Positions 1-64,000 of a stretch of DNA of 64,000 nucleotides are shown here, in pieces. Numbering within the stretch: position 1 is the first letter of the stretch; each line of letters starts with the position of its first letter. The DNA is from Sphingopyxis sp. H073 (GTDB lineage: Bacteria > Pseudomonadota > Alphaproteobacteria > Sphingomonadales > Sphingomonadaceae). Location of the stretch: NCBI RefSeq assembly GCF_001468395.1, contig NZ_LNSG01000014.1, positions 1-64,000 of the forward strand. Direction: 5' to 3'. Both the position numbers and the translations under genes were made by a program. Below the pieces are notes generated by a model that was not told where the DNA came from, did not search any database, and saw nothing but the letters and a program-made list of their open reading frames with translations.

Positions 1-35
1 TGCTCGTCAGTCAGCCAATACAAATCACTCATCAG

Positions 36-59
36 TCAGGCTCCTCACAGTGAGCCTGA
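36..59. repeat. 8-bp-stem inverted repeat downstream of restriction gene
   Basis: TCAGGCTC and GAGCCTGA enclose an 8-nt loop. It lies just past the restriction gene end in that gene's transcription direction, so it might help end the transcript, but there is no T-run. The octamer TCAGTCAG also occurs twice (7-14 and 32-39). Nothing else is recognisable in the first 77 bases. Confidence 0.35.
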
Positions 60-77
60 ATCACAGCGGCCTGCTCA

Positions 78-99
78 AATCAATGGGTCCTGACCCTAG
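78..99. repeat. Solo end of the TA-GGGTC miniature element
   Basis: The end sequence ATGGGTCCTGACCCTA matches the right ends of the two complete elements at 6873-7141 and 30831-31004. No matching partner end is visible to the left within the window. The TAG stop codon of the restriction endonuclease lies inside this end. Confidence 0.75.
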
Positions 100-611
100 G
101 CGGTGTGCGTCAAGCCTTGCTGGGGAGGGAAGCCGTAAATCAACTGGCCATTCTCGCAAACGAAGCGGGCTGGTATTTTGGGATTATTCAGGTCCCTCTT
201 TCCTCGCTCCAACCAAGTTGCCTCCCACTTGGCAAAAAGTCCCTCAAGCTGAGGAGGAGACATGCGATAGACCGCAGACAACTCGATTCCACGATAGAAG
301 GCGAACAGCCAATCGACTGACCTGAAGTGCCTCAAAATTGCATCGTTAAGATGATGGTGCGTCGAGAAGCTGCGGGTCAACGACAGGTTCATCGTCTTGA
401 TCTCAAACTCCCTTCCCGACCTGTCTATCGCGTCACTTCCCGCTCGACCTGCAACAATCGTCAAATCCAGCTCGATCAATAGCTGAAGAAGCTTCCCGCC
501 GTTGTCCTGGAAAATGTCTGAAATCCCATGCGCGGAGGCGAGAGCCTGATACTCCCGTAACGCCGGGAACAAGCGATCGAGCCGCGCCTTGTCTTTATGT
601 GGTTTCAGCAT
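96..611 (-). CDS. PvuII-like type II restriction endonuclease
   Basis: Predicted homodimeric Mg-dependent nuclease that cuts unmodified CAGCTG sites, by close resemblance to R.PvuII as recalled. It has 171 aa against 157 for PvuII. FQDNGGK (34-40) carries D36, matching PvuII D34. The PD-(D/E)xK active site is D60, E70 and K72, and STHHH (83-87) matches the PvuII DNA-reading loop. A conserved NNPKIP block follows near the C-terminus. The start overlaps the upstream regulator gene by 7 bp, so the two are probably translated together. The last 12 or so residues extend past the PvuII end, and the stop codon lies in a repeat end. Low GC indicates transfer. All catalytic residues are present, so it is probably active. 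Confidence 0.93.
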   Translation of the reverse strand: MLKPHKDKARLDRLFPALREYQALASAHGISDIFQDNGGKLLQLLIELDLTIVAGRAGSDAIDRSGREFEIKTMNLSLTRSFSTHHHLNDAILRHFRSVDWLFAFYRGIELSAVYRMSPPQLEGLFAKWEATWLERGKRDLNNPKIPARFVCENGQLIYGFPPQQGLTHTA

Positions 612-841
612 TCTTCTTGCCTTAGCAGTTCACTAACGCTGACGCCCAAAGCCACAGCCAAGCGCTCAATATTGTCCAGAGAGATGTTCCGCTCTTGCCT
701 TTCGACCGAACCGACGAAAGTCCGATGCAAGTGAGCCAAATCCGCTAACGCCTCTTGACTCATACCCATCGATGAGCGCAGCCGACGCAAGTTCGTTGCC
801 AGAATGTTCCTTGTGTTTCCACCCGATTTGTGCATGGTCAC
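605..841 (-). CDS. C-protein-like XRE regulator of the restriction system
   Basis: Small 78-aa helix-turn-helix protein of the XRE/Cro type; residues about 12-70 form the HTH domain, with the recognition region around SQEALADLAHLHRTF. In PvuII-type systems such controller proteins dimerise on C-boxes, activate their own and the nuclease promoter, and delay nuclease expression until the methylase has modified the host. It is transcribed first, with the nuclease gene overlapping its 3' end. Its promoter must lie in the 61-bp gap to the divergent methylase gene. A canonical C-box pair is not obvious there, so its operator may differ from that of PvuII. Confidence 0.85.
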   Translation of the reverse strand: MTMHKSGGNTRNILATNLRRLRSSMGMSQEALADLAHLHRTFVGSVERQERNISLDNIERLAVALGVSVSELLRQEEC

Positions 842-902
842 AGAGACGGCGCTTGATGCCTCTATGTCTACAGCATTTGAGTAGCAGTTAGGATGATTTT
901 CG

Positions 903-1874
903 ATGCAAAGTGCCTATCGAACTGAATTTGGTGAAGCTTTTTCAGGAGACTCACTAGATTTGCTTCGGCAGATGCAGAATGAAAGCATCGATCTTGTCAT
1001 TACGTCACCCCCCTTCGCGTTACAGCGCGAGAAGGAGTACGGAAATAAAGATCAGGCAAGCTACATCGACTGGCTAACAGAGTTCGCCCAGCTTGTTTTT
1101 AAGAAACTGAAACCGAGCGGTAGCTTTGTGCTCGATCTTGGTGGCGCTTACCAAAAAGGCGCCCCTTCGCGTAGCTTATATAATTTCCGCGTGCTCATAA
1201 AGTTCTGCGACGAGCTTGGTTTTCATTTGGCTCAAGAATTTTTCTGGAACAATCCATCGAAGCTTCCGAGCCCCATAGAATGGGTGAATAAAAGAAAAAT
1301 TCGAGTTAAAGACTCAGTAAATACAATTTGGTGGTTTAGTAAAACTGAATGGCCAAAGGCAGACATAAGCAAGGTTCTGGTTCCATATAGCGATCGAATG
1401 AAAAAACTTCTCGACAACCCTGATCGATATTATTCGGCTGCGCAGAGGCCGAGCGGCCACGGCATCTCAAAGGGCTTCGCTACGGACAATGGGGGTGCTA
1501 TTCCGAGCAATCTCCTCAATATTGCAAACTCCGAAAGCAACGGTAACTATACGAAGGACTGTAAATTGATTGGGGCGCGGGTTCACCCGGCACGTTTTCC
1601 TGCCAAAATTCCAGAATTCTTCATAAAAATGCTGACGGACGAGAATGACTTGGTCGTGGATATATTCGGTGGTTCAAACACTACGGGTCGCGCGGCTGAA
1701 ACTGAGGCCCGTCGCTGGATAAGCTGCGATTTGAACCCTGAGTATGTAGCCGCATCAGCACTGCGATTTTTGCCGAGCAGCATGTCCAAAGACGAAAAGT
1801 TCGACGTCTATACACGTATCGTGAATGGCGAGACTTTAGACTTACAGGACGATATGCCAATGGCTGCCGAATGA
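903..1874 (+). CDS. PvuII-like N4-cytosine DNA methyltransferase
   Basis: Beta-class modification methylase, 323 aa. The catalytic motif TSPPF (34-38) comes first and the S-adenosylmethionine motif DIFGGSNTTG (about 253-262) near the C-terminus. TSPP is typical of N4-cytosine enzymes. Long stretches, such as SPIEWVNKRKIRVKD and HPARFPAK, match M.PvuII as recalled, so the predicted target is the internal C of CAGCTG. AGGAT at 890-894 is a fair ribosome-binding site. It is divergent from the regulator and nuclease genes. The stop codon overlaps the start of the next gene (ATGA), although the two genes are unrelated in function and GC. Confidence 0.93.
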   Translation: MQSAYRTEFGEAFSGDSLDLLRQMQNESIDLVITSPPFALQREKEYGNKDQASYIDWLTEFAQLVFKKLKPSGSFVLDLGGAYQKGAPSRSLYNFRVLIKFCDELGFHLAQEFFWNNPSKLPSPIEWVNKRKIRVKDSVNTIWWFSKTEWPKADISKVLVPYSDRMKKLLDNPDRYYSAAQRPSGHGISKGFATDNGGAIPSNLLNIANSESNGNYTKDCKLIGARVHPARFPAKIPEFFIKMLTDENDLVVDIFGGSNTTGRAAETEARRWISCDLNPEYVAASALRFLPSSMSKDEKFDVYTRIVNGETLDLQDDMPMAAE

Positions 1875-3073
1875 ACGCTTCTAGTCCTTTTGTGGGGGAC
1901 GCCGAAACTTTGCTCGGCGACCTCGTCGACCTCCGCCGCGCGATTCATCGCGAGCCCGAACTCGGGCTGCAGAACCCGAAGACGCTTGCGAAGATCAAGG
2001 ATGCGCTCGCCGGGCTGCCGCTCGAATTTCGCGAGGGGCCATCGACGACCGGGCTGGTCGCGATCCTGCGCGGTCCCGCGAACGGGCGCACGGTGCTGCT
2101 GCGCGGCGATATGGATGCGTTGCCGCTGGTCGAGGAAACGGGGCTGGATTTCACGTCAGAGATCAGCGGCGCGATGCATGCGTGCGGGCATGATACGCAT
2201 GTCGCAATGCTCGTCGGCGCGGCGAAGCTGCTCTGTGCGGCGCGCGACCGGCTGCCCGGCTCCGTGATGTTCATGTTCCAGCCCGGCGAGGAGGGGCATC
2301 ACGGCGCGCGCTTCATGCTCGAGGACGGGATCATAGACCCGCTTCCCGACGCGGCCTTCGCGCTCCACATCATGCCCAATGCGCCGCACGGCATTTTCGC
2401 CGGGCGCGCGGGCCCGCTGCTCGCCTCGTCGGACGTGCTGTCGATCACCGTCAAGGGTGCGGGCGGCCATGCGTCGATGCCGCACGATGCGGTCGATCCG
2501 ATCCCCGTCGCCTGCGCGATCGTCACCGCGATCCAGACGATGGTGACGCGCCGCATCTCGGTCTTCGATCCCGCGGTCGTGACGATCGCCAAGATCGCGG
2601 CGGGGACGACGAACAATATCATCCCCGAAACCGCCGAGATGCTCGGCACGATCCGCACGCTGTCGCCCGAACGCCGCGCGATGGTTGCGCGCGAATTGAA
2701 GCGCCTCGCCCCAGCGATCGCCGAAGCGCATGGCTGCACCGCCGAAGTCCAGATCGACGAGGGCTTCCCCGTCACCATCTGCGATGCACGCGCGGTCGCG
2801 TTCGGCCAAGCGGTCGTCGAGCAGACCTTCGGCGAGGAAGCCTGGCTGACGATGGACAATCCGGTGATGGGCGCCGAGGATTTCTCCTACGTCCTCGAAA
2901 AAGCCCCCGGCGCGATGTTCTGGCTCGGCGCGAGCGAGGCGGGGAGCGACTGGCGCCAATGCTGCGGGCTCCACAGCAACCATATGGTGCTCGACGAAAA
3001 GGTGATGGCGCGCGGCGCGGCGCTGCACGCGGCGCTCGCCGAACGGTTCTTGAACAAAGGATTCAACGCATGA
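1871..3073 (+). CDS. M20 family amidohydrolase
   Basis: Metal-dependent hydrolase of the M20/hippurate hydrolase family, cleaving N-acyl amino acids or similar amides in the cytoplasm. It has 400 aa, the usual length. HACGHDTH (about 102-109) and QPGEEGHHG carry the di-metal ligands, GHASMPHDAVDP belongs to the lid/dimer domain, and GAEDFSY lies near the C-terminus. The first dozen codons are poorer in GC than the rest, and the ATG overlaps the methylase stop codon. The original start may therefore have been replaced or altered when the restriction cassette arrived. It overlaps the next gene by ATGA. The substrate cannot be told from sequence. Confidence 0.88.
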   Translation: MNASSPFVGDAETLLGDLVDLRRAIHREPELGLQNPKTLAKIKDALAGLPLEFREGPSTTGLVAILRGPANGRTVLLRGDMDALPLVEETGLDFTSEISGAMHACGHDTHVAMLVGAAKLLCAARDRLPGSVMFMFQPGEEGHHGARFMLEDGIIDPLPDAAFALHIMPNAPHGIFAGRAGPLLASSDVLSITVKGAGGHASMPHDAVDPIPVACAIVTAIQTMVTRRISVFDPAVVTIAKIAAGTTNNIIPETAEMLGTIRTLSPERRAMVARELKRLAPAIAEAHGCTAEVQIDEGFPVTICDARAVAFGQAVVEQTFGEEAWLTMDNPVMGAEDFSYVLEKAPGAMFWLGASEAGSDWRQCCGLHSNHMVLDEKVMARGAALHAALAERFLNKGFNA

Positions 3074-3315
3074 TCAACATCATCGGCGCGATCGTCTCGG
3101 GCCTGATCATCGGCGCCCTCGCGCGCTTCTTTTATCCCGGCGCGGTGCAGATGGGCTGGATCGCGACGATCCTGCTCGGCGTCGGCGGATCGCTCCTCGC
3201 GGGCTTCGTCACCTCGCGCGGCCGCGCCGACTTCCACCGCGCGGGCTGCCTCGCCTCCGTGATCGGCGCAATCGTGCTGATTCTCGTCGGACGGCTGCTC
3301 GGTATCGGCGGTTAA
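3070..3315 (+). CDS. GlsB/YeaQ/YmgE family small membrane protein
   Basis: An 81-aa protein with three hydrophobic segments (about residues 3-20, 28-47 and 58-78) and the family's glycine-rich pattern, including GLIIGALARFFYPG near the N-terminus. Members are small inner-membrane proteins often called transglycosylase-associated or stress-response proteins; their biochemical role is unknown. The start overlaps the amidohydrolase stop codon (ATGA). The stop codon overlaps, on the opposite strand, the stop codon of convergent nadB, so no terminator separates them. Confidence 0.85.
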   Translation: MINIIGAIVSGLIIGALARFFYPGAVQMGWIATILLGVGGSLLAGFVTSRGRADFHRAGCLASVIGAIVLILVGRLLGIGG

Positions 3316-4898
3316 GGCACCAGTACCGTATCGCGCGCCTCGGCGAGCAGCTTCGGATAGTCGAGCGTGTAGTGCAGCCCGCGGCTTTCCTTGCGGTGGA
3401 GCGCGCTTTTCACGATCAGGTCGGCGCATTGCAGGAGGTTGCGCAGCTCGATCAGGTCGGTCGTGACGCGGAAGTGGCCGTAATAATCCTCGACCTCGCC
3501 GGTCATCATCTTGATCCGGTGCTGCGCGCGTTCGAGGCGCTTGGTCGTGCGGACGATGCCGACATAATTCCACATGAAGCGGCGGATTTCGGTCCAGTTC
3601 TGCTTGATCACGACCTCCTCGTCGGAGTCGGTCACCCGGCTCGCGTCCCACGGGCGGATCGCGGGCGGTACGTCGAGCTGGTCCCAGCAATGGATGATAT
3701 GCTTCGCCGCCGCCTCGCCGAACACGAAACATTCGAGCAGGCTGTTCGACGCCAGACGATTGGCGCCATGAAGCCCGCTTTCGGTGCACTCGCCCGCCGC
3801 GTATAGCCCCGGCAGGTCGGTGCGCCCGTCGAGGTCGATCAATATGCCGCCGCAGGTATAATGCTGCGCGGGCACCACCGGGATCGGCTGCTTCGTCATG
3901 TCGATGCCGAGCGTCAGCAGCTTTTCGTATATGTTCGGGAAATGGCCCGCGACGAAATCGGGGTCCTTGTGGCTGATGTCGAGATGGACATAGTCGAGGC
4001 CGAAGCGCTTGATCTGATCGTCGTTCGCGCGCGCGACGATATCGCGCGGCGCGAGTTCGGCGCGCTCGTCATAGTCGGGCATATAGCGGTGGCCGGTGAC
4101 GGGGTGCTTCAGGATGCCGCCCTCGCCGCGCACCGCCTCGGTGATCAGGAAATTCTTGACCTCCAGATTATAGAGGCAGGTCGGGTGGAACTGCATCATC
4201 TCCATGTTCGAGACGCGGCAGCCCGCGCGCCATGCCATCGCGATGCCGTCACCGGTCGCGCCGCGCGGCGCCGTCGAGAATTGATAGACGCGCCCCGCGC
4301 CGCCGCTCGCGAGGATCGTCGCACGGCCGACGTGCGCGTGGACCTTCCCGCTCTTCTCGTCGAGCGCATAGACGCCCCAGACGCGGCCCGAGCCTGAATA
4401 GCGTTCCTCGTGCCGGCCGGTGATCAGGTCGATGCACGCCTGTCCCGGCAGCAAGGTGATGTTGGGATGCGCCTCGGCAGTCTTCAATAATGCCGCCTGT
4501 ACCGCCCAGCCGGTCGCATCGTCGACATGGACGATGCGGCGGTGCGAATGACCGCCCTCGCGCGTCAGATGCAGCGCCTCGGCTTCCTTGTTGAAGGGGA
4601 CGCCCATCTCGATCAGCCGCAGAATCGCGTGCGGCGCATTCTCGACGACGAACTCGACCGTCTCGCGCCGGTTGAGTCCCGCCCCCGCGACCATCGTGTC
4701 CTCGATATGATTCTCGAACGTGTCGCCCGCGTCGAGCACCGCGGCAATGCCGCCCTGCGCCCAGGCGGTCGAGCCGCCGGTGAGCTCGCCCTTCGCGAGC
4801 ACCAGCACGCGGCAATGGTCGGCCAGCGCGATCGCGGCGGTCAGCCCCGCGGCGCCCGAGCCGACGATGATGACGTCGTGGGAGAGATTTTCAGCCAT
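3312..4898 (-). CDS. nadB: L-aspartate oxidase
   Basis: Flavoenzyme that oxidises L-aspartate to iminoaspartate, the first step of de novo NAD synthesis; iminoaspartate passes to NadA. It has 528 aa, as expected. The FAD dinucleotide fold VGSGAAGLTAA lies near residue 11, followed by the family signature STAWAQGGIAAV, the HYTCGGI motif and the FAD-contacting AAGECTESGLHGANRLASNS segment. The ATG at 4898 is chosen because residues upstream in the same frame are repeat-derived. nadA and nadC are not in the window. It faces the small membrane-protein gene tail to tail. Confidence 0.95.
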   Translation of the reverse strand: MAENLSHDVIIVGSGAAGLTAAIALADHCRVLVLAKGELTGGSTAWAQGGIAAVLDAGDTFENHIEDTMVAGAGLNRRETVEFVVENAPHAILRLIEMGVPFNKEAEALHLTREGGHSHRRIVHVDDATGWAVQAALLKTAEAHPNITLLPGQACIDLITGRHEERYSGSGRVWGVYALDEKSGKVHAHVGRATILASGGAGRVYQFSTAPRGATGDGIAMAWRAGCRVSNMEMMQFHPTCLYNLEVKNFLITEAVRGEGGILKHPVTGHRYMPDYDERAELAPRDIVARANDDQIKRFGLDYVHLDISHKDPDFVAGHFPNIYEKLLTLGIDMTKQPIPVVPAQHYTCGGILIDLDGRTDLPGLYAAGECTESGLHGANRLASNSLLECFVFGEAAAKHIIHCWDQLDVPPAIRPWDASRVTDSDEEVVIKQNWTEIRRFMWNYVGIVRTTKRLERAQHRIKMMTGEVEDYYGHFRVTTDLIELRNLLQCADLIVKSALHRKESRGLHYTLDYPKLLAEARDTVLVP

Positions 4899-4902
4899 TG
4901 GA

Positions 4903-4990
4903 TTTCCGTTCGTGTCGAGCGAAGTCGAGACACCTCGCGACCTTGAGTCCCGCCGATGGGCATCTCGACTTCGCTCGATGCAAACGGAAA
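4903..4990. repeat. Nested palindromic intergenic repeat
   Basis: Outer arms TTTCCGTT (4903-4910) and AACGGAAA (4983-4990) enclose two near-palindromic copies of TCGAGCGAAGTCGAGA in opposite orientation. It fills the gap between nadB and the ABC ATPase gene. The TCGAGCGAAGTCGA core is, from memory, common between genes in sphingomonads. Confidence 0.75.
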
Positions 4991-4996
4991 GAGAGG

Positions 4997-5920
4997 CTAG
5001 CCATTCGCCGCGCGGGTCAGGTTGAGGAAGACGTCCTCGAGATCGGCCTCGCGCGTCGAGACGTCGACGATACCGTGGCCCATCGCATTGACCGCGGCGA
5101 GCACCTCGCCCGCGTTCATGCGGTCCTTGTTGTAGCTGATCGCAAGGCCGCGCTCGCCCTCGCGCTCGACCTTCTCGAACGCCGGATGCGACGGCAGTAC
5201 GGTGACATCGGCGTCGAGCGTCACGACGACGATCTTCTCGCGCGCCATGTCGACCAGTTCGCGCGTCGGTTTGTTCGCGATCAGCCTGCCATGGTTGATG
5301 ATCGCGATCCGGTCGCAAAGCTCCTCGGCCTCTTCCAGATAATGCGTCGTCAGCACCACCGTGACGCCGCGGTCGTTGAGGCTCTGCACATACTCCCAAA
5401 GCTGCTGGCGCAGTTCGATGTCGACGCCCGCGGTGGGCTCGTCGAGCACGATGATCGGGGGCGAATGCACCATCGCCTTGGCGACGAGCAGGCGGCGCTT
5501 CATACCGCCCGACAGCGTGCGCGCATAGGCATCGCGCTTGTCCGACAGATGCACCGCGGCCAGCAGCGCATCCGAAATCCGCTTGTCCTTCGGAACGCCG
5601 TAAAGGCCTGCCTGATTTTCCAGCGTCTCGAACGGCGTGAAAAAGGGATCGAAGACGATCTCCTGCGGCACGATGCCGATCGAATATTTGGCGTTGCGGG
5701 GATCGGCGTCGATGTCGAAACCCCAGATGCTCGCATGGCCGCTCGTCTTGTTGACGAGTCCCGCGAGGATGTTGATCAAGGTCGACTTGCCCGCGCCATT
5801 CGGCCCGAGCAGTCCGAAGATCTGCCCGCGCGGTACGTCGAAACTGACATTGTCGAGCGCCTGCTTGCCCCCGGCATAGGTCTTGGAAACGGCGTCGATG
5901 CGGATGGCGGCTTCACTCAT
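4997..5920 (-). CDS. ABC transporter ATP-binding protein (ABC-2/YadG type)
   Basis: Cytoplasmic ATPase subunit of an ABC-2-type exporter, 307 aa. It has Walker A GPNGAGKS (about 38-45), the signature LSGGMKRR, Walker B IIVLDEPTAGVD and the switch histidine in TTHYLEEAEEL. A roughly 70-residue C-terminal extension ends in DLEDVFLNLT, as in DrrA/YadG-like ATPases. No permease gene is adjacent, so the membrane partner is outside the window or elsewhere. The start MSEAAIRI is preferred; four residues upstream another in-frame ATG exists. The exported substrate is unknown. Confidence 0.88.
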   Translation of the reverse strand: MSEAAIRIDAVSKTYAGGKQALDNVSFDVPRGQIFGLLGPNGAGKSTLINILAGLVNKTSGHASIWGFDIDADPRNAKYSIGIVPQEIVFDPFFTPFETLENQAGLYGVPKDKRISDALLAAVHLSDKRDAYARTLSGGMKRRLLVAKAMVHSPPIIVLDEPTAGVDIELRQQLWEYVQSLNDRGVTVVLTTHYLEEAEELCDRIAIINHGRLIANKPTRELVDMAREKIVVVTLDADVTVLPSHPAFEKVEREGERGLAISYNKDRMNAGEVLAAVNAMGHGIVDVSTREADLEDVFLNLTRAANG

Positions 5921-6032
5921 GGCCGCCTCCATAGCCGCGCGCCTTGCAGCGCGAAAGCCCTCTCGCGGCGGCGAATTCGAGCCGATCGCCGCGTTAACGC
6001 TAAATTGGAACCTCGTCGCTATCGGGGATGAT

Positions 6033-6596
6033 GTGAGGACCAGCCACATCTTTCGCCCGCTGCGCAAGCAGCGCGGGCCCATCGCCCTTTCGGCCGCCAT
6101 TGCGCTCCCGTTCGCCGCAACACCGGCGTTCGCGCAGAGCAGCACGCAGGCGCAGGCCGACGTCATCATACTCCGACCGCTCTCCTTCTTCCGGGTCAAC
6201 GACCTCGATTTCGGCGATATCATCGCGTCGGGAACCGCGGGGACCGTGCGGCTCGCGCCCGACGGGACGCGCACCCGCACCGGCGGCGCGACGCTCGCCG
6301 GAAACGGCGGCGAACCCGCACGCTTTGCCGGGCTCGGCACCCCGAACCGTCAGGTCAATATCTCGCTCGGGTCGAACACGATCTGGATCACCGGGCCGGG
6401 TCCGCGGATGCGCGTGCGCGATTTCGAGATCGGATCGACCCCGACCGCGATCCTGTCGACGACGCCGACGCGCTTCACGATCGCGAGCGCGCTCGGCAAC
6501 TATAATTTCCCGGTCGGCGCGACGCTCGAGGTCGGGGCGAACCAGACGCCCGGCGACTACAGCGGCACCTTCACGATCACGCTGAATTACCTCTGA
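6033..6596 (+). CDS. DUF4402 exported protein (copy 1)
   Basis: A 187-aa secreted protein of unknown function. A GTG start at 6033 gives a clean signal peptide: a basic N-terminus, a hydrophobic run SAAIALPFAATPAFA and cleavage after AFA. The mature part has the DUF4402 pattern: an N-terminal LRPLSFFRVNDLDFG motif and a C-terminal QTPGDYSGTFTITLNYL strand. Members resemble pilin or surface beta-sandwich domains by description. A second copy lies at 7225-7785, separated by a small zinc-finger gene and a miniature element. An in-frame ORF upstream of 6033 is antisense to the ABC gene and is not used. Confidence 0.8.
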   Translation: MRTSHIFRPLRKQRGPIALSAAIALPFAATPAFAQSSTQAQADVIILRPLSFFRVNDLDFGDIIASGTAGTVRLAPDGTRTRTGGATLAGNGGEPARFAGLGTPNRQVNISLGSNTIWITGPGPRMRVRDFEIGSTPTAILSTTPTRFTIASALGNYNFPVGATLEVGANQTPGDYSGTFTITLNYL

Positions 6597-6639
6597 CAGG
6601 CGATTGCGGGCGGGCATCGCGCTTGCTAAAGGCGCGACG

Positions 6640-6843
6640 ATGACCCAGCCCGCACCCCAGCCCGAGACGATCCGCACGCCCAAGACCCGCATCGCCTGCG
6701 ACGGCACGGGCGACGGCCTTGCCAATGCCGCGCTCGGCCATCCGCGCGTGTGGCTGGAGATCGACCCCGACCAGGGCTTTGCCGACTGCGGCTATTGCGA
6801 CCGGCGGTTCATTCTCGTCGGCGGTATCGCCGACAAGAGTTGA
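6640..6843 (+). CDS. Small zinc-finger domain protein (NDUFS6-like)
   Basis: A 67-aa protein with the short CHCC-type zinc-finger pattern: a Cys in RIACDG, a His in GHPRVWLEI, and CGYC near the end, giving four possible zinc ligands. Related alphaproteobacterial proteins resemble the zinc-finger subunit of mitochondrial complex I (NDUFS6). Whether this one binds complex I is inference. The ATG at 6640 is the first in frame that leaves the conserved TRIACDG region intact. It is followed at once by the miniature element. Confidence 0.8.
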   Translation: MTQPAPQPETIRTPKTRIACDGTGDGLANAALGHPRVWLEIDPDQGFADCGYCDRRFILVGGIADKS

Positions 6844-6872
6844 GCGCGACCGGCGGGGTCGCCGACCACGGC

Positions 6873-7141
6873 TAGGGTCAGGACCCATTAATTCCGCGAT
6901 CGAGGCGTCGAAATGGCGAAGATATCGGGTTCGGGCGGGTGCAGCGGGTAGCATCGCTACCCGCAAGGCCGCGCGGGCCCGAGATCGAAGCCATTTCGGC
7001 GTCCCTGCGGGATTTGACCGATTTTTACCCATGGCTTCGTCGAAAAGTCTGGAAATATCGACATATTCCTGCGCCTTTTCTCCTCGCCCCAGGCAAAATC
7101 GCTTCAAACCTCGATCGCGGAATCAATGGGTCCTGACCCTA
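6873..7141. mobile_element. Miniature inverted-repeat element, copy A (269 bp)
   Basis: Non-coding element bounded by TAGGGTCAGGACCCATT and its complement, with ends extending to about 24 bp (ATTCCGC). From about 6990 to the right end it is nearly identical to the reverse complement of copy B (30831-31004). Copy A carries about 94 bp extra near its left end, including GCGGGTAGC and GCTACCCGC hairpin arms (6943-6963). TA flanks both ends, consistent with the TA target duplication of Tc1/mariner-IS630 transposons. It has no transposase. The ATG inside the right end begins an ORF that reads into the DUF4402 gene but is not the likely start. Confidence 0.85.
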
Positions 7142-7224
7142 AGCTTAAGCGCGGATTCACCATCCCCGCGCATCTTCGATTCACGCGCCGACGCTATGGC
7201 TCTGTTCCAGACAGGAGCAGAATC

Positions 7225-7785
7225 GTGGGGATTCTCGGGACCAGCCATTCGCGAGCGGCGCTCCGCCGCCTCGCCATCATTTCCGTTGTCGCGGCGACCG
7301 CACTCGCATCCGCCCGGGCCCTCGCGGCCGACCAGACGGGCACGGCGGCGGTCGTCGTCGTGCGGCCCAACACGCTCGTCAAATCGGACGATCTCGATTT
7401 CGGCACGCTCGTGAGCGGCCCGACCGCGGGCACAGCGACGATCAATCCCGCCACCAACGTGCGCAGCACGACGGGCGGAGTGACCGCGGTCGGCACCCCC
7501 GCGCAACGCGCGGTGTTTCAGGGTACCGGCGGCATTTTCCTGATCATCGTGACCGGCGACAACAATGTCACCCTGACCCGCGCCGGCGGCGGCGGGTCGA
7601 TGACCGCGACCCTCGTCCGCGCGATCACGACGAGCGGCGGCGGAATATCGATCCTCGGCTCGTCGGCGACGCTGCTGCCGAGCGGGGTGCAGACCTATTA
7701 TGTCGGCGGCACGCTCACCGTCCCGGCGAACCAGCCCGCGGGCGATTACAGCGGGACATTCCAGCTCACCGTCAATTATCTCTGA
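7225..7785 (+). CDS. DUF4402 exported protein (copy 2)
   Basis: A 186-aa secreted protein paralogous to the product at 6033-6596. The GTG at 7225 is preceded by AGGAG (7213-7217) at a good distance. The signal peptide runs through RRLAIISVVAATALASARALAA. The shared mature layout is VRPNTLVKSDDLDFG near the N-terminus and QPAGDYSGTFQLTVNYL at the C-terminus. Reading through from the upstream miniature element would add 33 residues, but that part is repeat-derived and lacks a ribosome-binding site. Function is unknown; a surface-structure component is a guess from the family. Confidence 0.82.
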   Translation: MGILGTSHSRAALRRLAIISVVAATALASARALAADQTGTAAVVVVRPNTLVKSDDLDFGTLVSGPTAGTATINPATNVRSTTGGVTAVGTPAQRAVFQGTGGIFLIIVTGDNNVTLTRAGGGGSMTATLVRAITTSGGGISILGSSATLLPSGVQTYYVGGTLTVPANQPAGDYSGTFQLTVNYL

Positions 7786-7824
7786 GCGCTGGCGCCGCGG
7801 GACAGGCGCCCCTATATCGGGCGC

Positions 7825-9267
7825 ATGACTAGCCCCACCGATCCCCGCCGCTTCCTCTATCGCACCGATGCACTCGACCCCGATCTGGCGCAGAAGCTCG
7901 CGCGTGAAGCGCTCGCCAAGGCCGACGACGGCGAGCTCTACCTCCAGTATCGCGCGACCGAGAGCTTCGGCTTCGACGACGGGCGGCTCAAGACGGCGGA
8001 CTATTCGACCGACGCAGGCTTTGGCCTCCGCGCCGTGTCGGGCGAGATGACGGGGTTTGCGCACGCGAGCGACGTCAGCGCGGGCGCGATCCGCCGCGCC
8101 GCCGAAACGCTCGCGCTGCTCGATCCCGCTACGCAGGCCCCCGCCGGCCCGCCGCCGCGCACCAACCGCCACCTCTATGACGAGGCGAACCCGCTCGACC
8201 TCATCCCCTTCGCGAAGAAGGTCGAGCTGTGCCAGAAGGTCGACGCCGCCGCGCGCGCGCGCGATCCGCGCGTCGTGCAGGTCTCGGTCGCGCTCGCGGG
8301 CAGCTGGTCGGTGGTCGAGATCGTCCGCGCCGACGGTTTCCTCGCAACCGACATCCGCCCGCTCGTCCGCCTCAACGTCTCGATCGTGGTCGAAGAGAAC
8401 GGCCGCCGCGAGAGCGGCTATTTCGGCCTCGGCGGCCGCTATATGTACGATCATCTGTTCGAAGAGGCGCAGTGGAACCGCGCGATCGACGAGGCGCTGA
8501 ACCAGGCACTCGTCAATCTGCGCGCGGTCGATGCGCCCGCCGGCGAGTTCACCGTATTGCTCGGCCCCGGCTGGCCGGGCGTGCTGCTGCACGAAGCGGT
8601 CGGCCACGGGCTCGAGGGCGATTTCAACCGCAAGGGCACCAGCGCCTTTTCGGGCCGCATCGGCGAGCGCGTCGCCGCATCCGGCGTTACGGTGGTCGAC
8701 GACGGCGCGATGGAAAGCCCGGTCGGCGGCGGCCGCCGCGGCTCGCTCAGCATCGACGACGAGGGCACGCCGACCGGCGAGACGATCCTGATCGAGGACG
8801 GCATCCTCAAGGGCTATATGCAGGACCGGCTCAACGCGCGCCTGATGGGGGTCGAACCCACCGGCAACGGCCGCCGCGAAAGCTTCGCGCACGCGCCGAT
8901 GCCCCGCATGACCAACACCTTCATGCGCGGGGGCAACGACGATCCCGCCGAGCTCCTGAGCCGCGTCAAGAACGGCATCTTCGCCAAGAGCTTCGGCGGC
9001 GGGCAGGTCGACATCGTCTCGGGCAAATTCGTCTTCAGCTGCACCGAGGCGTACAAGATCGAGAACGGCAAAATCGGCGACTCGATCAAGGGCGCGACGC
9101 TGATCGGTGACGGGCCGAGCGTGCTCACCAAGGTCATGGGCATCGGCAACGACATGGCGATCGACGAAGGCATCGGCATCTGCGGCAAGGGCGGCCAGAG
9201 CGTCCCCGCCGGCGTCGGCCAGCCGACCCTGCTGGTCAGCGGGCTGACTGTCGGCGGGACGGCGTAA
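7825..9267 (+). CDS. tldD: Metalloprotease TldD
   Basis: TldD subunit of the TldD/TldE (PmbA) zinc protease, which in other bacteria digests short unfolded peptides and matures microcin-type peptides. It has 480 aa, full length. The zinc-binding HEAVGH motif is at residues 256-261, followed by GLEGDFNRKGTSAF and the typical C-terminal glycine-rich GKGGQSVPAGVGQPTLL region. The partner gene tldE is not in the window. It lies 39 bp after the second DUF4402 gene but is probably an independent housekeeping gene. A palindromic repeat pair follows it. Confidence 0.95.
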   Translation: MTSPTDPRRFLYRTDALDPDLAQKLAREALAKADDGELYLQYRATESFGFDDGRLKTADYSTDAGFGLRAVSGEMTGFAHASDVSAGAIRRAAETLALLDPATQAPAGPPPRTNRHLYDEANPLDLIPFAKKVELCQKVDAAARARDPRVVQVSVALAGSWSVVEIVRADGFLATDIRPLVRLNVSIVVEENGRRESGYFGLGGRYMYDHLFEEAQWNRAIDEALNQALVNLRAVDAPAGEFTVLLGPGWPGVLLHEAVGHGLEGDFNRKGTSAFSGRIGERVAASGVTVVDDGAMESPVGGGRRGSLSIDDEGTPTGETILIEDGILKGYMQDRLNARLMGVEPTGNGRRESFAHAPMPRMTNTFMRGGNDDPAELLSRVKNGIFAKSFGGGQVDIVSGKFVFSCTEAYKIENGKIGDSIKGATLIGDGPSVLTKVMGIGNDMAIDEGIGICGKGGQSVPAGVGQPTLLVSGLTVGGTA

Positions 9268-9274
9268 CCCAATA

Positions 9275-9349
9275 TCGTCATGCCGGGCTCGACCCGGCAT
9301 CCATGACGCCATCGCCGCCATCGACCCCGGATCAAGTCCGGGGTGACGA
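9275..9349. repeat. Paired-hairpin intergenic repeat (REP-like), copy 1
   Basis: Bounded by TCGTCA and TGACGA. It holds two hairpins, TGCCGGG/CCCGGCA (9281-9299) and CCCCGGA/TCCGGGG (9325-9343), with TCCATGAC between. The layout matches the repeats at 36017-36090 and 45283-45386 although the stem sequences differ. Confidence 0.75.
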
Positions 9350-9477
9350 CTGTGGTGTGCGCCTGTGACCGCCCTCACTTGGCGCGGCGCGTTTCCCTGC
9401 TTATACCCCCTTCAAACACAAGAAGAATCGGGCCGCATCATCCGCGGGGGCAGCCTCCCCGCAACAGGGAGGATTTC

Positions 9478-10674
9478 ATGCGTTCGAGCCTGCGTTTCGT
9501 TTCTGTCGCCACCATCGCCGCGATGCTCGCCGCCGTTCCCGGCTCGGCGCAAAAGTCGACCGGCCCCAAGGAACGCTATGAGATGGACGTCGCGACGATG
9601 TCGGGCTTTGCCGCGATGGCGGGCGGGCGCGGCGGCCTCGGCGGCGCGATGAGCATGGCTTTCGGCGGCGATCCCAACAACCGCGTCGCCTACCAGCTGC
9701 TGCTCCGCCTCGGCTCGGGCCAGGCGCCGACCGCGCCGCCGCCGAAGGGCGACCATTTCTTCCAGCCGCAGGCGAAGCTCGGCAAATCGGTGCCGCTGGT
9801 CGCGCCCGAACGCAAGGAAGGGACATATCCGACCGAATTCGAACGGCCTAAGGGCCGCCTGCTCCTCTACTGGGGCTGCGGAGCGAAGGCCGGTCCCGGC
9901 CAGCCCGTCGTGATCGACTTCGCCAAGGTCGCCGCCGGACAGGTTCCTCCGAACCTCTTTTCGAGCGCGGTGCCGGTGATCCGCGAGGTCAGCCAGGCGA
10001 ACAGCAAATCCTACGTCGACTGGCCGAACAGCAAGGGTGGCAAGCAGCCCGGATCGGGATCGTCGCTGCTCGGCGCGCACCGCGTCGCGAGCAACATCGG
10101 CTCCGACATCAATTTCACCCTCGCACAGGACTATATGCAGGGGCTCAGCGCCTCGACCGCGATCCAGGGCGACCAGTCGGTGATGATCCGCTGGAATCAG
10201 GTGCCGAACGCGACCGGCTATGTCGCCTGGACGATCGGCGGCATGGACCGGCAGGACAAGGGCGGCGACATCGTCTGGTGGACGAGCAGCGCGTCGCAGC
10301 AGTTCGGCGGCGGCCTGTGGGACTGGCTGCCGCCCTCGGTCGTGGCGAACCTCATCACCAAGAAGATCGTGATGCCGCCGACGCAGACGAGCTGCCAGAT
10401 CCCGGCCGAGGTCAAGAAGGCGTCGGGCGAGATGATGCTCGGCAACCTCAACGCCTTCGGTCCCGAAGCGAATTTCTCCTATCCGCCGAAGCCCGCGGGC
10501 AACGCGGTGTGGAATATCGACTGGACCGCGAAGGTGCGCTTCCGCTCGCATACGATGCTGCTGATCGGCGCCGACTTCGGCGGCATGGGCAGCTCCGGCG
10601 GGGGCACACCCGCCGAGCCCGAGAAGAAAAAGAAGTGCAAGGGACCGCTCGGCATCCCGCTGCCGACCTGCTGA
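9478..10674 (+). CDS. Exported protein of unknown function
   Basis: A 398-aa secreted protein that I do not recognise as a named family. The ATG at 9478 follows GGGAGGA, a strong ribosome-binding site. The signal peptide MRSSLRFVSVATIAAMLAA ends at PGSAQ. A glycine-rich segment (about 38-58) has alternating GG pairs. A middle region reads GRLLLYWGCG, and a domain near VMIRWNQVPNATGYVAW resembles a fibronectin-like strand pattern. The tail is lysine- and cysteine-rich (EKKKKCKGP). Similar proteins seem confined to sphingomonads, from memory. A role in the periplasm or envelope is all that can be inferred. Confidence 0.75.
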   Translation: MRSSLRFVSVATIAAMLAAVPGSAQKSTGPKERYEMDVATMSGFAAMAGGRGGLGGAMSMAFGGDPNNRVAYQLLLRLGSGQAPTAPPPKGDHFFQPQAKLGKSVPLVAPERKEGTYPTEFERPKGRLLLYWGCGAKAGPGQPVVIDFAKVAAGQVPPNLFSSAVPVIREVSQANSKSYVDWPNSKGGKQPGSGSSLLGAHRVASNIGSDINFTLAQDYMQGLSASTAIQGDQSVMIRWNQVPNATGYVAWTIGGMDRQDKGGDIVWWTSSASQQFGGGLWDWLPPSVVANLITKKIVMPPTQTSCQIPAEVKKASGEMMLGNLNAFGPEANFSYPPKPAGNAVWNIDWTAKVRFRSHTMLLIGADFGGMGSSGGGTPAEPEKKKKCKGPLGIPLPTC

Positions 10675-10691
10675 CCGGCCGGGCCGCGCGG

Positions 10692-10709
10692 TCAGGGTCA
10701 GGGCCCTGA
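10692..10709. terminator. GC-rich hairpin after the exported protein gene
   Basis: TCAGGG occurs twice, followed by CCCTGA, so the second or first copy can pair with it. It lies 18 bp past the stop codon. There is no T-run, so it is at best a weak terminator or mRNA-stabilising hairpin. Confidence 0.3.
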
Positions 10710-10784
10710 TCGCCGGTCATTCCCGGTTCATCGGACTTGGTATATAAGGCGCGCGGGTAGGGTTATTCAGACAGGAGTCGCATC

Positions 10785-11195
10785 ATGCGCCCCATAATCC
10801 TTACGATCCTTTCCGCCGCTGTTCTCGCAGCCGCTCCCGCAGCAGCCTCCGCGCGCGAAAGTCTCGCCCCCGAAGACCAGCTCGCCAAGCTGCTCAAGGA
10901 CCGCGTCGCGGGCGAACCGCAAAATTGCATCACGCTGTCGAGCGTCACGAGCAGCCAGGTGATCGACAAGACCGCGATCGTTTACAAGATCGGCGGAACC
11001 TATTGGGTCAACCGGCCGAAGGGCGCCGAATCGCTCGACGACGACGATGTGCTGGTGACCAAGACGACGGGTAGCCAGCTTTGCAGCATCGACACCGTCC
11101 AGCTCCACGATCGCTCGAGCCATTTCTGGACCGGCTTCGTGTCGCTCGGCAAGTTCGTCCCCTATCGCAAGGTCAAGACCGCGTCGGGCCAGTAA
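10785..11195 (+). CDS. Small exported protein of unknown function
   Basis: A 136-aa protein with a clear signal peptide (MRPIILTILSAAVLAAAPAAASA). The mature part contains two cysteines (in QNCITL and QLCSID) that could form a disulfide, and ends in a basic stretch. ACAGGAG before the ATG is a good ribosome-binding site. I do not recognise a domain. It sits upstream of a DUF924 gene with only 7 bp between, so the two may be co-transcribed. Confidence 0.72.
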   Translation: MRPIILTILSAAVLAAAPAAASARESLAPEDQLAKLLKDRVAGEPQNCITLSSVTSSQVIDKTAIVYKIGGTYWVNRPKGAESLDDDDVLVTKTTGSQLCSIDTVQLHDRSSHFWTGFVSLGKFVPYRKVKTASGQ

Positions 11196-11202
11196 GCGCA
11201 GC

Positions 11203-11778
11203 ATGGCCGACGAAACGCAGGGCGTCCCGTCGCCGCCCGCCGACTGGGCGGCGCGGCTGCTTGTTTTCTGGTTCGACGACCACGGCATCGACGACTGGTA
11301 CGGCGGCGGCGCAGCGTTCGACGAAGCGGTCCGCGACCTCGCAGGCGACTGGCACGATGCGCTCCGCGCGCTGCCCGCCGACCATTTCCTGACCGATCCC
11401 GACACCGCGCTCGCCGCGGTGATCCTGTTCGATCAGGTGCCGCGCAACATCTATCGCAACCACGCCGACGCCTTCGCGACCGACGATCTCGCCCGCGCGA
11501 TCGCACGCGGGATCGTCGCGCGCGGCTGGGACCGGAGCTTGCCCGAGATCCGGCGGCCGTTCGTCTATCTCCCCTTCGAGCACAGCGAGGATATCGCCGA
11601 CCAGCGCGAATCGCTGCGGCTGATGAGCCAGCTCGCCGACCCGATGTTCGGTACCTATGCCCGCAAGCATTTCGACATCATCGACCGCTTCGGCCGCTTT
11701 CCGCACCGCAACGCGGCGCTCGGCCGCGCGACGCGGCCCGGCGAGGAAGCGGCGATAGAAGAGGGCAAGGATTGGTGA
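11203..11778 (+). CDS. DUF924 family protein
   Basis: A 191-aa cytoplasmic protein of the DUF924 family. The family hallmarks are LVFWFDD near the N-terminus, the central VILFDQVPRNIYR, and RRPFVYLPFEHSED. These helical proteins resemble tetratricopeptide-like folds in known structures, but their biochemical role is not established. It follows the small exported protein by 7 bp and precedes the FMN-binding protein by 28 bp, suggesting a short operon. Confidence 0.88.
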   Translation: MADETQGVPSPPADWAARLLVFWFDDHGIDDWYGGGAAFDEAVRDLAGDWHDALRALPADHFLTDPDTALAAVILFDQVPRNIYRNHADAFATDDLARAIARGIVARGWDRSLPEIRRPFVYLPFEHSEDIADQRESLRLMSQLADPMFGTYARKHFDIIDRFGRFPHRNAALGRATRPGEEAAIEEGKDW

Positions 11779-11806
11779 TAGGGCCGGAGGGATACGGAGA
11801 GCAGCC

Positions 11807-12370
11807 ATGGCAGACTTCACCGATACGCTGACCGACAAGCATATCGCCTTCATCGAGAGGCAGCCGGTCTATTTCACCGCGACCGCTGCGAGCGAAGGGC
11901 GGATCAACCTGTCGCCCAAAGGCTATGCGGACAGCTTCCGCGTATTGTCCGACCGCCAGGTCGCCTATCTCGACCTCGGCGGATCGGGCAACGAGACCCA
12001 CGCGCACCTCGCCGCCGACGGGCGCATCACGATCATGTTCTGCGCCTTCGACCGCAGCGCGCTGATCCTGCGCCTCTATGGCCACGGCCGCGCGGTGTTG
12101 CCACAGGATGCCGAGTGGGATGCGCTGGCCGCGAATTTCACCCTGCTGCCGGGCACACGCCAGATTTTCGTCATCGACGTCGAAAGCGTCCAGACCAGCT
12201 GCGGCTGGGGCGTGCCGATGATGGAATTGAGCCAGGAGCGCGAGACGCTGCAGAAATATCACCGCCAGGCCGACCCCGACTTGTGGGTCGAGAAATTCCG
12301 GGAGCGCACGAAGAGCATCGACGGCCTGCCGACGCGCGCGACCGACCGCTATTTCGCAGGCGAAGCCTGA
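11807..12370 (+). CDS. Pyridoxamine 5'-phosphate oxidase-like FMN-binding protein
   Basis: A 187-aa protein of the split-barrel flavin family. RINLSPKGYADSFRVL and the region up to YLDLGGSGNET form the FMN-contacting strands, and SCGWGVPMMEL lies near the dimer interface. Such proteins typically bind FMN or F420 and act as oxidoreductases of unknown substrate; it is too diverged to be called PdxH. It overlaps the next gene by one base (TGATG), so the pair are translated together. Confidence 0.82.
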   Translation: MADFTDTLTDKHIAFIERQPVYFTATAASEGRINLSPKGYADSFRVLSDRQVAYLDLGGSGNETHAHLAADGRITIMFCAFDRSALILRLYGHGRAVLPQDAEWDALAANFTLLPGTRQIFVIDVESVQTSCGWGVPMMELSQERETLQKYHRQADPDLWVEKFRERTKSIDGLPTRATDRYFAGEA

Positions 12371-12600
12371 TGGCGCTCGTCGAACTCGTCCGCCTGCCGA
12401 GCGGCGCCGAGGCCGAATTGCTGCGCGGCCGGCTCGAAAGCGCGGGCGTCCACGCCGTCTGCTTCGACGCAGGGATGAACATCGCCGAGAGCGTCGGACT
12501 GCTGATCCCGGTGCGCGTGATGGTACTCGACGAGGATCTGGCGGATGCGCGCGCGTTGATGACCGAATTCGAGGCGGTCGGGAACGGAAGCGCCGCCTGA
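12370..12600 (+). CDS. DUF2007 family protein
   Basis: A 76-aa cytoplasmic protein with the DUF2007 (putative signal-transducing, PII-like fold) pattern: VRLPSGAEAELLRGRLESAGV then a short strand VRVMVLDEDLADARALM. The start overlaps the preceding stop codon by one base. Function is unknown. glnK, a true PII gene, is about 900 bp downstream, but the two are separated by an intervening gene and promoter. Confidence 0.8.
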   Translation: MALVELVRLPSGAEAELLRGRLESAGVHAVCFDAGMNIAESVGLLIPVRVMVLDEDLADARALMTEFEAVGNGSAA

Positions 12601-12618
12601 GCGCTTGAAAAGCAGGTC

Positions 12619-13311
12619 ATGATCAAGGTCGCCTCCTACAATATGCGCAAAGGCATAGGGCTCGATCGCCGCCGCGACCCCGGCCGCGTGCTGTCGGTGC
12701 TCGGCGAACTCGACGCCGATATCGTCGCGCTGCAGGAAGCCGATCGCCGGTTCGGGACGCGCGCGAGCGCGATCCCGCCGCATATGCTCGCCGAACATAG
12801 CGACTATGAAGCCGTCGAACTGACCGACCGGCCGCACAGCATCGGCTGGCACGGCAACGCGCTGCTCGTCCGCAAAGGCGTCGAAGTCGAGGAGAGCCAC
12901 GCCCTCCACCTGCCGACGCTCGAACCGCGCGGCGCGGTCGCCGCGACCTTGCGGATCGGCGGGCAGCGGTTGCGCGTCGTCGGCATGCACCTCGACATTT
13001 CGGGGCTCCGCCGCCGACAACAGGCGCGTGCGATCCTCGACCATGTGGGCGCAGGCGAACCCTTGCCGACGATCCTGATGGGCGACTGCAACGAATGGCG
13101 GAACCGCGGCGGCTGCCTCGCGGACTTCGGGGCGCAGCATCACCTGGTCGACACCGGCCACAGCTTCCACAGCCGCAGGCCCGTGGCGAAGCTCGACCGC
13201 ATCTTCGCCTCGCCCGAGCTCGAGCCCGTCGATGCGGGCGTGCATCGCAGCGCGCTTGCCGCGCGCGCGTCGGACCATTTGCCGATCTGGGCGCGCTTCA
13301 AGGCCCGATAA
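12619..13311 (+). CDS. Endonuclease/exonuclease/phosphatase family protein
   Basis: A 230-aa metal-dependent phosphoesterase of the DNase I-like fold. SYNMRKG (residues 5-11), the catalytic Glu in IVALQEAD, GMHLDISG, the GDCNEW motif and the C-terminal SDHLPIWA histidine motif are all present and ordered. There is no signal peptide, so it acts inside the cell. The substrate (nucleic acid, phosphoinositide or other phosphodiester) cannot be set from sequence. The stop codon runs straight into a 17-bp palindrome. Confidence 0.88.
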   Translation: MIKVASYNMRKGIGLDRRRDPGRVLSVLGELDADIVALQEADRRFGTRASAIPPHMLAEHSDYEAVELTDRPHSIGWHGNALLVRKGVEVEESHALHLPTLEPRGAVAATLRIGGQRLRVVGMHLDISGLRRRQQARAILDHVGAGEPLPTILMGDCNEWRNRGGCLADFGAQHHLVDTGHSFHSRRPVAKLDRIFASPELEPVDAGVHRSALAARASDHLPIWARFKAR

Positions 13312-13328
13312 TGCCTAAAATTTAGGCA
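13312..13328. promoter_or_regulatory. Perfect 17-bp palindrome upstream of glnK
   Basis: TGCCTAAA and TTTAGGCA flank a central A, directly after the stop codon of the endonuclease-like gene. It could be a repressor site or a transcript-end hairpin. A second inverted pair, TCCGCGA (13351-13357) and TCGCGGA (13371-13377), lies between it and the promoter. Confidence 0.45.
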
Positions 13329-13405
13329 AAGCCCTGCCTCGCTTGCCCAATCCGCGAACGATTACGTCTCTCGCGGACTCCAAAACCGTCACAAAATGTT
13401 AACTT

Positions 13406-13422
13406 TTGCGCACCCCGCGCAA
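13406..13422. promoter_or_regulatory. Possible NtrC-type inverted repeat
   Basis: TTGCGC, five bases, GCGCAA. The dyad resembles NtrC enhancer half-sites (TGC-rich dyads) but lies only 3 bp upstream of the sigma-54 -24 element. That is unusually close for an enhancer, so it might instead be a competing repressor site or chance. Confidence 0.35.
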
Positions 13423-13424
13423 TC

Positions 13425-13440
13425 TGGCACGGCTGTTGCA
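13425..13440 (+). promoter_or_regulatory. Sigma-54 promoter of glnK-amtB
   Basis: TGGCACGG at 13425-13432 and TTGCA at 13436-13440 match the RpoN -24/-12 consensus exactly, with GG to GC spacing of 10 bp. It lies 34 bp upstream of glnK. This is the expected nitrogen-limitation control of glnK-amtB. Confidence 0.88.
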
Positions 13441-13458
13441 CCGCAACATGAGCCATAA

Positions 13459-13812
<354 letters not shown>

Positions 13813-13829
13813 TGACGAAGGGGGAAAAT

Positions 13830-15299
13830 ATGACGTTCGCAAACAAGATTGCGGCGAGCGCGGGGGCCGCGGGCCTCGCGCTGTTCGCCGCGCTGCCCGT
13901 ATGGGCGCAGGAAGCGGCGACGGCGGTCGCGGCGCCTGCCGCGCCGGCCGCCGAAGCGGCAGCGCCCGCCCCGTTCGTGCCGACGGCCGAGATGGTGAAC
14001 AAGGGCGACGTGGCGTGGATGCTCGTCGCCTCGGCGCTCGTACTGCTGATGTCGGTGCCTGCGCTCGCGCTCTTCTACGGCGGCCTTGTGCGCGCCAAGA
14101 ACATGCTTTCGGTACTGATGCAGGTGCTGACGATCGTCTGCGTCGCCGCGCTGGTCTGGTTCAGCTGGGGCTATTCGATGGCCTTCACCTCGACCGGCTC
14201 GCCCTTCCCGGCGCTGTTCGGCGGGCTCGACAAGGCCTTCCTTGCCGGCGTCGACGTCAACACCTTCGCCGCCACCTTCTCGAACGGGGTCTATCTCCCC
14301 GAATATGTCTTCGTGATCTTCCAGATGACCTTCGCCTGCATCACGCCGGCGCTGATCGTCGGGGCGTTCGCGGAGCGCGTGAAGTTCACGCCGCTGATCA
14401 TCTTCACGGTGCTGTGGATGACCTTCGCCTATTTCCCGATCGCGCACATGGTCTGGTACTGGGCCGGACCGGACTTCCTCCACGCCGCGCCGACCGATTA
14501 CGGCCTGCTGTGGGGCTGGGGCGCGCTCGACTTCGCCGGCGGCACCGTCGTCCACATCAATGCCGGTATCGCCGGTCTGGTCGGCTGCCTCGTGATCGGT
14601 CCGCGCATCGGTTACAACACCGAGCCGATGCCCCCGCACAATCTGGTCATGACGATGATCGGTGCCTCGTTGCTGTGGATCGGCTGGTTCGGCTTCAACG
14701 CCGGCTCGGGTCTCGAAGCCAATGCCTTCGGCGCGCTGGCTTTCATCAACACCTTCGTCGCCACAGCGGCGGCGGGCGTTGCCTGGGCGGTCATCGAGCA
14801 GATCGTGCACAAGAAGCCGTCGCTGCTGGGTGCGGTTTCGGGTGTCGTCGCCGGTCTGGTCGCGATCACCCCGGCGGCGGGCTTTGCCCACCCGGGCACC
14901 GCGATCATCCTCGGCGCCGTCGCCTCGCTGGTCTGCTTCTTCTTTGTCACCACGGTGAAGAAGAAACTCAAATATGACGACTCGCTCGACGTGTTCGGCA
15001 TCCACGCGATCGGCGGCATCGTCGGCGCGATCGGCACCGGCTTCGTCGCCAACCCCGCCTGGGGCGGCCAGGGCTGGATCGACTATACCGCGCCCGTCGC
15101 CAAGGCCGGCGAGTTCGATCTCGCGGGTCAGGTGATGACGCAGATCTGGGCCGTCGGCACCACCGTGCTGTGGACCGGCACGGTCAGCGTCGTGCTGTTC
15201 CTCGCGCTCAAATATACCATCGGCCTGCGCCCGTCGAAGGACGTCGAGCAGGAAGGGCTCGACCTCGCCGAACACGGGGAGCGCGCCTACAATATGTAA
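13830..15299 (+). CDS. amtB: Ammonium transporter
   Basis: Trimeric ammonium channel of the inner membrane, 489 aa from the ATG at 13830, which follows AAGGGGG. An in-frame ATG at 13812 overlaps the glnK stop codon and is a possible alternative. An N-terminal signal peptide ends near PVWAQE, and an Ala/Pro-rich linker precedes the first of 11 membrane helices. The pore histidines are in VVHINAGIAGLVG and VFGIHAIGGIVG. The C-terminal tail that contacts GlnK is present. It is co-transcribed with glnK and ends at a strong terminator. Confidence 0.95.
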   Translation: MTFANKIAASAGAAGLALFAALPVWAQEAATAVAAPAAPAAEAAAPAPFVPTAEMVNKGDVAWMLVASALVLLMSVPALALFYGGLVRAKNMLSVLMQVLTIVCVAALVWFSWGYSMAFTSTGSPFPALFGGLDKAFLAGVDVNTFAATFSNGVYLPEYVFVIFQMTFACITPALIVGAFAERVKFTPLIIFTVLWMTFAYFPIAHMVWYWAGPDFLHAAPTDYGLLWGWGALDFAGGTVVHINAGIAGLVGCLVIGPRIGYNTEPMPPHNLVMTMIGASLLWIGWFGFNAGSGLEANAFGALAFINTFVATAAAGVAWAVIEQIVHKKPSLLGAVSGVVAGLVAITPAAGFAHPGTAIILGAVASLVCFFFVTTVKKKLKYDDSLDVFGIHAIGGIVGAIGTGFVANPAWGGQGWIDYTAPVAKAGEFDLAGQVMTQIWAVGTTVLWTGTVSVVLFLALKYTIGLRPSKDVEQEGLDLAEHGERAYNM

Positions 15300-15379
15300 C
15301 GAGACAGGATACCCGCCGCCGCTCTCTCTCCTCTTTCAATCGGCGGCGGGATCCTACCCGGGTTCCTCCTGCGAACCAC

Positions 15380-15410
15380 TGGCCGGGACTTGTTCCCGGC
15401 CATTTTTTTC
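15380..15410 (+). terminator. Intrinsic terminator of glnK-amtB
   Basis: The perfect 9-bp stem TGGCCGGGA/TCCCGGCCA with loop CTTGT is followed by seven T. The remaining 15411-15599 holds the leader of the next gene; beyond a short GGCCGGCC palindrome near 15431 nothing else is recognised there. Confidence 0.88.
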
Positions 15411-15599
15411 GATTGTGGTCGGCCATTCATTGGCCGGCCTCTTTCTTGCGCGGCCTTTTCTGACCGTGGCCGCGATGCAACAGCGCCAAGCCATTTTTTC
15501 GGGCCCGATTCGTCCCCCATTGCCTTGCTCTCCGCAAAAGCGCAGCATCGTTACACGCCGGGGCAACATAGCCCCGCGGAAAGCAACTGGGAGGACATC

Positions 15600-17960
15600 A
15601 TGGTTCGCACGACCCTGCTGGCGGGGCTTTCGACGCTCGCGCTCGCCATCACCACCAATGCGGCGGCGCAAGAGACACCCACCGAAACCTATGGCAATGA
15701 CATCATCGTGACCGCGACCAAGCGCGACACGAGCATTCAGGACATTCCCTTCTCGATCAACGCGCAGACCGCCGAGGATATCCAGAAATCGGGCGCGGTC
15801 ACGCTCGAGGATCTCTCGCGCAATGTCGCGGGTCTGTCGGTCCAGAACCTCGGCCCGGGGCAGAGCCAGGTTTCGGTCCGCGGCGTCTCGGCGGGGCAGG
15901 TCGTGCGCGACCAGCCGGGCGTCAAGGAGCAGGTCGGCGTCTATCTCGACGAAAGCGTGATCTCGCTCTCGCTCTTCACCCCCGACCTCGACCTGTTCGA
16001 CCTGAATCGCGTCGAAACGCTGCGCGGTCCGCAGGGCACGCTCTTCGGTTCGGGTTCGGTGGGCGGTACGATCCGCTACATCACCAACCAGCCGAAGCTC
16101 GGCACGGTCGAGGGCGCGGTCGAGGGCAATATCAACCTCGTCGACGGCGACGATATCGGCGGCCACCTGAAGGGCGCGATCAACCTGCCGCTCGGCGACA
16201 AGGCGGCGCTCCGCGCGGTCGGCTATTACACGCGCTACGGCGGCTTCATCAACGCGATCGGCCCGGCGGGCGGTGACGATATTAACAGCGGCGAACGCTA
16301 TGGCGGCCGTCTCGCGCTGACCTTCGAGCCCAGCGACAATTTCTCGATCACCCCGCGCATCGTCTATCAGAAGGTCAAGGCCGACGGCTTCAACCGGCAG
16401 GAGATCTACAATCTCTATGCCAATCAGTTCACGACCACCCGGCCGCAGGTGACCTTTGACGAGCGCGAGCAATATCTGTTGCTGCGCGAGGCGTTCGAGG
16501 ACGAAACCTTTCTTGCCGACCTCAAGATCGACGTTGGCCTCGGCGGCGCGAAGCTGACCTCGGTGACGAGCTACATCAACCGCGACATCCTCGTCAGCCG
16601 CGACGCGAGCGCGCTGACCGGATCGGTGTCGGTCGACCTCGGCTTCCCCGATGCCGCGGTGCTGCTGCCGTCGAACCTCGTCGATACCACCGACCTCGAA
16701 ACCTGGACGCAGGAAGTCCGGCTGGCGTCGGACAATGACAGCCCGTTCCAGTGGGTGGTCGGCGGCTTCTATTCGAAGATCGACCGCGTCTATATGCAGC
16801 GCCTGCCCACCCCGGGTTACGATGCCTTCACCGACGCGACGCTCGGCGCCGGCACCTCGGCGGCGGTCGCGAACGGCTTCCCGGCCAATTCGCCGTACAA
16901 CGCCGACCTGCCCTATGATATCAAGCAGTTCGCGATCTTCGGCGAGGTCAGCTACGACATCACCGAAGCGCTGACCGCGACGGCGGGCGGCCGCTATTAC
17001 GACTTCAAGGAAACGCGCAGCTTCACCTCGGGCGGCCTGTTCGCCAACGGCGACCGCCGCACCGACAGCACCAAGTCGGACGGCTTCACCCCGCGCTTCC
17101 TGCTGTCGTACGACGTGGCCGACAATGTGACGGTCAACGCGCAGGCGTCGAAAGGCTTCCGCCTCGGCGGCGTCAACGATCCGCTCAACCTGCCGCTCTG
17201 CTCGCCCGCCGACGCGGCGCTGTTCGGCGGCTTCCAGAGCTATGACGACGAAAGCCTGTGGAACTACGAACTCGGCGTGAAATCGGGCGGCCGCGGCTTC
17301 ACTTTCAACGCCGCGGGCTTCTACAACGACATCAAGAATCTGCAGGTCACGCTCGACGCCGGCAGTTGCTCGTCGCGCATCGTGTTCAACGTGCCGAAGG
17401 CGCATTCGATGGGCCTCGAATTCGAACTGGGGCTGAACCCGACCGAAGGGCTCGATTTCAACCTGTCGGGCAGCATCATCGAGGCCGAATTCGACACCAC
17501 CCTGCCCGGCGCACTGACGACCGCGACGGGCATTCGCGACGGCAACCGCCTGCCGTCGGTACCGAAGTTCCAGTTGTCGGCCTCGGGCAGCTATGAATTC
17601 CCGGTCTCCGACACGGCGAAGGCCTATGTCGCGGCGTCGTTCCAGCATGTCGGGACGCGCTACACGCAGCCGGCGGACCAGGAAAACAACCCGCGCACCT
17701 TCGTCCACGGGCTGCCCTTCGGCGGCGCGCCGGCGAATGCATCGACGACGGTCGATCTCGAACTACCCGACTATCAACTCGTCAACCTCAGCGCCGGGGT
17801 CGACTTCGACAATGGCCTGTCGCTGATCGCGTACATCAACAATGTGTTCGACGAGAATGCGCTGCTCTCGTTCGATCGCGAGCGCGGCGGGCGTGCGCGG
17901 CTCGGCTATTCGGTCGGCCAGCCGCGGACCTTCGGGATCACCGCGCGCAAGACCTTCTGA
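15600..17960 (+). CDS. TonB-dependent outer-membrane receptor
   Basis: A 786-aa outer-membrane barrel for energised uptake. The ATG at 15600 follows GGGAGGAC. A signal peptide ends near NAAAQE, then a TonB box (NDIIVTATKR). The plug domain includes VETLRGPQGTLFGSGSVGG, and the 22-strand barrel ends in an aromatic residue (KTF). The type resembles sphingomonad receptors for carbohydrates, lignin-like compounds or siderophores; no substrate-specific neighbour helps, although amtB lies just upstream. It is separated from amtB by a terminator, so it has its own promoter. An in-frame extension upstream of 15600 is non-coding. Confidence 0.92.
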   Translation: MVRTTLLAGLSTLALAITTNAAAQETPTETYGNDIIVTATKRDTSIQDIPFSINAQTAEDIQKSGAVTLEDLSRNVAGLSVQNLGPGQSQVSVRGVSAGQVVRDQPGVKEQVGVYLDESVISLSLFTPDLDLFDLNRVETLRGPQGTLFGSGSVGGTIRYITNQPKLGTVEGAVEGNINLVDGDDIGGHLKGAINLPLGDKAALRAVGYYTRYGGFINAIGPAGGDDINSGERYGGRLALTFEPSDNFSITPRIVYQKVKADGFNRQEIYNLYANQFTTTRPQVTFDEREQYLLLREAFEDETFLADLKIDVGLGGAKLTSVTSYINRDILVSRDASALTGSVSVDLGFPDAAVLLPSNLVDTTDLETWTQEVRLASDNDSPFQWVVGGFYSKIDRVYMQRLPTPGYDAFTDATLGAGTSAAVANGFPANSPYNADLPYDIKQFAIFGEVSYDITEALTATAGGRYYDFKETRSFTSGGLFANGDRRTDSTKSDGFTPRFLLSYDVADNVTVNAQASKGFRLGGVNDPLNLPLCSPADAALFGGFQSYDDESLWNYELGVKSGGRGFTFNAAGFYNDIKNLQVTLDAGSCSSRIVFNVPKAHSMGLEFELGLNPTEGLDFNLSGSIIEAEFDTTLPGALTTATGIRDGNRLPSVPKFQLSASGSYEFPVSDTAKAYVAASFQHVGTRYTQPADQENNPRTFVHGLPFGGAPANASTTVDLELPDYQLVNLSAGVDFDNGLSLIAYINNVFDENALLSFDRERGGRARLGYSVGQPRTFGITARKTF

Positions 17961-18098
17961 ACGGTAAAGGGAGCGGGCTTCTCTTCGCAGACATCCGCTC
18001 CCGAAACTGCACAAAAGACTGCACAATTTTTAGGCGCGGGTGCCGCAATTTTAGCCTTCCCAACATGACATTAATATGGCATTCATTGCGTCAACAGT

Positions 18099-18157
18099 TT
18101 CAGGAGGGGAGAGCCTGAAAGGCTGGGCCGGGACGAAAGTTCCGGCCCTCTTTTTTT
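18099..18157 (+). ncRNA. Double hairpin with terminator: receptor 3' end or small RNA
   Basis: Hairpin 1, TTTCAGG/CCTGAAA (18099-18121), exposes a loop AGGGGAGAG that resembles a Shine-Dalgarno sequence. Hairpin 2, GGGCCGGGA/TTCCGGCCC (18125-18148), is followed by seven T (18151-18157), a strong intrinsic terminator. The terminator is well supported. Whether the unit is only the receptor gene's transcript end, or a separate or processed small RNA, cannot be told. Confidence 0.55.
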
Positions 18158-18194
18158 GTGCGCAGCAAATTGCTGCGCTCCAAACTCCCTATTT

Positions 18195-18664
18195 TCAGCC
18201 ATTTGTGCGGCGATAGCGCAGCATGGCGAACAGCCGCCAGCTCCCGTCTTCCTGCAGAATCGAATCGCGACGGTCAGTATTCCGCCCTCTTCGAGAACAT
18301 AGGTGGAGCGCCCGATCTCGACATCGGCGCTGCCCCATTGCGTCCACCATGCTGCACCCGAAATTCCGCCCGCGACGGGCCGGGTCCGACCATAGCTGTC
18401 GGCCCATTTTCCGCGCACGCGGCCCTTCGCGTCGAACGCATAATTTGCATCGGCCGAATATTGGACGGCCGGCGTTCCACCGATGCTCAAGCGATAGGCA
18501 AGGCGCGTCGCCCCGCCTCCGTCCGGCGCAATGTCGAGCGTTGCCGTCGCGGGCTTTCCGAACGCCTGCCCTTCCCCCGTCCAGTGGCCGTGCCACGCGG
18601 CAAGCGACGGCGCTTCAGCGGGTACGGCGGGGGCGATGAGCGCGGCGGCCCACCAGAGCGACAT
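18195..18664 (-). pseudogene. Exported protein interrupted by a frameshift
   Basis: The first frame gives a signal peptide (MSLWWAAALIAPAVPAEA) and a lipocalin-like body containing WHGHWTGEGQAFG up to YVLEEGGILTV. At about 18266-18274 the sensible reading moves to the next frame, giving RDSILQEDGSWRLFAMLRY and a stop at 18195. Staying in the first frame instead yields cysteine-rich, repeat-derived nonsense to 18083. One missing base would explain it: true loss, phase variation or an assembly error. The start overlaps the stop codon of the upstream glyoxalase-like gene (TGATG), so they form an operon. Function is unknown; DUF1579-like lipocalin relatives are a weak guess. Confidence 0.65.
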
Positions 18665-19038
18665 CACGTCGCCATTTCCGACTGCGAGAACATGAAGGCA
18701 TTGCCATCGGGGTCGTAGAAGGTGAGCAGCTTCACGAGGCCCGGAATATGCTGGATGTCACCGTCCTGCCGGACGCCTTCGCCATCGAGATGCGCCTTTG
18801 CCGCCTCGATATCCGCGACCTCGAACACGTTCGTCGCGCCGCCGCCCTGCGTCACGGCTTCGACCTGGCTGAGCCCGATGTTCACCCCGGTCATCGGCGT
18901 CGCCAGTTCGCACCAGCCAATCGCGTCGGCGCGGTAGAGCAGCTTGCACTGCAGGACGCGCTCGTACCATAGGATCGACGCGTCGATGCTCGTGACGCCC
19001 ATCGAACAGGTGAGCTCGGATCCGATCTGAAGCGCCAT
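18664..19038 (-). CDS. VOC family (glyoxalase/bleomycin-resistance fold) protein
   Basis: A 124-aa protein with the beta-alpha-beta-beta-beta fold of the vicinal oxygen chelate superfamily: SIDASILWYERVL, the central NVFEVADIEAAKAHL, and a C-terminal YDPDGNAFMF strand that usually carries a metal ligand. The ATG at 19038 follows GGAGGGAATGAC; an earlier in-frame ATG at 19093 lacks that support. It is divergent from a winged-helix regulator with a shared 95-bp promoter region, suggesting the regulator controls it. Substrate unknown. Confidence 0.8.
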   Translation of the reverse strand: MALQIGSELTCSMGVTSIDASILWYERVLQCKLLYRADAIGWCELATPMTGVNIGLSQVEAVTQGGGATNVFEVADIEAAKAHLDGEGVRQDGDIQHIPGLVKLLTFYDPDGNAFMFSQSEMAT

Positions 19039-19103
19039 GTCATTCCCTCCCTTGCCGAAGCCGCGCGCCGACCGGAGAATCGCCTCGGCCATATCGCTTG
19101 CCT

Positions 19104-19124
19104 CTATAGTCCGGTTTGTATAGT
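19104..19124. promoter_or_regulatory. Candidate operator between divergent glyoxalase-like and regulator genes
   Basis: CTATA (19104-19108) and TATAG (19119-19123) form a dyad spaced by 10 bp. TATAGT is also a direct repeat (19105 and 19119). It sits 10 bp upstream of the regulator's ATG, where autorepression would be expected. Confidence 0.4.
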
Positions 19125-19133
19125 TAGTTGCAA

Positions 19134-19676
19134 ATGCGGTCAAGCAAGCCCGACCCTCTGCTCGCCCAGCTCGGCAGCCATCGCTGGCTTGTCCCGTTGC
19201 TCGCCGACCTCGCGGCGCACAAGGGCGCCCGCTTCGTCGAGCTGATCCAGCGGCTCGGTCTGTCGCGCGACAGCCTGACGCGCACCCTCGACGCCGCAGC
19301 GGCGATCGGCTGGGTGCAGCGCAACCCCGGTCACGGCCATCCGCTCCGCCCCGAATATATCCTGACCGAACAGGGTCAGGCCGCCGCCGCGCGCGCCGCA
19401 ACGATTGCCGAGGCGCAGGGTGCGATCGGCCTGCCGCCGGGCGCCGCGACGCGCTGGGGCCTGCCGCTCGTCGCCGGGATCGGCGCAGGACACGACCGCT
19501 TCAATGCGCTCGCGCGCCTCCTCGCGCCCGCGACCCCCCGCGCGCTGTCGCAGGGGCTGACCGCGCTCGGCAAGCATGGGCTGGTGACGCGCGAGATCCT
19601 CGACCTGCGCCCGCCGGCAAGCCGCTACGATCTGACGAAGAGCGGCGCGCTGCTCGCCGCTGCCTGTGCTGCGTGA
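19134..19676 (+). CDS. Winged-helix transcriptional regulator (HxlR-like, duplicated)
   Basis: A 180-aa DNA-binding protein. The first half (LAQLGSHRWLVPLLADLA then RFVELIQRLGLSRDSLTRTLDAA) is a HxlR/ArsR-like winged helix. The second half, after a GLPPG linker, repeats the pattern (LARLLAPATPRALSQGLTALGKHGLV), so one chain carries two wHTH modules. The ATG at 19134 is preferred; a TTG two codons earlier is possible. It is divergent from the VOC gene and converges on the GMC oxidoreductase gene. A regulator of the VOC operon is the likely role; the effector is unknown. Confidence 0.75.
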   Translation: MRSSKPDPLLAQLGSHRWLVPLLADLAAHKGARFVELIQRLGLSRDSLTRTLDAAAAIGWVQRNPGHGHPLRPEYILTEQGQAAAARAATIAEAQGAIGLPPGAATRWGLPLVAGIGAGHDRFNALARLLAPATPRALSQGLTALGKHGLVTREILDLRPPASRYDLTKSGALLAAACAA

Positions 19677-19699
19677 ACACCGGCGAAAGCCGGGGTTCA
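19674..19699. terminator. GAAA-tetraloop hairpin between convergent genes
   Basis: TGAACACCGGC and GCCGGGGTTCA pair with one mismatch around a GAAA loop. It contains the stop codon of the regulator and ends 1 bp before the stop codon of the convergent oxidoreductase, so it can serve both directions. It has no T-run. Confidence 0.5.
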
Positions 19700-19700
19700 C

Positions 19701-21287
19701 TCAAGCCAGCGCCGCCTTCACGAAATCGGCCGCGCGTTCGCCGATCATGATGCTCGGGGCATTGGTGTTGCCCGACACCAGCCGCGGCATGATGCTCGCA
19801 TCGGCGACCCACAGGGCGTGGATGCCACCCAGCTTCAGCGTCGGATCGACCACCGCATCGGCATCGCTCCCCATCCGGCACGTCCCCACGGGGTGATAGA
19901 CGGTGTCGGCGCGGCTGCGGATCAGCGCGTCGAGCGCGGCATCGTCGTCGATGTCGACCGGATGCCGGTCGACGCCGGAATAGTCCGAAAGCGGCGGCGC
20001 GGCGACGATGCGGTGCATCATCCGTACGCCCGCCCGCAACGTCGCGAGGTCGCGCTCGTCGGTCAGGAAACCCGGATCGATCACCGGCGCCGCCGCCGCA
20101 TCGGCCGACGCGAGCGTCACCGACCCGCGGCTCTCGGGACGCAGCACGCAGGCATGGACCGAAAAGCCGTGCCCCTTCACCTTCGTCCGCCCGTGATCCT
20201 CGAGCATCGCGGGGACGAAATGATACTGAATGTCGGGCGCGGGCAGGTCGGGCCGCGATTTCCAGAAGCCGCCCGCCTCGGCGAAGCAGGTCGTCATGAT
20301 CCCGGTGCGCCGGGTGCGATGTTCGAAGATCGCCTTCACCATCCGCCATGTGCCGGCTAGGCTGTCGCCGAGCGGATCGGTCGAGCGCGTTTCCCAGCTC
20401 GACACATAGTCGATATGGTCCTGCAGGTCGGCGCCCACCGCCGGACGGTCGGCGACGATGTCGATCCCCTTGTCCCTGAGGTGCGCCGCGGGCCCGATCC
20501 CCGAGAGCATCAATATCTGCGGGCTGTTGAACGCCCCCGCCGACAGGATCACCCCGCCGCGCGCGCGCAGCGTCTCGCGTTTCGATCCGCGCCGGATCAC
20601 CACGCCGGTCGCGCGGCCGTCCTCGACGACGATCTTCTCGACCAGCGCCCCGGTGCGCACCGCGAAATTGGCCCGCTCGCGCAGCGGTTCGACATAGGCG
20701 CGCGCTGCCGACCAGCGCTCGCCCGCCCTCTGCGTCACCTGATAGAGGCCGAACCCCTCTTGGTTGGCGCCGTTGAAATCGGCCGTTCGCGGCAGTTGCA
20801 GCGCCGCCGCGCTCTCGACGAAGCGCTTGCTCGTCACATTGGGCCAGCGCTGGTCCATGACGTTGAGCGGTCCATCGGCGCCGTGGAAGTCGTCGGCGCC
20901 GCGCTCATTTCCCTCGGCGCGCTTGAAATAAGGGAGCACGTCGGCATAGCTCCACCCCGTCGCGCCGAGCGACGCCCACTGGTCGTAATCGAAGGCATGG
21001 CCGCGGATATAGACCATCGCGTTGATCGCGCTCGACCCGCCGAGCCCGCGCCCGCGCGGCTGGTATCCGGTGCGTCCGTTCAGCCCCTTCTGCGGCACCG
21101 TCTCATACCGATAGTTCGACGCGTCGGGGATGAAGGGCATGAAGCCCGGCGTCTTGACCCGCACCGTGTCGTTGCGCCCGCCCGCCTCGACCAGACAGAC
21201 CGTGCGGGTGCCATCCTCGGCGAGCCGCCCCGCCGCCGCACTCCCCGCGCTGCCGCCGCCGATGACGATGATGTCGAACTGATCCAT
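19701..21287 (-). CDS. GMC family FAD-dependent oxidoreductase
   Basis: A 528-aa flavoprotein of the glucose-methanol-choline oxidoreductase family (choline or alcohol dehydrogenase-like). The FAD fold is [20 protein letters not shown] (residues about 6-25). The GMC signature [18 protein letters not shown] lies near residue 80, and the C-terminal region [16 protein letters not shown] carries the catalytic histidine. The final ANAPSIM-type motif ([16 protein letters not shown]) is intact. There is no signal peptide. The substrate is an alcohol of unknown type. Its neighbours give no pathway. Confidence 0.92.
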
Positions 21288-21382
21288 GCTATCGACTCTC
21301 CCTCGTGCCGCCTGCAGCGGTCACCCGGATGCTTACATGAATGTCATTAGCGAGCGAAGCAAGCTGCGAGATGCAGCAGCCG

Positions 21383-21688
21383 TCAGAGACAGTTGCCGTT
21401 AAGGCAGGCAATGGCGAGGATGATCAGCGGAATGCTGAGCACTGCCGGGATCATCAGCATCGCGCAGCCGCCGGCGATGAGCCGGCCATCACCCTGTCGC
21501 CATGCAAGAGCCGCGCCCATCAAATAGAGCAACACAGCGCCGATGATCAGGTAGCCGGAAAAACCAACGGTAACGTCGACACCGGCATAGGCGCCTAGGA
21601 GGATAAGAATCAGCGGGACGGCTCCTGCGACCAGCGCGACCATATCCCAGTGTTTCCAACGTGCGACGCCGTTCATAGCAAACGACAT
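21383..21688 (-). CDS. Small membrane protein of unknown function
   Basis: A 101-aa protein with three predicted membrane segments (about residues 17-34, 43-62 and 70-92) and a short tail with two cysteines (ACLNGNCL). It is the last gene of a minus-strand cluster, lying 1 bp after the fatty-acid-hydroxylase gene, so it is probably translated with it. It is less GC-rich than its neighbours. I recognise no family. Confidence 0.65.
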   Translation of the reverse strand: MSFAMNGVARWKHWDMVALVAGAVPLILILLGAYAGVDVTVGFSGYLIIGAVLLYLMGAALAWRQGDGRLIAGGCAMLMIPAVLSIPLIILAIACLNGNCL

Positions 21689-21689
21689 C

Positions 21690-22604
21690 TCACTCTGCCG
21701 GCTCCTCGCTCGCCCGCCCCGCGACCCAGCGTTCCTTGATCATCGCGCTCGTCGCGCGGCTGCCATCGTGGCTCCAGCCGGGCTCGCGCCACATATAGGA
21801 GAGCTTGTGCCGCCACGGCGCGCGCCAGACATCCTTCGCGATCCCGACCCATTCATGCACCGCCGCCCAGACGATGTTGAAGCTGCCGAGCTGCTTGACG
21901 ATGCCATAGCGCACCGGCTCGTCGTCACGCTCGGCGACGAAGCTGCCGAACATCCTGTCCCAGATGATGAAGACCCCCGCATAATTGGCATCGAGATAGC
22001 GCGGGTTGACGCCATGATGGACGCGATGGTGCGACGGCGTGTTCATCACCGCCTCGAACCATTTGGGCATCCGGCCGATCGCCTCGGTATGGATCCAGAA
22101 CTGGTAGATGAGGTTCAGCCCCGCGCAGAAGAAGACCATCGCGGGCGGAAAGCCGATCAGGAACAGCGGCAGGCGGAACAGGAAGCCCAGGCTGATGAAG
22201 CCCGTCCAGGTCTGCCGCAGCGCGGTCGAGAGATTATAATGCTGCGAGCTGTGATGGATGACGTGGCTCGCCCAGAACCAGCGCACGCGGTGCGCGCTGC
22301 GATGGAAGACATAATAAGCGAGATCGTCGAGGAAGAAGCAGAGGATCCACGCCCACCACCATGTCTTGAAGTCGATCCCGATGTCGAACAGGCGGTACTG
22401 GTGCAGCCACACCGCCATCGCGATGACCATCCCGCCGACGAGCGCGCTCGCGACCTGGCTCCCGGTGCCGAGCAGCAGCGAGGTCAGCGTGTCGCGCGCC
22501 TCGTACCGGCTGCGGTCGCGGCGCAGCGCGACGACCATCTCGGCGATCAGCAGCAGGATAAAGGCCGGGATCGCGTAGGTGACGGGATCGGGCAGCTTAT
22601 CCAT
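21690..22604 (-). CDS. Sterol desaturase / fatty acid hydroxylase family protein (1)
   Basis: A 304-aa integral membrane di-iron enzyme. Three histidine clusters, HRSAH, HVIHHSSQH and HHRVHHG, with a further distal His, are the family's di-iron ligands, set between four or so hydrophobic segments. Members hydroxylate or desaturate sterols, fatty acids, carotenoids or alkylglycerols. The substrate here is unknown. The start overlaps the upstream 135-aa protein gene by 8 bp, placing it in an operon. A second, different family member is at 23489-24301. Confidence 0.9.
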   Translation of the reverse strand: MDKLPDPVTYAIPAFILLLIAEMVVALRRDRSRYEARDTLTSLLLGTGSQVASALVGGMVIAMAVWLHQYRLFDIGIDFKTWWWAWILCFFLDDLAYYVFHRSAHRVRWFWASHVIHHSSQHYNLSTALRQTWTGFISLGFLFRLPLFLIGFPPAMVFFCAGLNLIYQFWIHTEAIGRMPKWFEAVMNTPSHHRVHHGVNPRYLDANYAGVFIIWDRMFGSFVAERDDEPVRYGIVKQLGSFNIVWAAVHEWVGIAKDVWRAPWRHKLSYMWREPGWSHDGSRATSAMIKERWVAGRASEEPAE

Positions 22605-23004
22605 GCCTCAACTCGCGCATCCGGCTCGCCCACATCCCCGCGTCCTTGCCCAATTGCAGCGTCACGGCGCCGAAGGTCTTCTCCGGCATCGTCAGCGTCA
22701 GGAAATCCTTGTCGAGCCGCCCGACCGTCGCCGCGTCGACCGGGCGCGCCGCGAAATGATTGCCGTGCGCGCGCACCAGCATCATCCGCCCTTCGGCGTT
22801 GCGCACGATCGCCGCGAAACCCGCGCGGTCGCGCGCGACCTCGGTGCCGCGAAACCCCGCCTCGGCCTCCTCGGCGAGACGGATCGCATGCGCCGCATCC
22901 TCGATCCGCGGGTCGGCGCCCAGCCCCATCCGCCCGACCAGCCAGGCGATAAACAGCACCGCGACCAGCGACGCGCCGGTCTGGATCAGGTCGGTCGCCG
23001 TCAC
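22597..23004 (-). CDS. Membrane-anchored protein of unknown function
   Basis: A 135-aa protein with one N-terminal membrane segment (SLVAVLFIAWLVGRMGLG) and a soluble domain of about 105 residues containing a DAAHAIRLAEEAEAGF helix and a beta-rich EGRMMLVRAHGNHFAARPV stretch. It recurs, from memory, next to sterol-desaturase genes in sphingomonads. It overlaps the genes on both sides by a few bases, so it belongs to the operon that ends with the small membrane protein. Its function is not known. Confidence 0.72.
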   Translation of the reverse strand: MTATDLIQTGASLVAVLFIAWLVGRMGLGADPRIEDAAHAIRLAEEAEAGFRGTEVARDRAGFAAIVRNAEGRMMLVRAHGNHFAARPVDAATVGRLDKDFLTLTMPEKTFGAVTLQLGKDAGMWASRMRELRHG

Positions 23005-23435
23005 TTCTCGCCTGCCAGCGCGTCCAGCATCGGCCGCAGCCCGGCGAGGTCATAGCCCGCCTTAGCAGCCGCATCGACGATCGCGCCGACTTCCGCGCCG
23101 CCGCGCGCCTGCGTCAGGGCCCACAGATGCGTCGAGCGCGTGCCCGACCGGCAATAGGCCAGGATCGGGCCCGTCGCGTCGGCCAGCAGCTTGTCCAGCG
23201 CATCGATCTGCGCATGGCTGAACCCCGAATGGCCGACCGGGATCGCGGCATAGGCGATACCCTCGGCCGCAGCGGCGTGGGCGATATCGCCCCCTTGCGG
23301 CGCCGAAGGCTCCTCGCCGTCGGGACGGTTGTTGACGATCATCGCAAAGCCCTGCGCCTTGGCCTCGGCAACATCCTCGATCGAGATTTGCGGGGCGACA
23401 CTGAAGCCGGCGGACAGGGGTCTGAAATCGCTCAT
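23001..23435 (-). CDS. TIGR01244 (DUF442) family sulfur transferase / phosphatase
   Basis: A 144-aa cytoplasmic protein of the DUF442 family, related to the phosphatase-like domain of Blh and to dual-specificity phosphatases. The P-loop CRSGTRS carries the catalytic cysteine and arginine. FSVAPQISIEDVAEAKAQGF and IVNNRPDGEEP are family-typical. Relatives are linked to sulfide or persulfide handling, or to phosphatase activity; neither is shown here. It is the first gene of the four-gene minus-strand cluster, overlapping the next by 4 bp (ATGA). Confidence 0.88.
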   Translation of the reverse strand: MSDFRPLSAGFSVAPQISIEDVAEAKAQGFAMIVNNRPDGEEPSAPQGGDIAHAAAAEGIAYAAIPVGHSGFSHAQIDALDKLLADATGPILAYCRSGTRSTHLWALTQARGGAEVGAIVDAAAKAGYDLAGLRPMLDALAGEK

Positions 23436-23488
23436 CGCTGCGATCTACTCCCGCCGCCCGCTTGCTGACAAGCCGGAAAGCAACCCTG

Positions 23489-24301
23489 TCAGGCGGTCGC
23501 CTCCGCCCGATCCGCAGCGTGCTCCGCCGGGCGCGAGACGACCTCATGGAACCGCTCGGCATATTTGGGATGCTCGGTCCCCATCCATTTGTCCCACCAG
23601 GTGAAATAGAGGCCGTAATTGGTGTTGAAGCCGCCGCTGTGATGCAGGTCGTGGTGCGTCGTCGTGTTGATCCAGCGCGTCGCCGGCGTCGACAGCCACC
23701 AGCGCGGGTGCAGCTCGAAACCGGCATGACCCATCGCGTTGCGGACGATCTGGAAGTTGATCCACAGGAACATGACCCACACCGGCGTCGCTACGAAAAA
23801 GAGCCAGATCGGCACGAACAGGATCATCACGAACGCCTCGGGGATGGCGAAGCTGTAGGCGGCCCAGGGCGTCGGGGTGATCGAGCGATGGTGCGCGCGG
23901 TGGAAACGTTTAAACAGTCTGGGATGGTGCATCGCGCGGTGGACCCAGTAGAAATAGGCGTCGTGCGCGACGACGATCGCCGCGAGCAGCGCCATGTCGC
24001 CCCAGATGCCGTAACTCCCCTCGAAACGGTGCAGCACCCCTGCATCGACGCCCCAGACGATGAACAGCGCGACGAACAGATATACGCCGACCGTCTGCAG
24101 CGATTGCAGGAATTCGCGGCGCTTGTCGGCGGCACTCGCCTCGCGCGCCTGGATCTTGCGCGCGGCGATGCTCGACCGGCGCAGCCCCCAGACGACCGCG
24201 CTGGTGACGCTCGCGGCGACGAGATAGCGGCCGAAGTCGAAGGCGAACATCGCCGGGCCCTTTTCGAGCAATATGGCGAGGGGAGGAATGGATGCGATCA
24301 T
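23489..24301 (-). CDS. Sterol desaturase / fatty acid hydroxylase family protein (2)
   Basis: A 270-aa membrane di-iron protein. Its histidine clusters are HDAYFYWVHRAMHH, HRAHH and THHDLHH, between hydrophobic helices. It differs enough from the protein at 21690 to be a separate subfamily. Because the AraC-type membrane regulator gene lies immediately upstream on the same strand (75 bp), regulation by it is plausible. The N-terminal stretch before residue 18 may be dispensable: a second ATG (MFAFDFG) is in frame. The substrate is not predictable. Confidence 0.88.
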   Translation of the reverse strand: MIASIPPLAILLEKGPAMFAFDFGRYLVAASVTSAVVWGLRRSSIAARKIQAREASAADKRREFLQSLQTVGVYLFVALFIVWGVDAGVLHRFEGSYGIWGDMALLAAIVVAHDAYFYWVHRAMHHPRLFKRFHRAHHRSITPTPWAAYSFAIPEAFVMILFVPIWLFFVATPVWVMFLWINFQIVRNAMGHAGFELHPRWWLSTPATRWINTTTHHDLHHSGGFNTNYGLYFTWWDKWMGTEHPKYAERFHEVVSRPAEHAADRAEATA

Positions 24302-24376
24302 GGCGTCGTCCTTTTCGGTGGATGACCGGCATGAAGCAGTTCTGCGCTGCGCCAGCCGCGCACAGTCGAAAATCGA

Positions 24377-25435
24377 CTAGCCGATTCCGGAATCGGCGAG
24401 GCGGGCGGCGCGATACTCGCTCGGCGTCATCCCCTCGGCGTCGCGAAAGGCGCGGTTGAACGGGCCGAGCGAACCAAAGCCCGCATCGAGCGCGATCGTC
24501 AGGATCGGCACCTCGCGCTGCGCCGGATCGGCGAGCGCCGAGCGCACTTCGTCGAGGCGAAAGCCGTTGAGAAAGGCCGTGAAGTTGCGATGCCCCATCT
24601 CGCCGTTGATCGCGCGCCGCACGCGATATTCGGGCTCGCCGAGCCGCGCCGCGAGCGCTGCGATGCTGAACCCTTCGGCGCGATAGGCGCGCTCCTCGGC
24701 CATCACGACGCGAAGCCGCTGCGCGAGCGCCGAAGGCTCGGCGGGCCGCGCGGCCGGAGTCGGCGCGGCGTCGGGCACCGCGAACAGCTCGGCCGAGCGG
24801 AAGCGATAGAGGCCGATCGAAACGATGAAGGTCACGACGAGGATCGCGGCAAGCGTCAACGTCCGCGCCATATCGTGGCTCATATCGCGATAGTGAAACA
24901 TCTCGAGGAAGCTGACCCAGATCACGAAGCCGCCGATCGCGCCGACGACACCGAGGCGGAAGCTGCGCCGCGCCTCGATTAGGTCGTTCGCGCGCCCACG
25001 CCACGCAATCCACATCCCCGCGATCGCAAAGGCGAACATGCCGATGCGCACGAGGATCCAGATCGCCGGGCTGAAATCGCCCGTCGCGGCGATCAGCACG
25101 ACCTGGATCAGCGGCAGCGCACCGAACGCCGAGACGAGCGCCCAGCTTTGCCAGCCGATCCGCCGCCGGTCGTCGAACCACAGCCGCGCGAAGAGCCAGA
25201 ACAGCGCGGGCACCATCACCGACAGCGCATCGGCGATCACATAGGGGAAAAGCGTCGCGCCGCCGGGATGCAGGACACGCGCCAGCAGGTAGGCGATGAT
25301 GGTCCCGTTCATCGCGATCGCCACCCGCGCCGCCGGCACCGCGCGATGGTCGCGCCACAGGATCGCGATCCACAACAGGAACAGCACCGTCGCGCCGCCG
25401 CGAATCATCGGGTCGATAAGGTCGAGCGCCCCCAT
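24377..25435 (-). CDS. AraC family regulator with an N-terminal membrane domain
   Basis: A 352-aa protein. The first 210 or so residues hold about seven hydrophobic helices, and the C-terminal 100 residues form an AraC/XylS HTH domain (FSIAALAARLGEPEYRVRRAI, then ILTIALDAGFGSLGPFNRAF). Membrane-embedded AraC regulators sense envelope or lipid signals. With a fatty-acid-hydroxylase-type gene directly downstream, a lipid-responsive switch is a reasonable inference. It ends 15 bp from the recQ start side, on the same strand. Confidence 0.85.
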   Translation of the reverse strand: MGALDLIDPMIRGGATVLFLLWIAILWRDHRAVPAARVAIAMNGTIIAYLLARVLHPGGATLFPYVIADALSVMVPALFWLFARLWFDDRRRIGWQSWALVSAFGALPLIQVVLIAATGDFSPAIWILVRIGMFAFAIAGMWIAWRGRANDLIEARRSFRLGVVGAIGGFVIWVSFLEMFHYRDMSHDMARTLTLAAILVVTFIVSIGLYRFRSAELFAVPDAAPTPAARPAEPSALAQRLRVVMAEERAYRAEGFSIAALAARLGEPEYRVRRAINGEMGHRNFTAFLNGFRLDEVRSALADPAQREVPILTIALDAGFGSLGPFNRAFRDAEGMTPSEYRAARLADSGIG

Positions 25436-25450
25436 GCGCGCCCTGCTAGC

Positions 25451-27226
25451 TCAAAACTGGCGGATCACCGACAGGAAAGCGTCGCCCCACGCTTCGAGCT
25501 TCTTCGCGCCGACCCCCGGAATGCCGCCAAGTGCGCTCCGTGTCGCGGGCCGCTCGCTCGCCATCGCGCGCAGCACCGCGTCGTGGAAGATCACATAGGG
25601 CGGCACCCCTGCCTCGATCGCCAGCTCGCGCCGCGTCGCGCGAAGCGCGTCGAACAGCGGATCGCCGACAGGGTTCGCCGCCGCGCGCTCGCCGCGCGAG
25701 GTCCGAGTGAGGCGCCGTGCGGGTGGCTCGGCGATCAGCACCGGCACCTCGCCCTTCATCACCGCGCGCCCGGCGGGACCGAACATCAGCCCGCCATGCT
25801 CGGTCGTCTCGAGCGCCTCGCGCGCGACAAGCGTGCGGACCAGCGGCTTGATCAGCCGTGCCTCCTCGCCCGAGACGATCCCGAAGACCGAGAGCTTGTC
25901 GTGCCCCCGGCTCGCAACGCGCTCGTCGGCGCGGCCCGTCAGCACCGCCTCGACATGCCCCGCGCCATAGCTTTGCCCGGTGCGATAGACCGCGCTCAGC
26001 AATTTCTGCGCCAGCACCGTCGCATCAACCTGGCTCGGCGGGTCGAGGCAGGTATCGCAATTGCCGCAGCGTTCGGGCGGATTCTCGCCGAAATGCCGCA
26101 GCAGCAGCGCACGGCGGCACTCGACCGTCTCGACCAGCGCGGCGAGCGCGTTGAGCCTCGCGCGTTCGCCCGCGATCCGGGCGTCGGGCAGTTCGGACAG
26201 CCGCATCCGCGCACGTGCGAAATCCTCGGCGCCCCACAGCATCAGCGCCTCGGCGGGGTCGCCGTCGCGGCCCGCGCGGCCCGTTTCCTGATAGTAGCTT
26301 TCGATCGATTTCGGCAGCCCGGCATGCGCGACGAAGCGCACATCGGGCTTGTCGATGCCCATCCCGAAGGCGACCGTCGCGGTGACGATGCCGTCCTCCG
26401 ACGCGACGAAATCATGCTGCACCCGCGCCCGCGTTTCGGGGTCGAGCCCGGCATGATAGGCCGCCACGCTGCGTCCCGTCGCGGCGGCGAGCTTCGCCGC
26501 CATTCTCTCGGCCCCGTCGCGCGTCGGGCAATAGATGATCCCCGGCCCCGGATTGGCGGCGATGAAATCGGTGAGCTGCTTCGCGGCGCTGATGCGCGGC
26601 GTCACGCGGTAGCGGATATTCCGCCGGTCGAACCCCGCGAGCACCAGCCCGTCGCCGGGAATGCCGAGCTGGACGAGAATATCTTCGCGCGTGTGCTTGT
26701 CGGCGGTCGCGGTCAGCGCGAGCCGCGGCACGTCGGGAAAGGCGTCGAGCAGCGGCCGGAGCAAGCGGTAATCGGGCCGGAAGTCATGCCCCCACTCCGA
26801 AACGCAATGCGCCTCGTCGATCGCGAACAGCGCGGGCGCGCGCGCCTCCATCAACGACCGGAACCCGTCGCCCGTCGCGCGCTCGGGCGCGATATAGAGG
26901 AGGTCGAGCGCGCCGTCGCGATACGCCTGCCGCGTGTCAGCGAAATCGGCATCGACGCTCGTCAGGCTCGCCGCGCGAATCCCCGCCGCGCGCGCGCCGC
27001 GCAGCTGGTCGTGCATCAGCGCGATCAGCGGCGACACGACGACGACGCAGCCGTCGAGCGCGACTGCGGGAAGCTGATAGGTCAGCGACTTGCCCGCACC
27101 CGTCGGCATCACCGCCAGCGTCCGCTCGCCCGCCATCACGCGATCAACGACCTCGGCCTGACGCCCACGGAAGGCGTCGAAACCGAAGGTGGATTTGAGC
27201 AGCGGGAGGAGAGCGGCGGCGGACAT
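25451..27226 (-). CDS. recQ: ATP-dependent DNA helicase RecQ
   Basis: A 591-aa 3'-5' helicase for recombination and repair. It shows Walker A MPTGAGKSLTYQLP, the DEAH box (AIDEAHCVSEWGHDFRPDY), SAT-type motif LTATAD, the motif VI region QETGRAGRDGDP, the zinc-binding CRRALLLRHFGE...CGNCDTC, a winged helix and a C-terminal HRDC domain (LGGIPGVGAKKLEAWG). The start at 27226 (MSAAALLPLLKS) fits the family; longer readings upstream are spurious. It is the usual length. Confidence 0.95.
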   Translation of the reverse strand: MSAAALLPLLKSTFGFDAFRGRQAEVVDRVMAGERTLAVMPTGAGKSLTYQLPAVALDGCVVVVSPLIALMHDQLRGARAAGIRAASLTSVDADFADTRQAYRDGALDLLYIAPERATGDGFRSLMEARAPALFAIDEAHCVSEWGHDFRPDYRLLRPLLDAFPDVPRLALTATADKHTREDILVQLGIPGDGLVLAGFDRRNIRYRVTPRISAAKQLTDFIAANPGPGIIYCPTRDGAERMAAKLAAATGRSVAAYHAGLDPETRARVQHDFVASEDGIVTATVAFGMGIDKPDVRFVAHAGLPKSIESYYQETGRAGRDGDPAEALMLWGAEDFARARMRLSELPDARIAGERARLNALAALVETVECRRALLLRHFGENPPERCGNCDTCLDPPSQVDATVLAQKLLSAVYRTGQSYGAGHVEAVLTGRADERVASRGHDKLSVFGIVSGEEARLIKPLVRTLVAREALETTEHGGLMFGPAGRAVMKGEVPVLIAEPPARRLTRTSRGERAAANPVGDPLFDALRATRRELAIEAGVPPYVIFHDAVLRAMASERPATRSALGGIPGVGAKKLEAWGDAFLSVIRQF

Positions 27227-27285
27227 TGCCGGGTCGCGATAGGCAAAGTCGCGGGGCGGGGGAAGTCCCAAACCCGTCCGATCCC

Positions 27286-27319
27286 AAAGACAAAAGGGCG
27301 GGGCCCGCAGGCCCCGCCC
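27286..27319 (-). terminator. Intrinsic terminator of the short-chain dehydrogenase gene
   Basis: The perfect 10-bp stem GGGCGGGGCC/GGCCCCGCCC with loop CGCA (27296-27319) is followed on the minus strand by TTTTGTCTTT. It lies 22 bp beyond the dehydrogenase stop codon and upstream of recQ. Confidence 0.82.
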
Positions 27320-27341
27320 TCTCGGCTCGCCGGGCGATCGA

Positions 27342-28106
27342 TCAGCTGCGCGTGATCGATGCCCCGCCGTCGACCAGCGATGCGGTGCCGGTGACGAAGC
27401 TCGCATCGTCGGAGGCAAGGAAGAGCACGGCCTTCGCGATCTCGTTCGGCTGGCCGACACGCTTCACGGCGTGCAGGTTGGTCACGAAATCCTGCTTTTC
27501 GGGGCTGTCGTTGACCGCCTCGAACATGTCGGTCGCGACCCCGCCGGGGAGCACCGAATTGACGCGGACATTCTGCGGGCCATATTCGGCTGCCAGCGCC
27601 TGCGTCAGCCCGATCAGCCCGGCCTTGCTCGCCGAATAGGCCGCGCTGCCGGGGAAGGAAAAGCTGTAGCCGACGAAGGTCGAGGTGAAGATCACCGACC
27701 CGCCGCCATGCTTGACCATTTCGGCGATCTGGTGCTTCGCGGCGAGGAAGGAGCCGGTGAGGTTGACCTGCAGCGCGTCGTTGAAGCCCGCTTCCGATAC
27801 CTCGGTGCTCGGGCCGGCTTCGCCGAAGACGCCGGCATTGTTGAAGCCGATGTCGAGTCGGCCGAAATTCTTCACGGCCGCAGCGACCAGCGCCGCGTGG
27901 AAAGCTTCGCTGCGGACGTCGCCGGCGACCGCGACGGCCTTGCCGCCCGCGGCGGTGATTTCGGCGACGAGGCTGTCGAGTTCGGCCTGACGGCGCGCGC
28001 CGACGACGACGCTGGCGCCCTCGGCGGCAAAAAGTTTCGCGGTCTCGCGGCCGATCCCCGAGCTGGCGCCGGTGACGATCGCGACCTTGTTCTGCAAACG
28101 GTTCAT
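27342..28106 (-). CDS. Short-chain dehydrogenase/reductase
   Basis: A 254-aa NAD(P)-dependent oxidoreductase of the classical SDR family. The nucleotide motif is TGASSGIG (residues 13-20), NNAG is the structural motif, catalytic Ser is in IFTSTF, and YSASK supplies Tyr and Lys. FLASDDASFVTGTASLVDGG is the typical C-terminus. It is divergent from a LysR regulator with a palindrome between them, so it is probably under that regulator. The substrate is unknown; glucose-dehydrogenase-like labels for such proteins are rarely reliable. Confidence 0.9.
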   Translation of the reverse strand: MNRLQNKVAIVTGASSGIGRETAKLFAAEGASVVVGARRQAELDSLVAEITAAGGKAVAVAGDVRSEAFHAALVAAAVKNFGRLDIGFNNAGVFGEAGPSTEVSEAGFNDALQVNLTGSFLAAKHQIAEMVKHGGGSVIFTSTFVGYSFSFPGSAAYSASKAGLIGLTQALAAEYGPQNVRVNSVLPGGVATDMFEAVNDSPEKQDFVTNLHAVKRVGQPNEIAKAVLFLASDDASFVTGTASLVDGGASITRS

Positions 28107-28205
28107 GACTTTTCTCCTGTTCGGCGGCGGGCCCGATGCCCGTGGTCGATGCGGAGTAAGTGGACTTTGCGCGTCGTTCGGAATAGACAGCAGTTCTTGG
28201 TTCTA

Positions 28206-28218
28206 TAATTCGGAATTA
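28206..28218. promoter_or_regulatory. Candidate LysR-type operator
   Basis: TAATTC-G-GAATTA is a perfect 13-bp dyad of the T-N11-A type recognised by LysR regulators. It lies between the divergent dehydrogenase and LysR genes. A GAAA-tetraloop hairpin CCCCGGC/GCCGGGG (28262-28279) follows, just before the LysR start. Confidence 0.55.
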
Positions 28219-28293
28219 CCGAACAATGGATGAAATGCGCCTTCCGCGGCGAAAAGGTGATCCCCGGCGAAAGCCGGGGCCCATATCTCGACC

Positions 28294-29196
28294 ATGATCC
28301 GCATCGAGGGAATCGCCGCCTTCGTCGCAACGGTCGAGCATGGCTCGATCAGCGGCGCCGCGCGCCAGCTTCGCCTGTCGAAATCGGTGGTGAGCGAACG
28401 CCTCGCCGAACTCGAACGCTCGCTTGGCAGCGCGTTGCTCCATCGCACCACCCGCAAGCTCAGCCTGACCGAGGACGGCGCCGCCTTCCTGCCGCGCGCG
28501 CAGCGCATCGTGCGCGACGTCACCGAAGCGGCCGCCGCCATCGCCGAACGCCGCGGCACGCTCGCGGGCCCGCTGCGCATCGCCGCGCCGGTCACCTTCG
28601 GCCATATGCACCTCGGCCCCGCGCTCTATCCGTTCCTCAAAGCCCATCCCGAAATCCAGCTCACGCTCGACCTCGACGACCGCCGCATCGACGTCGCGTC
28701 GAGCGGCCATGACGCGATCATCCGCCAGGGGGTGATCGACGACACGCGCCTCATCGTCTGGAAACTCGCCAAAAGCCGCCGTATCCTCACCGCGTCCGCG
28801 GCCTATCTGGCGGAGCATGGCATGCCGCAGAGCCTCGAAGATCTCGGCGACCACCGCGGCATCTTCTACACCAATCGCGGCGTCGCCGACTGGCACTTTC
28901 GCACCGCCGACGGCCCGATTGCGATCCAGGCCAGACAGGCGCTCGGCGTCAACAACGGCGACATGATCCGCGACGCGGTGGCGGCGGGCCTCGGCATCGC
29001 GATGCTCCCCGCCTTCATCGCGGGCCCGGCGATCAAGGCAGGCACGCTCGTCGCCATCCCGCTCGCCATCCCCCCCGACGAGGAATGGATCTACATGGCG
29101 CATTCGCAGGGCCGCGACCCGTCGGCAAAGCTGCGCGCACTGCGCGATCATCTGAAAGACGCGTTCGGCGACCCGCCTTATTGGGAGGTGGCCTAG
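28294..29196 (+). CDS. LysR family transcriptional regulator (1)
   Basis: A 300-aa regulator. The N-terminal HTH (FVATVEHGSISGAARQLRLSKSVVSERLAELERSL in pieces, residues about 7-41) is followed by a substrate-binding domain beginning at GPLRIAAPVTFG. It is divergent from the short-chain dehydrogenase gene and probably controls it. The AT-rich dyad at 28206-28218 fits its operator. The effector is unknown. Confidence 0.9.
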   Translation: MIRIEGIAAFVATVEHGSISGAARQLRLSKSVVSERLAELERSLGSALLHRTTRKLSLTEDGAAFLPRAQRIVRDVTEAAAAIAERRGTLAGPLRIAAPVTFGHMHLGPALYPFLKAHPEIQLTLDLDDRRIDVASSGHDAIIRQGVIDDTRLIVWKLAKSRRILTASAAYLAEHGMPQSLEDLGDHRGIFYTNRGVADWHFRTADGPIAIQARQALGVNNGDMIRDAVAAGLGIAMLPAFIAGPAIKAGTLVAIPLAIPPDEEWIYMAHSQGRDPSAKLRALRDHLKDAFGDPPYWEVA

Positions 29197-29268
29197 ACCG
29201 ATCCGGGGTCGCGAATTGTCATGTGAAGCGGGCCGCCTCCACCCGATCGCGAACGACCATCGCCGACC

Positions 29269-29727
29269 TCAATAGCCCGCCGTGGCCTCGAGGAACCAGA
29301 TCCGCTGCTGCGTCTCGTCGGCCCAGGCATCGACCAGTCCGCTCGTCGCGATATCGCCCTCGGCCTCGGCCGCCGCCTTCACGTCCTTGAGCTGGGCAAG
29401 CAGCGTCCGGTTGTCCTCGGCCAGCGTCCTGACCATCGCATCGGCGGTCACCGACGTGGCATCGTCGTCCTTGATCGACTGGCGGCGCGACACGTCGCCG
29501 ATCGAGCGCAGCGTCGCCGCGCCATTCTTGCGAACGCGTTCGGCGATCAGGTCGGTGGTGCCAAGGATCTGCGTCGCCTGTTCGTCGAACAACAGGTGCA
29601 GTTCGCGGAAGTGCGGCCCCTGGACGTGCCAGTGATAATTTTTGGTCTTGAGATAGAGCGCGAAGCTGTCGGCGAGCAGCGCGTTGAGCGCATCGGCGAC
29701 GGCGGGCTGATTGTGATTGTCGGGCAT
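29269..29727 (-). CDS. dps: Dps-like ferritin-family DNA-protection protein
   Basis: A 152-aa four-helix protein of the Dps family, which forms dodecamers, oxidises iron with hydrogen peroxide and protects DNA. KTKNYHWHVQGPHFRELH and the following FDEQ carry the inter-subunit ferroxidase ligands (His, His, Asp, Glu). The start at 29727 (MPDNHNQP) follows AAGGAT; a longer reading upstream is unlikely. It stands alone between a LysR gene and a GDT1-like gene. OxyR-type control is usual but no site is claimed. Confidence 0.9.
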   Translation of the reverse strand: MPDNHNQPAVADALNALLADSFALYLKTKNYHWHVQGPHFRELHLLFDEQATQILGTTDLIAERVRKNGAATLRSIGDVSRRQSIKDDDATSVTADAMVRTLAEDNRTLLAQLKDVKAAAEAEGDIATSGLVDAWADETQQRIWFLEATAGY

Positions 29728-29847
29728 GGGATGATCCTTTCGTTGGCCCCTATGATGTAGGGCCGCGAACAGGCATTTTCCCATTGAACCTTTTGGTGGC
29801 TTTCATCGAATAAACCGATGAAACCAACGGTCATAAATGAGGCTCTG

Positions 29848-30411
29848 CTATAAGCCGAAAGCGGCCATTCCTGCGCGAACGCCCCACAGGACCAGGATCG
29901 CCGCGCCGGCATAGCGCAGGACTTGTACCGGCCGCTGCGCCGCGAGCGCCGGTCCGAAGGCGAGGAAAGGGAGCAACGCCAATATCCACCCGACCAGCCC
30001 GCCCGCGGCTGCCCAAAGCCCCGCGCCGCTCGTCGCCGCGAGCGCGCCGATCAGGAAATGGCTGCGATTGCCGAATTGCAGCGTCAGCATCCGCACCGCG
30101 AGCACCGCGGGCGCCGCATCGGACATCTCGTCCGCCGGCGGGCCGAGCCGCCCGCGCCACAGCAGCGCGGCCGCCGCGCTCAGCGTTGCAAAGGCGATCA
30201 GCAGCGAAACGATCCCCTGCCCGACCATCCGGTTCAGCGCCGCGCCCGCGATCGCGGCGACCAGCGCATTGGCGATGAACGCGCCAAAAGCGATGGCGAC
30301 GACGCGCCGCCGGTCGTTCCGCGCGGCGAGCAGGTCCGAAAGCAGGAGTCCCGTCCGCCCGTCGGCATTGGCGAGCGCCACGGCGACGAGGGCGAGCATG
30401 ATCGCATCCAT
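29848..30411 (-). CDS. GDT1/TMEM165 (UPF0016)-like membrane protein
   Basis: A 187-aa membrane protein with about six hydrophobic segments in two repeats, as in the UPF0016 family of Mn/Ca exporters. The family motif E-x-G-D-K/R-T/S is degenerate: the first repeat reads NADGRTG, and the second QFGNRSH. Loss of the acidic Glu/Asp pair may mean altered or no metal transport. No manganese riboswitch was recognised upstream. It is 32 bp after the 109-aa protein gene on the same strand. Confidence 0.72.
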   Translation of the reverse strand: MDAIMLALVAVALANADGRTGLLLSDLLAARNDRRRVVAIAFGAFIANALVAAIAGAALNRMVGQGIVSLLIAFATLSAAAALLWRGRLGPPADEMSDAAPAVLAVRMLTLQFGNRSHFLIGALAATSGAGLWAAAGGLVGWILALLPFLAFGPALAAQRPVQVLRYAGAAILVLWGVRAGMAAFGL

Positions 30412-30443
30412 GACAAACCGCCTGCGCCGTCAGGCGCGGCGCG

Positions 30444-30773
30444 TCAATGCCCGAGCCGCATCGCCACCGACGCGAGCCACGCTTCCTGCGCAGCGACGGG
30501 CAGCGGCCCGCGCGGCGCCAGCACCGCGTCGCTCATTGCGTCGAGATAGGTCAGGATCGCGGCGCGATAGCCGCCGCCCGCGACCGCCGATTCCAGCCGG
30601 CTCGCCAGCATCTCGACGGCAGCAAAGCCATTATCGCGCGCGAGGCAGCGAATATCATCGACCCCCTGCACGATCTGCGCGAGCGCGCAATGCGGCAGCG
30701 CCTCGGCAAGCGCGCCGATCTGTCCGCCGATACGGTCCTGGATTTCCTGATAATGGTCGGTCTGGATAGCCAT
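30444..30773 (-). CDS. Hypothetical protein
   Basis: A 109-aa, mostly helical cytoplasmic protein. The start at 30773 (MAIQTDHYQEIQ) is chosen because 14 extra residues in the longer frame look non-coding and GGGGG precedes this ATG. No transmembrane segment or signal peptide is present. Two cysteines (PHCALA and IRCLARD) are not in a metal-binding pattern. I do not recognise a family. The upstream flank is the second miniature element. Confidence 0.6.
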   Translation of the reverse strand: MAIQTDHYQEIQDRIGGQIGALAEALPHCALAQIVQGVDDIRCLARDNGFAAVEMLASRLESAVAGGGYRAAILTYLDAMSDAVLAPRGPLPVAAQEAWLASVAMRLGH

Positions 30774-30830
30774 CGTCCGCCCCCCTGGTTCCCCAAGGAA
30801 CAGCATGCGCCCCAATGGTTAATCGGTAGT

Positions 30831-31004
30831 TAGGGTCAGGACCCATTGATTCCGCGATCGAGGTTTGAAGCGATTTTGCCTGGGGTGAGGAGAAAAGGCG
30901 CAGGAATATGTCGATATTTCCAGACTTTTCGACGAAGCCACAGGCAAAATCGGTCAAATCCCGCAGGGACGCCGAAATGGCGGAATTAATGGGTCCTGAC
31001 CCTA
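30831..31004. mobile_element. Miniature inverted-repeat element, copy B (174 bp)
   Basis: Ends TAGGGTCAGGACCCATT and AATGGGTCCTGACCCTA, with the 24-bp terminal match extending to ATTCCGC. An inner inverted pair, CGATTTTGCCTG and CAGGCAAAATCG, and the central near-palindrome GGAATATGTCGATATTTCC make it foldable into one long hairpin. It is inverted relative to copy A and lacks copy A's extra 94 bp. It has no coding capacity. The right end supplies the TAG stop codon of the GGDEF gene. Confidence 0.87.
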
Positions 31005-31652
31005 GCGGTGGCGTACCGGAGAATCGGCGTCCTGCGACTGTTTGCTGCGGTACATGTCGCGATCGGCGGCGGCGAGAATCTCGGACTCGGTCGCCCCCGC
31101 CTCCAGCATCGCGACCCCGAAACAGGCCGACAGCTGGATCACGTGCCCGTCATAGATTGCAGGCTCGGCGCTCAGCACATGGCGCAGGCGGTTGACCTGC
31201 ACGCGCGCGCCCTCTTCGGTCGACTGGTCGAGGATCAGGCCGAATTCGTCGCCGCCGATACGCGCCGCGACGTCGGTCGCGCGGATCGATTCATCGAGCC
31301 GCGTCGCGATCTGGAGCAGTGCAAAGTCGCCTGCCGCATGGCCGAAACTGTCGTTGATATATTTGAGCTGGTTGACGTCGATGAACACCACCGCCGCGCT
31401 TTCGGCGTGGCGTTCGAAGCGCGCGAGGCGCTGGTGGATCGCGGTCAGGAAATAGCGCCGGTTGAACAGCGGGGTCAGCGTGTCGCGCTCCGACACGCGT
31501 TCGAGCTCGGCGACCGCAATCTTCAGGATGCGGTTCTCCCGGCGCAACGCGTCGCGTTCCCTGCGCAATTCGCGCAGCTGGTCCTCGATGGAGTCAACGG
31601 ATGCGAAGCCGGTCCGGTCGACCGCTATCCGTGCCCCCCCTGCGATATCCAT
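31002..31652 (-). CDS. GGDEF domain diguanylate cyclase
   Basis: A 216-aa cytoplasmic enzyme making cyclic di-GMP from two GTP. A coiled coil (residues about 20-55, rich in Arg/Glu/Leu heptads) precedes the catalytic domain, which starts at RDTLTPLFNRRYF. The active loop is RIGGDEF. An allosteric I-site RATD lies five residues before it, so product inhibition is expected. There is no sensor domain beyond the coiled coil. The last residues (ADSPVRHR) and the stop codon abut or lie in the miniature element, which may have trimmed or replaced the original C-terminus. Confidence 0.92.
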   Translation of the reverse strand: MDIAGGARIAVDRTGFASVDSIEDQLRELRRERDALRRENRILKIAVAELERVSERDTLTPLFNRRYFLTAIHQRLARFERHAESAAVVFIDVNQLKYINDSFGHAAGDFALLQIATRLDESIRATDVAARIGGDEFGLILDQSTEEGARVQVNRLRHVLSAEPAIYDGHVIQLSACFGVAMLEAGATESEILAAADRDMYRSKQSQDADSPVRHR

Positions 31653-31832
31653 TCCCTATCCCCGACGCATACCCTCTGGTCCGCCGGCACGATGCCGACA
31701 CGATATGCGACGGAGACCCTAGCCGCCGAGTGGATACCAATCGGTAAACGCCGCGCATGGCATTTGGATGGCGTTGCCAGCGCGGCGGACAGACTCTAGG
31801 GGGATAGCAGGATCGGGATTCGGAGGGCTCTT

Positions 31833-32330
<498 letters not shown>

Positions 32331-32334
32331 GCCC

Positions 32335-33420
32335 TTGCTGCCACCCGGTTCGACGATCGGCATCTTGGGCGGCGGACAGCTCGGACGCATGCTCGCGGTC
32401 GCCGCGGCGCAGCTCGGCTACAAGGTGCATATCTACGCCCCCGACGCCGAAAGTGTCGCCGCCGAAGTCACCGCGCACCACAGTCAGGCGGCATGGGACG
32501 ACGAGCCGCGCCTCGCCGCTTTCGCTGCCGCCTGCGACATCGTCACCTTCGAGTTCGAGAATGTCCCCGTCGACACCGTCCGCTTCCTTTCGGGCCATGT
32601 CGCGGTGCATCCGGGCGCGAAGGCGCTCGAGATCGCGCAGGATCGGTTGGCCGAGAAGACTTTCGTCGCCGGGCTCGGCGGCCGCACCGCGCCTTTCGCA
32701 TCGGTCCCCGACCGCGCCACGCTCGATGCGGCGCTTGGCGAGATCGGCGCACCCGCGATCCTCAAGACGGTGCGCATGGGCTATGACGGCAAGGGGCAGG
32801 CGCGGCTCGGGACGGCGGCCGACGCCGACACGGCATGGGAGACGATCGGCCGCCACGCCGCGATCCTCGAAGGCTTCGTCGCGTTCGAGCATGAATTTTC
32901 GGTGATTCTCGTCCGCGGCCTCGACGGCGAAGTCCGCTATTGGGATTCGACCGTCAATGTTCACGAAGGCGGCATCCTCGCGACCGCGAGCCTGCCAGCG
33001 CCGCCGATCGTCGCAGCCCAACAGGGCGAAGCGCGCGCGATGATGGCCGAGATCGCCGCCGCGCTCGACTATGTCGGCGTCCTCACCGGCGAGTTCTTCG
33101 CGACCGACGCCGGGCCGGTATTCAACGAAATGGCGCCGCGCGTTCACAACAGCGGCCACTGGACGATCGAGGGCGCGGTCGCGAGCCAGTTCGACAATCA
33201 TATCCGCGCGATCGCCGGCCTGCCGCTCGGCAGCACCGCAACGCGCCAGCTTCCCGTCGTCATGCGCAACCTCATCGGCGCCGACATCGCCGCGATCCCC
33301 GCGCTGCTCGCCGACGAGAATTGCCACGTCCACCATTACAGCAAGACCGAAGTCCGCGATGGCCGCAAACTCGGCCACGCCACATGGGCGGGTGCAGCGC
33401 CCGGAGCACCTCCCGCATGA
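32335..33420 (+). CDS. purK: N5-carboxyaminoimidazole ribonucleotide synthase
   Basis: ATP-grasp ligase that makes N5-CAIR from AIR, bicarbonate and ATP, feeding PurE. It has 361 aa. IGILGGGQLGRMLA at the N-terminus, FEFENVP, KTVRMGYDGKGQ (ATP-binding) and EMAPRVHNSGHWTIEGA are characteristic. The likely start is TTG at 32335, four bases after the purE stop codon, with GAGGG upstream; no ATG is available before the conserved N-terminus. It overlaps folA by ATGA. Confidence 0.95.
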   Translation: MLPPGSTIGILGGGQLGRMLAVAAAQLGYKVHIYAPDAESVAAEVTAHHSQAAWDDEPRLAAFAAACDIVTFEFENVPVDTVRFLSGHVAVHPGAKALEIAQDRLAEKTFVAGLGGRTAPFASVPDRATLDAALGEIGAPAILKTVRMGYDGKGQARLGTAADADTAWETIGRHAAILEGFVAFEHEFSVILVRGLDGEVRYWDSTVNVHEGGILATASLPAPPIVAAQQGEARAMMAEIAAALDYVGVLTGEFFATDAGPVFNEMAPRVHNSGHWTIEGAVASQFDNHIRAIAGLPLGSTATRQLPVVMRNLIGADIAAIPALLADENCHVHHYSKTEVRDGRKLGHATWAGAAPGAPPA

Positions 33421-33911
33421 ACCGCCCCGAAATAACGCTGATCCTCGCGCGCGCCGCCAACGGCGTCATCGGCGCCGACGGCAAGATGCCCTGGCACCTG
33501 CCCGCCGACCTCCGCCGCTTCAAGCAACTCACCATGGGGCGCCCGATGATCATGGGGCGCAAGACCTTCGACAGCCTGCCCGCGATCCTCGAGGGCCGCC
33601 GCCACATCGTCCTCACCCGCGATCGCGACTGGCAGGAGGAGGGCGCCGAGCCCGTCGCGACCGTCGAAGAGGCGCTGAAGCTCGCCAATGCGCCGCATGT
33701 AATGGTGATCGGCGGCGCCGAAATCTACCAGCTCTTCCTGCCGCTCGCCGACCGCATCGAACTCACCGAAGTCGCGCTCTCGCCCGCCGGCGACGCGTCG
33801 ATCGCGGCGCCCGACCCGGCCGAGTGGCGGGAAATCGCGCGCGAGGACCATCCCGCCGCCGACGGCCGCCCGGCCTTCGCTTTCGTCACCCTCGCCCGGA
33901 AGCGCGGATGA
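33417..33911 (+). CDS. folA: Dihydrofolate reductase
   Basis: NADPH-dependent reduction of dihydrofolate to tetrahydrofolate; 164 aa. NGVIGADGKMPWHLPADL carries the active-site loop and the Asp equivalent to E. coli D27, GRPMIMGRKTF binds cofactor, and VIGGAEIY is the conserved glycine pair. It overlaps purK and the dipeptidase gene by ATGA on both sides, so it is translationally coupled. thyA is not nearby. Confidence 0.95.
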   Translation: MNRPEITLILARAANGVIGADGKMPWHLPADLRRFKQLTMGRPMIMGRKTFDSLPAILEGRRHIVLTRDRDWQEEGAEPVATVEEALKLANAPHVMVIGGAEIYQLFLPLADRIELTEVALSPAGDASIAAPDPAEWREIAREDHPAADGRPAFAFVTLARKRG

Positions 33912-35086
33912 AGCGTTGGCTCCTCGGCCTCGCGATCGTGCTGATCGTCGCCGCGGGGGCCTTTTTCGGCCTCGCGCCCGGCATGACCGAGCGCAGCCTC
34001 AACAAGATCGACGGCAAGCCGCTCGCCGCGGTCTCCGACCATGCAAGGGCGCTGCACAAGACGCTGACCATCGTCGACCTGCACAGCGACACATTGCTCT
34101 GGCAGCGCAGCCTGCTGACCCGCGCCGGCCGCGGCCATGTCGACCTGCCGCGGCTCGAAGACGGCAATGTCGCGCTGCAGGTGTTTTCGAGCGTCACCAA
34201 GACGCCGAAGGGCCAGAATTACGACGCGAACGGCGGCGACACCGACAATATCACCGCGCTCACCATCGCCCAGCTCCAGCCGCCGCGCACCTGGACCTCG
34301 CTGCTCGAACGCTCGCTCTGGCATGCCGAAAAGCTGCACCGCGCGGTCGCGAAGGCCGATGGCAAGCTCATCGCCGTCGCCGCGCCCGCCGACATCGACG
34401 CGCTGCTCGCCGCACGCGCCGCCAAGGCGCGTCCGGTGGGCGCGATGCTCAGCATCGAGGGGCTGCAGGATCTCGAAGGCGATATCCGCAACCTCGACCG
34501 GCTGCACGCGGCCGGCTTCCGCATGGCGGGGCTTGCGCATTTCTTCGACAATGACGTCGCGGGCTCGATGCACGGCATCAGGAAATACAGGCTGACTCCG
34601 CTTGGCCGCAAGGTCGTGCCGCGGATGGAAGAGCTCGGCATGATCGTCGATATCGCGCATTGCAGCCGCGCCTGCGTCGCCGACATTCTCAAGATCGCAC
34701 GCCGCCCGGTCGTCTCGAGCCACGGCGGCGTACAGGCGACGTGCAAGGTCAACCGCAACCTCGATGACGAACAGATCAGGGGCGTCGCAGCGACCGGCGG
34801 CCTTGTCGGCATCGGCTATTGGGACGCCGCGATCTGCGACACCTCGCCCGCCAGCATCGCAAAGGCGATGAAGCATGTCCGCGACCTCGTCGGCATCCAG
34901 TATGTGGCGCTCGGCAGCGACTATGACGGCGGCACCACCGTCCGCTTCGACACGTCGAAACTGGTGCAGGTGACGCAGGCGCTGATCGACGCGGGCTTCA
35001 CCGACGACGAGATCCGCGCCGCGATGGGCGGCAATGCGATCCGCGTCCTGCGCGCTGGTATCGTCCCGATGAAGGCGGCGTCGTGA
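33908..35086 (+). CDS. Membrane-anchored dipeptidase (M19 renal dipeptidase family)
   Basis: A 392-aa zinc peptidase with an N-terminal membrane anchor or signal (LLGLAIVLIVAAGAFFG). Zinc-site motifs are VDLHSDTLLW, the bridging Glu in SIEGLQDLEG, VDIAHCS and SSHGGVQA; the final GSDYDGGTTVRF motif carries the catalytic-side Asp. It probably cleaves dipeptides or related amides in the periplasm. Tight overlaps with folA (ATGA) and ribF (GTGA) place it in the operon, though not by function. Confidence 0.9.
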   Translation: MKRWLLGLAIVLIVAAGAFFGLAPGMTERSLNKIDGKPLAAVSDHARALHKTLTIVDLHSDTLLWQRSLLTRAGRGHVDLPRLEDGNVALQVFSSVTKTPKGQNYDANGGDTDNITALTIAQLQPPRTWTSLLERSLWHAEKLHRAVAKADGKLIAVAAPADIDALLAARAAKARPVGAMLSIEGLQDLEGDIRNLDRLHAAGFRMAGLAHFFDNDVAGSMHGIRKYRLTPLGRKVVPRMEELGMIVDIAHCSRACVADILKIARRPVVSSHGGVQATCKVNRNLDDEQIRGVAATGGLVGIGYWDAAICDTSPASIAKAMKHVRDLVGIQYVALGSDYDGGTTVRFDTSKLVQVTQALIDAGFTDDEIRAAMGGNAIRVLRAGIVPMKAAS

Positions 35087-36012
35087 TCCGCCTCGACGGC
35101 CATGACCGTATCGAGGGCGCTTTGCGCGGCGGCGTCATCGCGCTCGGCAATTTCGACGGTTTCCATGCCGGGCATCAGGCCGTCGTCGGCCGCGCGGTGC
35201 GCCATGCAAAGGACGAGGGCCGCCCCGCGATCGTCGCGACTTTCGACCCGCATCCGGTGCGCTTTTTCAAACCCGACGTTCCGCCCTTCCGCCTGACCAC
35301 GCTCGCACAGCGGCTCGAACTGTTCGGCGCGGCGGGCGCCGATGCGATGCTCGTCCTCCCCTTCGACGCGACGCTCGCGGCGACCACCGCCGAGGATTTC
35401 ATCACCGAGCTCCTGCTGGGTCGCTACGGCGCCGCCGGCGTCGTCACCGGCGCCGATTTCACCTTCGGCAGGGGCCGCGGCGGCGATGTCGTGACGCTCG
35501 CCGACCATGCGCGCCGCCTCGGCTTCTTCACCGAGATGGTCGCCCCCGTCGACGACACCAACGACGTCGTCTCGTCGAGCCGCATCCGCGACGCGCTCCG
35601 GTCGGGCGACTGCGCCACCGCGACGCGCCTCCTCACCCGCCCCTTCACCGTGCGCAATGTCGTCCAGCACGGCGACAAGAACGGCCGCCTGCTCGGCTTC
35701 CCGACCGCGAACCTCGAAATGGGCAATTATCTTCGCCCGCGCTACGGCATCTACGCCGTCACCGGCCGCCTTCCCGACGGCCGCGTGCTGAAGGGCGCCG
35801 CGAACCTCGGCATCCGCCCCAGCTTCGATCCCCCGAAGGAATTGCTCGAACCGCATTTCTTCGATTTCGCCGAAGATCTCTACGGACAGGAAATCGACGT
35901 CGCCTTCCACGCCTTCATCCGCCCCGAGGCGAAATATGACGGGATGGACGCACTGATGGCGCAGATCGCGGCGGACTGCGATGCGGCGAAGGCGTTGCTG
36001 GCCGACATCTAG
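35083..36012 (+). CDS. ribF: Bifunctional riboflavin kinase / FAD synthetase
   Basis: Makes FMN and then FAD from riboflavin; 309 aa. The N-terminal adenylyltransferase domain has GNFDGFHAGHQAVV, and DDTNDVVSSSRIRDALRSG closes it. The C-terminal kinase domain has GRLLGFPTANLEM and GAANLGIRPSF. A GTG start overlaps the dipeptidase stop codon. It is the last gene of the purE-ribF row; a paired-hairpin repeat follows. Flavin from this enzyme would serve the many flavoproteins in the window. Confidence 0.95.
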   Translation: MIRLDGHDRIEGALRGGVIALGNFDGFHAGHQAVVGRAVRHAKDEGRPAIVATFDPHPVRFFKPDVPPFRLTTLAQRLELFGAAGADAMLVLPFDATLAATTAEDFITELLLGRYGAAGVVTGADFTFGRGRGGDVVTLADHARRLGFFTEMVAPVDDTNDVVSSSRIRDALRSGDCATATRLLTRPFTVRNVVQHGDKNGRLLGFPTANLEMGNYLRPRYGIYAVTGRLPDGRVLKGAANLGIRPSFDPPKELLEPHFFDFAEDLYGQEIDVAFHAFIRPEAKYDGMDALMAQIAADCDAAKALLADI

Positions 36013-36016
36013 TTCA

Positions 36017-36090
36017 TCGTCACCCCGGACCTGATCCGGGGTCCATGCGGCGCGGCGGGCATGGATTCGGGATCGGGTCCGGAATGACGA
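36017..36090. repeat. Paired-hairpin intergenic repeat (REP-like), copy 2
   Basis: Bounded by TCGTCA and TGACGA. Hairpin CCCCGGA/TCCGGGG with loop CCTGA (36023-36041) is followed by TCCATG, a short spacer, CATGGAT and a second hairpin ATTCGGGA/TCCGGAAT with one mismatch. Same layout as 9275-9349 and 45283-45386. Confidence 0.75.
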
Positions 36091-36161
36091 ATGGTGGATG
36101 GGCTTGGGTCCCGCCCCCATTCCCTTTGCGCGCACGCGAATCTGCGCTAAGCGGCCGCACC

Positions 36162-39100
36162 ATGACCGACAGCACCTCCGCTCCCGAAGCCCGCGACTAC
36201 CGCGACACCGTCTTCCTGCCCAAGACCGACTTCCCGATGAAGGCCGGCCTGCCGCAGAAGGAGCCGCAGATTCTGGCGAAATGGATCGAGGGCAATCTGG
36301 AAGGGCAGATCCGCGAGAGCCGCAAAGGCCGCGATCAGTTCATTCTCCACGACGGCCCGCCCTATGCCAATGGCGACATGCACATCGGCCATGCGCTCAA
36401 CCATATCCTGAAGGACATGGTCGTCCGCACCCAGACGCTGAAGGGCAAGGACGCGCCTTATGTGCCCGGCTGGGACTGCCACGGCCTGCCGATCGAGTGG
36501 AAGGTCGAGGAGCAATATCGCAAGAAAAAGCTCAACAAGGACGAGGTTCCGGTCGAGGAATTCCGCGCCGAATGCCGCGCCTATGCGCAGCACTGGGTCG
36601 ACACCCAGCGCGAGCAGTTGAAGCGCCTCGGCATCGGCGGCGACTGGGACCATCCGTACCTCACGATGGATTATGAGGCCGAGGCCACCATCGTGCGCGA
36701 GCTGCTCAAATTCGCCGCGAACGACATGCTCTATCGCGGCGCCAAGCCGGTGATGTGGTCGCCGGTCGAAAAGACCGCGCTCGCCGAGGCCGAGATCGAA
36801 TATGAGGATATCGTCTCGACCCAGATCGATGTGGCGTTCGAGATCGTCGAGAGCCCGATCGCCGAACTGGTCGGCGCGCATGCGGTAATCTGGACGACGA
36901 CGCCGTGGACGATCCCGGTCAACCAGGCTTTGGCCTATGGTCCGGACGTTGAGTACGTCCTTCTCAACTGCACAAATCTGCCGAGCGGCGATGGAAGTTT
37001 TGTCGTTGCGCGTGAATTGGTGCCAGCCTTTTGCGCCCGCATCGGCGCGCAAGCACCCGACATGTCGACCGGTGCGACTGTAACGCCAGCCGACCCCTCA
37101 GCCCCGACGGTAGAGATCGAAGATCCGTACGGGAGCCACGCGGACAAATTCACGCGGTCGGAAGAGTTTTGCTTCAAAGGCTCCGACCTCGCCGGCACCA
37201 TCGCCCGCCACCCGATGCACGCGCTCGGCGGCTTCTTCGCGCGCCCGCGCCCCTTCCTCGCGGGCGATTTCGTCACCACCGACAGCGGCACCGGCCTCGT
37301 CCATATGTCGCCCGACCATGGCGAGGATGATTTCGACCTCTGCAAGGCGAACGGCATCGACCCCGTTTTCGCGGTCGAGGGCGACGGCAAGTACCGCGCC
37401 GACTGGGGCTGGCTCGGCGGTCAGGGCTCGGTGATCAACCCCAAGTTCAACGCCCCCGACGGCCCGATCTGCTCGGACTTGCGCGACGCGGGCGCGCTGC
37501 TCGCGGCCAGCGCCGACTACAAGCACAGCTATCCGCACAGCTGGCGCTCGAAGGCGAAGGTCATCTATCGCTGCACGCCGCAATGGTTCGTGCCGATGGA
37601 CAAGGTGATGACCCACATCGAGCCCAAGACCCCGCGCGAAAAGCGCTGGGAGAATGAGGGCGGCGCGATCAACCCGCATGAGGAGGATCTCTGCGACGCG
37701 CCGACGCTGCGCCAGGCCGCGATGCACGCGATCGAGCGCACGCGCTTCGTCCCCGAAAAGGGCCGCAACCGCATCGGCAGCATGGTCAAGGACCGCCCCG
37801 ACTGGGTGCTGAGCCGCCAGCGCGCGTGGGGCGTGCCGATCACGCTCTTCGTCGATCGCAAGACCGGCCAGTATCTCAATGACCCGATCGTCAACGACCG
37901 CATCGTCGCGGCGGTGAAGGCGGGCGGCGTCGACGCATGGAACGACGCGCGCGCGCAGGAATATCTCGGCGATCAATATGACGCCGCCGATTACGAGCGC
38001 ATCACCGACATCCTCGACGTCTGGTTCGATTCGGGCTGCACCCACGCCTTCGTCCTCGAAAGCGGCCGCTGGCCCGCGCTCGTCCGCCACGACGGCGGCA
38101 CGCACAGCGCCGACCTCTATCTCGAAGGCAGCGACCAGCATCGCGGCTGGTTCCAGTCGTCCTTGCTCGAAAGCTGCGGGACGCGGGGCCAAGCGCCGTA
38201 CAAGGCCGTGCTCACGCACGGCTTCACGATGGACAGCAAGGGCTTCAAACAGTCGAAGTCGCTCGGCAACACCACCGATCCCGTCAAGGTGATGGAGACC
38301 AACGGCGCCGACATCATCCGCCTGTGGGCGCTGTCGGTCGACTTCACCGAGGATCACCGCATCGGCGACGAGATCCTGAAGGGCGTCGCCGACCAGTATC
38401 GCAAGCTCAGGAATACCTTCCGCTACCTGCTAGGTGCGCTCGACGGCTTCAGCGAGGAGGAGCGCATCACCGACGTCGCGGCGATGCCCGAACTCGAACG
38501 CTATATGCTGTCGCTGCTCGCCGACCTCGATGCGAAGCTGGCCCGCGCGGTCGATGATTTCGACTTCAACACCTACACGCGCTTGCTCGCCGATTTCTGC
38601 AACGAGGATCTGTCGGCCTTCTATTTCGACATCCGCAAGGACGTCCTCTACTGCGACCTCGGCCCCGCCGCCCCGCTCGGCACCGACACGCGGCGCGCCT
38701 ACCGCAGCGTGCTCGACATCCTGTTCCACGCGCTCGTCCGCTACGCGACCCCGGTGCTGGTGTTCACCGCCGAGGAAGTCTGGGGCACGCGCTATCCCGA
38801 AGCAGGTTCGGTCCACCTCCTCGAATGGCCGGTGCTGCCGTCGTTCGAGCACAACAAGGAACTCGTTCTACGGAATACCGAACTGCGCGAACTGCGTAGC
38901 AAGGTGACCGAAGCGATCGAACCTTTGCGTCGTGAGAAGATTGTGCGCTCCAGCCTCGAAGCAGAAGTCACGATGAGCGACCTCGAAACGATCCTGCGCG
39001 ATCTCGATCCCAGCTATCTGGCTGAAACTTTCATTTCGGGCGCCGTGCATCTTGTACCGGGGCATGACGGGATCACGATCACGCCAACCCAAAACCACAA

Positions 39101-39188
39101 ATGCGGCCGCTGCTGGCGCCACCTCCCCGAAGTGACCGAGGACGGCGCCTTGTGCAATCGCTGCGAGACGGTATTGGACGCCCGATGA
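36162..39188 (+). CDS. ileS: Isoleucyl-tRNA synthetase
   Basis: Charges tRNA-Ile; 1008 aa. MHIGHALN is the HIGH motif near residue 72. The KMSKS motif appears as KQSKS in KGFKQSKSLGNT. The CP1 editing domain includes WTTTPWTIPVNQALAYG, and a C-terminal zinc finger CGRCWRHL...CNRC is present, marking the bacterial eukaryote-unlike (zinc) type. Two internal stretches, about 36925-37175 and 38860-39090, use clearly less GC-rich codons than the rest. It is coupled to lspA by ATGA. Confidence 0.97.
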   Translation: MTDSTSAPEARDYRDTVFLPKTDFPMKAGLPQKEPQILAKWIEGNLEGQIRESRKGRDQFILHDGPPYANGDMHIGHALNHILKDMVVRTQTLKGKDAPYVPGWDCHGLPIEWKVEEQYRKKKLNKDEVPVEEFRAECRAYAQHWVDTQREQLKRLGIGGDWDHPYLTMDYEAEATIVRELLKFAANDMLYRGAKPVMWSPVEKTALAEAEIEYEDIVSTQIDVAFEIVESPIAELVGAHAVIWTTTPWTIPVNQALAYGPDVEYVLLNCTNLPSGDGSFVVARELVPAFCARIGAQAPDMSTGATVTPADPSAPTVEIEDPYGSHADKFTRSEEFCFKGSDLAGTIARHPMHALGGFFARPRPFLAGDFVTTDSGTGLVHMSPDHGEDDFDLCKANGIDPVFAVEGDGKYRADWGWLGGQGSVINPKFNAPDGPICSDLRDAGALLAASADYKHSYPHSWRSKAKVIYRCTPQWFVPMDKVMTHIEPKTPREKRWENEGGAINPHEEDLCDAPTLRQAAMHAIERTRFVPEKGRNRIGSMVKDRPDWVLSRQRAWGVPITLFVDRKTGQYLNDPIVNDRIVAAVKAGGVDAWNDARAQEYLGDQYDAADYERITDILDVWFDSGCTHAFVLESGRWPALVRHDGGTHSADLYLEGSDQHRGWFQSSLLESCGTRGQAPYKAVLTHGFTMDSKGFKQSKSLGNTTDPVKVMETNGADIIRLWALSVDFTEDHRIGDEILKGVADQYRKLRNTFRYLLGALDGFSEEERITDVAAMPELERYMLSLLADLDAKLARAVDDFDFNTYTRLLADFCNEDLSAFYFDIRKDVLYCDLGPAAPLGTDTRRAYRSVLDILFHALVRYATPVLVFTAEEVWGTRYPEAGSVHLLEWPVLPSFEHNKELVLRNTELRELRSKVTEAIEPLRREKIVRSSLEAEVTMSDLETILRDLDPSYLAETFISGAVHLVPGHDGITITPTQNHKCGRCWRHLPEVTEDGALCNRCETVLDAR

Positions 39189-39721
39189 GCATGCGTTCCC
39201 CCCATCTGCGTTTCGGTCTCGTCATCGCGGCGATCGCCTTCGTCCTCGATCAGGCCGCGAAATGGATCGTCACCGTGCCGCTGTCGCTCGAAACCAAGCC
39301 CTATGGCCAGATCGAGCTGCTGCCCTTCTTCAACCTGACCTGGGCGCAGAATTACGGCATCTCGCTGTCGATGTTCTCCGACCAGTCGCCGACGACGCGC
39401 TGGACGCTCGTCGCGGTGACCGGGATCGTCGCCGCCGCGGTCGCCTTCTGGATGACGCGCGAGAAAGCGAAGGGCGACGTCATCGCGCTCGCGCTGATCC
39501 TCGGCGGCGCGCTCGGCAATATCGTCGACCGCATCCGCCTCGGCTATGTCGTCGACTATGCCGACCTGCATTTCGGGAATTTCCGCCCCTTCATGATCTT
39601 CAACGTCGCCGATGCCTGCATCAGCATCGGCGTGCTTTTGCTGGTTGCGCGCGCGCTGCTCTTGGGCGAAAAGGCCCCTCCGGCGGCCGAGAGCGCAGGC
39701 GATCTGGCCGCCAAAGAGTAA
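39185..39721 (+). CDS. lspA: Signal peptidase II (prolipoprotein signal peptidase)
   Basis: A 178-aa inner-membrane aspartyl protease that cleaves prolipoprotein signal peptides. Four membrane segments and the catalytic aspartates in GNIVDRIRLGYVVDY and FNVADACI are visible. The start overlaps the ileS stop codon. The next gene encodes a lipoprotein, a likely substrate. Confidence 0.95.
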   Translation: MSMRSPHLRFGLVIAAIAFVLDQAAKWIVTVPLSLETKPYGQIELLPFFNLTWAQNYGISLSMFSDQSPTTRWTLVAVTGIVAAAVAFWMTREKAKGDVIALALILGGALGNIVDRIRLGYVVDYADLHFGNFRPFMIFNVADACISIGVLLLVARALLLGEKAPPAAESAGDLAAKE

Positions 39722-39748
39722 CGGGGCGAATTGGGAGTATTTTGTAAA

Positions 39749-40168
39749 GTGAACCGGACCACCGCCATTCTCGCCGCCTCGATTCTCGCGACGACACTTT
39801 CGGCCTGCGGGTCGAACAATCTGTTCAGCCGCGACCGTCCCGACGAATTCGCGGTGTCGCGTCAGGCGCCGCTCGTCGTGCCGCCCGATTTCTCGCTGAC
39901 CCCGCCGGCGCCGGGCGCCGCGCGCCCCGGCAATGAATCGACCGCCGAACAGACGCTGAAGGCGCTCTTCGGCGGCCCCGCGCAGCGCAGCGCGACCGAA
40001 AACCAGATCATCGGCAGCGCCGACGGCCAGCGCGGCGACCCCGGCGTGCGCAGCAACGTCGGCAGCCCCGACACGCAGGTCGTCGACAAGGGCCTCGTCA
40101 CCCGCGACATCATCTTCGCCCCCGAAGGCGACGGCCGCGACGCGCAGGCGGCGATCCCGGGCGCGTAA
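39749..40168 (+). CDS. DUF3035 family lipoprotein
   Basis: A 139-aa lipoprotein. A GTG start at 39749 gives a clean signal peptide (MNRTTAILAASILATTLSAC) with lipobox LSAC; a TTG at 39731 is the alternative. The mature part has SRDRPDEFAVSRQAPLVVPP, the hallmark of DUF3035, which is common beside lspA in alphaproteobacteria. The rest is Pro/Gly-rich and probably disordered. Function is unknown; an outer-membrane assembly role has been supposed for neighbours of this type, without evidence here. Confidence 0.85.
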   Translation: MNRTTAILAASILATTLSACGSNNLFSRDRPDEFAVSRQAPLVVPPDFSLTPPAPGAARPGNESTAEQTLKALFGGPAQRSATENQIIGSADGQRGDPGVRSNVGSPDTQVVDKGLVTRDIIFAPEGDGRDAQAAIPGA

Positions 40169-40175
40169 GTCGCAG

Positions 40176-40193
40176 CTAGGGTCGTGACCCTAG
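40176..40193. repeat. Minimal TA-GGGTC palindrome
   Basis: CTAGGGTC-GT-GACCCTAG, a perfect 18-bp palindrome between two convergent genes. It looks like the two termini of the miniature element with nothing between. The TAG stop codon of the retropepsin gene lies in its right half (40190-40192). There is no T-run, but a hairpin could still affect both transcripts. Confidence 0.7.
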
Positions 40194-41083
40194 TCCGCCT
40201 CCGGCGGGCATAGCGCAACCGCCTTCGTCCGCTGGTCGATCAGCAGCGCAAAATGCTGCAGCGCATGGGCGCCAGCCAGCAGTTCGGGGTAGTTTTCCGA
40301 CACGCGCACCTCGACGTTCGACAGCTCGGCACCGCCGATCCGGAACGGGCCGGCGACCGTCGCGCGTCGCGTGTCGACGGTCGAGTTCGTCAGGCGCCCT
40401 TCACCTGCCGCCGCGACCGGGCCGCCGCCGACGCGGTCGAACAGCGCCTTCGGCAGGACGAAGGCGACATTGGCGCCGGTATCCAGATTGGCCTCGGCCG
40501 CAACGCCGCCGATCGTCGCGGGCACCCGGAAGGCGCGTTCATAGGCGAGGACGCCCGGCGCACCCCGCGCCAGCCCGGCCTTGCGCGTGAAGCGCAACAA
40601 GCGCGACGGATAGTCGATGATCAGCAGGCCATCGCCGAAGAAGTCGCGCCCGATGATGCCGTCGAACCCCGCCTCGGCCGACAGGCGCGACGCATAATCG
40701 CGGGTAATCACCTCGAGGTCGCGGCGGACGAGCCCAGCCAGATCGAGCGACGCCAGATGCACCGTGTCGACGCGCGCCGAGGCGACCCCGTCCGACGTCT
40801 CGCCGCTGCCGTGGACAGGCAGGCCCAGCCGCGCAACCAGCCGGGCATCGGCGCGCGCCATCCCGCTCGCCCCGGTGTCGACCGCAAAGACGAAGGGTCC
40901 CTGCCCGTCGACGCGCGCCTCGATATAGATGCGGCCGTCGACGGTACGGAAGGGAATGCTGAACAGCGCGTCGGCGGCGGCCGATTGCACCAGCGCGCAC
41001 GCGCCGGGTTCCGCAGCCTGCGCCCCCGTGCCCGCCATCGCCAGCATCGCGGCGGCCATCCCGCCCCATTTCCATCCGCCCAT
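40190..41083 (-). CDS. Exported retropepsin-like aspartyl protease
   Basis: A 297-aa periplasmic protein with a signal peptide (GGMAAAMLAMAGTGAQA). Two aspartyl-protease halves are visible: the first active site is FAVDTGASG, the second ANLDTGANV, each starting a pseudo-symmetric domain; GIIGRDFF is the flap-side motif. Cysteines near both ends may pair. The start at 41083 follows GGGAG. A strong 16-bp inverted repeat lies directly upstream. The stop codon is in the TA-GGGTC palindrome. The natural substrate is unknown. Confidence 0.85.
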   Translation of the reverse strand: MGGWKWGGMAAAMLAMAGTGAQAAEPGACALVQSAAADALFSIPFRTVDGRIYIEARVDGQGPFVFAVDTGASGMARADARLVARLGLPVHGSGETSDGVASARVDTVHLASLDLAGLVRRDLEVITRDYASRLSAEAGFDGIIGRDFFGDGLLIIDYPSRLLRFTRKAGLARGAPGVLAYERAFRVPATIGGVAAEANLDTGANVAFVLPKALFDRVGGGPVAAAGEGRLTNSTVDTRRATVAGPFRIGGAELSNVEVRVSENYPELLAGAHALQHFALLIDQRTKAVALCPPEAD

Positions 41084-41093
41084 GTCAAACTCC

Positions 41094-41139
41094 CGCCGGG
41101 TCAAAGTGTGTTGTATTGATAATACACTTTGACCCGGCG
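41094..41139. promoter_or_regulatory. Perfect 16-bp inverted repeat with nested dyad
   Basis: CGCCGGGTCAAAGTGT (41094-41109) and its exact complement (41124-41139) flank 14 bases. A second dyad, TGTATT-GAT-AATACA (41112-41126), overlaps the spacer and right arm, so two folds compete. It occupies the gap between two minus-strand genes, 11 bp upstream of the retropepsin start. It lacks a T-run, so an operator or leader switch is more likely than a terminator. Confidence 0.75.
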
Positions 41140-41145
41140 GGTCAA

Positions 41146-41814
41146 TCAGGCGAACAGGCTCGACAGCAATGTCATCGCAACCAGGCTCTCGACCATTGCG
41201 CGCGAGGCATGGCCAAAGGCCTTGAGCCGCCCGCATTTCAGATGCTGGTTGAACCAGGCGGTCTGCAAAAAGCCGAACCAGAGCAGCCCGAACAGCGCGA
41301 GCGCCCCGCCCGCCAGCACCGACCAGTCGTGCGCCAGCTTGATCAGGATCACCCCGCCGCCGAGCAACATCGCCAGCACCGCGGCGACATAGCATTGGCT
41401 GTAGAAGGGCGCGCGCAACGTGTCGCGATCCACCTGCAGCTTCTGCGCCCGCACCATCCGCGTCGCCAGCATCACCGGAAACAGGCTGAAACTGACGATA
41501 CGCAGGATGATCAGGTCGGTGTTGTTGCTGACGAACGCCGCCAGCCCGACCTTGCTGGCGATCATGGCATCATCGCCGACCAGCGCGATCTCGGCCGCGT
41601 GGACGAGGATCAGCGACAAGAGCAGGAACAGCGGCGGTGACAGCGTATCGGTATATTGCTCGTCGGCCGCGTCGCCCTGCTCGACGTCCGAATAGTCCAT
41701 CATTTGCAGGGGACGGACCAGCGTGCGCCACAGCGTGACCGGATAGAAGACCAGCCACGACATCACCTCGTACAGGAGGTCGTCGAGCGACTGGATGAGG
41801 TTGAAGAAGTTCAT
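41146..41814 (-). CDS. Integral membrane protein of unknown function (Yip1-like)
   Basis: A 222-aa protein with about five hydrophobic segments from residue 60 on, and an amphipathic N-terminus (FNLIQSLDDLLYEVMSWLVFYP) that probably lies on the membrane. The arrangement resembles Yip1-domain or permease-like proteins; no transport motif is evident. It lies 29 bp past the dxs stop codon on the same strand and might be read through from dxs. The function is unknown. Confidence 0.7.
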   Translation of the reverse strand: MNFFNLIQSLDDLLYEVMSWLVFYPVTLWRTLVRPLQMMDYSDVEQGDAADEQYTDTLSPPLFLLLSLILVHAAEIALVGDDAMIASKVGLAAFVSNNTDLIILRIVSFSLFPVMLATRMVRAQKLQVDRDTLRAPFYSQCYVAAVLAMLLGGGVILIKLAHDWSVLAGGALALFGLLWFGFLQTAWFNQHLKCGRLKAFGHASRAMVESLVAMTLLSSLFA

Positions 41815-41843
41815 GCCGCCCCCGTTCGCGTGCGGCTACCGGT

Positions 41844-43772
41844 TCACGCCCGCGCGCCCGCTTCCTCGACGCCGGCGCTGTTGTGGCGCAGCGCCTTCAG
41901 CACGCAGTCGACGATCTGCGGCGCGTTGAGCCCCGCGGCATCATATTGCGCCTGCGGCGAATCCTGGTCCTGGAAGATGTCGGGCAGCCGCATCGTGCGC
42001 AGCTTGAGCCCCGCGTCGATCAGCCCTTCGTCGCTCGCCAAGGTCAGCACATGCGCGCCGAGCCCGCCGATGCTGCCTTCCTCGATTGTCACGCACACCT
42101 CATGGGCGGCGAGCGTCCTGCGGATCAGCTCCTCGTCGAGCGGCTTCGCGAACCGCAGGTCGATCACGCTCGTCGAAAGCCCGCGCGCCTCCAGCGTGTC
42201 GGCCGCTTTCAGCGCCTCGGCGAGCCGCGTGCCGAGCGAAAAGATCGCAACGGTCTTGCCGGCCCGCACGACGCGGCCCTTGCCGATCGCCAGCTTCTCG
42301 GGAACCTCGGGCAATGGCACGCCGGTGCCGTTACCGCGCGGATAGCGGAAGGCGATCGGGCCGGCGTCATATTCGGCCGCGGTATAGGTCATATGGACCA
42401 GCTCGGCCTCGTCGGCGGCCGCCATCACCACCATGTTCGGCAGGGTCGCGAGATAGGTGACGTCGAACGACCCCGCGTGGGTCGATCCGTCCGCCCCGAC
42501 GAGCCCGGCGCGGTCGATCGCAAAGCGCACCGGCAGGTTCTGGATCGCCACGTCGTGGACGACTTGATCGTAAGCGCGCTGAAGGAAGGTCGAATAGATC
42601 GCGGCGAACGGTCGCATCCCCTGCGCCGCGAGTCCCGCGGCAAAGGTCACGGCATGCTGCTCGGCGATGCCGACGTCGAAGCTGCGGTCGGGGTGGGCCT
42701 TGGCGAATTTGTCGACGCCGGTCCCCGACGGCATCGCCGCGGTGATCGCGACGATGCGCGGGTCGCTGTCGGCCAGCTTCGCCAGCGTCTCGCCGAACAC
42801 ATTCTGGTACGACGGCGGCCCCGGCGGCGCCTTCGCCTGTTCGCCGGTGATCACGTCGAACTTCTGGACGCCGTGATATTTGTCGGCGGCGGCCTCGGCG
42901 GGGGCATAGCCCTTGCCCTTCATCGTCACCGCGTGGATCAGCACCGGACCATGGTCGCTGTCGCGTACATTCTCCAGCACCGGGATCAGATGATCGAGAT
43001 TATGCCCGTCGATCGGCCCGACATAGTAAAAGCCCAATTCCTCGAACAGCGTCCCGCCCATCGCCATGCCGCGCGCGAACTCGTCGGTCTTCTTCGCCGC
43101 CTTGTGCAGCGGCTCGGGCAGCTTGCGCGCAAAGCGCCGCGCGATCTCGCGCAGCTCGACGAACGGCCGCGACGAGACGAGCTTGGCGAGATAGGCCGAG
43201 AGCCCTCCGACCGGCGGCGCGATCGACATGTCATTGTCGTTCAGGATGACGATCAGCCGGTTGCCCGCCTGCTTCGCGTTGTTCATCGCCTCATAGGCCA
43301 TGCCCGCCGACATCGACCCGTCGCCGATCACCGCGATCGCGCGGCCGGGCTCGTCCTTCAGCTTGTTCGCGATCGCAAAGCCGAGTGCGGCACTGATCGA
43401 GGTCGACGAGTGCGCCGCCCCGAACGGGTCATATTCGCTCTCGCTGCGCTTGGTGAAGCCCGAAAGCCCGCCGCCCTGCCGCAGCGTGCGGATGCGGTCG
43501 CGGCGGCCGGTAATGATCTTGTGCGGATAGCATTGGTGCCCGACGTCCCACACGATCTTGTCGCGCGGCGTGTCGAACACATAGTGGAGCGCGACGGTCA
43601 ATTCGACGACGCCCAGCCCCGATCCCAGATGCCCGCCGGTGCTGCCGACGGCCGAAATCGTCTCGGCGCGCAGCTCGTCGGCGAACTGGCGGAGGTCTTC
43701 GGGCTTCAGCTTGCGGAGGTCGGCGGGGACATCCACCGTGTCGAGCAGCGGCGTATGCGGACGGTCGGTCAT
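41844..43772 (-). CDS. dxs: 1-deoxy-D-xylulose-5-phosphate synthase
   Basis: Thiamine-diphosphate enzyme condensing pyruvate and glyceraldehyde 3-phosphate, the first step of the MEP isoprenoid pathway. It has 642 aa. [17 protein letters not shown] through LNDNDMSI is the TPP/Mg motif, [11 protein letters not shown] holds a catalytic histidine, and [13 protein letters not shown] supplies the TPP-activating Glu region. The start at 43772 (MTDRPHTP) is standard; longer readings are spurious. It needs thiamine, whose synthesis gene thiC is also in this window. Isoprenoids feed carotenoids and quinones. Confidence 0.97.
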
Positions 43773-43819
43773 CGCGCCGTCATAATGGTAACCGCAGAAA
43801 CTGTCGAACGAAAAGGGGC

Positions 43820-44062
43820 CTAATCGCCGCTCGCCGTGCCACCTTCCTCTTCGCGCGCCTTCGCCGCATCGACCTGCGCGTAAAGCCCGCGCACCATCAG
43901 GTCGGTGAACACCAGCATCACCCCGACCGTCCCGACCAGCAGCGCGACCGCCGCGACCGGAAACGGGCCGATCGCCGCAATCGCGCCGCGCCGCATCGCG
44001 GCGGCAAGCAGCACCGCGACCGCCATCAGGGCATAGCCGACAAAGCGCCATGCGCGGGTCAT
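43820..44062 (-). CDS. Small membrane protein upstream of dxs
   Basis: An 80-aa protein with two membrane segments ([17 protein letters not shown] and [19 protein letters not shown]) and a charged C-terminal tail. It lies 47 bp upstream of dxs on the same strand and may share its transcript. ATG 44062 (MTRAWRF) is chosen; a longer frame begins in the preceding promoter region. No family is recognised. The gap 44063-44224 to the divergent porin-like gene should hold both promoters; no clear boxes were identified. Confidence 0.6.
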
Positions 44063-44224
44063 GCTGAACCGGACCGTGCCCGCGGGCCAATCAACGATAT
44101 GAAAGGATATTGGTGCATGAATGCCACGATGCAGGGGAAAGCAACCTCTCGCAAGACGAAGACGTTGCATTGATGTGACATTCGCCTACACCCCTTCACA
44201 GAGGGGCAAGATAACAGGACAGCC

Positions 44225-45250
44225 ATGCCCGCTTGGATTTCGCTCTTTCGCCTCTCCCGGTCCGCACCGATCCTTGCTTTCGCCTGCGCCTTCGCCGCGC
44301 CCGCCGCGATGGCCGAGGAAACCTCGCTTCCCTATGATATCGTCGAACCCGCCGGCAGCGGAATCCCCGGCAGCGGCGAAGTCCCCGAACCGCCGTCCGC
44401 CGGCTATCTGCAGCGCGGCGATATCGACGACAATATTCTCCTCCCGACCCGCGGCGACGACATCGACGACGATGACGAAAGCCGCAAATGGGCGCGCGAC
44501 TATTTCGCGGTCGCCGCGGGGGTGATGACGACGCCGAGCTACAATGGCTCGGACGATCGCACCCTGCTCCCCGCTTTCTACATCCGCGGCCGCGTCAGCG
44601 GTTTTTCCTTCTCGACGCGCGGCACCAACCTCCAAGTCGACCTGCTGCGCCAGCGGCGCGGGGCAAAGACCGACATCAAGTTCGGCCCGATCGTCAGCCT
44701 GCGCAGCGACCGCACCGGCCGCATCAAGGATCCGCAGGTCGAGGCGCTCGGCGAAAAGAAGCTGGCGGTCGAGGTCGGCGCGATGGCGGGGATCAGCCAC
44801 ACCGGCGTGATCACCAGCCGTTACGACCAGATCGCCTTCCGCGTCGTCGCGCTCAAGGACGTGTCGGGCCGCCACGGCAGCTGGGCCTTCTCGCCGACGA
44901 TCGACTACGGCACCCCGCTATCCAAGCAGCTCTATGTCGGCGTGTCGGCGTCGATCAATTTCTACGGCAAGGGCTTCGGCCGCTATTATTTCGACATCGA
45001 TCCCGCGGGCAGCGCCGCGAGCGGGCTTCCCGTCTATAACCGCGCGGGCGCGAAGGGCGGAGCGGGCAAATATACGCTCGGCCTCGCGAGCGCCTATGCG
45101 CTGTCGGGCGATCTCCGCAAGGGCTTCGTCCTGATCGGCGGCGCGCAATATGGCCGGATGCTCGGCCGCATCGCCGATTCACCGATCGTCAGCATCGCCG
45201 GCAGCCGCAACCAGTGGCTCGCGGGCGGCGGGATCGCTTATCAGTTCTGA
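44225..45250 (+). CDS. MipA/OmpV family outer-membrane protein
   Basis: A 341-aa protein with a signal peptide ending at AAMAEE, an acidic low-complexity stretch (GDDIDDDDES, about 78-87) and a 12-strand-type beta barrel from FAVAAGVMTTPSYNGSDD to the terminal aromatic GIAYQF. MipA/OmpV proteins have been linked to murein hydrolase scaffolding and to porin-like roles; which applies here is not known. The acidic stretch after the signal peptide is unusual and may bind cations. Confidence 0.88.
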   Translation: MPAWISLFRLSRSAPILAFACAFAAPAAMAEETSLPYDIVEPAGSGIPGSGEVPEPPSAGYLQRGDIDDNILLPTRGDDIDDDDESRKWARDYFAVAAGVMTTPSYNGSDDRTLLPAFYIRGRVSGFSFSTRGTNLQVDLLRQRRGAKTDIKFGPIVSLRSDRTGRIKDPQVEALGEKKLAVEVGAMAGISHTGVITSRYDQIAFRVVALKDVSGRHGSWAFSPTIDYGTPLSKQLYVGVSASINFYGKGFGRYYFDIDPAGSAASGLPVYNRAGAKGGAGKYTLGLASAYALSGDLRKGFVLIGGAQYGRMLGRIADSPIVSIAGSRNQWLAGGGIAYQF

Positions 45251-45282
45251 CGGGTAGTGGGCGAAAGCCGACATAAGTAGCT

Positions 45283-45386
45283 TCGTCACCCTGAACTTGT
45301 TTCAGGGTCCATGGCTCGCCGTTTCCTTGGTGCTGCGCTTGCCGAGAGCTAAGGCCATGGATGCTGAAACAAGTTCAGCATGACGA
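45283..45386. repeat. Paired-hairpin intergenic repeat (REP-like), copy 3
   Basis: Bounded by TCGTCA and TGACGA. Hairpins CCCTGAA/TTCAGGG with loop CTTGT (45289-45307) and ATGCTGAA/TTCAGCAT (45361-45381) have CCATGG next to each. The spacer is longer than in the other two copies. It lies between the convergent porin-like and LysR genes. Confidence 0.75.
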
Positions 45387-45428
45387 GCTTGGCACGACCG
45401 CTCCCCGCCCCAAAAGCGATACACCCCC

Positions 45429-46319
45429 TCAAACCAGCCCCGTCATCCGCATCCGCGCCTTCATCGCGGCGATGAACAGCCGCACCGACGGCAGCGCCGC
45501 GCGCGACGGTTCGAACAGCAGGTGGACCGGCAGCGCTTCGGGCTGCTCATCGGGCAGCAGCGAAACCAGCCGCCCCGCATCGACCGCCGCCGCGACCTGG
45601 TAACTCAGCAGGTTCGCAATCCCGACCCCCGCCTCGGCCGCCGCCAGCGCGGCGTCGACGGTGTTGACGACGAAGCGCGGCCGCCGTTCGAAGCGCCAGC
45701 GGCCGCTCGCGAGCTGCCATTCGTTCGTCGTGCGCGGCCCCTCCATCCCGATCAGCTCGTGCCCCGCAAGTTCCGTCACCACCCCCGGCGCCCCGCGCCG
45801 CGCCAGATAGGCGGGGCTCGCGACCAGCATCTGGCGCACCCGGCCGATCCGCACCGCCTTCAGCCCCGAATCGGCGAGCGGCCCGATCCGCACCGCAACG
45901 TCGATTCCTTCCTCGACGATGCGGACGTTGCGGTCGATCAGCATCATGCGCGCGCCGAGCGCCGCATGTTCGATCAGCAGCGCATCGACGACTGGCAGCA
46001 CATGCAGCCGCCCGAACATCACCGGCGCGGTGAGGTAAAGCTGCCCGCTCGGCACCGCCTCGACCCCGCGCGCCGCGCGCTCGGCATCGGCGAGTTCGCC
46101 GAGCAGCCGCCGCGCCTCGCCCAGAAAGGCGCTGCCCGCGTCGGTCAGCGACACCGCGCGCGTCGACCGGTGGAACAATGCGGTGCCGAGCCGCGCCTCG
46201 AGCGCCGCGATCCCGCGCGTCACCGCGGGCGGCGAGCTGCCGATCTTGCGCGCCGCCGCGGCAAAGCCCCCCTCGCCCGCCACCGCGACGAACATTTCCA
46301 GCGTCAGCAGTCGGTCCAT
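45429..46319 (-). CDS. LysR family transcriptional regulator (2)
   Basis: A 296-aa regulator with an N-terminal HTH (MFVAVAGEGGFAAAARKIG then PPAVTRGIAALEARLG) and an effector-binding domain from GQLYLTAPVMFG. It is divergent from the five-gene FMN-protein cluster, with 133 bp between, and is the obvious candidate to control it. The effector is unknown. Confidence 0.9.
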   Translation of the reverse strand: MDRLLTLEMFVAVAGEGGFAAAARKIGSSPPAVTRGIAALEARLGTALFHRSTRAVSLTDAGSAFLGEARRLLGELADAERAARGVEAVPSGQLYLTAPVMFGRLHVLPVVDALLIEHAALGARMMLIDRNVRIVEEGIDVAVRIGPLADSGLKAVRIGRVRQMLVASPAYLARRGAPGVVTELAGHELIGMEGPRTTNEWQLASGRWRFERRPRFVVNTVDAALAAAEAGVGIANLLSYQVAAAVDAGRLVSLLPDEQPEALPVHLLFEPSRAALPSVRLFIAAMKARMRMTGLV

Positions 46320-46323
46320 GATT

Positions 46324-46340
46324 ATTCCATTTACCGGAAT
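46324..46340. promoter_or_regulatory. Candidate LysR-type operator for the five-gene cluster
   Basis: ATTCC-N7-GGAAT is an AT-rich dyad just upstream of the LysR start. A T-N11-A LysR box can be drawn within it. The surrounding 46321-46390 is AT-rich, as expected for divergent promoters. Confidence 0.45.
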
Positions 46341-46452
46341 TAACTTGTTCGATCTTCCCTGATTATCACAATCTACGCAACGGCCTAAATCGATGCGGCG
46401 AACGGAAGCGTGCCCCCTCCAGCTTCCGTTCGCACTCTTGGAAGGACGGCAG

Positions 46453-47079
46453 ATGGCGCAGAATTACCGGCATATCGTTTTCAGCGACGCGGCGAAGGCG
46501 CTGCAGGAACAGCATGGGTCGCGCATCTCCTATGCAAAGCTCGACACGCGCCCGGTCGGCGAGATCGACGTGCTTACCGCGAAGGAGATTGACTATATCG
46601 CGCTCCGCGACAGCTTCTACATGGCCAGCGTCACCCCCGACGGCTGGCCCTATATGCAGCATCGCGGCGGCCCCGCCGGTTTCCTCAAGCATGTCGGCGG
46701 CAACCGCATCGGTTTCGCCGATTATCGCGGCAACAAGCAATATATCAGCACCGCGAACCTCGCCGCGAACGACCGCGTCTCGTTGTTCCTGATGGACTAT
46801 CCGAACCGCGAGCGGCTGAAGATCGTCGGTCACGCACACAGTGTCGAGCTCGCCGACGATCCCACGGCGGTCACCGCGTTGATGCCCGAGGGGTATCGCG
46901 CGGTGCCCGAGCGCGCCTTCTTCATCGACGTGATCGGCTGGGAGTGGAACTGCTCGCAGCATATCACGCCGCGCTTCACCGAGGCCGAAATTTCGGCGGC
47001 GATCAAGCCGATGGCCGCCGAACTCAACCAGCTGCGCGCCGAAATCGCCGCGCTCCGAGCAGAAAGGGATGACCAATGA
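46453..47079 (+). CDS. Pyridoxamine 5'-phosphate oxidase-family FMN-binding protein
   Basis: A 208-aa split-barrel flavoprotein of the PNPOx-like (MSMEG/YaaF-type) group. SFYMASVTPDGWPYMQHRGGP and GNRIGFADYRGNKQY form the FMN site, ERAFFIDVIGWEWNC is near the C-terminal domain, and a C-terminal coiled coil of Glu/Ala/Arg follows. ATG 46453 follows GGAAGGA. It is the first of five genes read from the LysR-controlled promoter. It overlaps the next by ATGA. Probable oxidoreductase of an unknown, possibly xenobiotic, substrate. Confidence 0.82.
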   Translation: MAQNYRHIVFSDAAKALQEQHGSRISYAKLDTRPVGEIDVLTAKEIDYIALRDSFYMASVTPDGWPYMQHRGGPAGFLKHVGGNRIGFADYRGNKQYISTANLAANDRVSLFLMDYPNRERLKIVGHAHSVELADDPTAVTALMPEGYRAVPERAFFIDVIGWEWNCSQHITPRFTEAEISAAIKPMAAELNQLRAEIAALRAERDDQ

Positions 47080-47486
47080 CGACCGCTTGTACGCAGGGCG
47101 CCCACCATATCGGCCTCGCCGTCCGCGACGTCGCCGAAGCGCGCGACTTCTTCGTCGAGGCGCTCGGCTTCGGCGTCGCCGCCGAGCGCCCCGACTATCC
47201 CGCGATCTTCGTCACCGACGGCACGACGCTGCTCACCTTGTGGCAGGTCGCCGATCCGGCGGGCGCGACCGCCTTCGACCGCCGCGCGAACATCGGCCTC
47301 CACCATCTCGCGCTCCGCGTCGCCGACCTCGACGCGCTGCGCACCGTCTTCGCGCGCGTCCAGAACCATCCGGGCACGGTGATCGAATTCGACCCCGAAC
47401 CGATCCGCGAGGGTGCGACGACGCACCATTTCATCTGCGCGATGCCCGGTGGTATCCGGATCGAATTCGCGACCCCCTTCGCCTGA
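47076..47486 (+). CDS. VOC family glyoxalase-like protein
   Basis: A 136-aa metal-dependent VOC-fold protein with two beta-alpha-beta3 modules: HHIGLAVRDVAEARDFFVEALGFG and HHLALRVADLDALRTVF. Metal-ligand histidines start each module, and a Glu is in GGIRIEFATPF. It could be a lyase, isomerase or dioxygenase. Translation is coupled to the FMN-binding protein. Cluster context suggests one shared small-molecule substrate. Confidence 0.85.
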   Translation: MTTACTQGAHHIGLAVRDVAEARDFFVEALGFGVAAERPDYPAIFVTDGTTLLTLWQVADPAGATAFDRRANIGLHHLALRVADLDALRTVFARVQNHPGTVIEFDPEPIREGATTHHFICAMPGGIRIEFATPFA

Positions 47487-47492
47487 AAGGAT

Positions 47493-47972
47493 ATGCCGAT
47501 GCCCCGCCCCCCGCTCCCGCCATTCGACCATGACAGCGCGACGCTGAAAGTCCGCCTTGCCGAGGACGGCTGGAACAGCCGTAACCCCGCGCGCGTCGCG
47601 CTCGCTTATACCGAAGACAGCGTCTGGCGGAACCGCTCGACCTTCGTCACCGGCCGCGAAGCCATCGTCGACTTCCTCGCCGGCAAATGGCAGCGCGAGC
47701 AGGATTACCGGCTGATCAAGGGGCTATGGGCCTTCACCGGCAACCGCATCGCGGTGCGCTTCGCCTATGAATGGCACGACGAGGCGGGCCAATGGTGGCG
47801 CTCCTACGGGAACGAGAATTGGGACTTCGCCGACAATGGCGAGATGCAGCGCCGCATCGCGAGCATCAACGACCTCGCCATTGCCGAATCCGACCGGCTG
47901 TTCCACTGGGATCGCGGCGAAAGCGGCCGCCGCCCCGACGACCACCCCGGGCTCGAAGAGCTCGGCCTCTGA
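47493..47972 (+). CDS. DUF1348 / NTF2-like (SnoaL-fold) protein
   Basis: A 159-aa protein of the DUF1348 nuclear-transport-factor-2-like family. [19 protein letters not shown], the [17 protein letters not shown] strand and [21 protein letters not shown] are characteristic. The fold makes a conical pocket used by isomerases and hydrolases; the role here is unknown. It is 6 bp after the VOC gene with an AAAGGAT ribosome-binding site. Confidence 0.88.
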
Positions 47973-48000
47973 CATCTCCGTCCGCGAAAGGATCCCGGCC

Positions 48001-48222
48001 ATGCCCTATGTCAACATCCAGATCACCCGCGAGGGCGCGACGGCCGCGCAAAAGGCCGAGCTGATCGGCGGCGTCACCGAGCTGCTGCAGCGCGTCCTCG
48101 GCAAGAATCCGGCGACGACGGTCGTGGTGATCGACGAGGTCGATACCGACAATTGGGGAATCGGCGGCCTTCCCGTCCTCGACTATCGGGCGAAACAGGC
48201 TTCGGGGGGACCGGCACGATGA
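48001..48222 (+). CDS. 4-oxalocrotonate tautomerase family protein
   Basis: A 73-aa tautomerase. The catalytic Pro is at position 2 (becoming Pro1 after Met removal, MPYVNIQITREG). It has a beta-alpha-beta body with VTELLQRVLGKNPATTVVVIDE and the usual NWGIGG turn. ATG at 48001 with GAAAGGAT upstream. It overlaps the transporter gene by ATGA. Such enzymes convert enol/keto acids in aromatic or dicarbonyl breakdown. Confidence 0.88.
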   Translation: MPYVNIQITREGATAAQKAELIGGVTELLQRVLGKNPATTVVVIDEVDTDNWGIGGLPVLDYRAKQASGGPAR

Positions 48223-48674
48223 CGAGCGGCAACGCGACCGGATTCGCGATCATCATGTTGCTCACCGGCATCGGCATCCCGATCCTCGCCGCGCTCAACG
48301 GCGGCCTCGGGGTCCGGCTCGGCGCCCCGATGGCGGCGTCGATGATCCTGTTCGGGCTCGCCTTCCTGATCGCGACCGCGGGCGCGCTCGCGACCGGTTC
48401 GATCGGGCAGATCCGCTTCACCTCCGACATTCCGTTCCAGTTCTACTTCGGCGGCTTGTTCGTGGCCTTCTATGTGATCGCGGTGACCTTCATCGCGCCC
48501 AGGTTCGGGGTCGGCAACGCGATCTTCTTCGTCCTTGTCGGCCAGCTCATCAGCGCCGCGACGATCGACCATTTCGGCCTGTTCGGCGCGATGCGCTCGG
48601 CGATCGACGTCAAGCGCGTCGCCGGGATCGCGCTGATGGTCGCCGGCGTCTATCTCGCGCGGCGGACCGCGTGA
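48219..48674 (+). CDS. DMT family transporter (YdcZ/DUF606)
   Basis: A 151-aa inner-membrane protein with five hydrophobic segments of the half-size DMT type (DUF606). FAIIMLLTGIGIPILAALNGGLG, QFYFGGLFVAFYVIAVTF, and FVLVGQLISAATIDHFG are family-typical. It would dimerise to make a transporter and is the last gene of the LysR cluster, perhaps exporting a product or taking up the substrate. A G-rich repeat follows. Confidence 0.86.
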   Translation: MTSGNATGFAIIMLLTGIGIPILAALNGGLGVRLGAPMAASMILFGLAFLIATAGALATGSIGQIRFTSDIPFQFYFGGLFVAFYVIAVTFIAPRFGVGNAIFFVLVGQLISAATIDHFGLFGAMRSAIDVKRVAGIALMVAGVYLARRTA

Positions 48675-48676
48675 TA

Positions 48677-48805
48677 ATCCTCCCTGCGGCGCAGTCGTGG
48701 GGAGGGGGACCGCTCGCGAAGCGAGTGGTGGAGGGGCTGCGCCATAGCCCTTCCGTCGGCGGCTGCGCCGCTGCCACCTCCCCATCGCTCCGCGACAGGG
48801 AGGAT
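48677..48805. repeat. Complex GGGGAGGGGG repeat, copy 1
   Basis: Outer inverted ends ATCCTCCCTG/CAGGGAGGAT enclose G-rich and C-rich arms (GGGGAGGGGGACC, GGTGGAGGGGC, CCACCTCCCC) that fold back on each other. A close relative lies at 57670-57798, and a partial one at 63085-63109. Confidence 0.75.
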
Positions 48806-48809
48806 CGCC

Positions 48810-49265
48810 CTAGCGCCGCGTATAGACCCAGCGCCGCGCCTCCGACCCGTCGAGCAGCGATATCGTCGCGGTCAGCGTGTCGCCCTCGCGCGCATAGGTG
48901 ATGCGCTGCGGATAGTCATGCGCCGCATTCTCGAAGGTCGCGCTCGTTCCATCGCGCGCGGCCAGCCGGAACGCCACCGGCGCCCCGCCGCCGGGCTGCG
49001 CCAGATAGCTGACGGCCCCGTCGGCGCCTGCCTGCAGCCGCAGAAACTCGAATTCGCGCAAGCTCCCGTCGCGCCCCGACCGGCTCGCGCCCAGCATCAC
49101 CCCGCCGCGCGGCACCGTCCAATATTCCTCGGTCCAGCGCCCCCCGCTATCCTCGCTGCCCTCCTCGATCCACGATCCCGCCATCCAGCCGAGATCGTCG
49201 ACCGTCGCGGCGGGCGCCGCCGCGGCCAGCAACAGCGCCGACAGCGCCACCATCATCCGCTTCAT
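48810..49265 (-). CDS. DUF6265 family exported protein
   Basis: A 151-aa secreted protein with a signal peptide MKRMMVALSALLLAAAAPAA and a lipocalin-like body typical of DUF6265: LGWMAGSWIEEG, WTEEYWTVPRGGVMLG and ATFENAAHDYPQRI. Function unknown; a small hydrophobic-ligand binder is a guess from the fold. The ATG at 49265 is used; a second Met follows three codons later. It stands alone and is divergent from an AraC-type gene. Confidence 0.85.
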   Translation of the reverse strand: MKRMMVALSALLLAAAAPAATVDDLGWMAGSWIEEGSEDSGGRWTEEYWTVPRGGVMLGASRSGRDGSLREFEFLRLQAGADGAVSYLAQPGGGAPVAFRLAARDGTSATFENAAHDYPQRITYAREGDTLTATISLLDGSEARRWVYTRR

Positions 49266-49348
49266 ACGCGCCTCCCTTGTTCGCCCCTTTTGCCACGCGG
49301 CGCACGGGGCGTCTTGAACCGATGCGACAATCATCGTCTAATCCGCAC

Positions 49349-50032
49349 ATGGACTATCGCGAGTTCGCTCCGCCGCCGCATCTCGCGGGTCTGATCAAGC
49401 TGCGCTGGACGCTCGCGGCCGAGGGCGACCCCGGCGCATGGCTGCCGCAGCAAGCGACCCCCGACGGCTGCGTCGAGGTCATCCGCCGTATCCGCGGGCG
49501 GTCGCGTTGGGGCGGCGACCAGCCGTCATGCTTCGTCGTCGGCCTCGTCGACCGCCCGCAGCCGTTCGAGGTCAGCGGCGATGCCGCGTTCGAGGCGCTG
49601 CGCCTCTGGCCATGGGCGTGGGGGCTCCTTGACGACGCGCCGCTTTCCGCGCTCTACGGGCGCTGGGCACCTTTCAGCGCCGACTTCGCCGCCATCGAGA
49701 CGCGGCTCGCCGCCGCGCCCGGTCTCGGCGCCATCGGTGCCGCGCTGATCGCCGCGTCGAGCGTGGCCGATATGGCCAAAAGGACCACGATGAATCCCCG
49801 CACGCTGCAGCGCTGGTTTGCCCGCCACGTCGGCCTGCCGCCCCGCGTCTGGCTCCGTGTCATCCGCTTCCAGAGTGCGTTCGAGACGCTGCCCGGCGAG
49901 CCGAACCTCGCCGATCATGCCGCCGCGCGCGGCTTCGCCGACCAGGCGCATATGGCGCGCGAGTTCCGGGCGCTTGCGGGCGTACCCGCGACGGCCGCTC
50001 GCCACCGCGCGCGCGGTCCGTTTCTGGCCTAG
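49349..50032 (+). CDS. AraC family regulator (DUF6597 N-terminal domain)
   Basis: A 227-aa regulator. The N-terminal half (DYREFAPPPHLAGLIKLRW, then TPDGCVEVIRR) matches the DUF6597-type sensor domain. The C-terminal half is an AraC HTH (TMNPRTLQRWFARHVGLPPR and HAAARGFADQAHMAREFRALAG). The ATG at 49349 fits the domain start; 49322 adds nine residues. Neither has a strong ribosome-binding site. The target is unknown, with divergent DUF6265 the nearest candidate. Confidence 0.82.
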   Translation: MDYREFAPPPHLAGLIKLRWTLAAEGDPGAWLPQQATPDGCVEVIRRIRGRSRWGGDQPSCFVVGLVDRPQPFEVSGDAAFEALRLWPWAWGLLDDAPLSALYGRWAPFSADFAAIETRLAAAPGLGAIGAALIAASSVADMAKRTTMNPRTLQRWFARHVGLPPRVWLRVIRFQSAFETLPGEPNLADHAAARGFADQAHMAREFRALAGVPATAARHRARGPFLA

Positions 50033-50106
50033 GCCGCCTGACTTTCCGCTGCGGCGCGCTGTCTTTCGATGGACAGCGCGCCGCCGCCCGGCTAAGCATC
50101 GCCCAT

Positions 50107-50197
50107 CCCCGGGGAGCCGCGTCTGTGATGGCCGGTTGAGAGCGGAATAGACCGCGACCCGTTGAACCTGATCCGGGTAATACCGGCGGAGGGAGGG
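50107..50197 (+). promoter_or_regulatory. TPP riboswitch (THI element)
   Basis: GGGGAGCC at the left, GAGAGC in the first pocket, and ACCCGTTGAACCTGATC, CGGGTAATACCGG, then GGAGGGAG at the right match the thiamine-pyrophosphate aptamer consensus. It lies 70 bp upstream of thiC, whose translation or transcription it should turn off when thiamine pyrophosphate is plentiful. Confidence 0.95.
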
Positions 50198-50252
50198 TCG
50201 GCTTCACCCCAAAGCGAAACGGGGCGTGAAAACCGTCTTTCGCTCCGGCTAA

Positions 50253-52160
<1,908 letters not shown>

Positions 52161-52180
52161 GAACTCCGAACAAGCCCACT

Positions 52181-53944
52181 TTATAGGCTCAAAATCTGAC
52201 GCACCTTATCGCCTAAACCGGCAAATCTATGGAAGGACGCCAAATCCTCCGATTTTGCCATCTTCTCAGTGAATCTCTTCTTCTCGGCGTTGTCGAACCT
52301 CAACGATTCTGAGCCGTCTGGGTCTATAATCCGCTTACAATGAGGAGATAGTAAATCCTCATCGAAAGCGTTTTCTATTCCCGCAGATGCTATTTTATTA
52401 TTCAAATTTCGCGGGATAACGTATTTGAAAAGCCCCTCGGTTTCCTCAAGATTTGCCACCTGCCTCTCTGCGTCACAATCCCATATGAACAGTATTTTTC
52501 TGTTAAGTCCGATTGCAGATATCAATTTGTAATAGTGAACGAGCTGCTCTTTGGAAGATTTGTCGTCCAATCTATCGATAAACTTTATATTATCCAATCC
52601 AGAAATATTAAAATATCTATTTAGTATTTTTCTGTTGCTACCTTCCGTAAATATAATGACCCTATCCCCTGAGAAACTAAGGGCCTCTAATCCTTCGTCA
52701 AATGTAGCAAATCCTTCTGTTAAAATTGATAAACCTTCATTTTTCGAAATTTTGACAATCTTTTTCTGCCTATTTCCTGCCTGAACTGAATGAAGCGCAC
52801 CCTCCGGAGCCAAGGCTACAGTCGTTGGAGAATGGGTTGCCATAATCACCTTTGTCCCTTTAGAAACGAAGGCGCGGCCTATGGCGTCTAGGAGGACCCT
52901 TATCATCGATGGGTGAAGAGATGCATCAACCTCACCTAAAAGTAAAACTTTCGGCAGCATAAATGACTCATTAGAGTAGTAAATACTTATGACGAGAGCC
53001 AATAAAACTTTTTCCCCTGACGAAAGGTTATCAAAATTACATATATCTCCAGATATTTTATTTCTTAGATTTGCGACAAAAGAGTATCCTTGGATGCTTT
53101 GAATTTTTATATGCTCCTCATCGGGAGTGGTAATTTCAAATCTAAACGCTTCTCGCGAAGCTGACATCTTTCCCATTTCATCGAGAAGTTTGTTTATTGG
53201 AACCCAAGGAGGTTGAAACTTTTTGCGGAAAATCGCTCTGCTCTTGGCCTTTGACGCGCTTCTCCCGGCTTCGAATTGGTTGTGGCACCAGTTAAATTCA
53301 TCAATTATAAATTTGGAAAATATTGTACTCAAAGAAAAACCAAGTATACTTCCAGAATTTTGAACCGGAGAAAACACCTCATAGAATGTTTCTTGATCGA
53401 TGACGTGGGGCGGTTTTGAACTTTTTTGGATTAGCGACCATATGGCTGGGTGCTGCGAACCTTTGGGAAGGCCGACCGTATCAGTAAGCCACAGCGTTAA
53501 TTTTTCTCGATATTCATTTACATGGGATTGGATGGCTTTTCCACGCGGCTTAAAATTCCAAAAATCTTCCACGGAGTTGTAAAAACTTGCGACGTCCGGA
53601 TAAGAAAACGTTGGTTTCCATGGAGAGGATAAAGATGCAAACAAGGTTTTTATCGGCGGAAGCCAATTTTGATGAAACTCTGTAAATCCCTGATTTGAAA
53701 GTTGCTGTATCTGATTAGGAACTTGCCCTTGGTTACTAGAAACGAAGAATGATTGGAAGTTGAAATACTGGATTTCGTCTGATCTGAAATTGTCTATTTG
53801 ACAATTTCCGCTGTCGATTGCTTGAAGAAGATGGGTTTTACCTGACCCATTTCTGCCGGTTAGGATCGTAAATTCAGGCAATTCCACAGAATCAAATTGG
53901 CGGATTGATATATGTTCGCCTACAAATTTTAGTTGCATTGGCAT
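52181..53944 (-). CDS. ATPase-TOPRIM (OLD-like) nuclease, putative defence protein
   Basis: A 587-aa protein fusing an SMC/ABC-type ATPase to a TOPRIM nuclease domain. Walker A GRNGSGKT is at 30-37, the signature NLSSGEK at 306-312, the H-loop ATHSPT near 369-374. The Walker B strand reads LLLGEVDASLHP (334-345), with Gly337 where Asp is usual; Glu338 remains. TOPRIM residues are E434 (IFTEGSNRK) and D489/D491 (WDCDAE), then GIENAF. OLD-family enzymes act in phage exclusion, alone or in Gabija-, PARIS- or retron-like systems. GC is far lower than in the flanks, so it is acquired. No partner gene is adjacent. Activity and role are inferred. Confidence 0.8.
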   Translation of the reverse strand: MPMQLKFVGEHISIRQFDSVELPEFTILTGRNGSGKTHLLQAIDSGNCQIDNFRSDEIQYFNFQSFFVSSNQGQVPNQIQQLSNQGFTEFHQNWLPPIKTLFASLSSPWKPTFSYPDVASFYNSVEDFWNFKPRGKAIQSHVNEYREKLTLWLTDTVGLPKGSQHPAIWSLIQKSSKPPHVIDQETFYEVFSPVQNSGSILGFSLSTIFSKFIIDEFNWCHNQFEAGRSASKAKSRAIFRKKFQPPWVPINKLLDEMGKMSASREAFRFEITTPDEEHIKIQSIQGYSFVANLRNKISGDICNFDNLSSGEKVLLALVISIYYSNESFMLPKVLLLGEVDASLHPSMIRVLLDAIGRAFVSKGTKVIMATHSPTTVALAPEGALHSVQAGNRQKKIVKISKNEGLSILTEGFATFDEGLEALSFSGDRVIIFTEGSNRKILNRYFNISGLDNIKFIDRLDDKSSKEQLVHYYKLISAIGLNRKILFIWDCDAERQVANLEETEGLFKYVIPRNLNNKIASAGIENAFDEDLLSPHCKRIIDPDGSESLRFDNAEKKRFTEKMAKSEDLASFHRFAGLGDKVRQILSL

Positions 53945-54109
53945 TCCCCCAGACCTGCGTCTTAATGCTCGCTAGCTTAGCGTAAAACTGTTGTTGCCAT
54001 AGTTCTTTTTGTCGGACTGTCGGTAGCGGTGGTGTTTACCAAACCCACGGATTCAAGGCGAAATGGAGAACGTGCCGTTCGGTACCGACACCATGCCACA
54101 CCCTCACCC

Positions 54110-54287
54110 ATGCGCGCCCGGAACCCCCTCACCATCACGGCCAAGCCGCCGCCGGAGGTTCAGGCGCAGATCGCCGCGCTGCCGCTTGGGCGATCCTTCG
54201 CGCGGCCCCGACCTCCTCCATGTCAAGCTCATCGCGCTATACGACCGGCACCATGTGCCGCCCGAGTGGCTGCCCGCGCGCCCCTGA
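54110..54287 (+). pseudogene. Decayed fragment, possibly 2'-5' RNA ligase-like
   Basis: Two frames carry consecutive protein-like pieces: NPLTITAKPPPEVQAQIAALP in one and DLLHVKLIALYD then VPPEWLPA in the next, with the switch near 54190-54205. LHVKL and the Pro-rich start faintly recall 2'-5' RNA ligase-type phosphoesterases. It is too short and broken to be active. The flanks (53945-54109) hold the upstream region of the ATPase-TOPRIM gene. The identity is tentative. Confidence 0.3.
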
Positions 54288-54618
54288 AACCTTGGTGCCG
54301 CGCCGGGCGGCTTCGCTGCGGCCCCACCGCAAGATGAGGCTTTCCTACATTATCCCGCCATGCTTCAAGCGGCCCGGAAAGCAGCATCCTTCCCTTTACG
54401 GCGCGCCATCCTTCCGCAGCGGCCCGGCAAGCGATCGCCATTGGGCTGAACTTTCCTGAACTTTGGATTCAGGGAGCGCGCCCTGCATCCCCGGAATCGG
54501 TGGCCGTCCGCGCCCGGTATCGCATGCGAAGGCGGAGCCACGTCAACGTGACCGGGCGGCGCGCAATAGCGCCGATCGCGGGAGATCGACGCCCGCGTCG
54601 CGGCTTATCGACTATGGA
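54288..54618. other. Intergenic stretch with no recognised gene
   Basis: High-GC sequence between the decayed fragment and tRNA-Cys. Short open frames here have no domain, signal peptide or ribosome-binding site. The tRNA transcript (minus strand) should end in this stretch; no clean terminator was identified. Confidence 0.5.
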
Positions 54619-54692
54619 TGGAGGCCCGAGCCGGAATCGAACCGGCGTATACGGATTTGCAGTCCGCTGCGTCACCACTCCGCCATCGGGCC
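54619..54692 (-). tRNA. tRNA-Cys (GCA)
   Basis: 74 nt including an encoded CCA. The acceptor stem pairs GGCCCGA with TCGGGCC, the T-arm is GCCGGTTCGATTCCGGC, and the anticodon loop is CTGCAAA with anticodon GCA. Its 3' end faces the low-GC ATPase-TOPRIM region, which begins about 670 bp away. Confidence 0.96.
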
Positions 54693-54844
54693 TCAGGCGC
54701 AGAATTGCGTGGAGACAGCGCCCCTAGCCGCTTTGTTTCGCAGTGGCAATCCGTTCGTTTCGCAATCTGCATCATCCGGCACGCGCATCGATGCGCACTT
54801 GGCTCCATCCCCTTTGCCCGCTATGCGCGGCGCGGCGGGGTCTT

Positions 54845-54874
54845 ATGGCTGTATTACTATTGCAATACAGCCAT
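54845..54874. promoter_or_regulatory. 11-bp inverted repeat upstream of methyltransferase-tolC
   Basis: ATGGCTGTATT and its exact complement AATACAGCCAT flank 8 bases. It lies 57 bp upstream of the methyltransferase start, a typical position for a TetR-like operator. The half-site TGTATT also appears in the dyad at 41112-41126. The rest of 54693-54930 shows no gene. Confidence 0.55.
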
Positions 54875-54930
54875 GCTTGGGCTAGAACCGCGCGATACAG
54901 GCTTGGGCCCAGGGAATCGGATAGAGACGG

Positions 54931-55593
54931 ATGGCAACGAAATTGAGCGAGACGGGTGCGGCCGCGATGCGCGCCGCGATGATCGACAGCCAGCTGCGCA
55001 CCAACGACGTCATCGACCCCGACGTCGTCGCCGCGATGGCCGCGGTGCCGCGCGAGGCGTTCGTGCCCGCCGCGCTTTCCGGCGTCGCCTATATGGACCG
55101 CGCGATCGCGCTCGGCGACGGCCGCGCGCTCAATCCGCCGCTCGTCACCGGCCGCCTGCTCGTCGAGGCGGCGGTGCGGCCCGGAATGCGCGTGCTGCTG
55201 GTCGGCGCCGCGACGGGCTATACCGCCGCGCTGCTCGCGAAGCTGGGCGCCGAGGTTCATGCCGTCGAGGAACGCGCCGACCTGATCGAGGCCGCGCGCG
55301 CCGCGGCGGGCGATCCGGCGATCGCCTGGACCCAAGGGCCGCTGGCCGCCGGCGCGCCGAAAGCCGCCCCCTTCGATCGCATCATCATCGAGGGCGCGGT
55401 CGAAACGCTGCCCGACGCGCTCGTCGCACAGCTCGCCGAGGGCGGGCGGATCGTCGCCGCGCGCCGCGATGGCAGCGTCTCGCGGCTCGTCCAGGGCGTG
55501 AAGGCGGGTGGCACCGTCGCGCTGCGCGCCTTCGCCGACATGGACGTCGCGCCGCTGCCCGGATTTGCCGCGCCCAAGGGCTTCCGGTTCTGA
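54931..55593 (+). CDS. Protein-L-isoaspartate O-methyltransferase family protein
   Basis: A 220-aa SAM-dependent methyltransferase of the Pcm family. MIDSQLRTNDVIDPDVVAAM and VPREAFVP at the N-terminus, GRLLVEAAVRPGMRVLLVGAATGYTA (SAM site, residues about 75-99) and FDRIIIEGAVE are typical. The SAM glycine motif reads VGAATGYTA rather than the common GTGSGY. This variety usually sits beside tolC in sphingomonads, as here, and may not repair isoaspartate. It lies 41 bp upstream of tolC and is probably co-transcribed. Confidence 0.85.
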   Translation: MATKLSETGAAAMRAAMIDSQLRTNDVIDPDVVAAMAAVPREAFVPAALSGVAYMDRAIALGDGRALNPPLVTGRLLVEAAVRPGMRVLLVGAATGYTAALLAKLGAEVHAVEERADLIEAARAAAGDPAIAWTQGPLAAGAPKAAPFDRIIIEGAVETLPDALVAQLAEGGRIVAARRDGSVSRLVQGVKAGGTVALRAFADMDVAPLPGFAAPKGFRF

Positions 55594-55634
55594 GCGTTGC
55601 CCGCCCCCTCCCCCGTTTCAGGCTGAACAAGACG

Positions 55635-57122
55635 ATGCATGACAAGATGACTATCGCAACCGGTCGCCGCGCCCGCTGGCTTGCCGGTCTCGCCTTCGGC
55701 GCGCTGGTCGCCGCATCGCCCGCGCACGCCGAAACGCTGCAGGGCGCGCTCGCCAAGGCCTATGAAAACAACCCGACCTTGACCGGCGCCCGCGCGGGGC
55801 AGCGCGCGAACGACGAGAATGTGCCGATCCAGAAGGCGGCCGGGCTGCCCTCGGTCGGCGCCAGCGTCGACTATCAGGAAAATCTGGTCGTCCCCGGCAA
55901 CAGCTTCTTCACCCCCGGCCGCTCGGTTTCGACCGGCGCGCAGCTGTCGGTCCCGCTCTATCAGGGCGGCGCGGTGCGCAACGCGGTGAAGGCCGCCAAA
56001 TATCGCGTCGAGGCGGGGCAGGCCGACCTCCGCGCGACCGAGGCGAGCATCTTCTCGCAGGTCGTCGGCGCCTATATGGACGTCATCCGCGACATCGCGA
56101 TCGTCCAATTGAACCAGAAGAATGTCTCGGTCCTCAGGACCAATTTGCAGGCGACGAGCGACCGGTTCGAGATCGGCGACCTGACGCGCACCGACGTCGC
56201 GCAGTCGCAGGCCCGCCTCGCGCTTGCCGAGGGCGACCTGCGCACCGCCGAATCGAACCTGATCCGCAGCCGCGAATCCTATATCCGCCTGGTCGGCGAC
56301 GCGCCGACCGACCTGCAGGCGCCGCCGGTGCTGCCGAACCTGCCGACGACGGCCGAGGAAGCGGTGGCGATCGCGCTCACCAACAATCCCGACATCGACG
56401 CCGCGAACCAGCGCCTCAGCGCCGCGCGCGCCGACATCGGCGCCGCGCGGGCGACCCGCGCGCCGAAGGTTTCGGCGACGGTCAGCGGCGGCTACAACAA
56501 TAACCTCAACTCGATCCCCGCCGGCAACACGACGTCGGACAATACGACGACGAGTACGATCGCCGGCGTGTCGATGACCCTGCCGATCTTCCAGGGCGGC
56601 CGCGCCTCGGCGCGCGTGCGCCAGGCGCAGGCGCAGACCAGCCAGGCGATCGAGAATTATGTCGCGGTCGAACGCGACGTGATCGCCCAGACGCGCGGCG
56701 CCTATGCCGCGTGGCAGGCGAACGAGCGGATCATCGCCGCGACCGAACAGGCGGTCGGCGCCAACGGCCTGTCGCTCGAGGGCGTCCGCGCCGAAAACAG
56801 CGTCGGCACCCGCTCGATCCTCGACATTCTGAATGCCGAACAGGAATATCTGAACACGCAGGTCCAGCTCGTCTCGGCACGGCGCAACAGCTACGTCGCC
56901 GCTTTCTCGGTCCTCGCCGCGATGGGCAAGGCCGAAGCGCGCGACCTCGGGATCGAAGGCGGCGCGCTCTATGACCCCGAGGTCAATTATCGCCGCGTGA
57001 AGGGCCAGCTCTGGGACTGGGCCGACGATCCGAAGCCGCAGCAGCAGGCAACCGACACCAGGACGGTTCCGGCCCCCGACGCCGGCGTCCCCGCCTATGT
57101 CGAAATGGGCCCGAAACAATAA
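55635..57122 (+). CDS. tolC: TolC family outer-membrane channel protein
   Basis: A 495-aa outer-membrane efflux channel for type I secretion or multidrug pumps. A signal peptide ends at SPAHAE. Two OEP repeats each carry long coiled helices: TLQGALAKAYENNPTLTGAR, VPLYQGGAVRN and, in the second half, TLPIFQGGRASARVRQAQAQ. ATG 55635 is used; a second ATG at 55647 is as likely. No inner-membrane pump gene is adjacent, so it probably serves several pumps. Confidence 0.93.
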   Translation: MHDKMTIATGRRARWLAGLAFGALVAASPAHAETLQGALAKAYENNPTLTGARAGQRANDENVPIQKAAGLPSVGASVDYQENLVVPGNSFFTPGRSVSTGAQLSVPLYQGGAVRNAVKAAKYRVEAGQADLRATEASIFSQVVGAYMDVIRDIAIVQLNQKNVSVLRTNLQATSDRFEIGDLTRTDVAQSQARLALAEGDLRTAESNLIRSRESYIRLVGDAPTDLQAPPVLPNLPTTAEEAVAIALTNNPDIDAANQRLSAARADIGAARATRAPKVSATVSGGYNNNLNSIPAGNTTSDNTTTSTIAGVSMTLPIFQGGRASARVRQAQAQTSQAIENYVAVERDVIAQTRGAYAAWQANERIIAATEQAVGANGLSLEGVRAENSVGTRSILDILNAEQEYLNTQVQLVSARRNSYVAAFSVLAAMGKAEARDLGIEGGALYDPEVNYRRVKGQLWDWADDPKPQQQATDTRTVPAPDAGVPAYVEMGPKQ

Positions 57123-57222
57123 GGCTTGGCAAAGGCCGCCCCCGGCCGGTAAGATGATGGTTAACCGCCTGGTAGGGCGACCCTGATATCGTGGGGCCCG
57201 GAATGGGCAAATGGGGGCAGTA

Positions 57223-57660
57223 ATGGGCGATCTGTCGCGGGAACCATCGATGGAAGACATCCTGTCGTCGATTCGGCGCGTCATCGCGCGCGACGAGGCT
57301 CCCGGTGCCCGCGCCCAGCGCGTCGCCGCCGCGAACGAGGATGTTCTCGACCTTCACGAAGGGGAAGCGCCAGATGATGCGATGGCCGATGCACCGCCCG
57401 TGATCCCGACCGAGGAAGAGCTGCTCTCGGCCGCCAGCGCCGATGCCACGCGCCAGTCGCTCGAAGCGCTGACCGCCGCGGTCGCGCCCGCGGTCACCGC
57501 CGCGATCCCGGCCGCCGCGACCGGCGGCCGCACGATGGAAGACGTGGTGATCGAGGCACTTCGTCCGATGCTGAAGGAATGGCTCGACGCCAACCTTCCG
57601 ACGATGGTCGAGGCGATGGTCGCCAAGGAAATCAGCCGGATCACCGGCAAGAAATTCTGA
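57223..57660 (+). CDS. PopZ-like protein (DUF2497)
   Basis: A 145-aa protein of the alphaproteobacterial PopZ/DUF2497 family, which forms polar assemblies that anchor chromosome origins and cell-cycle regulators. The N-terminal SREPSMEDILSSIRRVIARD and C-terminal VVIEALRPMLKEWLDANLP followed by VEAMVAKEISRI are its two hallmark helical parts. Between them is an Ala/Pro/Glu-rich disordered linker. ATG 57223 (MGDLSREP) with GGGGG upstream is chosen over 57211. A chromosome gene, smc, lies about 5.6 kb away. Confidence 0.88.
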   Translation: MGDLSREPSMEDILSSIRRVIARDEAPGARAQRVAAANEDVLDLHEGEAPDDAMADAPPVIPTEEELLSAASADATRQSLEALTAAVAPAVTAAIPAAATGGRTMEDVVIEALRPMLKEWLDANLPTMVEAMVAKEISRITGKKF

Positions 57661-57669
57661 TACTTATGC

Positions 57670-57798
57670 TCCTCCCTGCCGCAAAGCGGTGGGGAGGGGG
57701 ACCATCCGAAGGATGGTGGAGGGGCGGAAGCGCTGCGTTGTCGCCCCTCCGTCAGCGCTTCGCGCTGCCACCTCCCCATGGCTTCGCCACAGGGAGGA
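57670..57798. repeat. Complex GGGGAGGGGG repeat, copy 2
   Basis: Bounded by TCCTCCCTG and CAGGGAGGA, with internal arms GGTGGGGAGGGGGACC and GCCACCTCCCCATGG. The ATCC-GAA-GGAT hairpin in the middle replaces CTCGC-GAA-GCGAG of copy 1 (48677-48805). It lies between the convergent PopZ-like and nudC genes. Confidence 0.75.
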
Positions 57799-57800
57799 AG

Positions 57801-58670
57801 CTACCCCGCCCAATCCTCCAGCAAATAACGCGCGATCGCCAGCGGCGGCGGCGCCATGAAGCTCGCCCCCATCTCGCCGGAGAGCGCGGCCCGCACCTCG
57901 GCGCGGTCGACCCACATCGCCGCCTCGAGCTCGGTCGTATCGATCGTCAGCGCCGTATCATGCGCGACCGCGCGGCAGCCGATCATCAGCGACGAGGGGA
58001 AGGGCCAGGGCTGGCTCGCCACATACACCACGTCCGACACCTGGATCCCCGCCTCCTCGAACAATTCGCGCGCCACCGCCTCTTCGAGTGATTCGCCAGG
58101 CTCGACGAACCCCGCGAGCGCCGAGAAGAAGCCCGGCGGAAAGCCCGGCTGACGCCCGACGAGCACGCGGTCCTGATATTCGGCGAGCATGATCACCACG
58201 GGATCGACGCGCGGGAAATGCTCCGAACCGCAATTGTCGCACTTCCGCCCCCAGCCGCCCCGAAAAATCCCGGTCGGCGCCGCGCACACCGCGCAGAAAC
58301 CGTGCCGCGCGTGCCAGTCGACCAGGCTGCGGGCGCCGCCGTAAAGCGCCGCCTCCTCGGGCGACAGCAAGGGGATCAGCCGCATCACCGTCCGCGAGCG
58401 CGCGTCGATGCGCGTGCCGGGCGCGGGCGCGTGGACGAAGCGCGGCGCCCCGGCATCGTCGATCCCGAGCAACAGCAGCGCGCGCTCGTCGGCGGGGTCC
58501 AACGGTTCCCAGATCAACCCGCCCCGCTCGCCGGGGACCGGATCGATCCCGTCCATCGCGAGACAGGTCGCGCGCGGATCCTGCGTTGCCGCCGCAAACG
58601 CTTCCGCATCGGTACGCAGGCGATCGGCGCGGTCGAGCCGCGCTCCGGTGAAACCAAGCGGCAGCGGCAT
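57801..58670 (-). CDS. nudC: NADH pyrophosphatase (NudC)
   Basis: A 289-aa Nudix hydrolase that cleaves NADH to NMNH and AMP, and in E. coli removes NAD caps from RNA. The zinc ribbon CAVC...CDNC, the Nudix box GFVEPGESLEEAVARELFEE and the NudC-specific SQPWPFPSSLM are present. The start overlaps the stop codon of the serine hydrolase gene by one base (TGATG). It is the last gene of the mutY-hydrolase-nudC operon. Confidence 0.95.
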   Translation of the reverse strand: MPLPLGFTGARLDRADRLRTDAEAFAAATQDPRATCLAMDGIDPVPGERGGLIWEPLDPADERALLLLGIDDAGAPRFVHAPAPGTRIDARSRTVMRLIPLLSPEEAALYGGARSLVDWHARHGFCAVCAAPTGIFRGGWGRKCDNCGSEHFPRVDPVVIMLAEYQDRVLVGRQPGFPPGFFSALAGFVEPGESLEEAVARELFEEAGIQVSDVVYVASQPWPFPSSLMIGCRAVAHDTALTIDTTELEAAMWVDRAEVRAALSGEMGASFMAPPPLAIARYLLEDWAG

Positions 58671-59956
58671 CAGGCCATCACATCCTTGTAGAAATTCTTC
58701 CCGAAGTCGCGCTGGAAGGGCAGCGCCTCGGCGGGCATATATTGCGCATAGCCACCGACGCGGCAGCCGCGCTTGCGATCGACGAAGCCGATCGTTCCCG
58801 CCGCGCCGCCCCAGCCGAAAACGCCCTCGCCCGTCGGCGAGGTCGGCAGCGACACGCGCCCGCCCGCGCCGAACCCTTCGCCCTCGACGAAGCTGTTCTT
58901 TGTCGAGGCGCCCGCGGGCAACAGGTTCGACATCGCGAGCCTGGCGGTCTCGGGCTTCAGGATCCGCACGCCGTCCGTCTCGCCTTCGCCGAGCAGCATC
59001 GCGAGGAAGCGGTCATAGTCGCGCGCGGTCGAAACGAGCCCGCCGCCGCCATAAGGGATCGGCGGCTTGTCGAGATAGATCGAGCTCGTCGCGGGATCGA
59101 TCGGCAGCAAGGCGCCACCAAAGGGGGCATAGTTGGTCGAAAGCCGGCCGACGTCGGCCGCCGCGACCTGAAACCCCGTGCTCTTCATCCCCAGCGGATC
59201 GAACAGGCGCGTCTTCAGGAACAGGTCGAACGGCTGCCCCGATACGACCTCGATGACGCGGCCGAGCAGGTCGAGCCCGACCGAATAGCTCCACTGCGTG
59301 CCGGGTTCGTGTACAAGCGGCAGCTTGGCGAGCCGGTCGGCGAATTCGGCAAGGCTCGGCGCGGGCTTCGACGCCGGCAAGCCCGGAATCGGCAGGCGGC
59401 TGACCTGCCCGCCCAGAATCCCCTGCTCGTTATAGGCGTCGCGCAGCGGTCCCTTCTGGACGATCCCGTAACCGAGGCCCGCGGTATGCGTCAGCAGGTG
59501 GCGCACCGTGATCAGCGTCTTCGCATCGCGCACGTCGGTCAGCGAGCCGTCGGGGGTGTTCTGAACCTTCATCTTCGCAAAGGCGGGCAGGATGTCGGCG
59601 ATCGGCTGGTCGAGCTTGAGCTTGCCGTCCTCGATCAGGATCATCGCCGCGATGCCGGTGACCGGCTTGGTCATCGAATAGAGGCGCCAGATCGTGTCGC
59701 CGTCGACCGCCCGCGCCGAATCCATCGCCTGCGTGCCCGCGCCGAAGACGTCGAGCGCGCCCTGCCCCTTGCCGATCGCGGCGAGCGTCCCGGCGAGTTC
59801 GCGCCGGTCGACGAAGCCCTCGATAAAGGCCGCGGTCGCCGGATAGGCCGCACCGCCGTCGGCTTTCCACGCCAGCGCCGCGCCCGGCAGCATCAGCCCT
59901 GCGCCGCCCAGCGCGAAACCGCCCAGCAGCGCCCGGCGCGAAACCATCATGGTCAT
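58670..59956 (-). CDS. Serine hydrolase (beta-lactamase family, class C-like)
   Basis: A 428-aa penicillin-binding-protein-like esterase or peptidase. A Tat-type signal (SRRALLGGFALGGAGLML) precedes the domain. The catalytic SxxK is SMTK in LYSMTKPVTGIAAM, followed by a Tyr motif YSV and the late GWGGAAGT region in place of KTG. Such proteins are usually esterases rather than antibiotic-resistance enzymes. The start overlaps the mutY stop codon (ATGA). The substrate is unknown. Confidence 0.88.
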   Translation of the reverse strand: MTMMVSRRALLGGFALGGAGLMLPGAALAWKADGGAAYPATAAFIEGFVDRRELAGTLAAIGKGQGALDVFGAGTQAMDSARAVDGDTIWRLYSMTKPVTGIAAMILIEDGKLKLDQPIADILPAFAKMKVQNTPDGSLTDVRDAKTLITVRHLLTHTAGLGYGIVQKGPLRDAYNEQGILGGQVSRLPIPGLPASKPAPSLAEFADRLAKLPLVHEPGTQWSYSVGLDLLGRVIEVVSGQPFDLFLKTRLFDPLGMKSTGFQVAAADVGRLSTNYAPFGGALLPIDPATSSIYLDKPPIPYGGGGLVSTARDYDRFLAMLLGEGETDGVRILKPETARLAMSNLLPAGASTKNSFVEGEGFGAGGRVSLPTSPTGEGVFGWGGAAGTIGFVDRKRGCRVGGYAQYMPAEALPFQRDFGKNFYKDVMA

Positions 59957-60981
59957 GAAATTCTCTCCCGCATCTTGTCGGTCAGTTTGCGATAGAGCGT
60001 CGGCAATCCGGCCGCGTCAAGCGCCGAAAGCGGCCACCACTCGCCTTCCCCTGCGGCATCCTCGCTTTCGCGGGCAACGAGCGTCAGGCGAAGGTCGAAA
60101 TGGGTGAAACCATGATCGACCTGGACGATACCGGACTCGGCGGGCGGCACGTCGGTCCAGGCACCGCCGGGCAGCGCGCGCATTCCGCCGAGCATCCCCT
60201 TGTCGGGACGGCGGACGAGCCAGATGGCATCGTCGCGCTCGATCCAGTGCGCGACGCCATAGCGCTGCGGCTTCGCCTTTTTCGCGGGCTTGACCGGCAA
60301 GCGCTCGATATCGGCGCGGCCCCGCGCGCGGCAGTCGACCATGACCGGGCAGATGCCGCACGCGGGCGCGCGCGGCGTGCAGATCGTCGCGCCGAGGTCC
60401 ATCAGCGCCTGCGCGAAGTCGCCGGGCCGGTCGCCGGGAAGCAGCGGCGCCAGCTCGGCGCGAATCGCGCGCTTGGCAGCGGGAAGCGGGGTTTCAATGA
60501 GCCGGTGCCGGGCGATCACGCGTTCGATATTGGCGTCGATCACCACCGCCGGGCGCCCGAAGGCGATCGCGGCGACTGCCGCGGCCGTATAATCCCCGAC
60601 CCCCGGCAGCGCGCGCAGCCCCGTTTCGCTATCGGGAAAATGCCCGTCATGGTCGCGGGCGACGGCGCGCGCGCAGGCGAGCAGGTTGCGGGCGCGGGCG
60701 TAATAGCCGAGCCCCGCCCAGGCCGCCATCACGTCGGCGTCGTCGGCCGCCGCCAGATCGGCGACCGTCGGCCAGCGCGCGACAAAGCGCTCGAAATAGC
60801 CGGCGACCGCCGCGACCGTCGTCTGTTGCAGCATGATCTCGGCCATCCACACGCGGTACGGATCGGGCACCGCATCGCTCCCCGGCGGAATGCGCCACGG
60901 CAGCGCGCGCGCCGACCGGTCGTACCAGCCGAGCAAACGCGCGGCGAAACTGTCGATGCTGCCTGAAGTCTGGACGCTCAC
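59953..60981 (-). CDS. mutY: A/G-specific adenine DNA glycosylase
   Basis: Removes adenine mispaired with 8-oxoguanine; 342 aa from a GTG start at 60981. The catalytic Glu is in AEIMLQQTTV, the helix-hairpin-helix is LPGVGDYTAAAVAAI, and the catalytic Asp is in VIDANIERV. The iron-sulfur cluster has the C-x6-C-x2-C-x5-C spacing (CTPRAPACGICPVMVDC). A C-terminal Nudix-like domain reads the 8-oxoG strand. It is divergent from the DUF721 gene with only 14 bp between starts, so the promoters must overlap coding sequence. Confidence 0.96.
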   Translation of the reverse strand: MSVQTSGSIDSFAARLLGWYDRSARALPWRIPPGSDAVPDPYRVWMAEIMLQQTTVAAVAGYFERFVARWPTVADLAAADDADVMAAWAGLGYYARARNLLACARAVARDHDGHFPDSETGLRALPGVGDYTAAAVAAIAFGRPAVVIDANIERVIARHRLIETPLPAAKRAIRAELAPLLPGDRPGDFAQALMDLGATICTPRAPACGICPVMVDCRARGRADIERLPVKPAKKAKPQRYGVAHWIERDDAIWLVRRPDKGMLGGMRALPGGAWTDVPPAESGIVQVDHGFTHFDLRLTLVARESEDAAGEGEWWPLSALDAAGLPTLYRKLTDKMRERIS

Positions 60982-60995
60982 CCCCCGCCTATGGC

Positions 60996-61565
60996 ATGGC
61001 GGCGGCGATGGCGAAAGCGGACACTCCCAAAGGCGAAAAGCCGAAGAAGAAGGCGGCAAAAAAGCCCGACGCCAAGCCCTATGAGCGCCCGCGCGGCGGC
61101 GAGGCGCGCTCGATCGCCGACCTCGTCCCCGAAATCGGCCGCACCGCCTTCCGCAAATTCGGCTTCATCCAGTCGTCGGTGGTCAGCCGCTGGCGCGAGA
61201 TCGTCGGCGACCGGCTCGCCGACGTCACCCAGCCCGCGATGATCCGCTTCCCCGCCGGGCAGAAGGCGGGCGGCACGCTGCACCTGACGATCAGCGGCGC
61301 GCACGCCCCGATGCTCCAGCATGTGTCGCCCGACATCATCGCCGCGGTGAACCGCTTCTTCGGCTATGCCGCGATCGCCACGGTGCGGATGACGCACGGT
61401 CAGGTGACCCCCGCCGCCCCCGTTCAGCCGCCCGCAATGCTCAAACCCGTACCCGAAGAATTGGGGGATAGCCTTCGCGATATCGGCGACCCGGAACTGC
61501 GTACCGTGCTCGAACGCATGGCGGCGGGGCTGGCGTCGGCGCCGAAGCTCCCCCGGATCAGTTGA
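60996..61565 (+). CDS. DUF721 family protein
   Basis: A 189-aa cytoplasmic protein with a basic, lysine-rich N-terminus (KPKKKAAKKPDAK) and a DUF721 core: FGFIQSSVVSRWREIVGDRLADVTQP, then LHLTISGAHAPMLQHVSPDII. The family (Zn-ribbon/RNA-binding-like) is often encoded beside mutY or dsbA-like genes in alphaproteobacteria and may bind nucleic acid; its role is unknown. It is 9 bp before the first DsbA-like gene. Confidence 0.88.
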   Translation: MAAAMAKADTPKGEKPKKKAAKKPDAKPYERPRGGEARSIADLVPEIGRTAFRKFGFIQSSVVSRWREIVGDRLADVTQPAMIRFPAGQKAGGTLHLTISGAHAPMLQHVSPDIIAAVNRFFGYAAIATVRMTHGQVTPAAPVQPPAMLKPVPEELGDSLRDIGDPELRTVLERMAAGLASAPKLPRIS

Positions 61566-61574
61566 AGGCCACGC

Positions 61575-62288
61575 ATGTCCCGACTTCTCCCGCCCGTCCG
61601 CCACATCGCCGTCGCAGTTGCCGCCACCGCCGCGCTCGCGCTGTTCGCCGCCGCCACGCCCGCGCAGCCCGTCCGCTGGTCGGCGAAGGTCGAAACCAGC
61701 CCGATCGGCGCCTATATCGTCGGCAACCCGAACGCGAAGGTCCGGCTCGTCGAATATTTCAGCTATACGTGCAGCCATTGCGCCGAATTCGCCAAGGCCG
61801 GCACCGTCCCGCTGCGCACCCTCTATATCGACAAGGGACTGGTGCTGTTCGAATATCGCAACCTCGTCCGCGACCCCGTCGACATGACCGCCGCGCTGCT
61901 CGCGCGCTGCGGCGCGCCGGCTGCCTTCGCCGGAAATCACGACGCGATCTTCGCGGCGCAGCCGGTCTGGCTCGGCAAGGTCGCCAAGGCGACCGAAGCG
62001 CAGAGGAAAAGCTGGTATCAGGGCAGCCTCGGCGACCGCGCGCGCAGGATCGCCGCCGACACCGGGCTCACCGCGATCATGCAGAAGCGCGGCTATACTA
62101 CGGCGCAGATCGGCACATGCCTCGACAGCGAGGTCGCGCAGGCGGAGATCGCGGGGATGACCAACATCGGCCAGAACGCCGATCGCGTCGCGGGCACCCC
62201 GACCTTTTTCATCAACGGCCGCAACGCCGCCGTGGTCCAGTGGACCGCGCTCAAAACGAAACTCGACGCCGCCCTGAAGGGCTCCTAA
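61575..62288 (+). CDS. DsbA-like periplasmic thioredoxin-fold protein (1)
   Basis: A 237-aa exported protein. A signal peptide ends near ATPAQP. The active site is CSHC (YTCSHCAEF) in a DsbA/thioredoxin-4 fold, with the cis-Pro loop AGTPTFFING. It probably forms or shuffles disulfides in secreted proteins. The next gene is a paralogue with the same CSHC motif, so the pair arose by duplication and may divide labour. Confidence 0.9.
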   Translation: MSRLLPPVRHIAVAVAATAALALFAAATPAQPVRWSAKVETSPIGAYIVGNPNAKVRLVEYFSYTCSHCAEFAKAGTVPLRTLYIDKGLVLFEYRNLVRDPVDMTAALLARCGAPAAFAGNHDAIFAAQPVWLGKVAKATEAQRKSWYQGSLGDRARRIAADTGLTAIMQKRGYTTAQIGTCLDSEVAQAEIAGMTNIGQNADRVAGTPTFFINGRNAAVVQWTALKTKLDAALKGS

Positions 62289-62325
62289 GAAGCCACCATA
62301 TCCCCTGTCCGGAGAGAAACCGACC

Positions 62326-63072
62326 ATGACGAAGGCCCTGCTGCGTATCCTCCTCCTGTCCTCGCTCGGCGCGCTCGCGCTCGCGGGTTGCGGCGAAAGC
62401 AAGACCGACCCCGCCAAGGAACAGGATGTCATTGCCAAGGTCGCGGCGCCCGCGGGCAAGAGCTGGTCGGCGACGGTCAGCCAGACCGCCGACGGCGGCT
62501 ATCTGATGGGCAACCCCGACGCGCCGATCAAGATCATCGAATTCGCCTCGCTGACCTGCTCGCACTGCGCCGAATTCTCGAAGGAAAGCCACGAGGAGAT
62601 CAAGCGCGACTTCATCGACACCGGCCGGGTGAGCCTCGAGGTGCGCAACTTCATCCGCGATCCGCTCGACGCGATGGCGGCCGCGGTCATCCGCTGCGGC
62701 CCGGTCGACCGCTATTTCCCGCTGCAGGAAAATGTCTTCGCCTCGCAGGCCGACCTCTTCGCGGGCGCGCAGGCGAATGCCGCGGGCGGCGAAGCGGCGA
62801 TGAAGCTGCCCCCGGCGCAGCGCTTCCCGGCGCTCGCCAAGGCATGGAAGCTCGACGCCTTCTTCCAGTCGCGCGGCGTCACCGCCGAACAGATCAACGC
62901 GTGCCTCGGCAATATCGACAATATCTCGAAGCTCGAACAGGGCACCAATGCCGCGGTCGAGAAATATACGATCCAGGGCACCCCGACCTTCGTCATCAAC
63001 GGCCAGGTCGCCGAGGGTATCGCGACCTGGGGCCTGCTGCGCGACCGCCTGCGCACGATGGGCGCACGCTGA
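62326..63072 (+). CDS. DsbA-like thioredoxin-fold lipoprotein (2)
   Basis: A 248-aa protein paralogous to the upstream one. LALAGC is a lipobox, so it is probably lipid-anchored. The active site is CSHC (LTCSHCAEFSKESH) and the cis-Pro loop QGTPTFVINGQ. The residues after Cys (ESKTD) would leave it in the periplasm-facing leaflet. It lies 37 bp after the first DsbA-like gene and ends before two hairpins that separate it from smc. Confidence 0.9.
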   Translation: MTKALLRILLLSSLGALALAGCGESKTDPAKEQDVIAKVAAPAGKSWSATVSQTADGGYLMGNPDAPIKIIEFASLTCSHCAEFSKESHEEIKRDFIDTGRVSLEVRNFIRDPLDAMAAAVIRCGPVDRYFPLQENVFASQADLFAGAQANAAGGEAAMKLPPAQRFPALAKAWKLDAFFQSRGVTAEQINACLGNIDNISKLEQGTNAAVEKYTIQGTPTFVINGQVAEGIATWGLLRDRLRTMGAR

Positions 63073-63084
63073 ACGCCGGCGATC

Positions 63085-63167
63085 CTCCCTGCGGCGAGCC
63101 CGCGGGGAGGAGCCTTTCTAACCCCTTGCGACTCCCCCTCCGGCGCGTCATGACGGTGCGAGGGGGA
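63085..63167. terminator. Two hairpins between the dsbA-like and smc genes
   Basis: Hairpin 1, CTCCCTGCGG/CCGCGGGGAG (63085-63109), is a fragment of the GGGGAGGGGG repeat family and precedes a weak CTTTCT. Hairpin 2, TCCCCCTC/GAGGGGGA (63133-63140 and 63160-63167), follows. Termination of the dsbA-like transcript here is plausible but unproved. Confidence 0.45.
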
Positions 63168-63223
63168 ATTGTGACGCAAAGGTTGCAACAGCCGCGATTC
63201 GACGACCTGCACGGGAGCTTTCC

Positions 63224-64000
63224 GTGCAGATAAAGCGGCTGCGCCTGACCGGTTTCAAAAGCTTCGTCGAACCCACCGAACTGCGCATCGAACCCGGCCT
63301 CACCGGGGTCGTCGGCCCCAATGGCTGCGGCAAGTCGAACCTGCTCGAGGCGATCCGCTGGGTGATGGGCGAATCCTCGCCGAAGTCGATGCGCGGCGGC
63401 GGGATGGAGGATGTGATCTTCGCGGGCACCACGCGGCGCCCGCCCCGCGATTTCGCCGAGGTCGCGATCCATTGCGATACCAAGGGCGGCGTCGTCGCGG
63501 GGCTTTCGGACGCGAGCGAGGGCCACGAGATCGAAATTATCCGCCGTATCGAGCGTGGCGCGGGCAGCGCCTATCGCGCCAACGGCCGCGACGTGCGCGC
63601 AAAGGACGTCGCGCTGATCTTCGCCGACGCCGCGACCGGCGCGCACAGCCCGGCGCTCGTCAGCCAGGGCAAGATCGCCAATGTCATCGCCGCCAAGCCG
63701 ACCGACCGCCGTGCAATGCTCGAAGAAGCGGCGGGCATCGCGGGCCTGCACGTTCGCCGCAAGGACGCCGAGCAGAAATTGCGCGCGACCGAAACCAATC
63801 TCGGCCGCCTCTCCGAAATCGTCGCCGATATGGAGGTGCGCGCGAACGCGCTCCGGCGTCAGGCGCGCGCCGCCGAAAAATACAAGAAACTGTCCGAGGA
63901 TATCCGCGTCGCCGAAGGACGGCTGATCTATGCACGCTGGCGCGACGCCGCCGCCGCCGCCGATCAGGCGCGCCGCGACGCCGACGCCGCCGAAGCCGCG
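63224..64000 (+). CDS. smc: Chromosome segregation protein SMC (5' part)
   Basis: First 259 codons; the gene continues past the window. A GTG start at 63224 follows GGGAG (63213-63217). The N-terminal ATPase head has [15 protein letters not shown], Walker A GPNGCGKS (31-38), EAIRWVMGE and LVSQGKI (the Q-loop area). After about residue 160, the heptad-rich Arg/Ala/Glu coiled coil begins. SMC with ScpA/ScpB condenses and segregates the chromosome. The missing C-terminal head and hinge are outside the window. Confidence 0.95.

Follow-up and report, generated by a model that had tools for sequence, protein, structure and literature searches.

A probable single-gene, OLD-like ATPase-TOPRIM defence gene with an altered Walker B motif in a variable slot beside thiC of Sphingopyxis sp. 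H073

ATPase heads of the ABC type dimerise around ATP, and they accompany a TOPRIM nuclease in OLD, PARIS and retron systems. Two such nucleases, P2 Old (PMC13261556) and the AriB protein of PARIS (PMC12409363), are reported to cut tRNA. HEC-04, in which an ABC ATPase is fused to a TOPRIM domain, is reported to be active against T4 and T5, though not against T7 or lambda (PMC12111858). Understanding of isolated OLD genes is described as still poor (PMC13261556). The gene described here belongs to this architectural group. It lies within a 64,000-nucleotide stretch of the Sphingopyxis sp. H073 genome (contig NZ_LNSG01000014.1, positions 1 to 64,000), hereafter the window. We consider it probable that the gene is a horizontally acquired, single-gene ATPase-TOPRIM of OLD-like type; that the family to which it belongs stops phages by abortive infection; that it occupies an exchangeable slot next to thiC; and that this particular copy is impaired by a glycine at position 337. 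The gene, its ATPase domain, its predicted TOPRIM fold, the conservation of both, the slot and the residue change all emerge directly from the computations set out below.

The ATPase-TOPRIM gene extends over 52181-53944 on the minus strand, with an intact reading frame that encodes 587 amino acids. The second ATG, at 53938, is the more likely start as judged from the sequence, because GGGGGA stands 6 nt before it and because the relatives begin with MxLxF; the gene would then comprise 585 codons. No other match was found in its own genome at E<=0.001. The initial annotation had described the gene as far lower in GC than thiC, and this holds true: the GC content of the coding sequence is 0.40 versus 0.66 for thiC, and GC3 is 0.39 versus 0.88. 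The dip in composition, from about 52.2 to 54.0 kb, is scarcely wider than the gene itself. Across the window, 7 of 127 overlapping 1-kb segments fall below a GC of 0.55, and 4 of those 7 lie over the slot next to thiC. The two genes are convergent, with stop codons 20 nt apart; scans for promoters and terminators returned matches at chance level only. Elsewhere in the window, a low-GC pair (about 0.49) at 96-1874 is a second possible defence insertion, consisting by eye of a small restriction endonuclease (96-611, minus strand) and an SPPF-type DNA methyltransferase (903-1874, plus strand).

To characterise the family, we used an alignment of 16 rows, termed A3, which comprises the window protein and 15 of 21 loci found in a collection of genomes. 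Six loci were left out, namely L024 and L032, which are cut by contig ends; L033, L035 and L036, which are distant; and L034, whose frame is broken. L024 was included in a further alignment, A4. In the N-terminal half, the Walker A motif GRNGSGKT (residues 30-37; 53834-53857, minus strand) includes K36, and G30, N32, G33, G35 and K36 are unchanged in all 16 aligned sequences. The ABC signature LSSGE (residues 307-311; 53012-53026, minus strand) is likewise invariant in 16 of 16, as are H371, S372 and P373 of the H-loop THSP (residues 370-373; 52826-52837, minus strand). Together with a Pfam match of the window protein to AAA_21 (67.5 bits), these motifs bear out the ABC/SMC-type ATPase with K36 that had been proposed at the outset. 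A structural model of the full-length protein was obtained with a pLDDT of 80.7 and a pTM of 0.60. Its ATPase part matches the heads of PtuA, SMC and cohesin (VIA Z about 13-14 for PtuA and SMC), and the OLD protein of T. scotoductus is found in row 49 of the Foldseek matches for this model, with an E-value of 2.3e-6. The model also predicts a helical stretch within the ATPase domain, at about residues 76-260, which may be a counterpart of the dimerisation insert of class 1 OLD proteins.

The C-terminal domain, about residues 425-587 (52184-52672, minus strand), is assigned a TOPRIM fold from predicted structure and conservation. Folded alone, the C-terminal 183 residues yielded a pLDDT of 85.8 and a pTM of 0.82. 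When the structural matches of this domain were re-ranked with VIA, retron Eco2 came first (Z 9.8 over 167 aa, 4.0 A), with further Eco2 entries at 9.6 and 9.3; the list also includes the OLD proteins of B. pseudomallei (Z 9.6, 143 aa, 3.8 A) and X. campestris (Z 8.5-8.7). The eighth match is chain 8ux9_A of PARIS (Z 7.6), which we take to be AriB because chain B is AriA; it is followed by an uncharacterised archaeal protein at Z 7.5, a near tie, and by other folds at 6.4 or below. In a Foldseek search, nothing matched the C-terminal domain at E<=0.001 and the top-ranked hits were unrelated enzymes; none of the Pfam TOPRIM models matched the window protein at E<=1. The TOPRIM assignment is therefore a prediction, which rests on the re-ranked structural matches and on the conserved residues E434, D489 and D491.

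These residues are located at 52643-52645, 52478-52480 and 52472-52474, respectively, all on the minus strand. All 16 aligned sequences have E434 and D489, and 15 of them have D491, with glutamate in its place in L026. Two further residues of the domain, E524 (52373-52375) and K555 (52280-52282), also on the minus strand, are invariant in 16 of 16 and are plausible sequence equivalents of the metal-B S/T-x-E motif and the catalytic lysine of class 1 OLD proteins. The initial annotation had named the same three acidic residues, and they were found at the positions it gave; it had also proposed a comparison of a predicted structure with OLD and AriB structures, and that comparison does predict a TOPRIM core, with OLD and retron Eco2 structures at the top. 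The residue four positions past the TOPRIM glutamate, or E+4, is non-acidic in all 12 members of the subfamily to which the window gene belongs, giving the motif EGxNx. A second subtype, with five rows in A3 (L023, L025, L028, L029 and L031), has the usual EGxxD. Class 1 OLD homologs are said to conserve an aspartate at E+4, which is D381 of TsOLD and belongs to metal site B (PMC7049728).

In the Walker B motif, VLLLGEVD (residues 333-340; 52925-52948, minus strand), codon 337 (52934-52936) is GGT, for glycine, one base away from GAT; that is, the motif reads LLLGEVD and not LLLDEVD. Aspartate occupies this position in all 15 aligned relatives, and glycine is found solely in the window copy; the adjacent E338 is invariant in 16 of 16. 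At 38 columns the other 15 sequences all agree, and the window copy differs from them at only three of these (D337G, S383A and A404G); in the same comparison, the other rows depart at 0 to 8. Thus, the window protein shows no general decay, though one catalytic-type residue has been lost. Mutation of the Walker B aspartate is reported to end ATPase activity in OLD classes 1 and 2 (PMC12796447), and the Walker B mutation D299A is reported to abolish the lethality of P2 Old (PMC7049728). We infer that Gly337 probably cripples ATP hydrolysis in the window copy, and that it probably leaves this copy either without activity or locked in an ATP-bound state. Inactivity is not to be assumed, however, because YbjD is reported to keep its anti-phage effect with a mutated Walker A motif and also without its TOPRIM domain (PMC13261556).

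The alternative that survives best is that the gene is dead or decaying, i.e., a defence gene that was acquired horizontally, was inactivated at Walker B and is now leaving the slot. Gly337 fits this account well, as the only catalytic-type loss among the 16 aligned sequences besides the conservative D491E of L026, and so does the gene that adjoins the slot on the right, which is broken too (see below). Decay is harder to reconcile with a frame that is open across 587 codons and with so few changes at invariant columns; in addition, Gly337 may be a sequencing error in one contig. We regard this alternative as a serious contender that falls just short of being probable.

The ATPase-TOPRIM gene is flanked by thiC on one side, and by a broken border gene and a tRNA-Cys gene on the other. 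Comparison of genomes delimits a variable slot at 52161-54087, which extends from the thiC stop codon to the point at which identity with G811, the nearest related genome found, resumes. Its left border, thiC (50268-52160, plus strand), is recognised by the Pfam ThiC model and is preceded by a TPP riboswitch at 50100-50211 (62.2 bits, Rfam). On the right, 54088-54337 (plus strand) is the remnant of a conserved gene that is open over ~170-190 aa in some related species; in the window it is truncated and its frame is disturbed. By eye this right-border gene resembles 2H phosphoesterases; the PF13563 (2'-5' RNA ligase) model gave no match to it at E<=0.01 in 3 genomes, and a PDB sequence search returned no relative. 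The next feature to the right is tRNA-Cys(GCA), at 54619-54692 on the minus strand. This tRNA gene is not near thiC in 17 of 18 other genomes examined, and G811 is the only one with the same order as the window.

G811 is 95% identical to the window over 50033-52159 and 96% identical over 54088-61697; from the thiC stop codon up to 54088 its DNA is different. Its slot contains a gene whose product, an ATPase-TOPRIM protein of 506 residues, fits the PADLOC model for HEC-04 nearly end to end, at 715 bits. Identity between the two genomes declines towards the slot: the last bins of thiC are at 0.94, 0.93 and 0.90, and the right side opens with four bins at 0.85 to 0.93; the other bins are at 0.93-1.00, except for a bin at 0.65 that spans the start of thiC. 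This fall in identity fits an exchange of cassettes by recombination in the borders, but part of the right side is also non-coding or broken sequence. A repeat search over 51900-54700 revealed no repeat pair framing the slot. A short dispersed element lies beside it, at 54339-54468; further copies occur at C4:69365-69504 of the same genome and elsewhere in the genus. Further to the left, a gene at 49277-50032, AraC-like in appearance when judged by eye, stands between the two stretches that align with G811 and has no match there. In both L121 and L123, part of the slot content lies between two partial right-border copies, which may be a trace of cassette entry.

To survey the slot across the genus, we relied on its two borders. 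The 3' part of thiC could be located in 59 of 60 genomes. The right-border query matched 57 of 80, in some cases via the short dispersed stretch only. Of 40 thiC-downstream regions fetched, 29 have both borders on one contig and were used, and 11 were left uncounted; this proportion is a selection by borders and not a frequency. The 29 slots range from 1526 to 5833 bases (median 2062), with a median GC of 0.51 and 23 of them below 0.55. Their contents mostly vary from genome to genome; by eye, recurrences are seen, for example, in L119/L140, L122/L123 and L142/L145, and a high-GC slot gene recurs in L127/L132. Pfam was run on 30 of 70 slot ORFs (26 genomes), and PADLOC on 19 of those and the G811 gene. 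The ORFs scanned were low in GC and the more promising ones, a choice that biases the count of defence genes upward.

The Pfam matches include a dCMP deaminase, three reverse transcriptases, a CAP12-type TIR domain, a DprA-like protein, GmrSD_N (under its cut-off), an OLD-like AAA_15 ATPase, an AAA_16 ATPase, RelA_SpoT and a Panacea domain. With PADLOC, the HEC-04 match of G811 is the highest, followed by Drt9 (510 bits), dCTPase (472), Drt8 (439), PsyrA (166, over half of the model), DzbA of Dazbog (164, over two thirds), a general reverse transcriptase model (149), an ATPase-type model matched by the OLD-like protein (101), PDC-S33 (55) and PsyrT (39). As a small control, 10 genes of the window that lie outside the slot were scanned in the same way, and none reached 100 bits; a MutY-like protein came to 99.7 bits with a type II nicking-enzyme model, and the PCMT gene to 52 bits with mad2. 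We regard the slot as an apparent defence hotspot. Hotspots of a similar kind in a core genome have been reported for Pseudomonas aeruginosa (PMC10250203). No title describing a defence slot at thiC appeared among the best-ranked literature matches for thiC, Sphingomonas or Sphingomonadaceae combined with defence. That related species carry recognised defence genes in this slot lends added support to the single-gene defence reading of the family.

An explanation that we consider possible, yet less probable than not, is that the slot is a general landing site for accessory genes, in which defence genes are merely a sample of the mobile ones. Such a site would account for the 10 of 20 slot proteins that have no PADLOC match at 1e-5 and for the 14 of 30 ORFs that have no Pfam match at 0.001, as well as for matches that carry no defence label, namely TPR and PPR-like proteins, a 5'-nucleotidase and DUFs; moreover, the ORFs scanned were chosen by hand. 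What weighs against it is that several recognised systems are matched over at least half of their models, those for dCTPase, Drt9, Drt8, RT, DzbA and PsyrA, and that the control genes yielded nothing at 100 bits. The proteins of L124:973-2757, L129:1487-2455, L141:1191-2636 and L146:1478-2365 are low in GC and have no match in either Pfam (at 0.001) or PADLOC, and that of L123:2207-3421, also low in GC, has a single Pfam match under its cut-off. We regard these five as candidate novel defence genes. If confirmed as a hotspot, the thiC slot would be a simple address for new defence genes in the genus, because several of its occupants match neither Pfam nor PADLOC.

The ATPase-TOPRIM family itself is sparsely distributed. 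Within the genus the gene was found in 1 of 80 genomes, the window's own; in the class, 3 of 385 genomes gave matches at E<=1e-40, again the window's own plus two partial ones; and 397 genomes of the same taxonomic family contain, besides the window's own, one full-length relative (33% identity) and three partial ones. Scans of genome, viral and phage collections with the single sequence returned no relatives, nor did a scan of the viral collection with a two-row alignment, and searches of plasmids gave partial relatives only. The two-row alignment search of the genome collection produced the 21 loci referred to above, in proteobacteria, Electrothrix, Electronema, Acidobacteria, Planctomycetota, Bacteroidota, CPR lineages and a Nitrosopumilus. 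The GC of the gene is below that of its flanks in all 18 loci measured, by 0.05 or less in 6 of them. In the tree, the window gene pairs with L016 (98/97), a locus identical in position with L011/L002, and the pair falls within a clade of 11 rows (99/98) that bears six phylum labels; the tree is rooted at its midpoint and leaves many inner forks unresolved, and the branch of the window row is long. These sequence comparisons suggest horizontal transfer of the gene. In a Bathymodiolus symbiont genome (L034), the relative is present only as fragments in different frames.

We also compared the neighbours of the family members, using ORFs of at least 60 aa within 4 kb in 17 loci and the window at 47-59 kb. 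The flanks at L020, L024, L028, L031 and L032 are short or missing, and L027 was read with table 11, its genome seemingly using code 25. Shared families occur only in the sister pair L018/L022, plus one family in L025/L030. A PADLOC scan of 10 neighbours in the window detected no helicase, reverse transcriptase or AriB-like partner, and an Rfam search of 49800-55000 detected no retron RNA at E<=0.1. The initial annotation had seen no partner gene and had named a consistent partner at homologous loci as one observation that would overturn its proposal; among the neighbours compared, the former view stands and no such partner appeared. By eye, type I restriction-modification subunits surround the relative in L031, and a methyltransferase-like gene follows that in L024; so viewed, restriction-modification genes provide a defence context for these other members of the family.

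From the architecture and from the precedents cited at the outset, we infer an anti-phage role for the family, together with a trigger and a target. Two ABC-type heads would clamp ATP and hold the nuclease site of the C-terminal TOPRIM domain inactive until an infection cue altered the nucleotide state, whereupon this site would cut nucleic acid, either tRNA or DNA, and halt the cell. A single protein would thus act as both sensor and effector. This scheme seems the likeliest because the pairing of such heads with a TOPRIM domain is known, and because P2 Old and AriB are reported to cut tRNA. In the window copy, the scheme would probably stall at ATP hydrolysis, with either loss of function or a locked state as the outcome. 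The proposal of a one-gene defence system thus gains support at the level of the family, to which the slot adds, and becomes doubtful for this allele on account of Gly337. A bolder version, which we hold to be rather doubtful, is that the family forms a class of its own that spans domains of life and consists of single-gene ATPase-TOPRIM immune nucleases whose metal site is altered, with EGxN in place of EGxxD, that the thiC hotspot swaps one- and two-gene systems by recombination in the flanks, and that the Gly337 protein is a natural ATP-locked form.

It is unlikely, in our estimation, that the window copy is deficient in hydrolysis and works nonetheless, with ATP binding alone controlling the nuclease and Gly337 being tolerated or even activating. 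There are precedents for this alternative, as YbjD (OldB) with the change K35A is reported to stay anti-phage and to become more toxic (PMC13261556), and a change of either Walker B glutamate of Cran1 is reported to have no effect (PMC12796447). The aspartate is nevertheless retained by every aligned relative, 15 of 15, and is reported to be required by P2 Old (PMC7049728). That the gene is not a defence gene at all but a housekeeping or DNA-repair ATPase-nuclease, in the manner of Cran1, an archaeal OLD protein of a class reported to work in the cell cycle and not in defence (PMC12796447), is very unlikely given its occurrence in a single genome of the genus, its GC deficit at every locus measured and its place in a slot whose contents are swapped. 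We therefore retain the reading of a horizontally acquired, OLD-like single-gene defence family with a probably impaired copy in the window. With its altered metal site in the TOPRIM domain and its natural change at Walker B, the family allows the role of ATP in OLD-type proteins to be probed directly.

It remains to place this family among the named systems, against which it was compared. The best PADLOC models for the window protein are AriA (72 bits) and ATPase-Toprim_I-B (68.5 bits), scores that are mainly due to similarity of the ATPase. None of the models in the PADLOC libraries fits the family, and NCBIfam has no match near its cut-off. Gabija GajA, a class 2 OLD protein, shares the ATPase-TOPRIM plan, and class 2 OLD structures match the TOPRIM domain; Gabija is rejected in that no UvrD/GajB-like helicase is found among the 10 neighbours. 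The ATPase-TOPRIM of retron type I-B, a class 3 OLD system, is likened to the window protein by the second-best PADLOC model and by the Eco2 TOPRIM domain as the best structural match, and is rejected in that neither a reverse transcriptase (10 neighbours) nor a retron RNA (49800-55000) was found. PARIS, whether AriA plus AriB or the fused AriAB, likewise combines an ATPase with a TOPRIM-like nuclease, to which the 8ux9_A match corresponds. The window gene, by contrast, is a fusion for which no second gene was found, its score to the AriAB model is only 53.5 bits, and DUF4435 is not among the 11 Pfam families matched at E<=1; PARIS is rejected on these grounds.

Two further systems are encoded by single genes. 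HEC-04, or IbfA, is a single-gene ABC ATPase-TOPRIM, and it is HEC-04 that fills the thiC slot in G811. It is, however, shorter, and BLASTP aligns it with the window protein only locally (25% over 83 aa, E 8e-5), mainly around Walker B. HEC-04 is outside the best 25 of 122 PADLOC families for the window protein, the 25th of which scores 35.4 bits, whereas the G811 gene reaches 715 bits; membership is thus rejected. The class 1 OLD proteins, which include P2 Old, T. scotoductus OLD and E. coli YbjD/OldB, resemble the window gene in being encoded by a stand-alone gene and in having an N-terminal ABC ATPase, with Walker A, signature and H-loop, and a C-terminal TOPRIM domain with the E...DxD set of metal A. 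A profile of the 16 members of A3 finds T. scotoductus OLD at an E-value of 3.6e-5 over profile positions 323-513, i.e., from about Walker B into the TOPRIM domain, although no single stretch passes the threshold. They differ in that the window subfamily lacks the metal-B acid at E+4, that the window copy lacks the Walker B aspartate and that the PADLOC Old model is outside the best 25 matches of 122 families. Because of the two residue differences, class 1 OLD membership is rejected, and we file the gene as an OLD-like single-gene variant; the profile match to T. scotoductus OLD and the VIA matches to OLD structures uphold the original description of an OLD-like nuclease.
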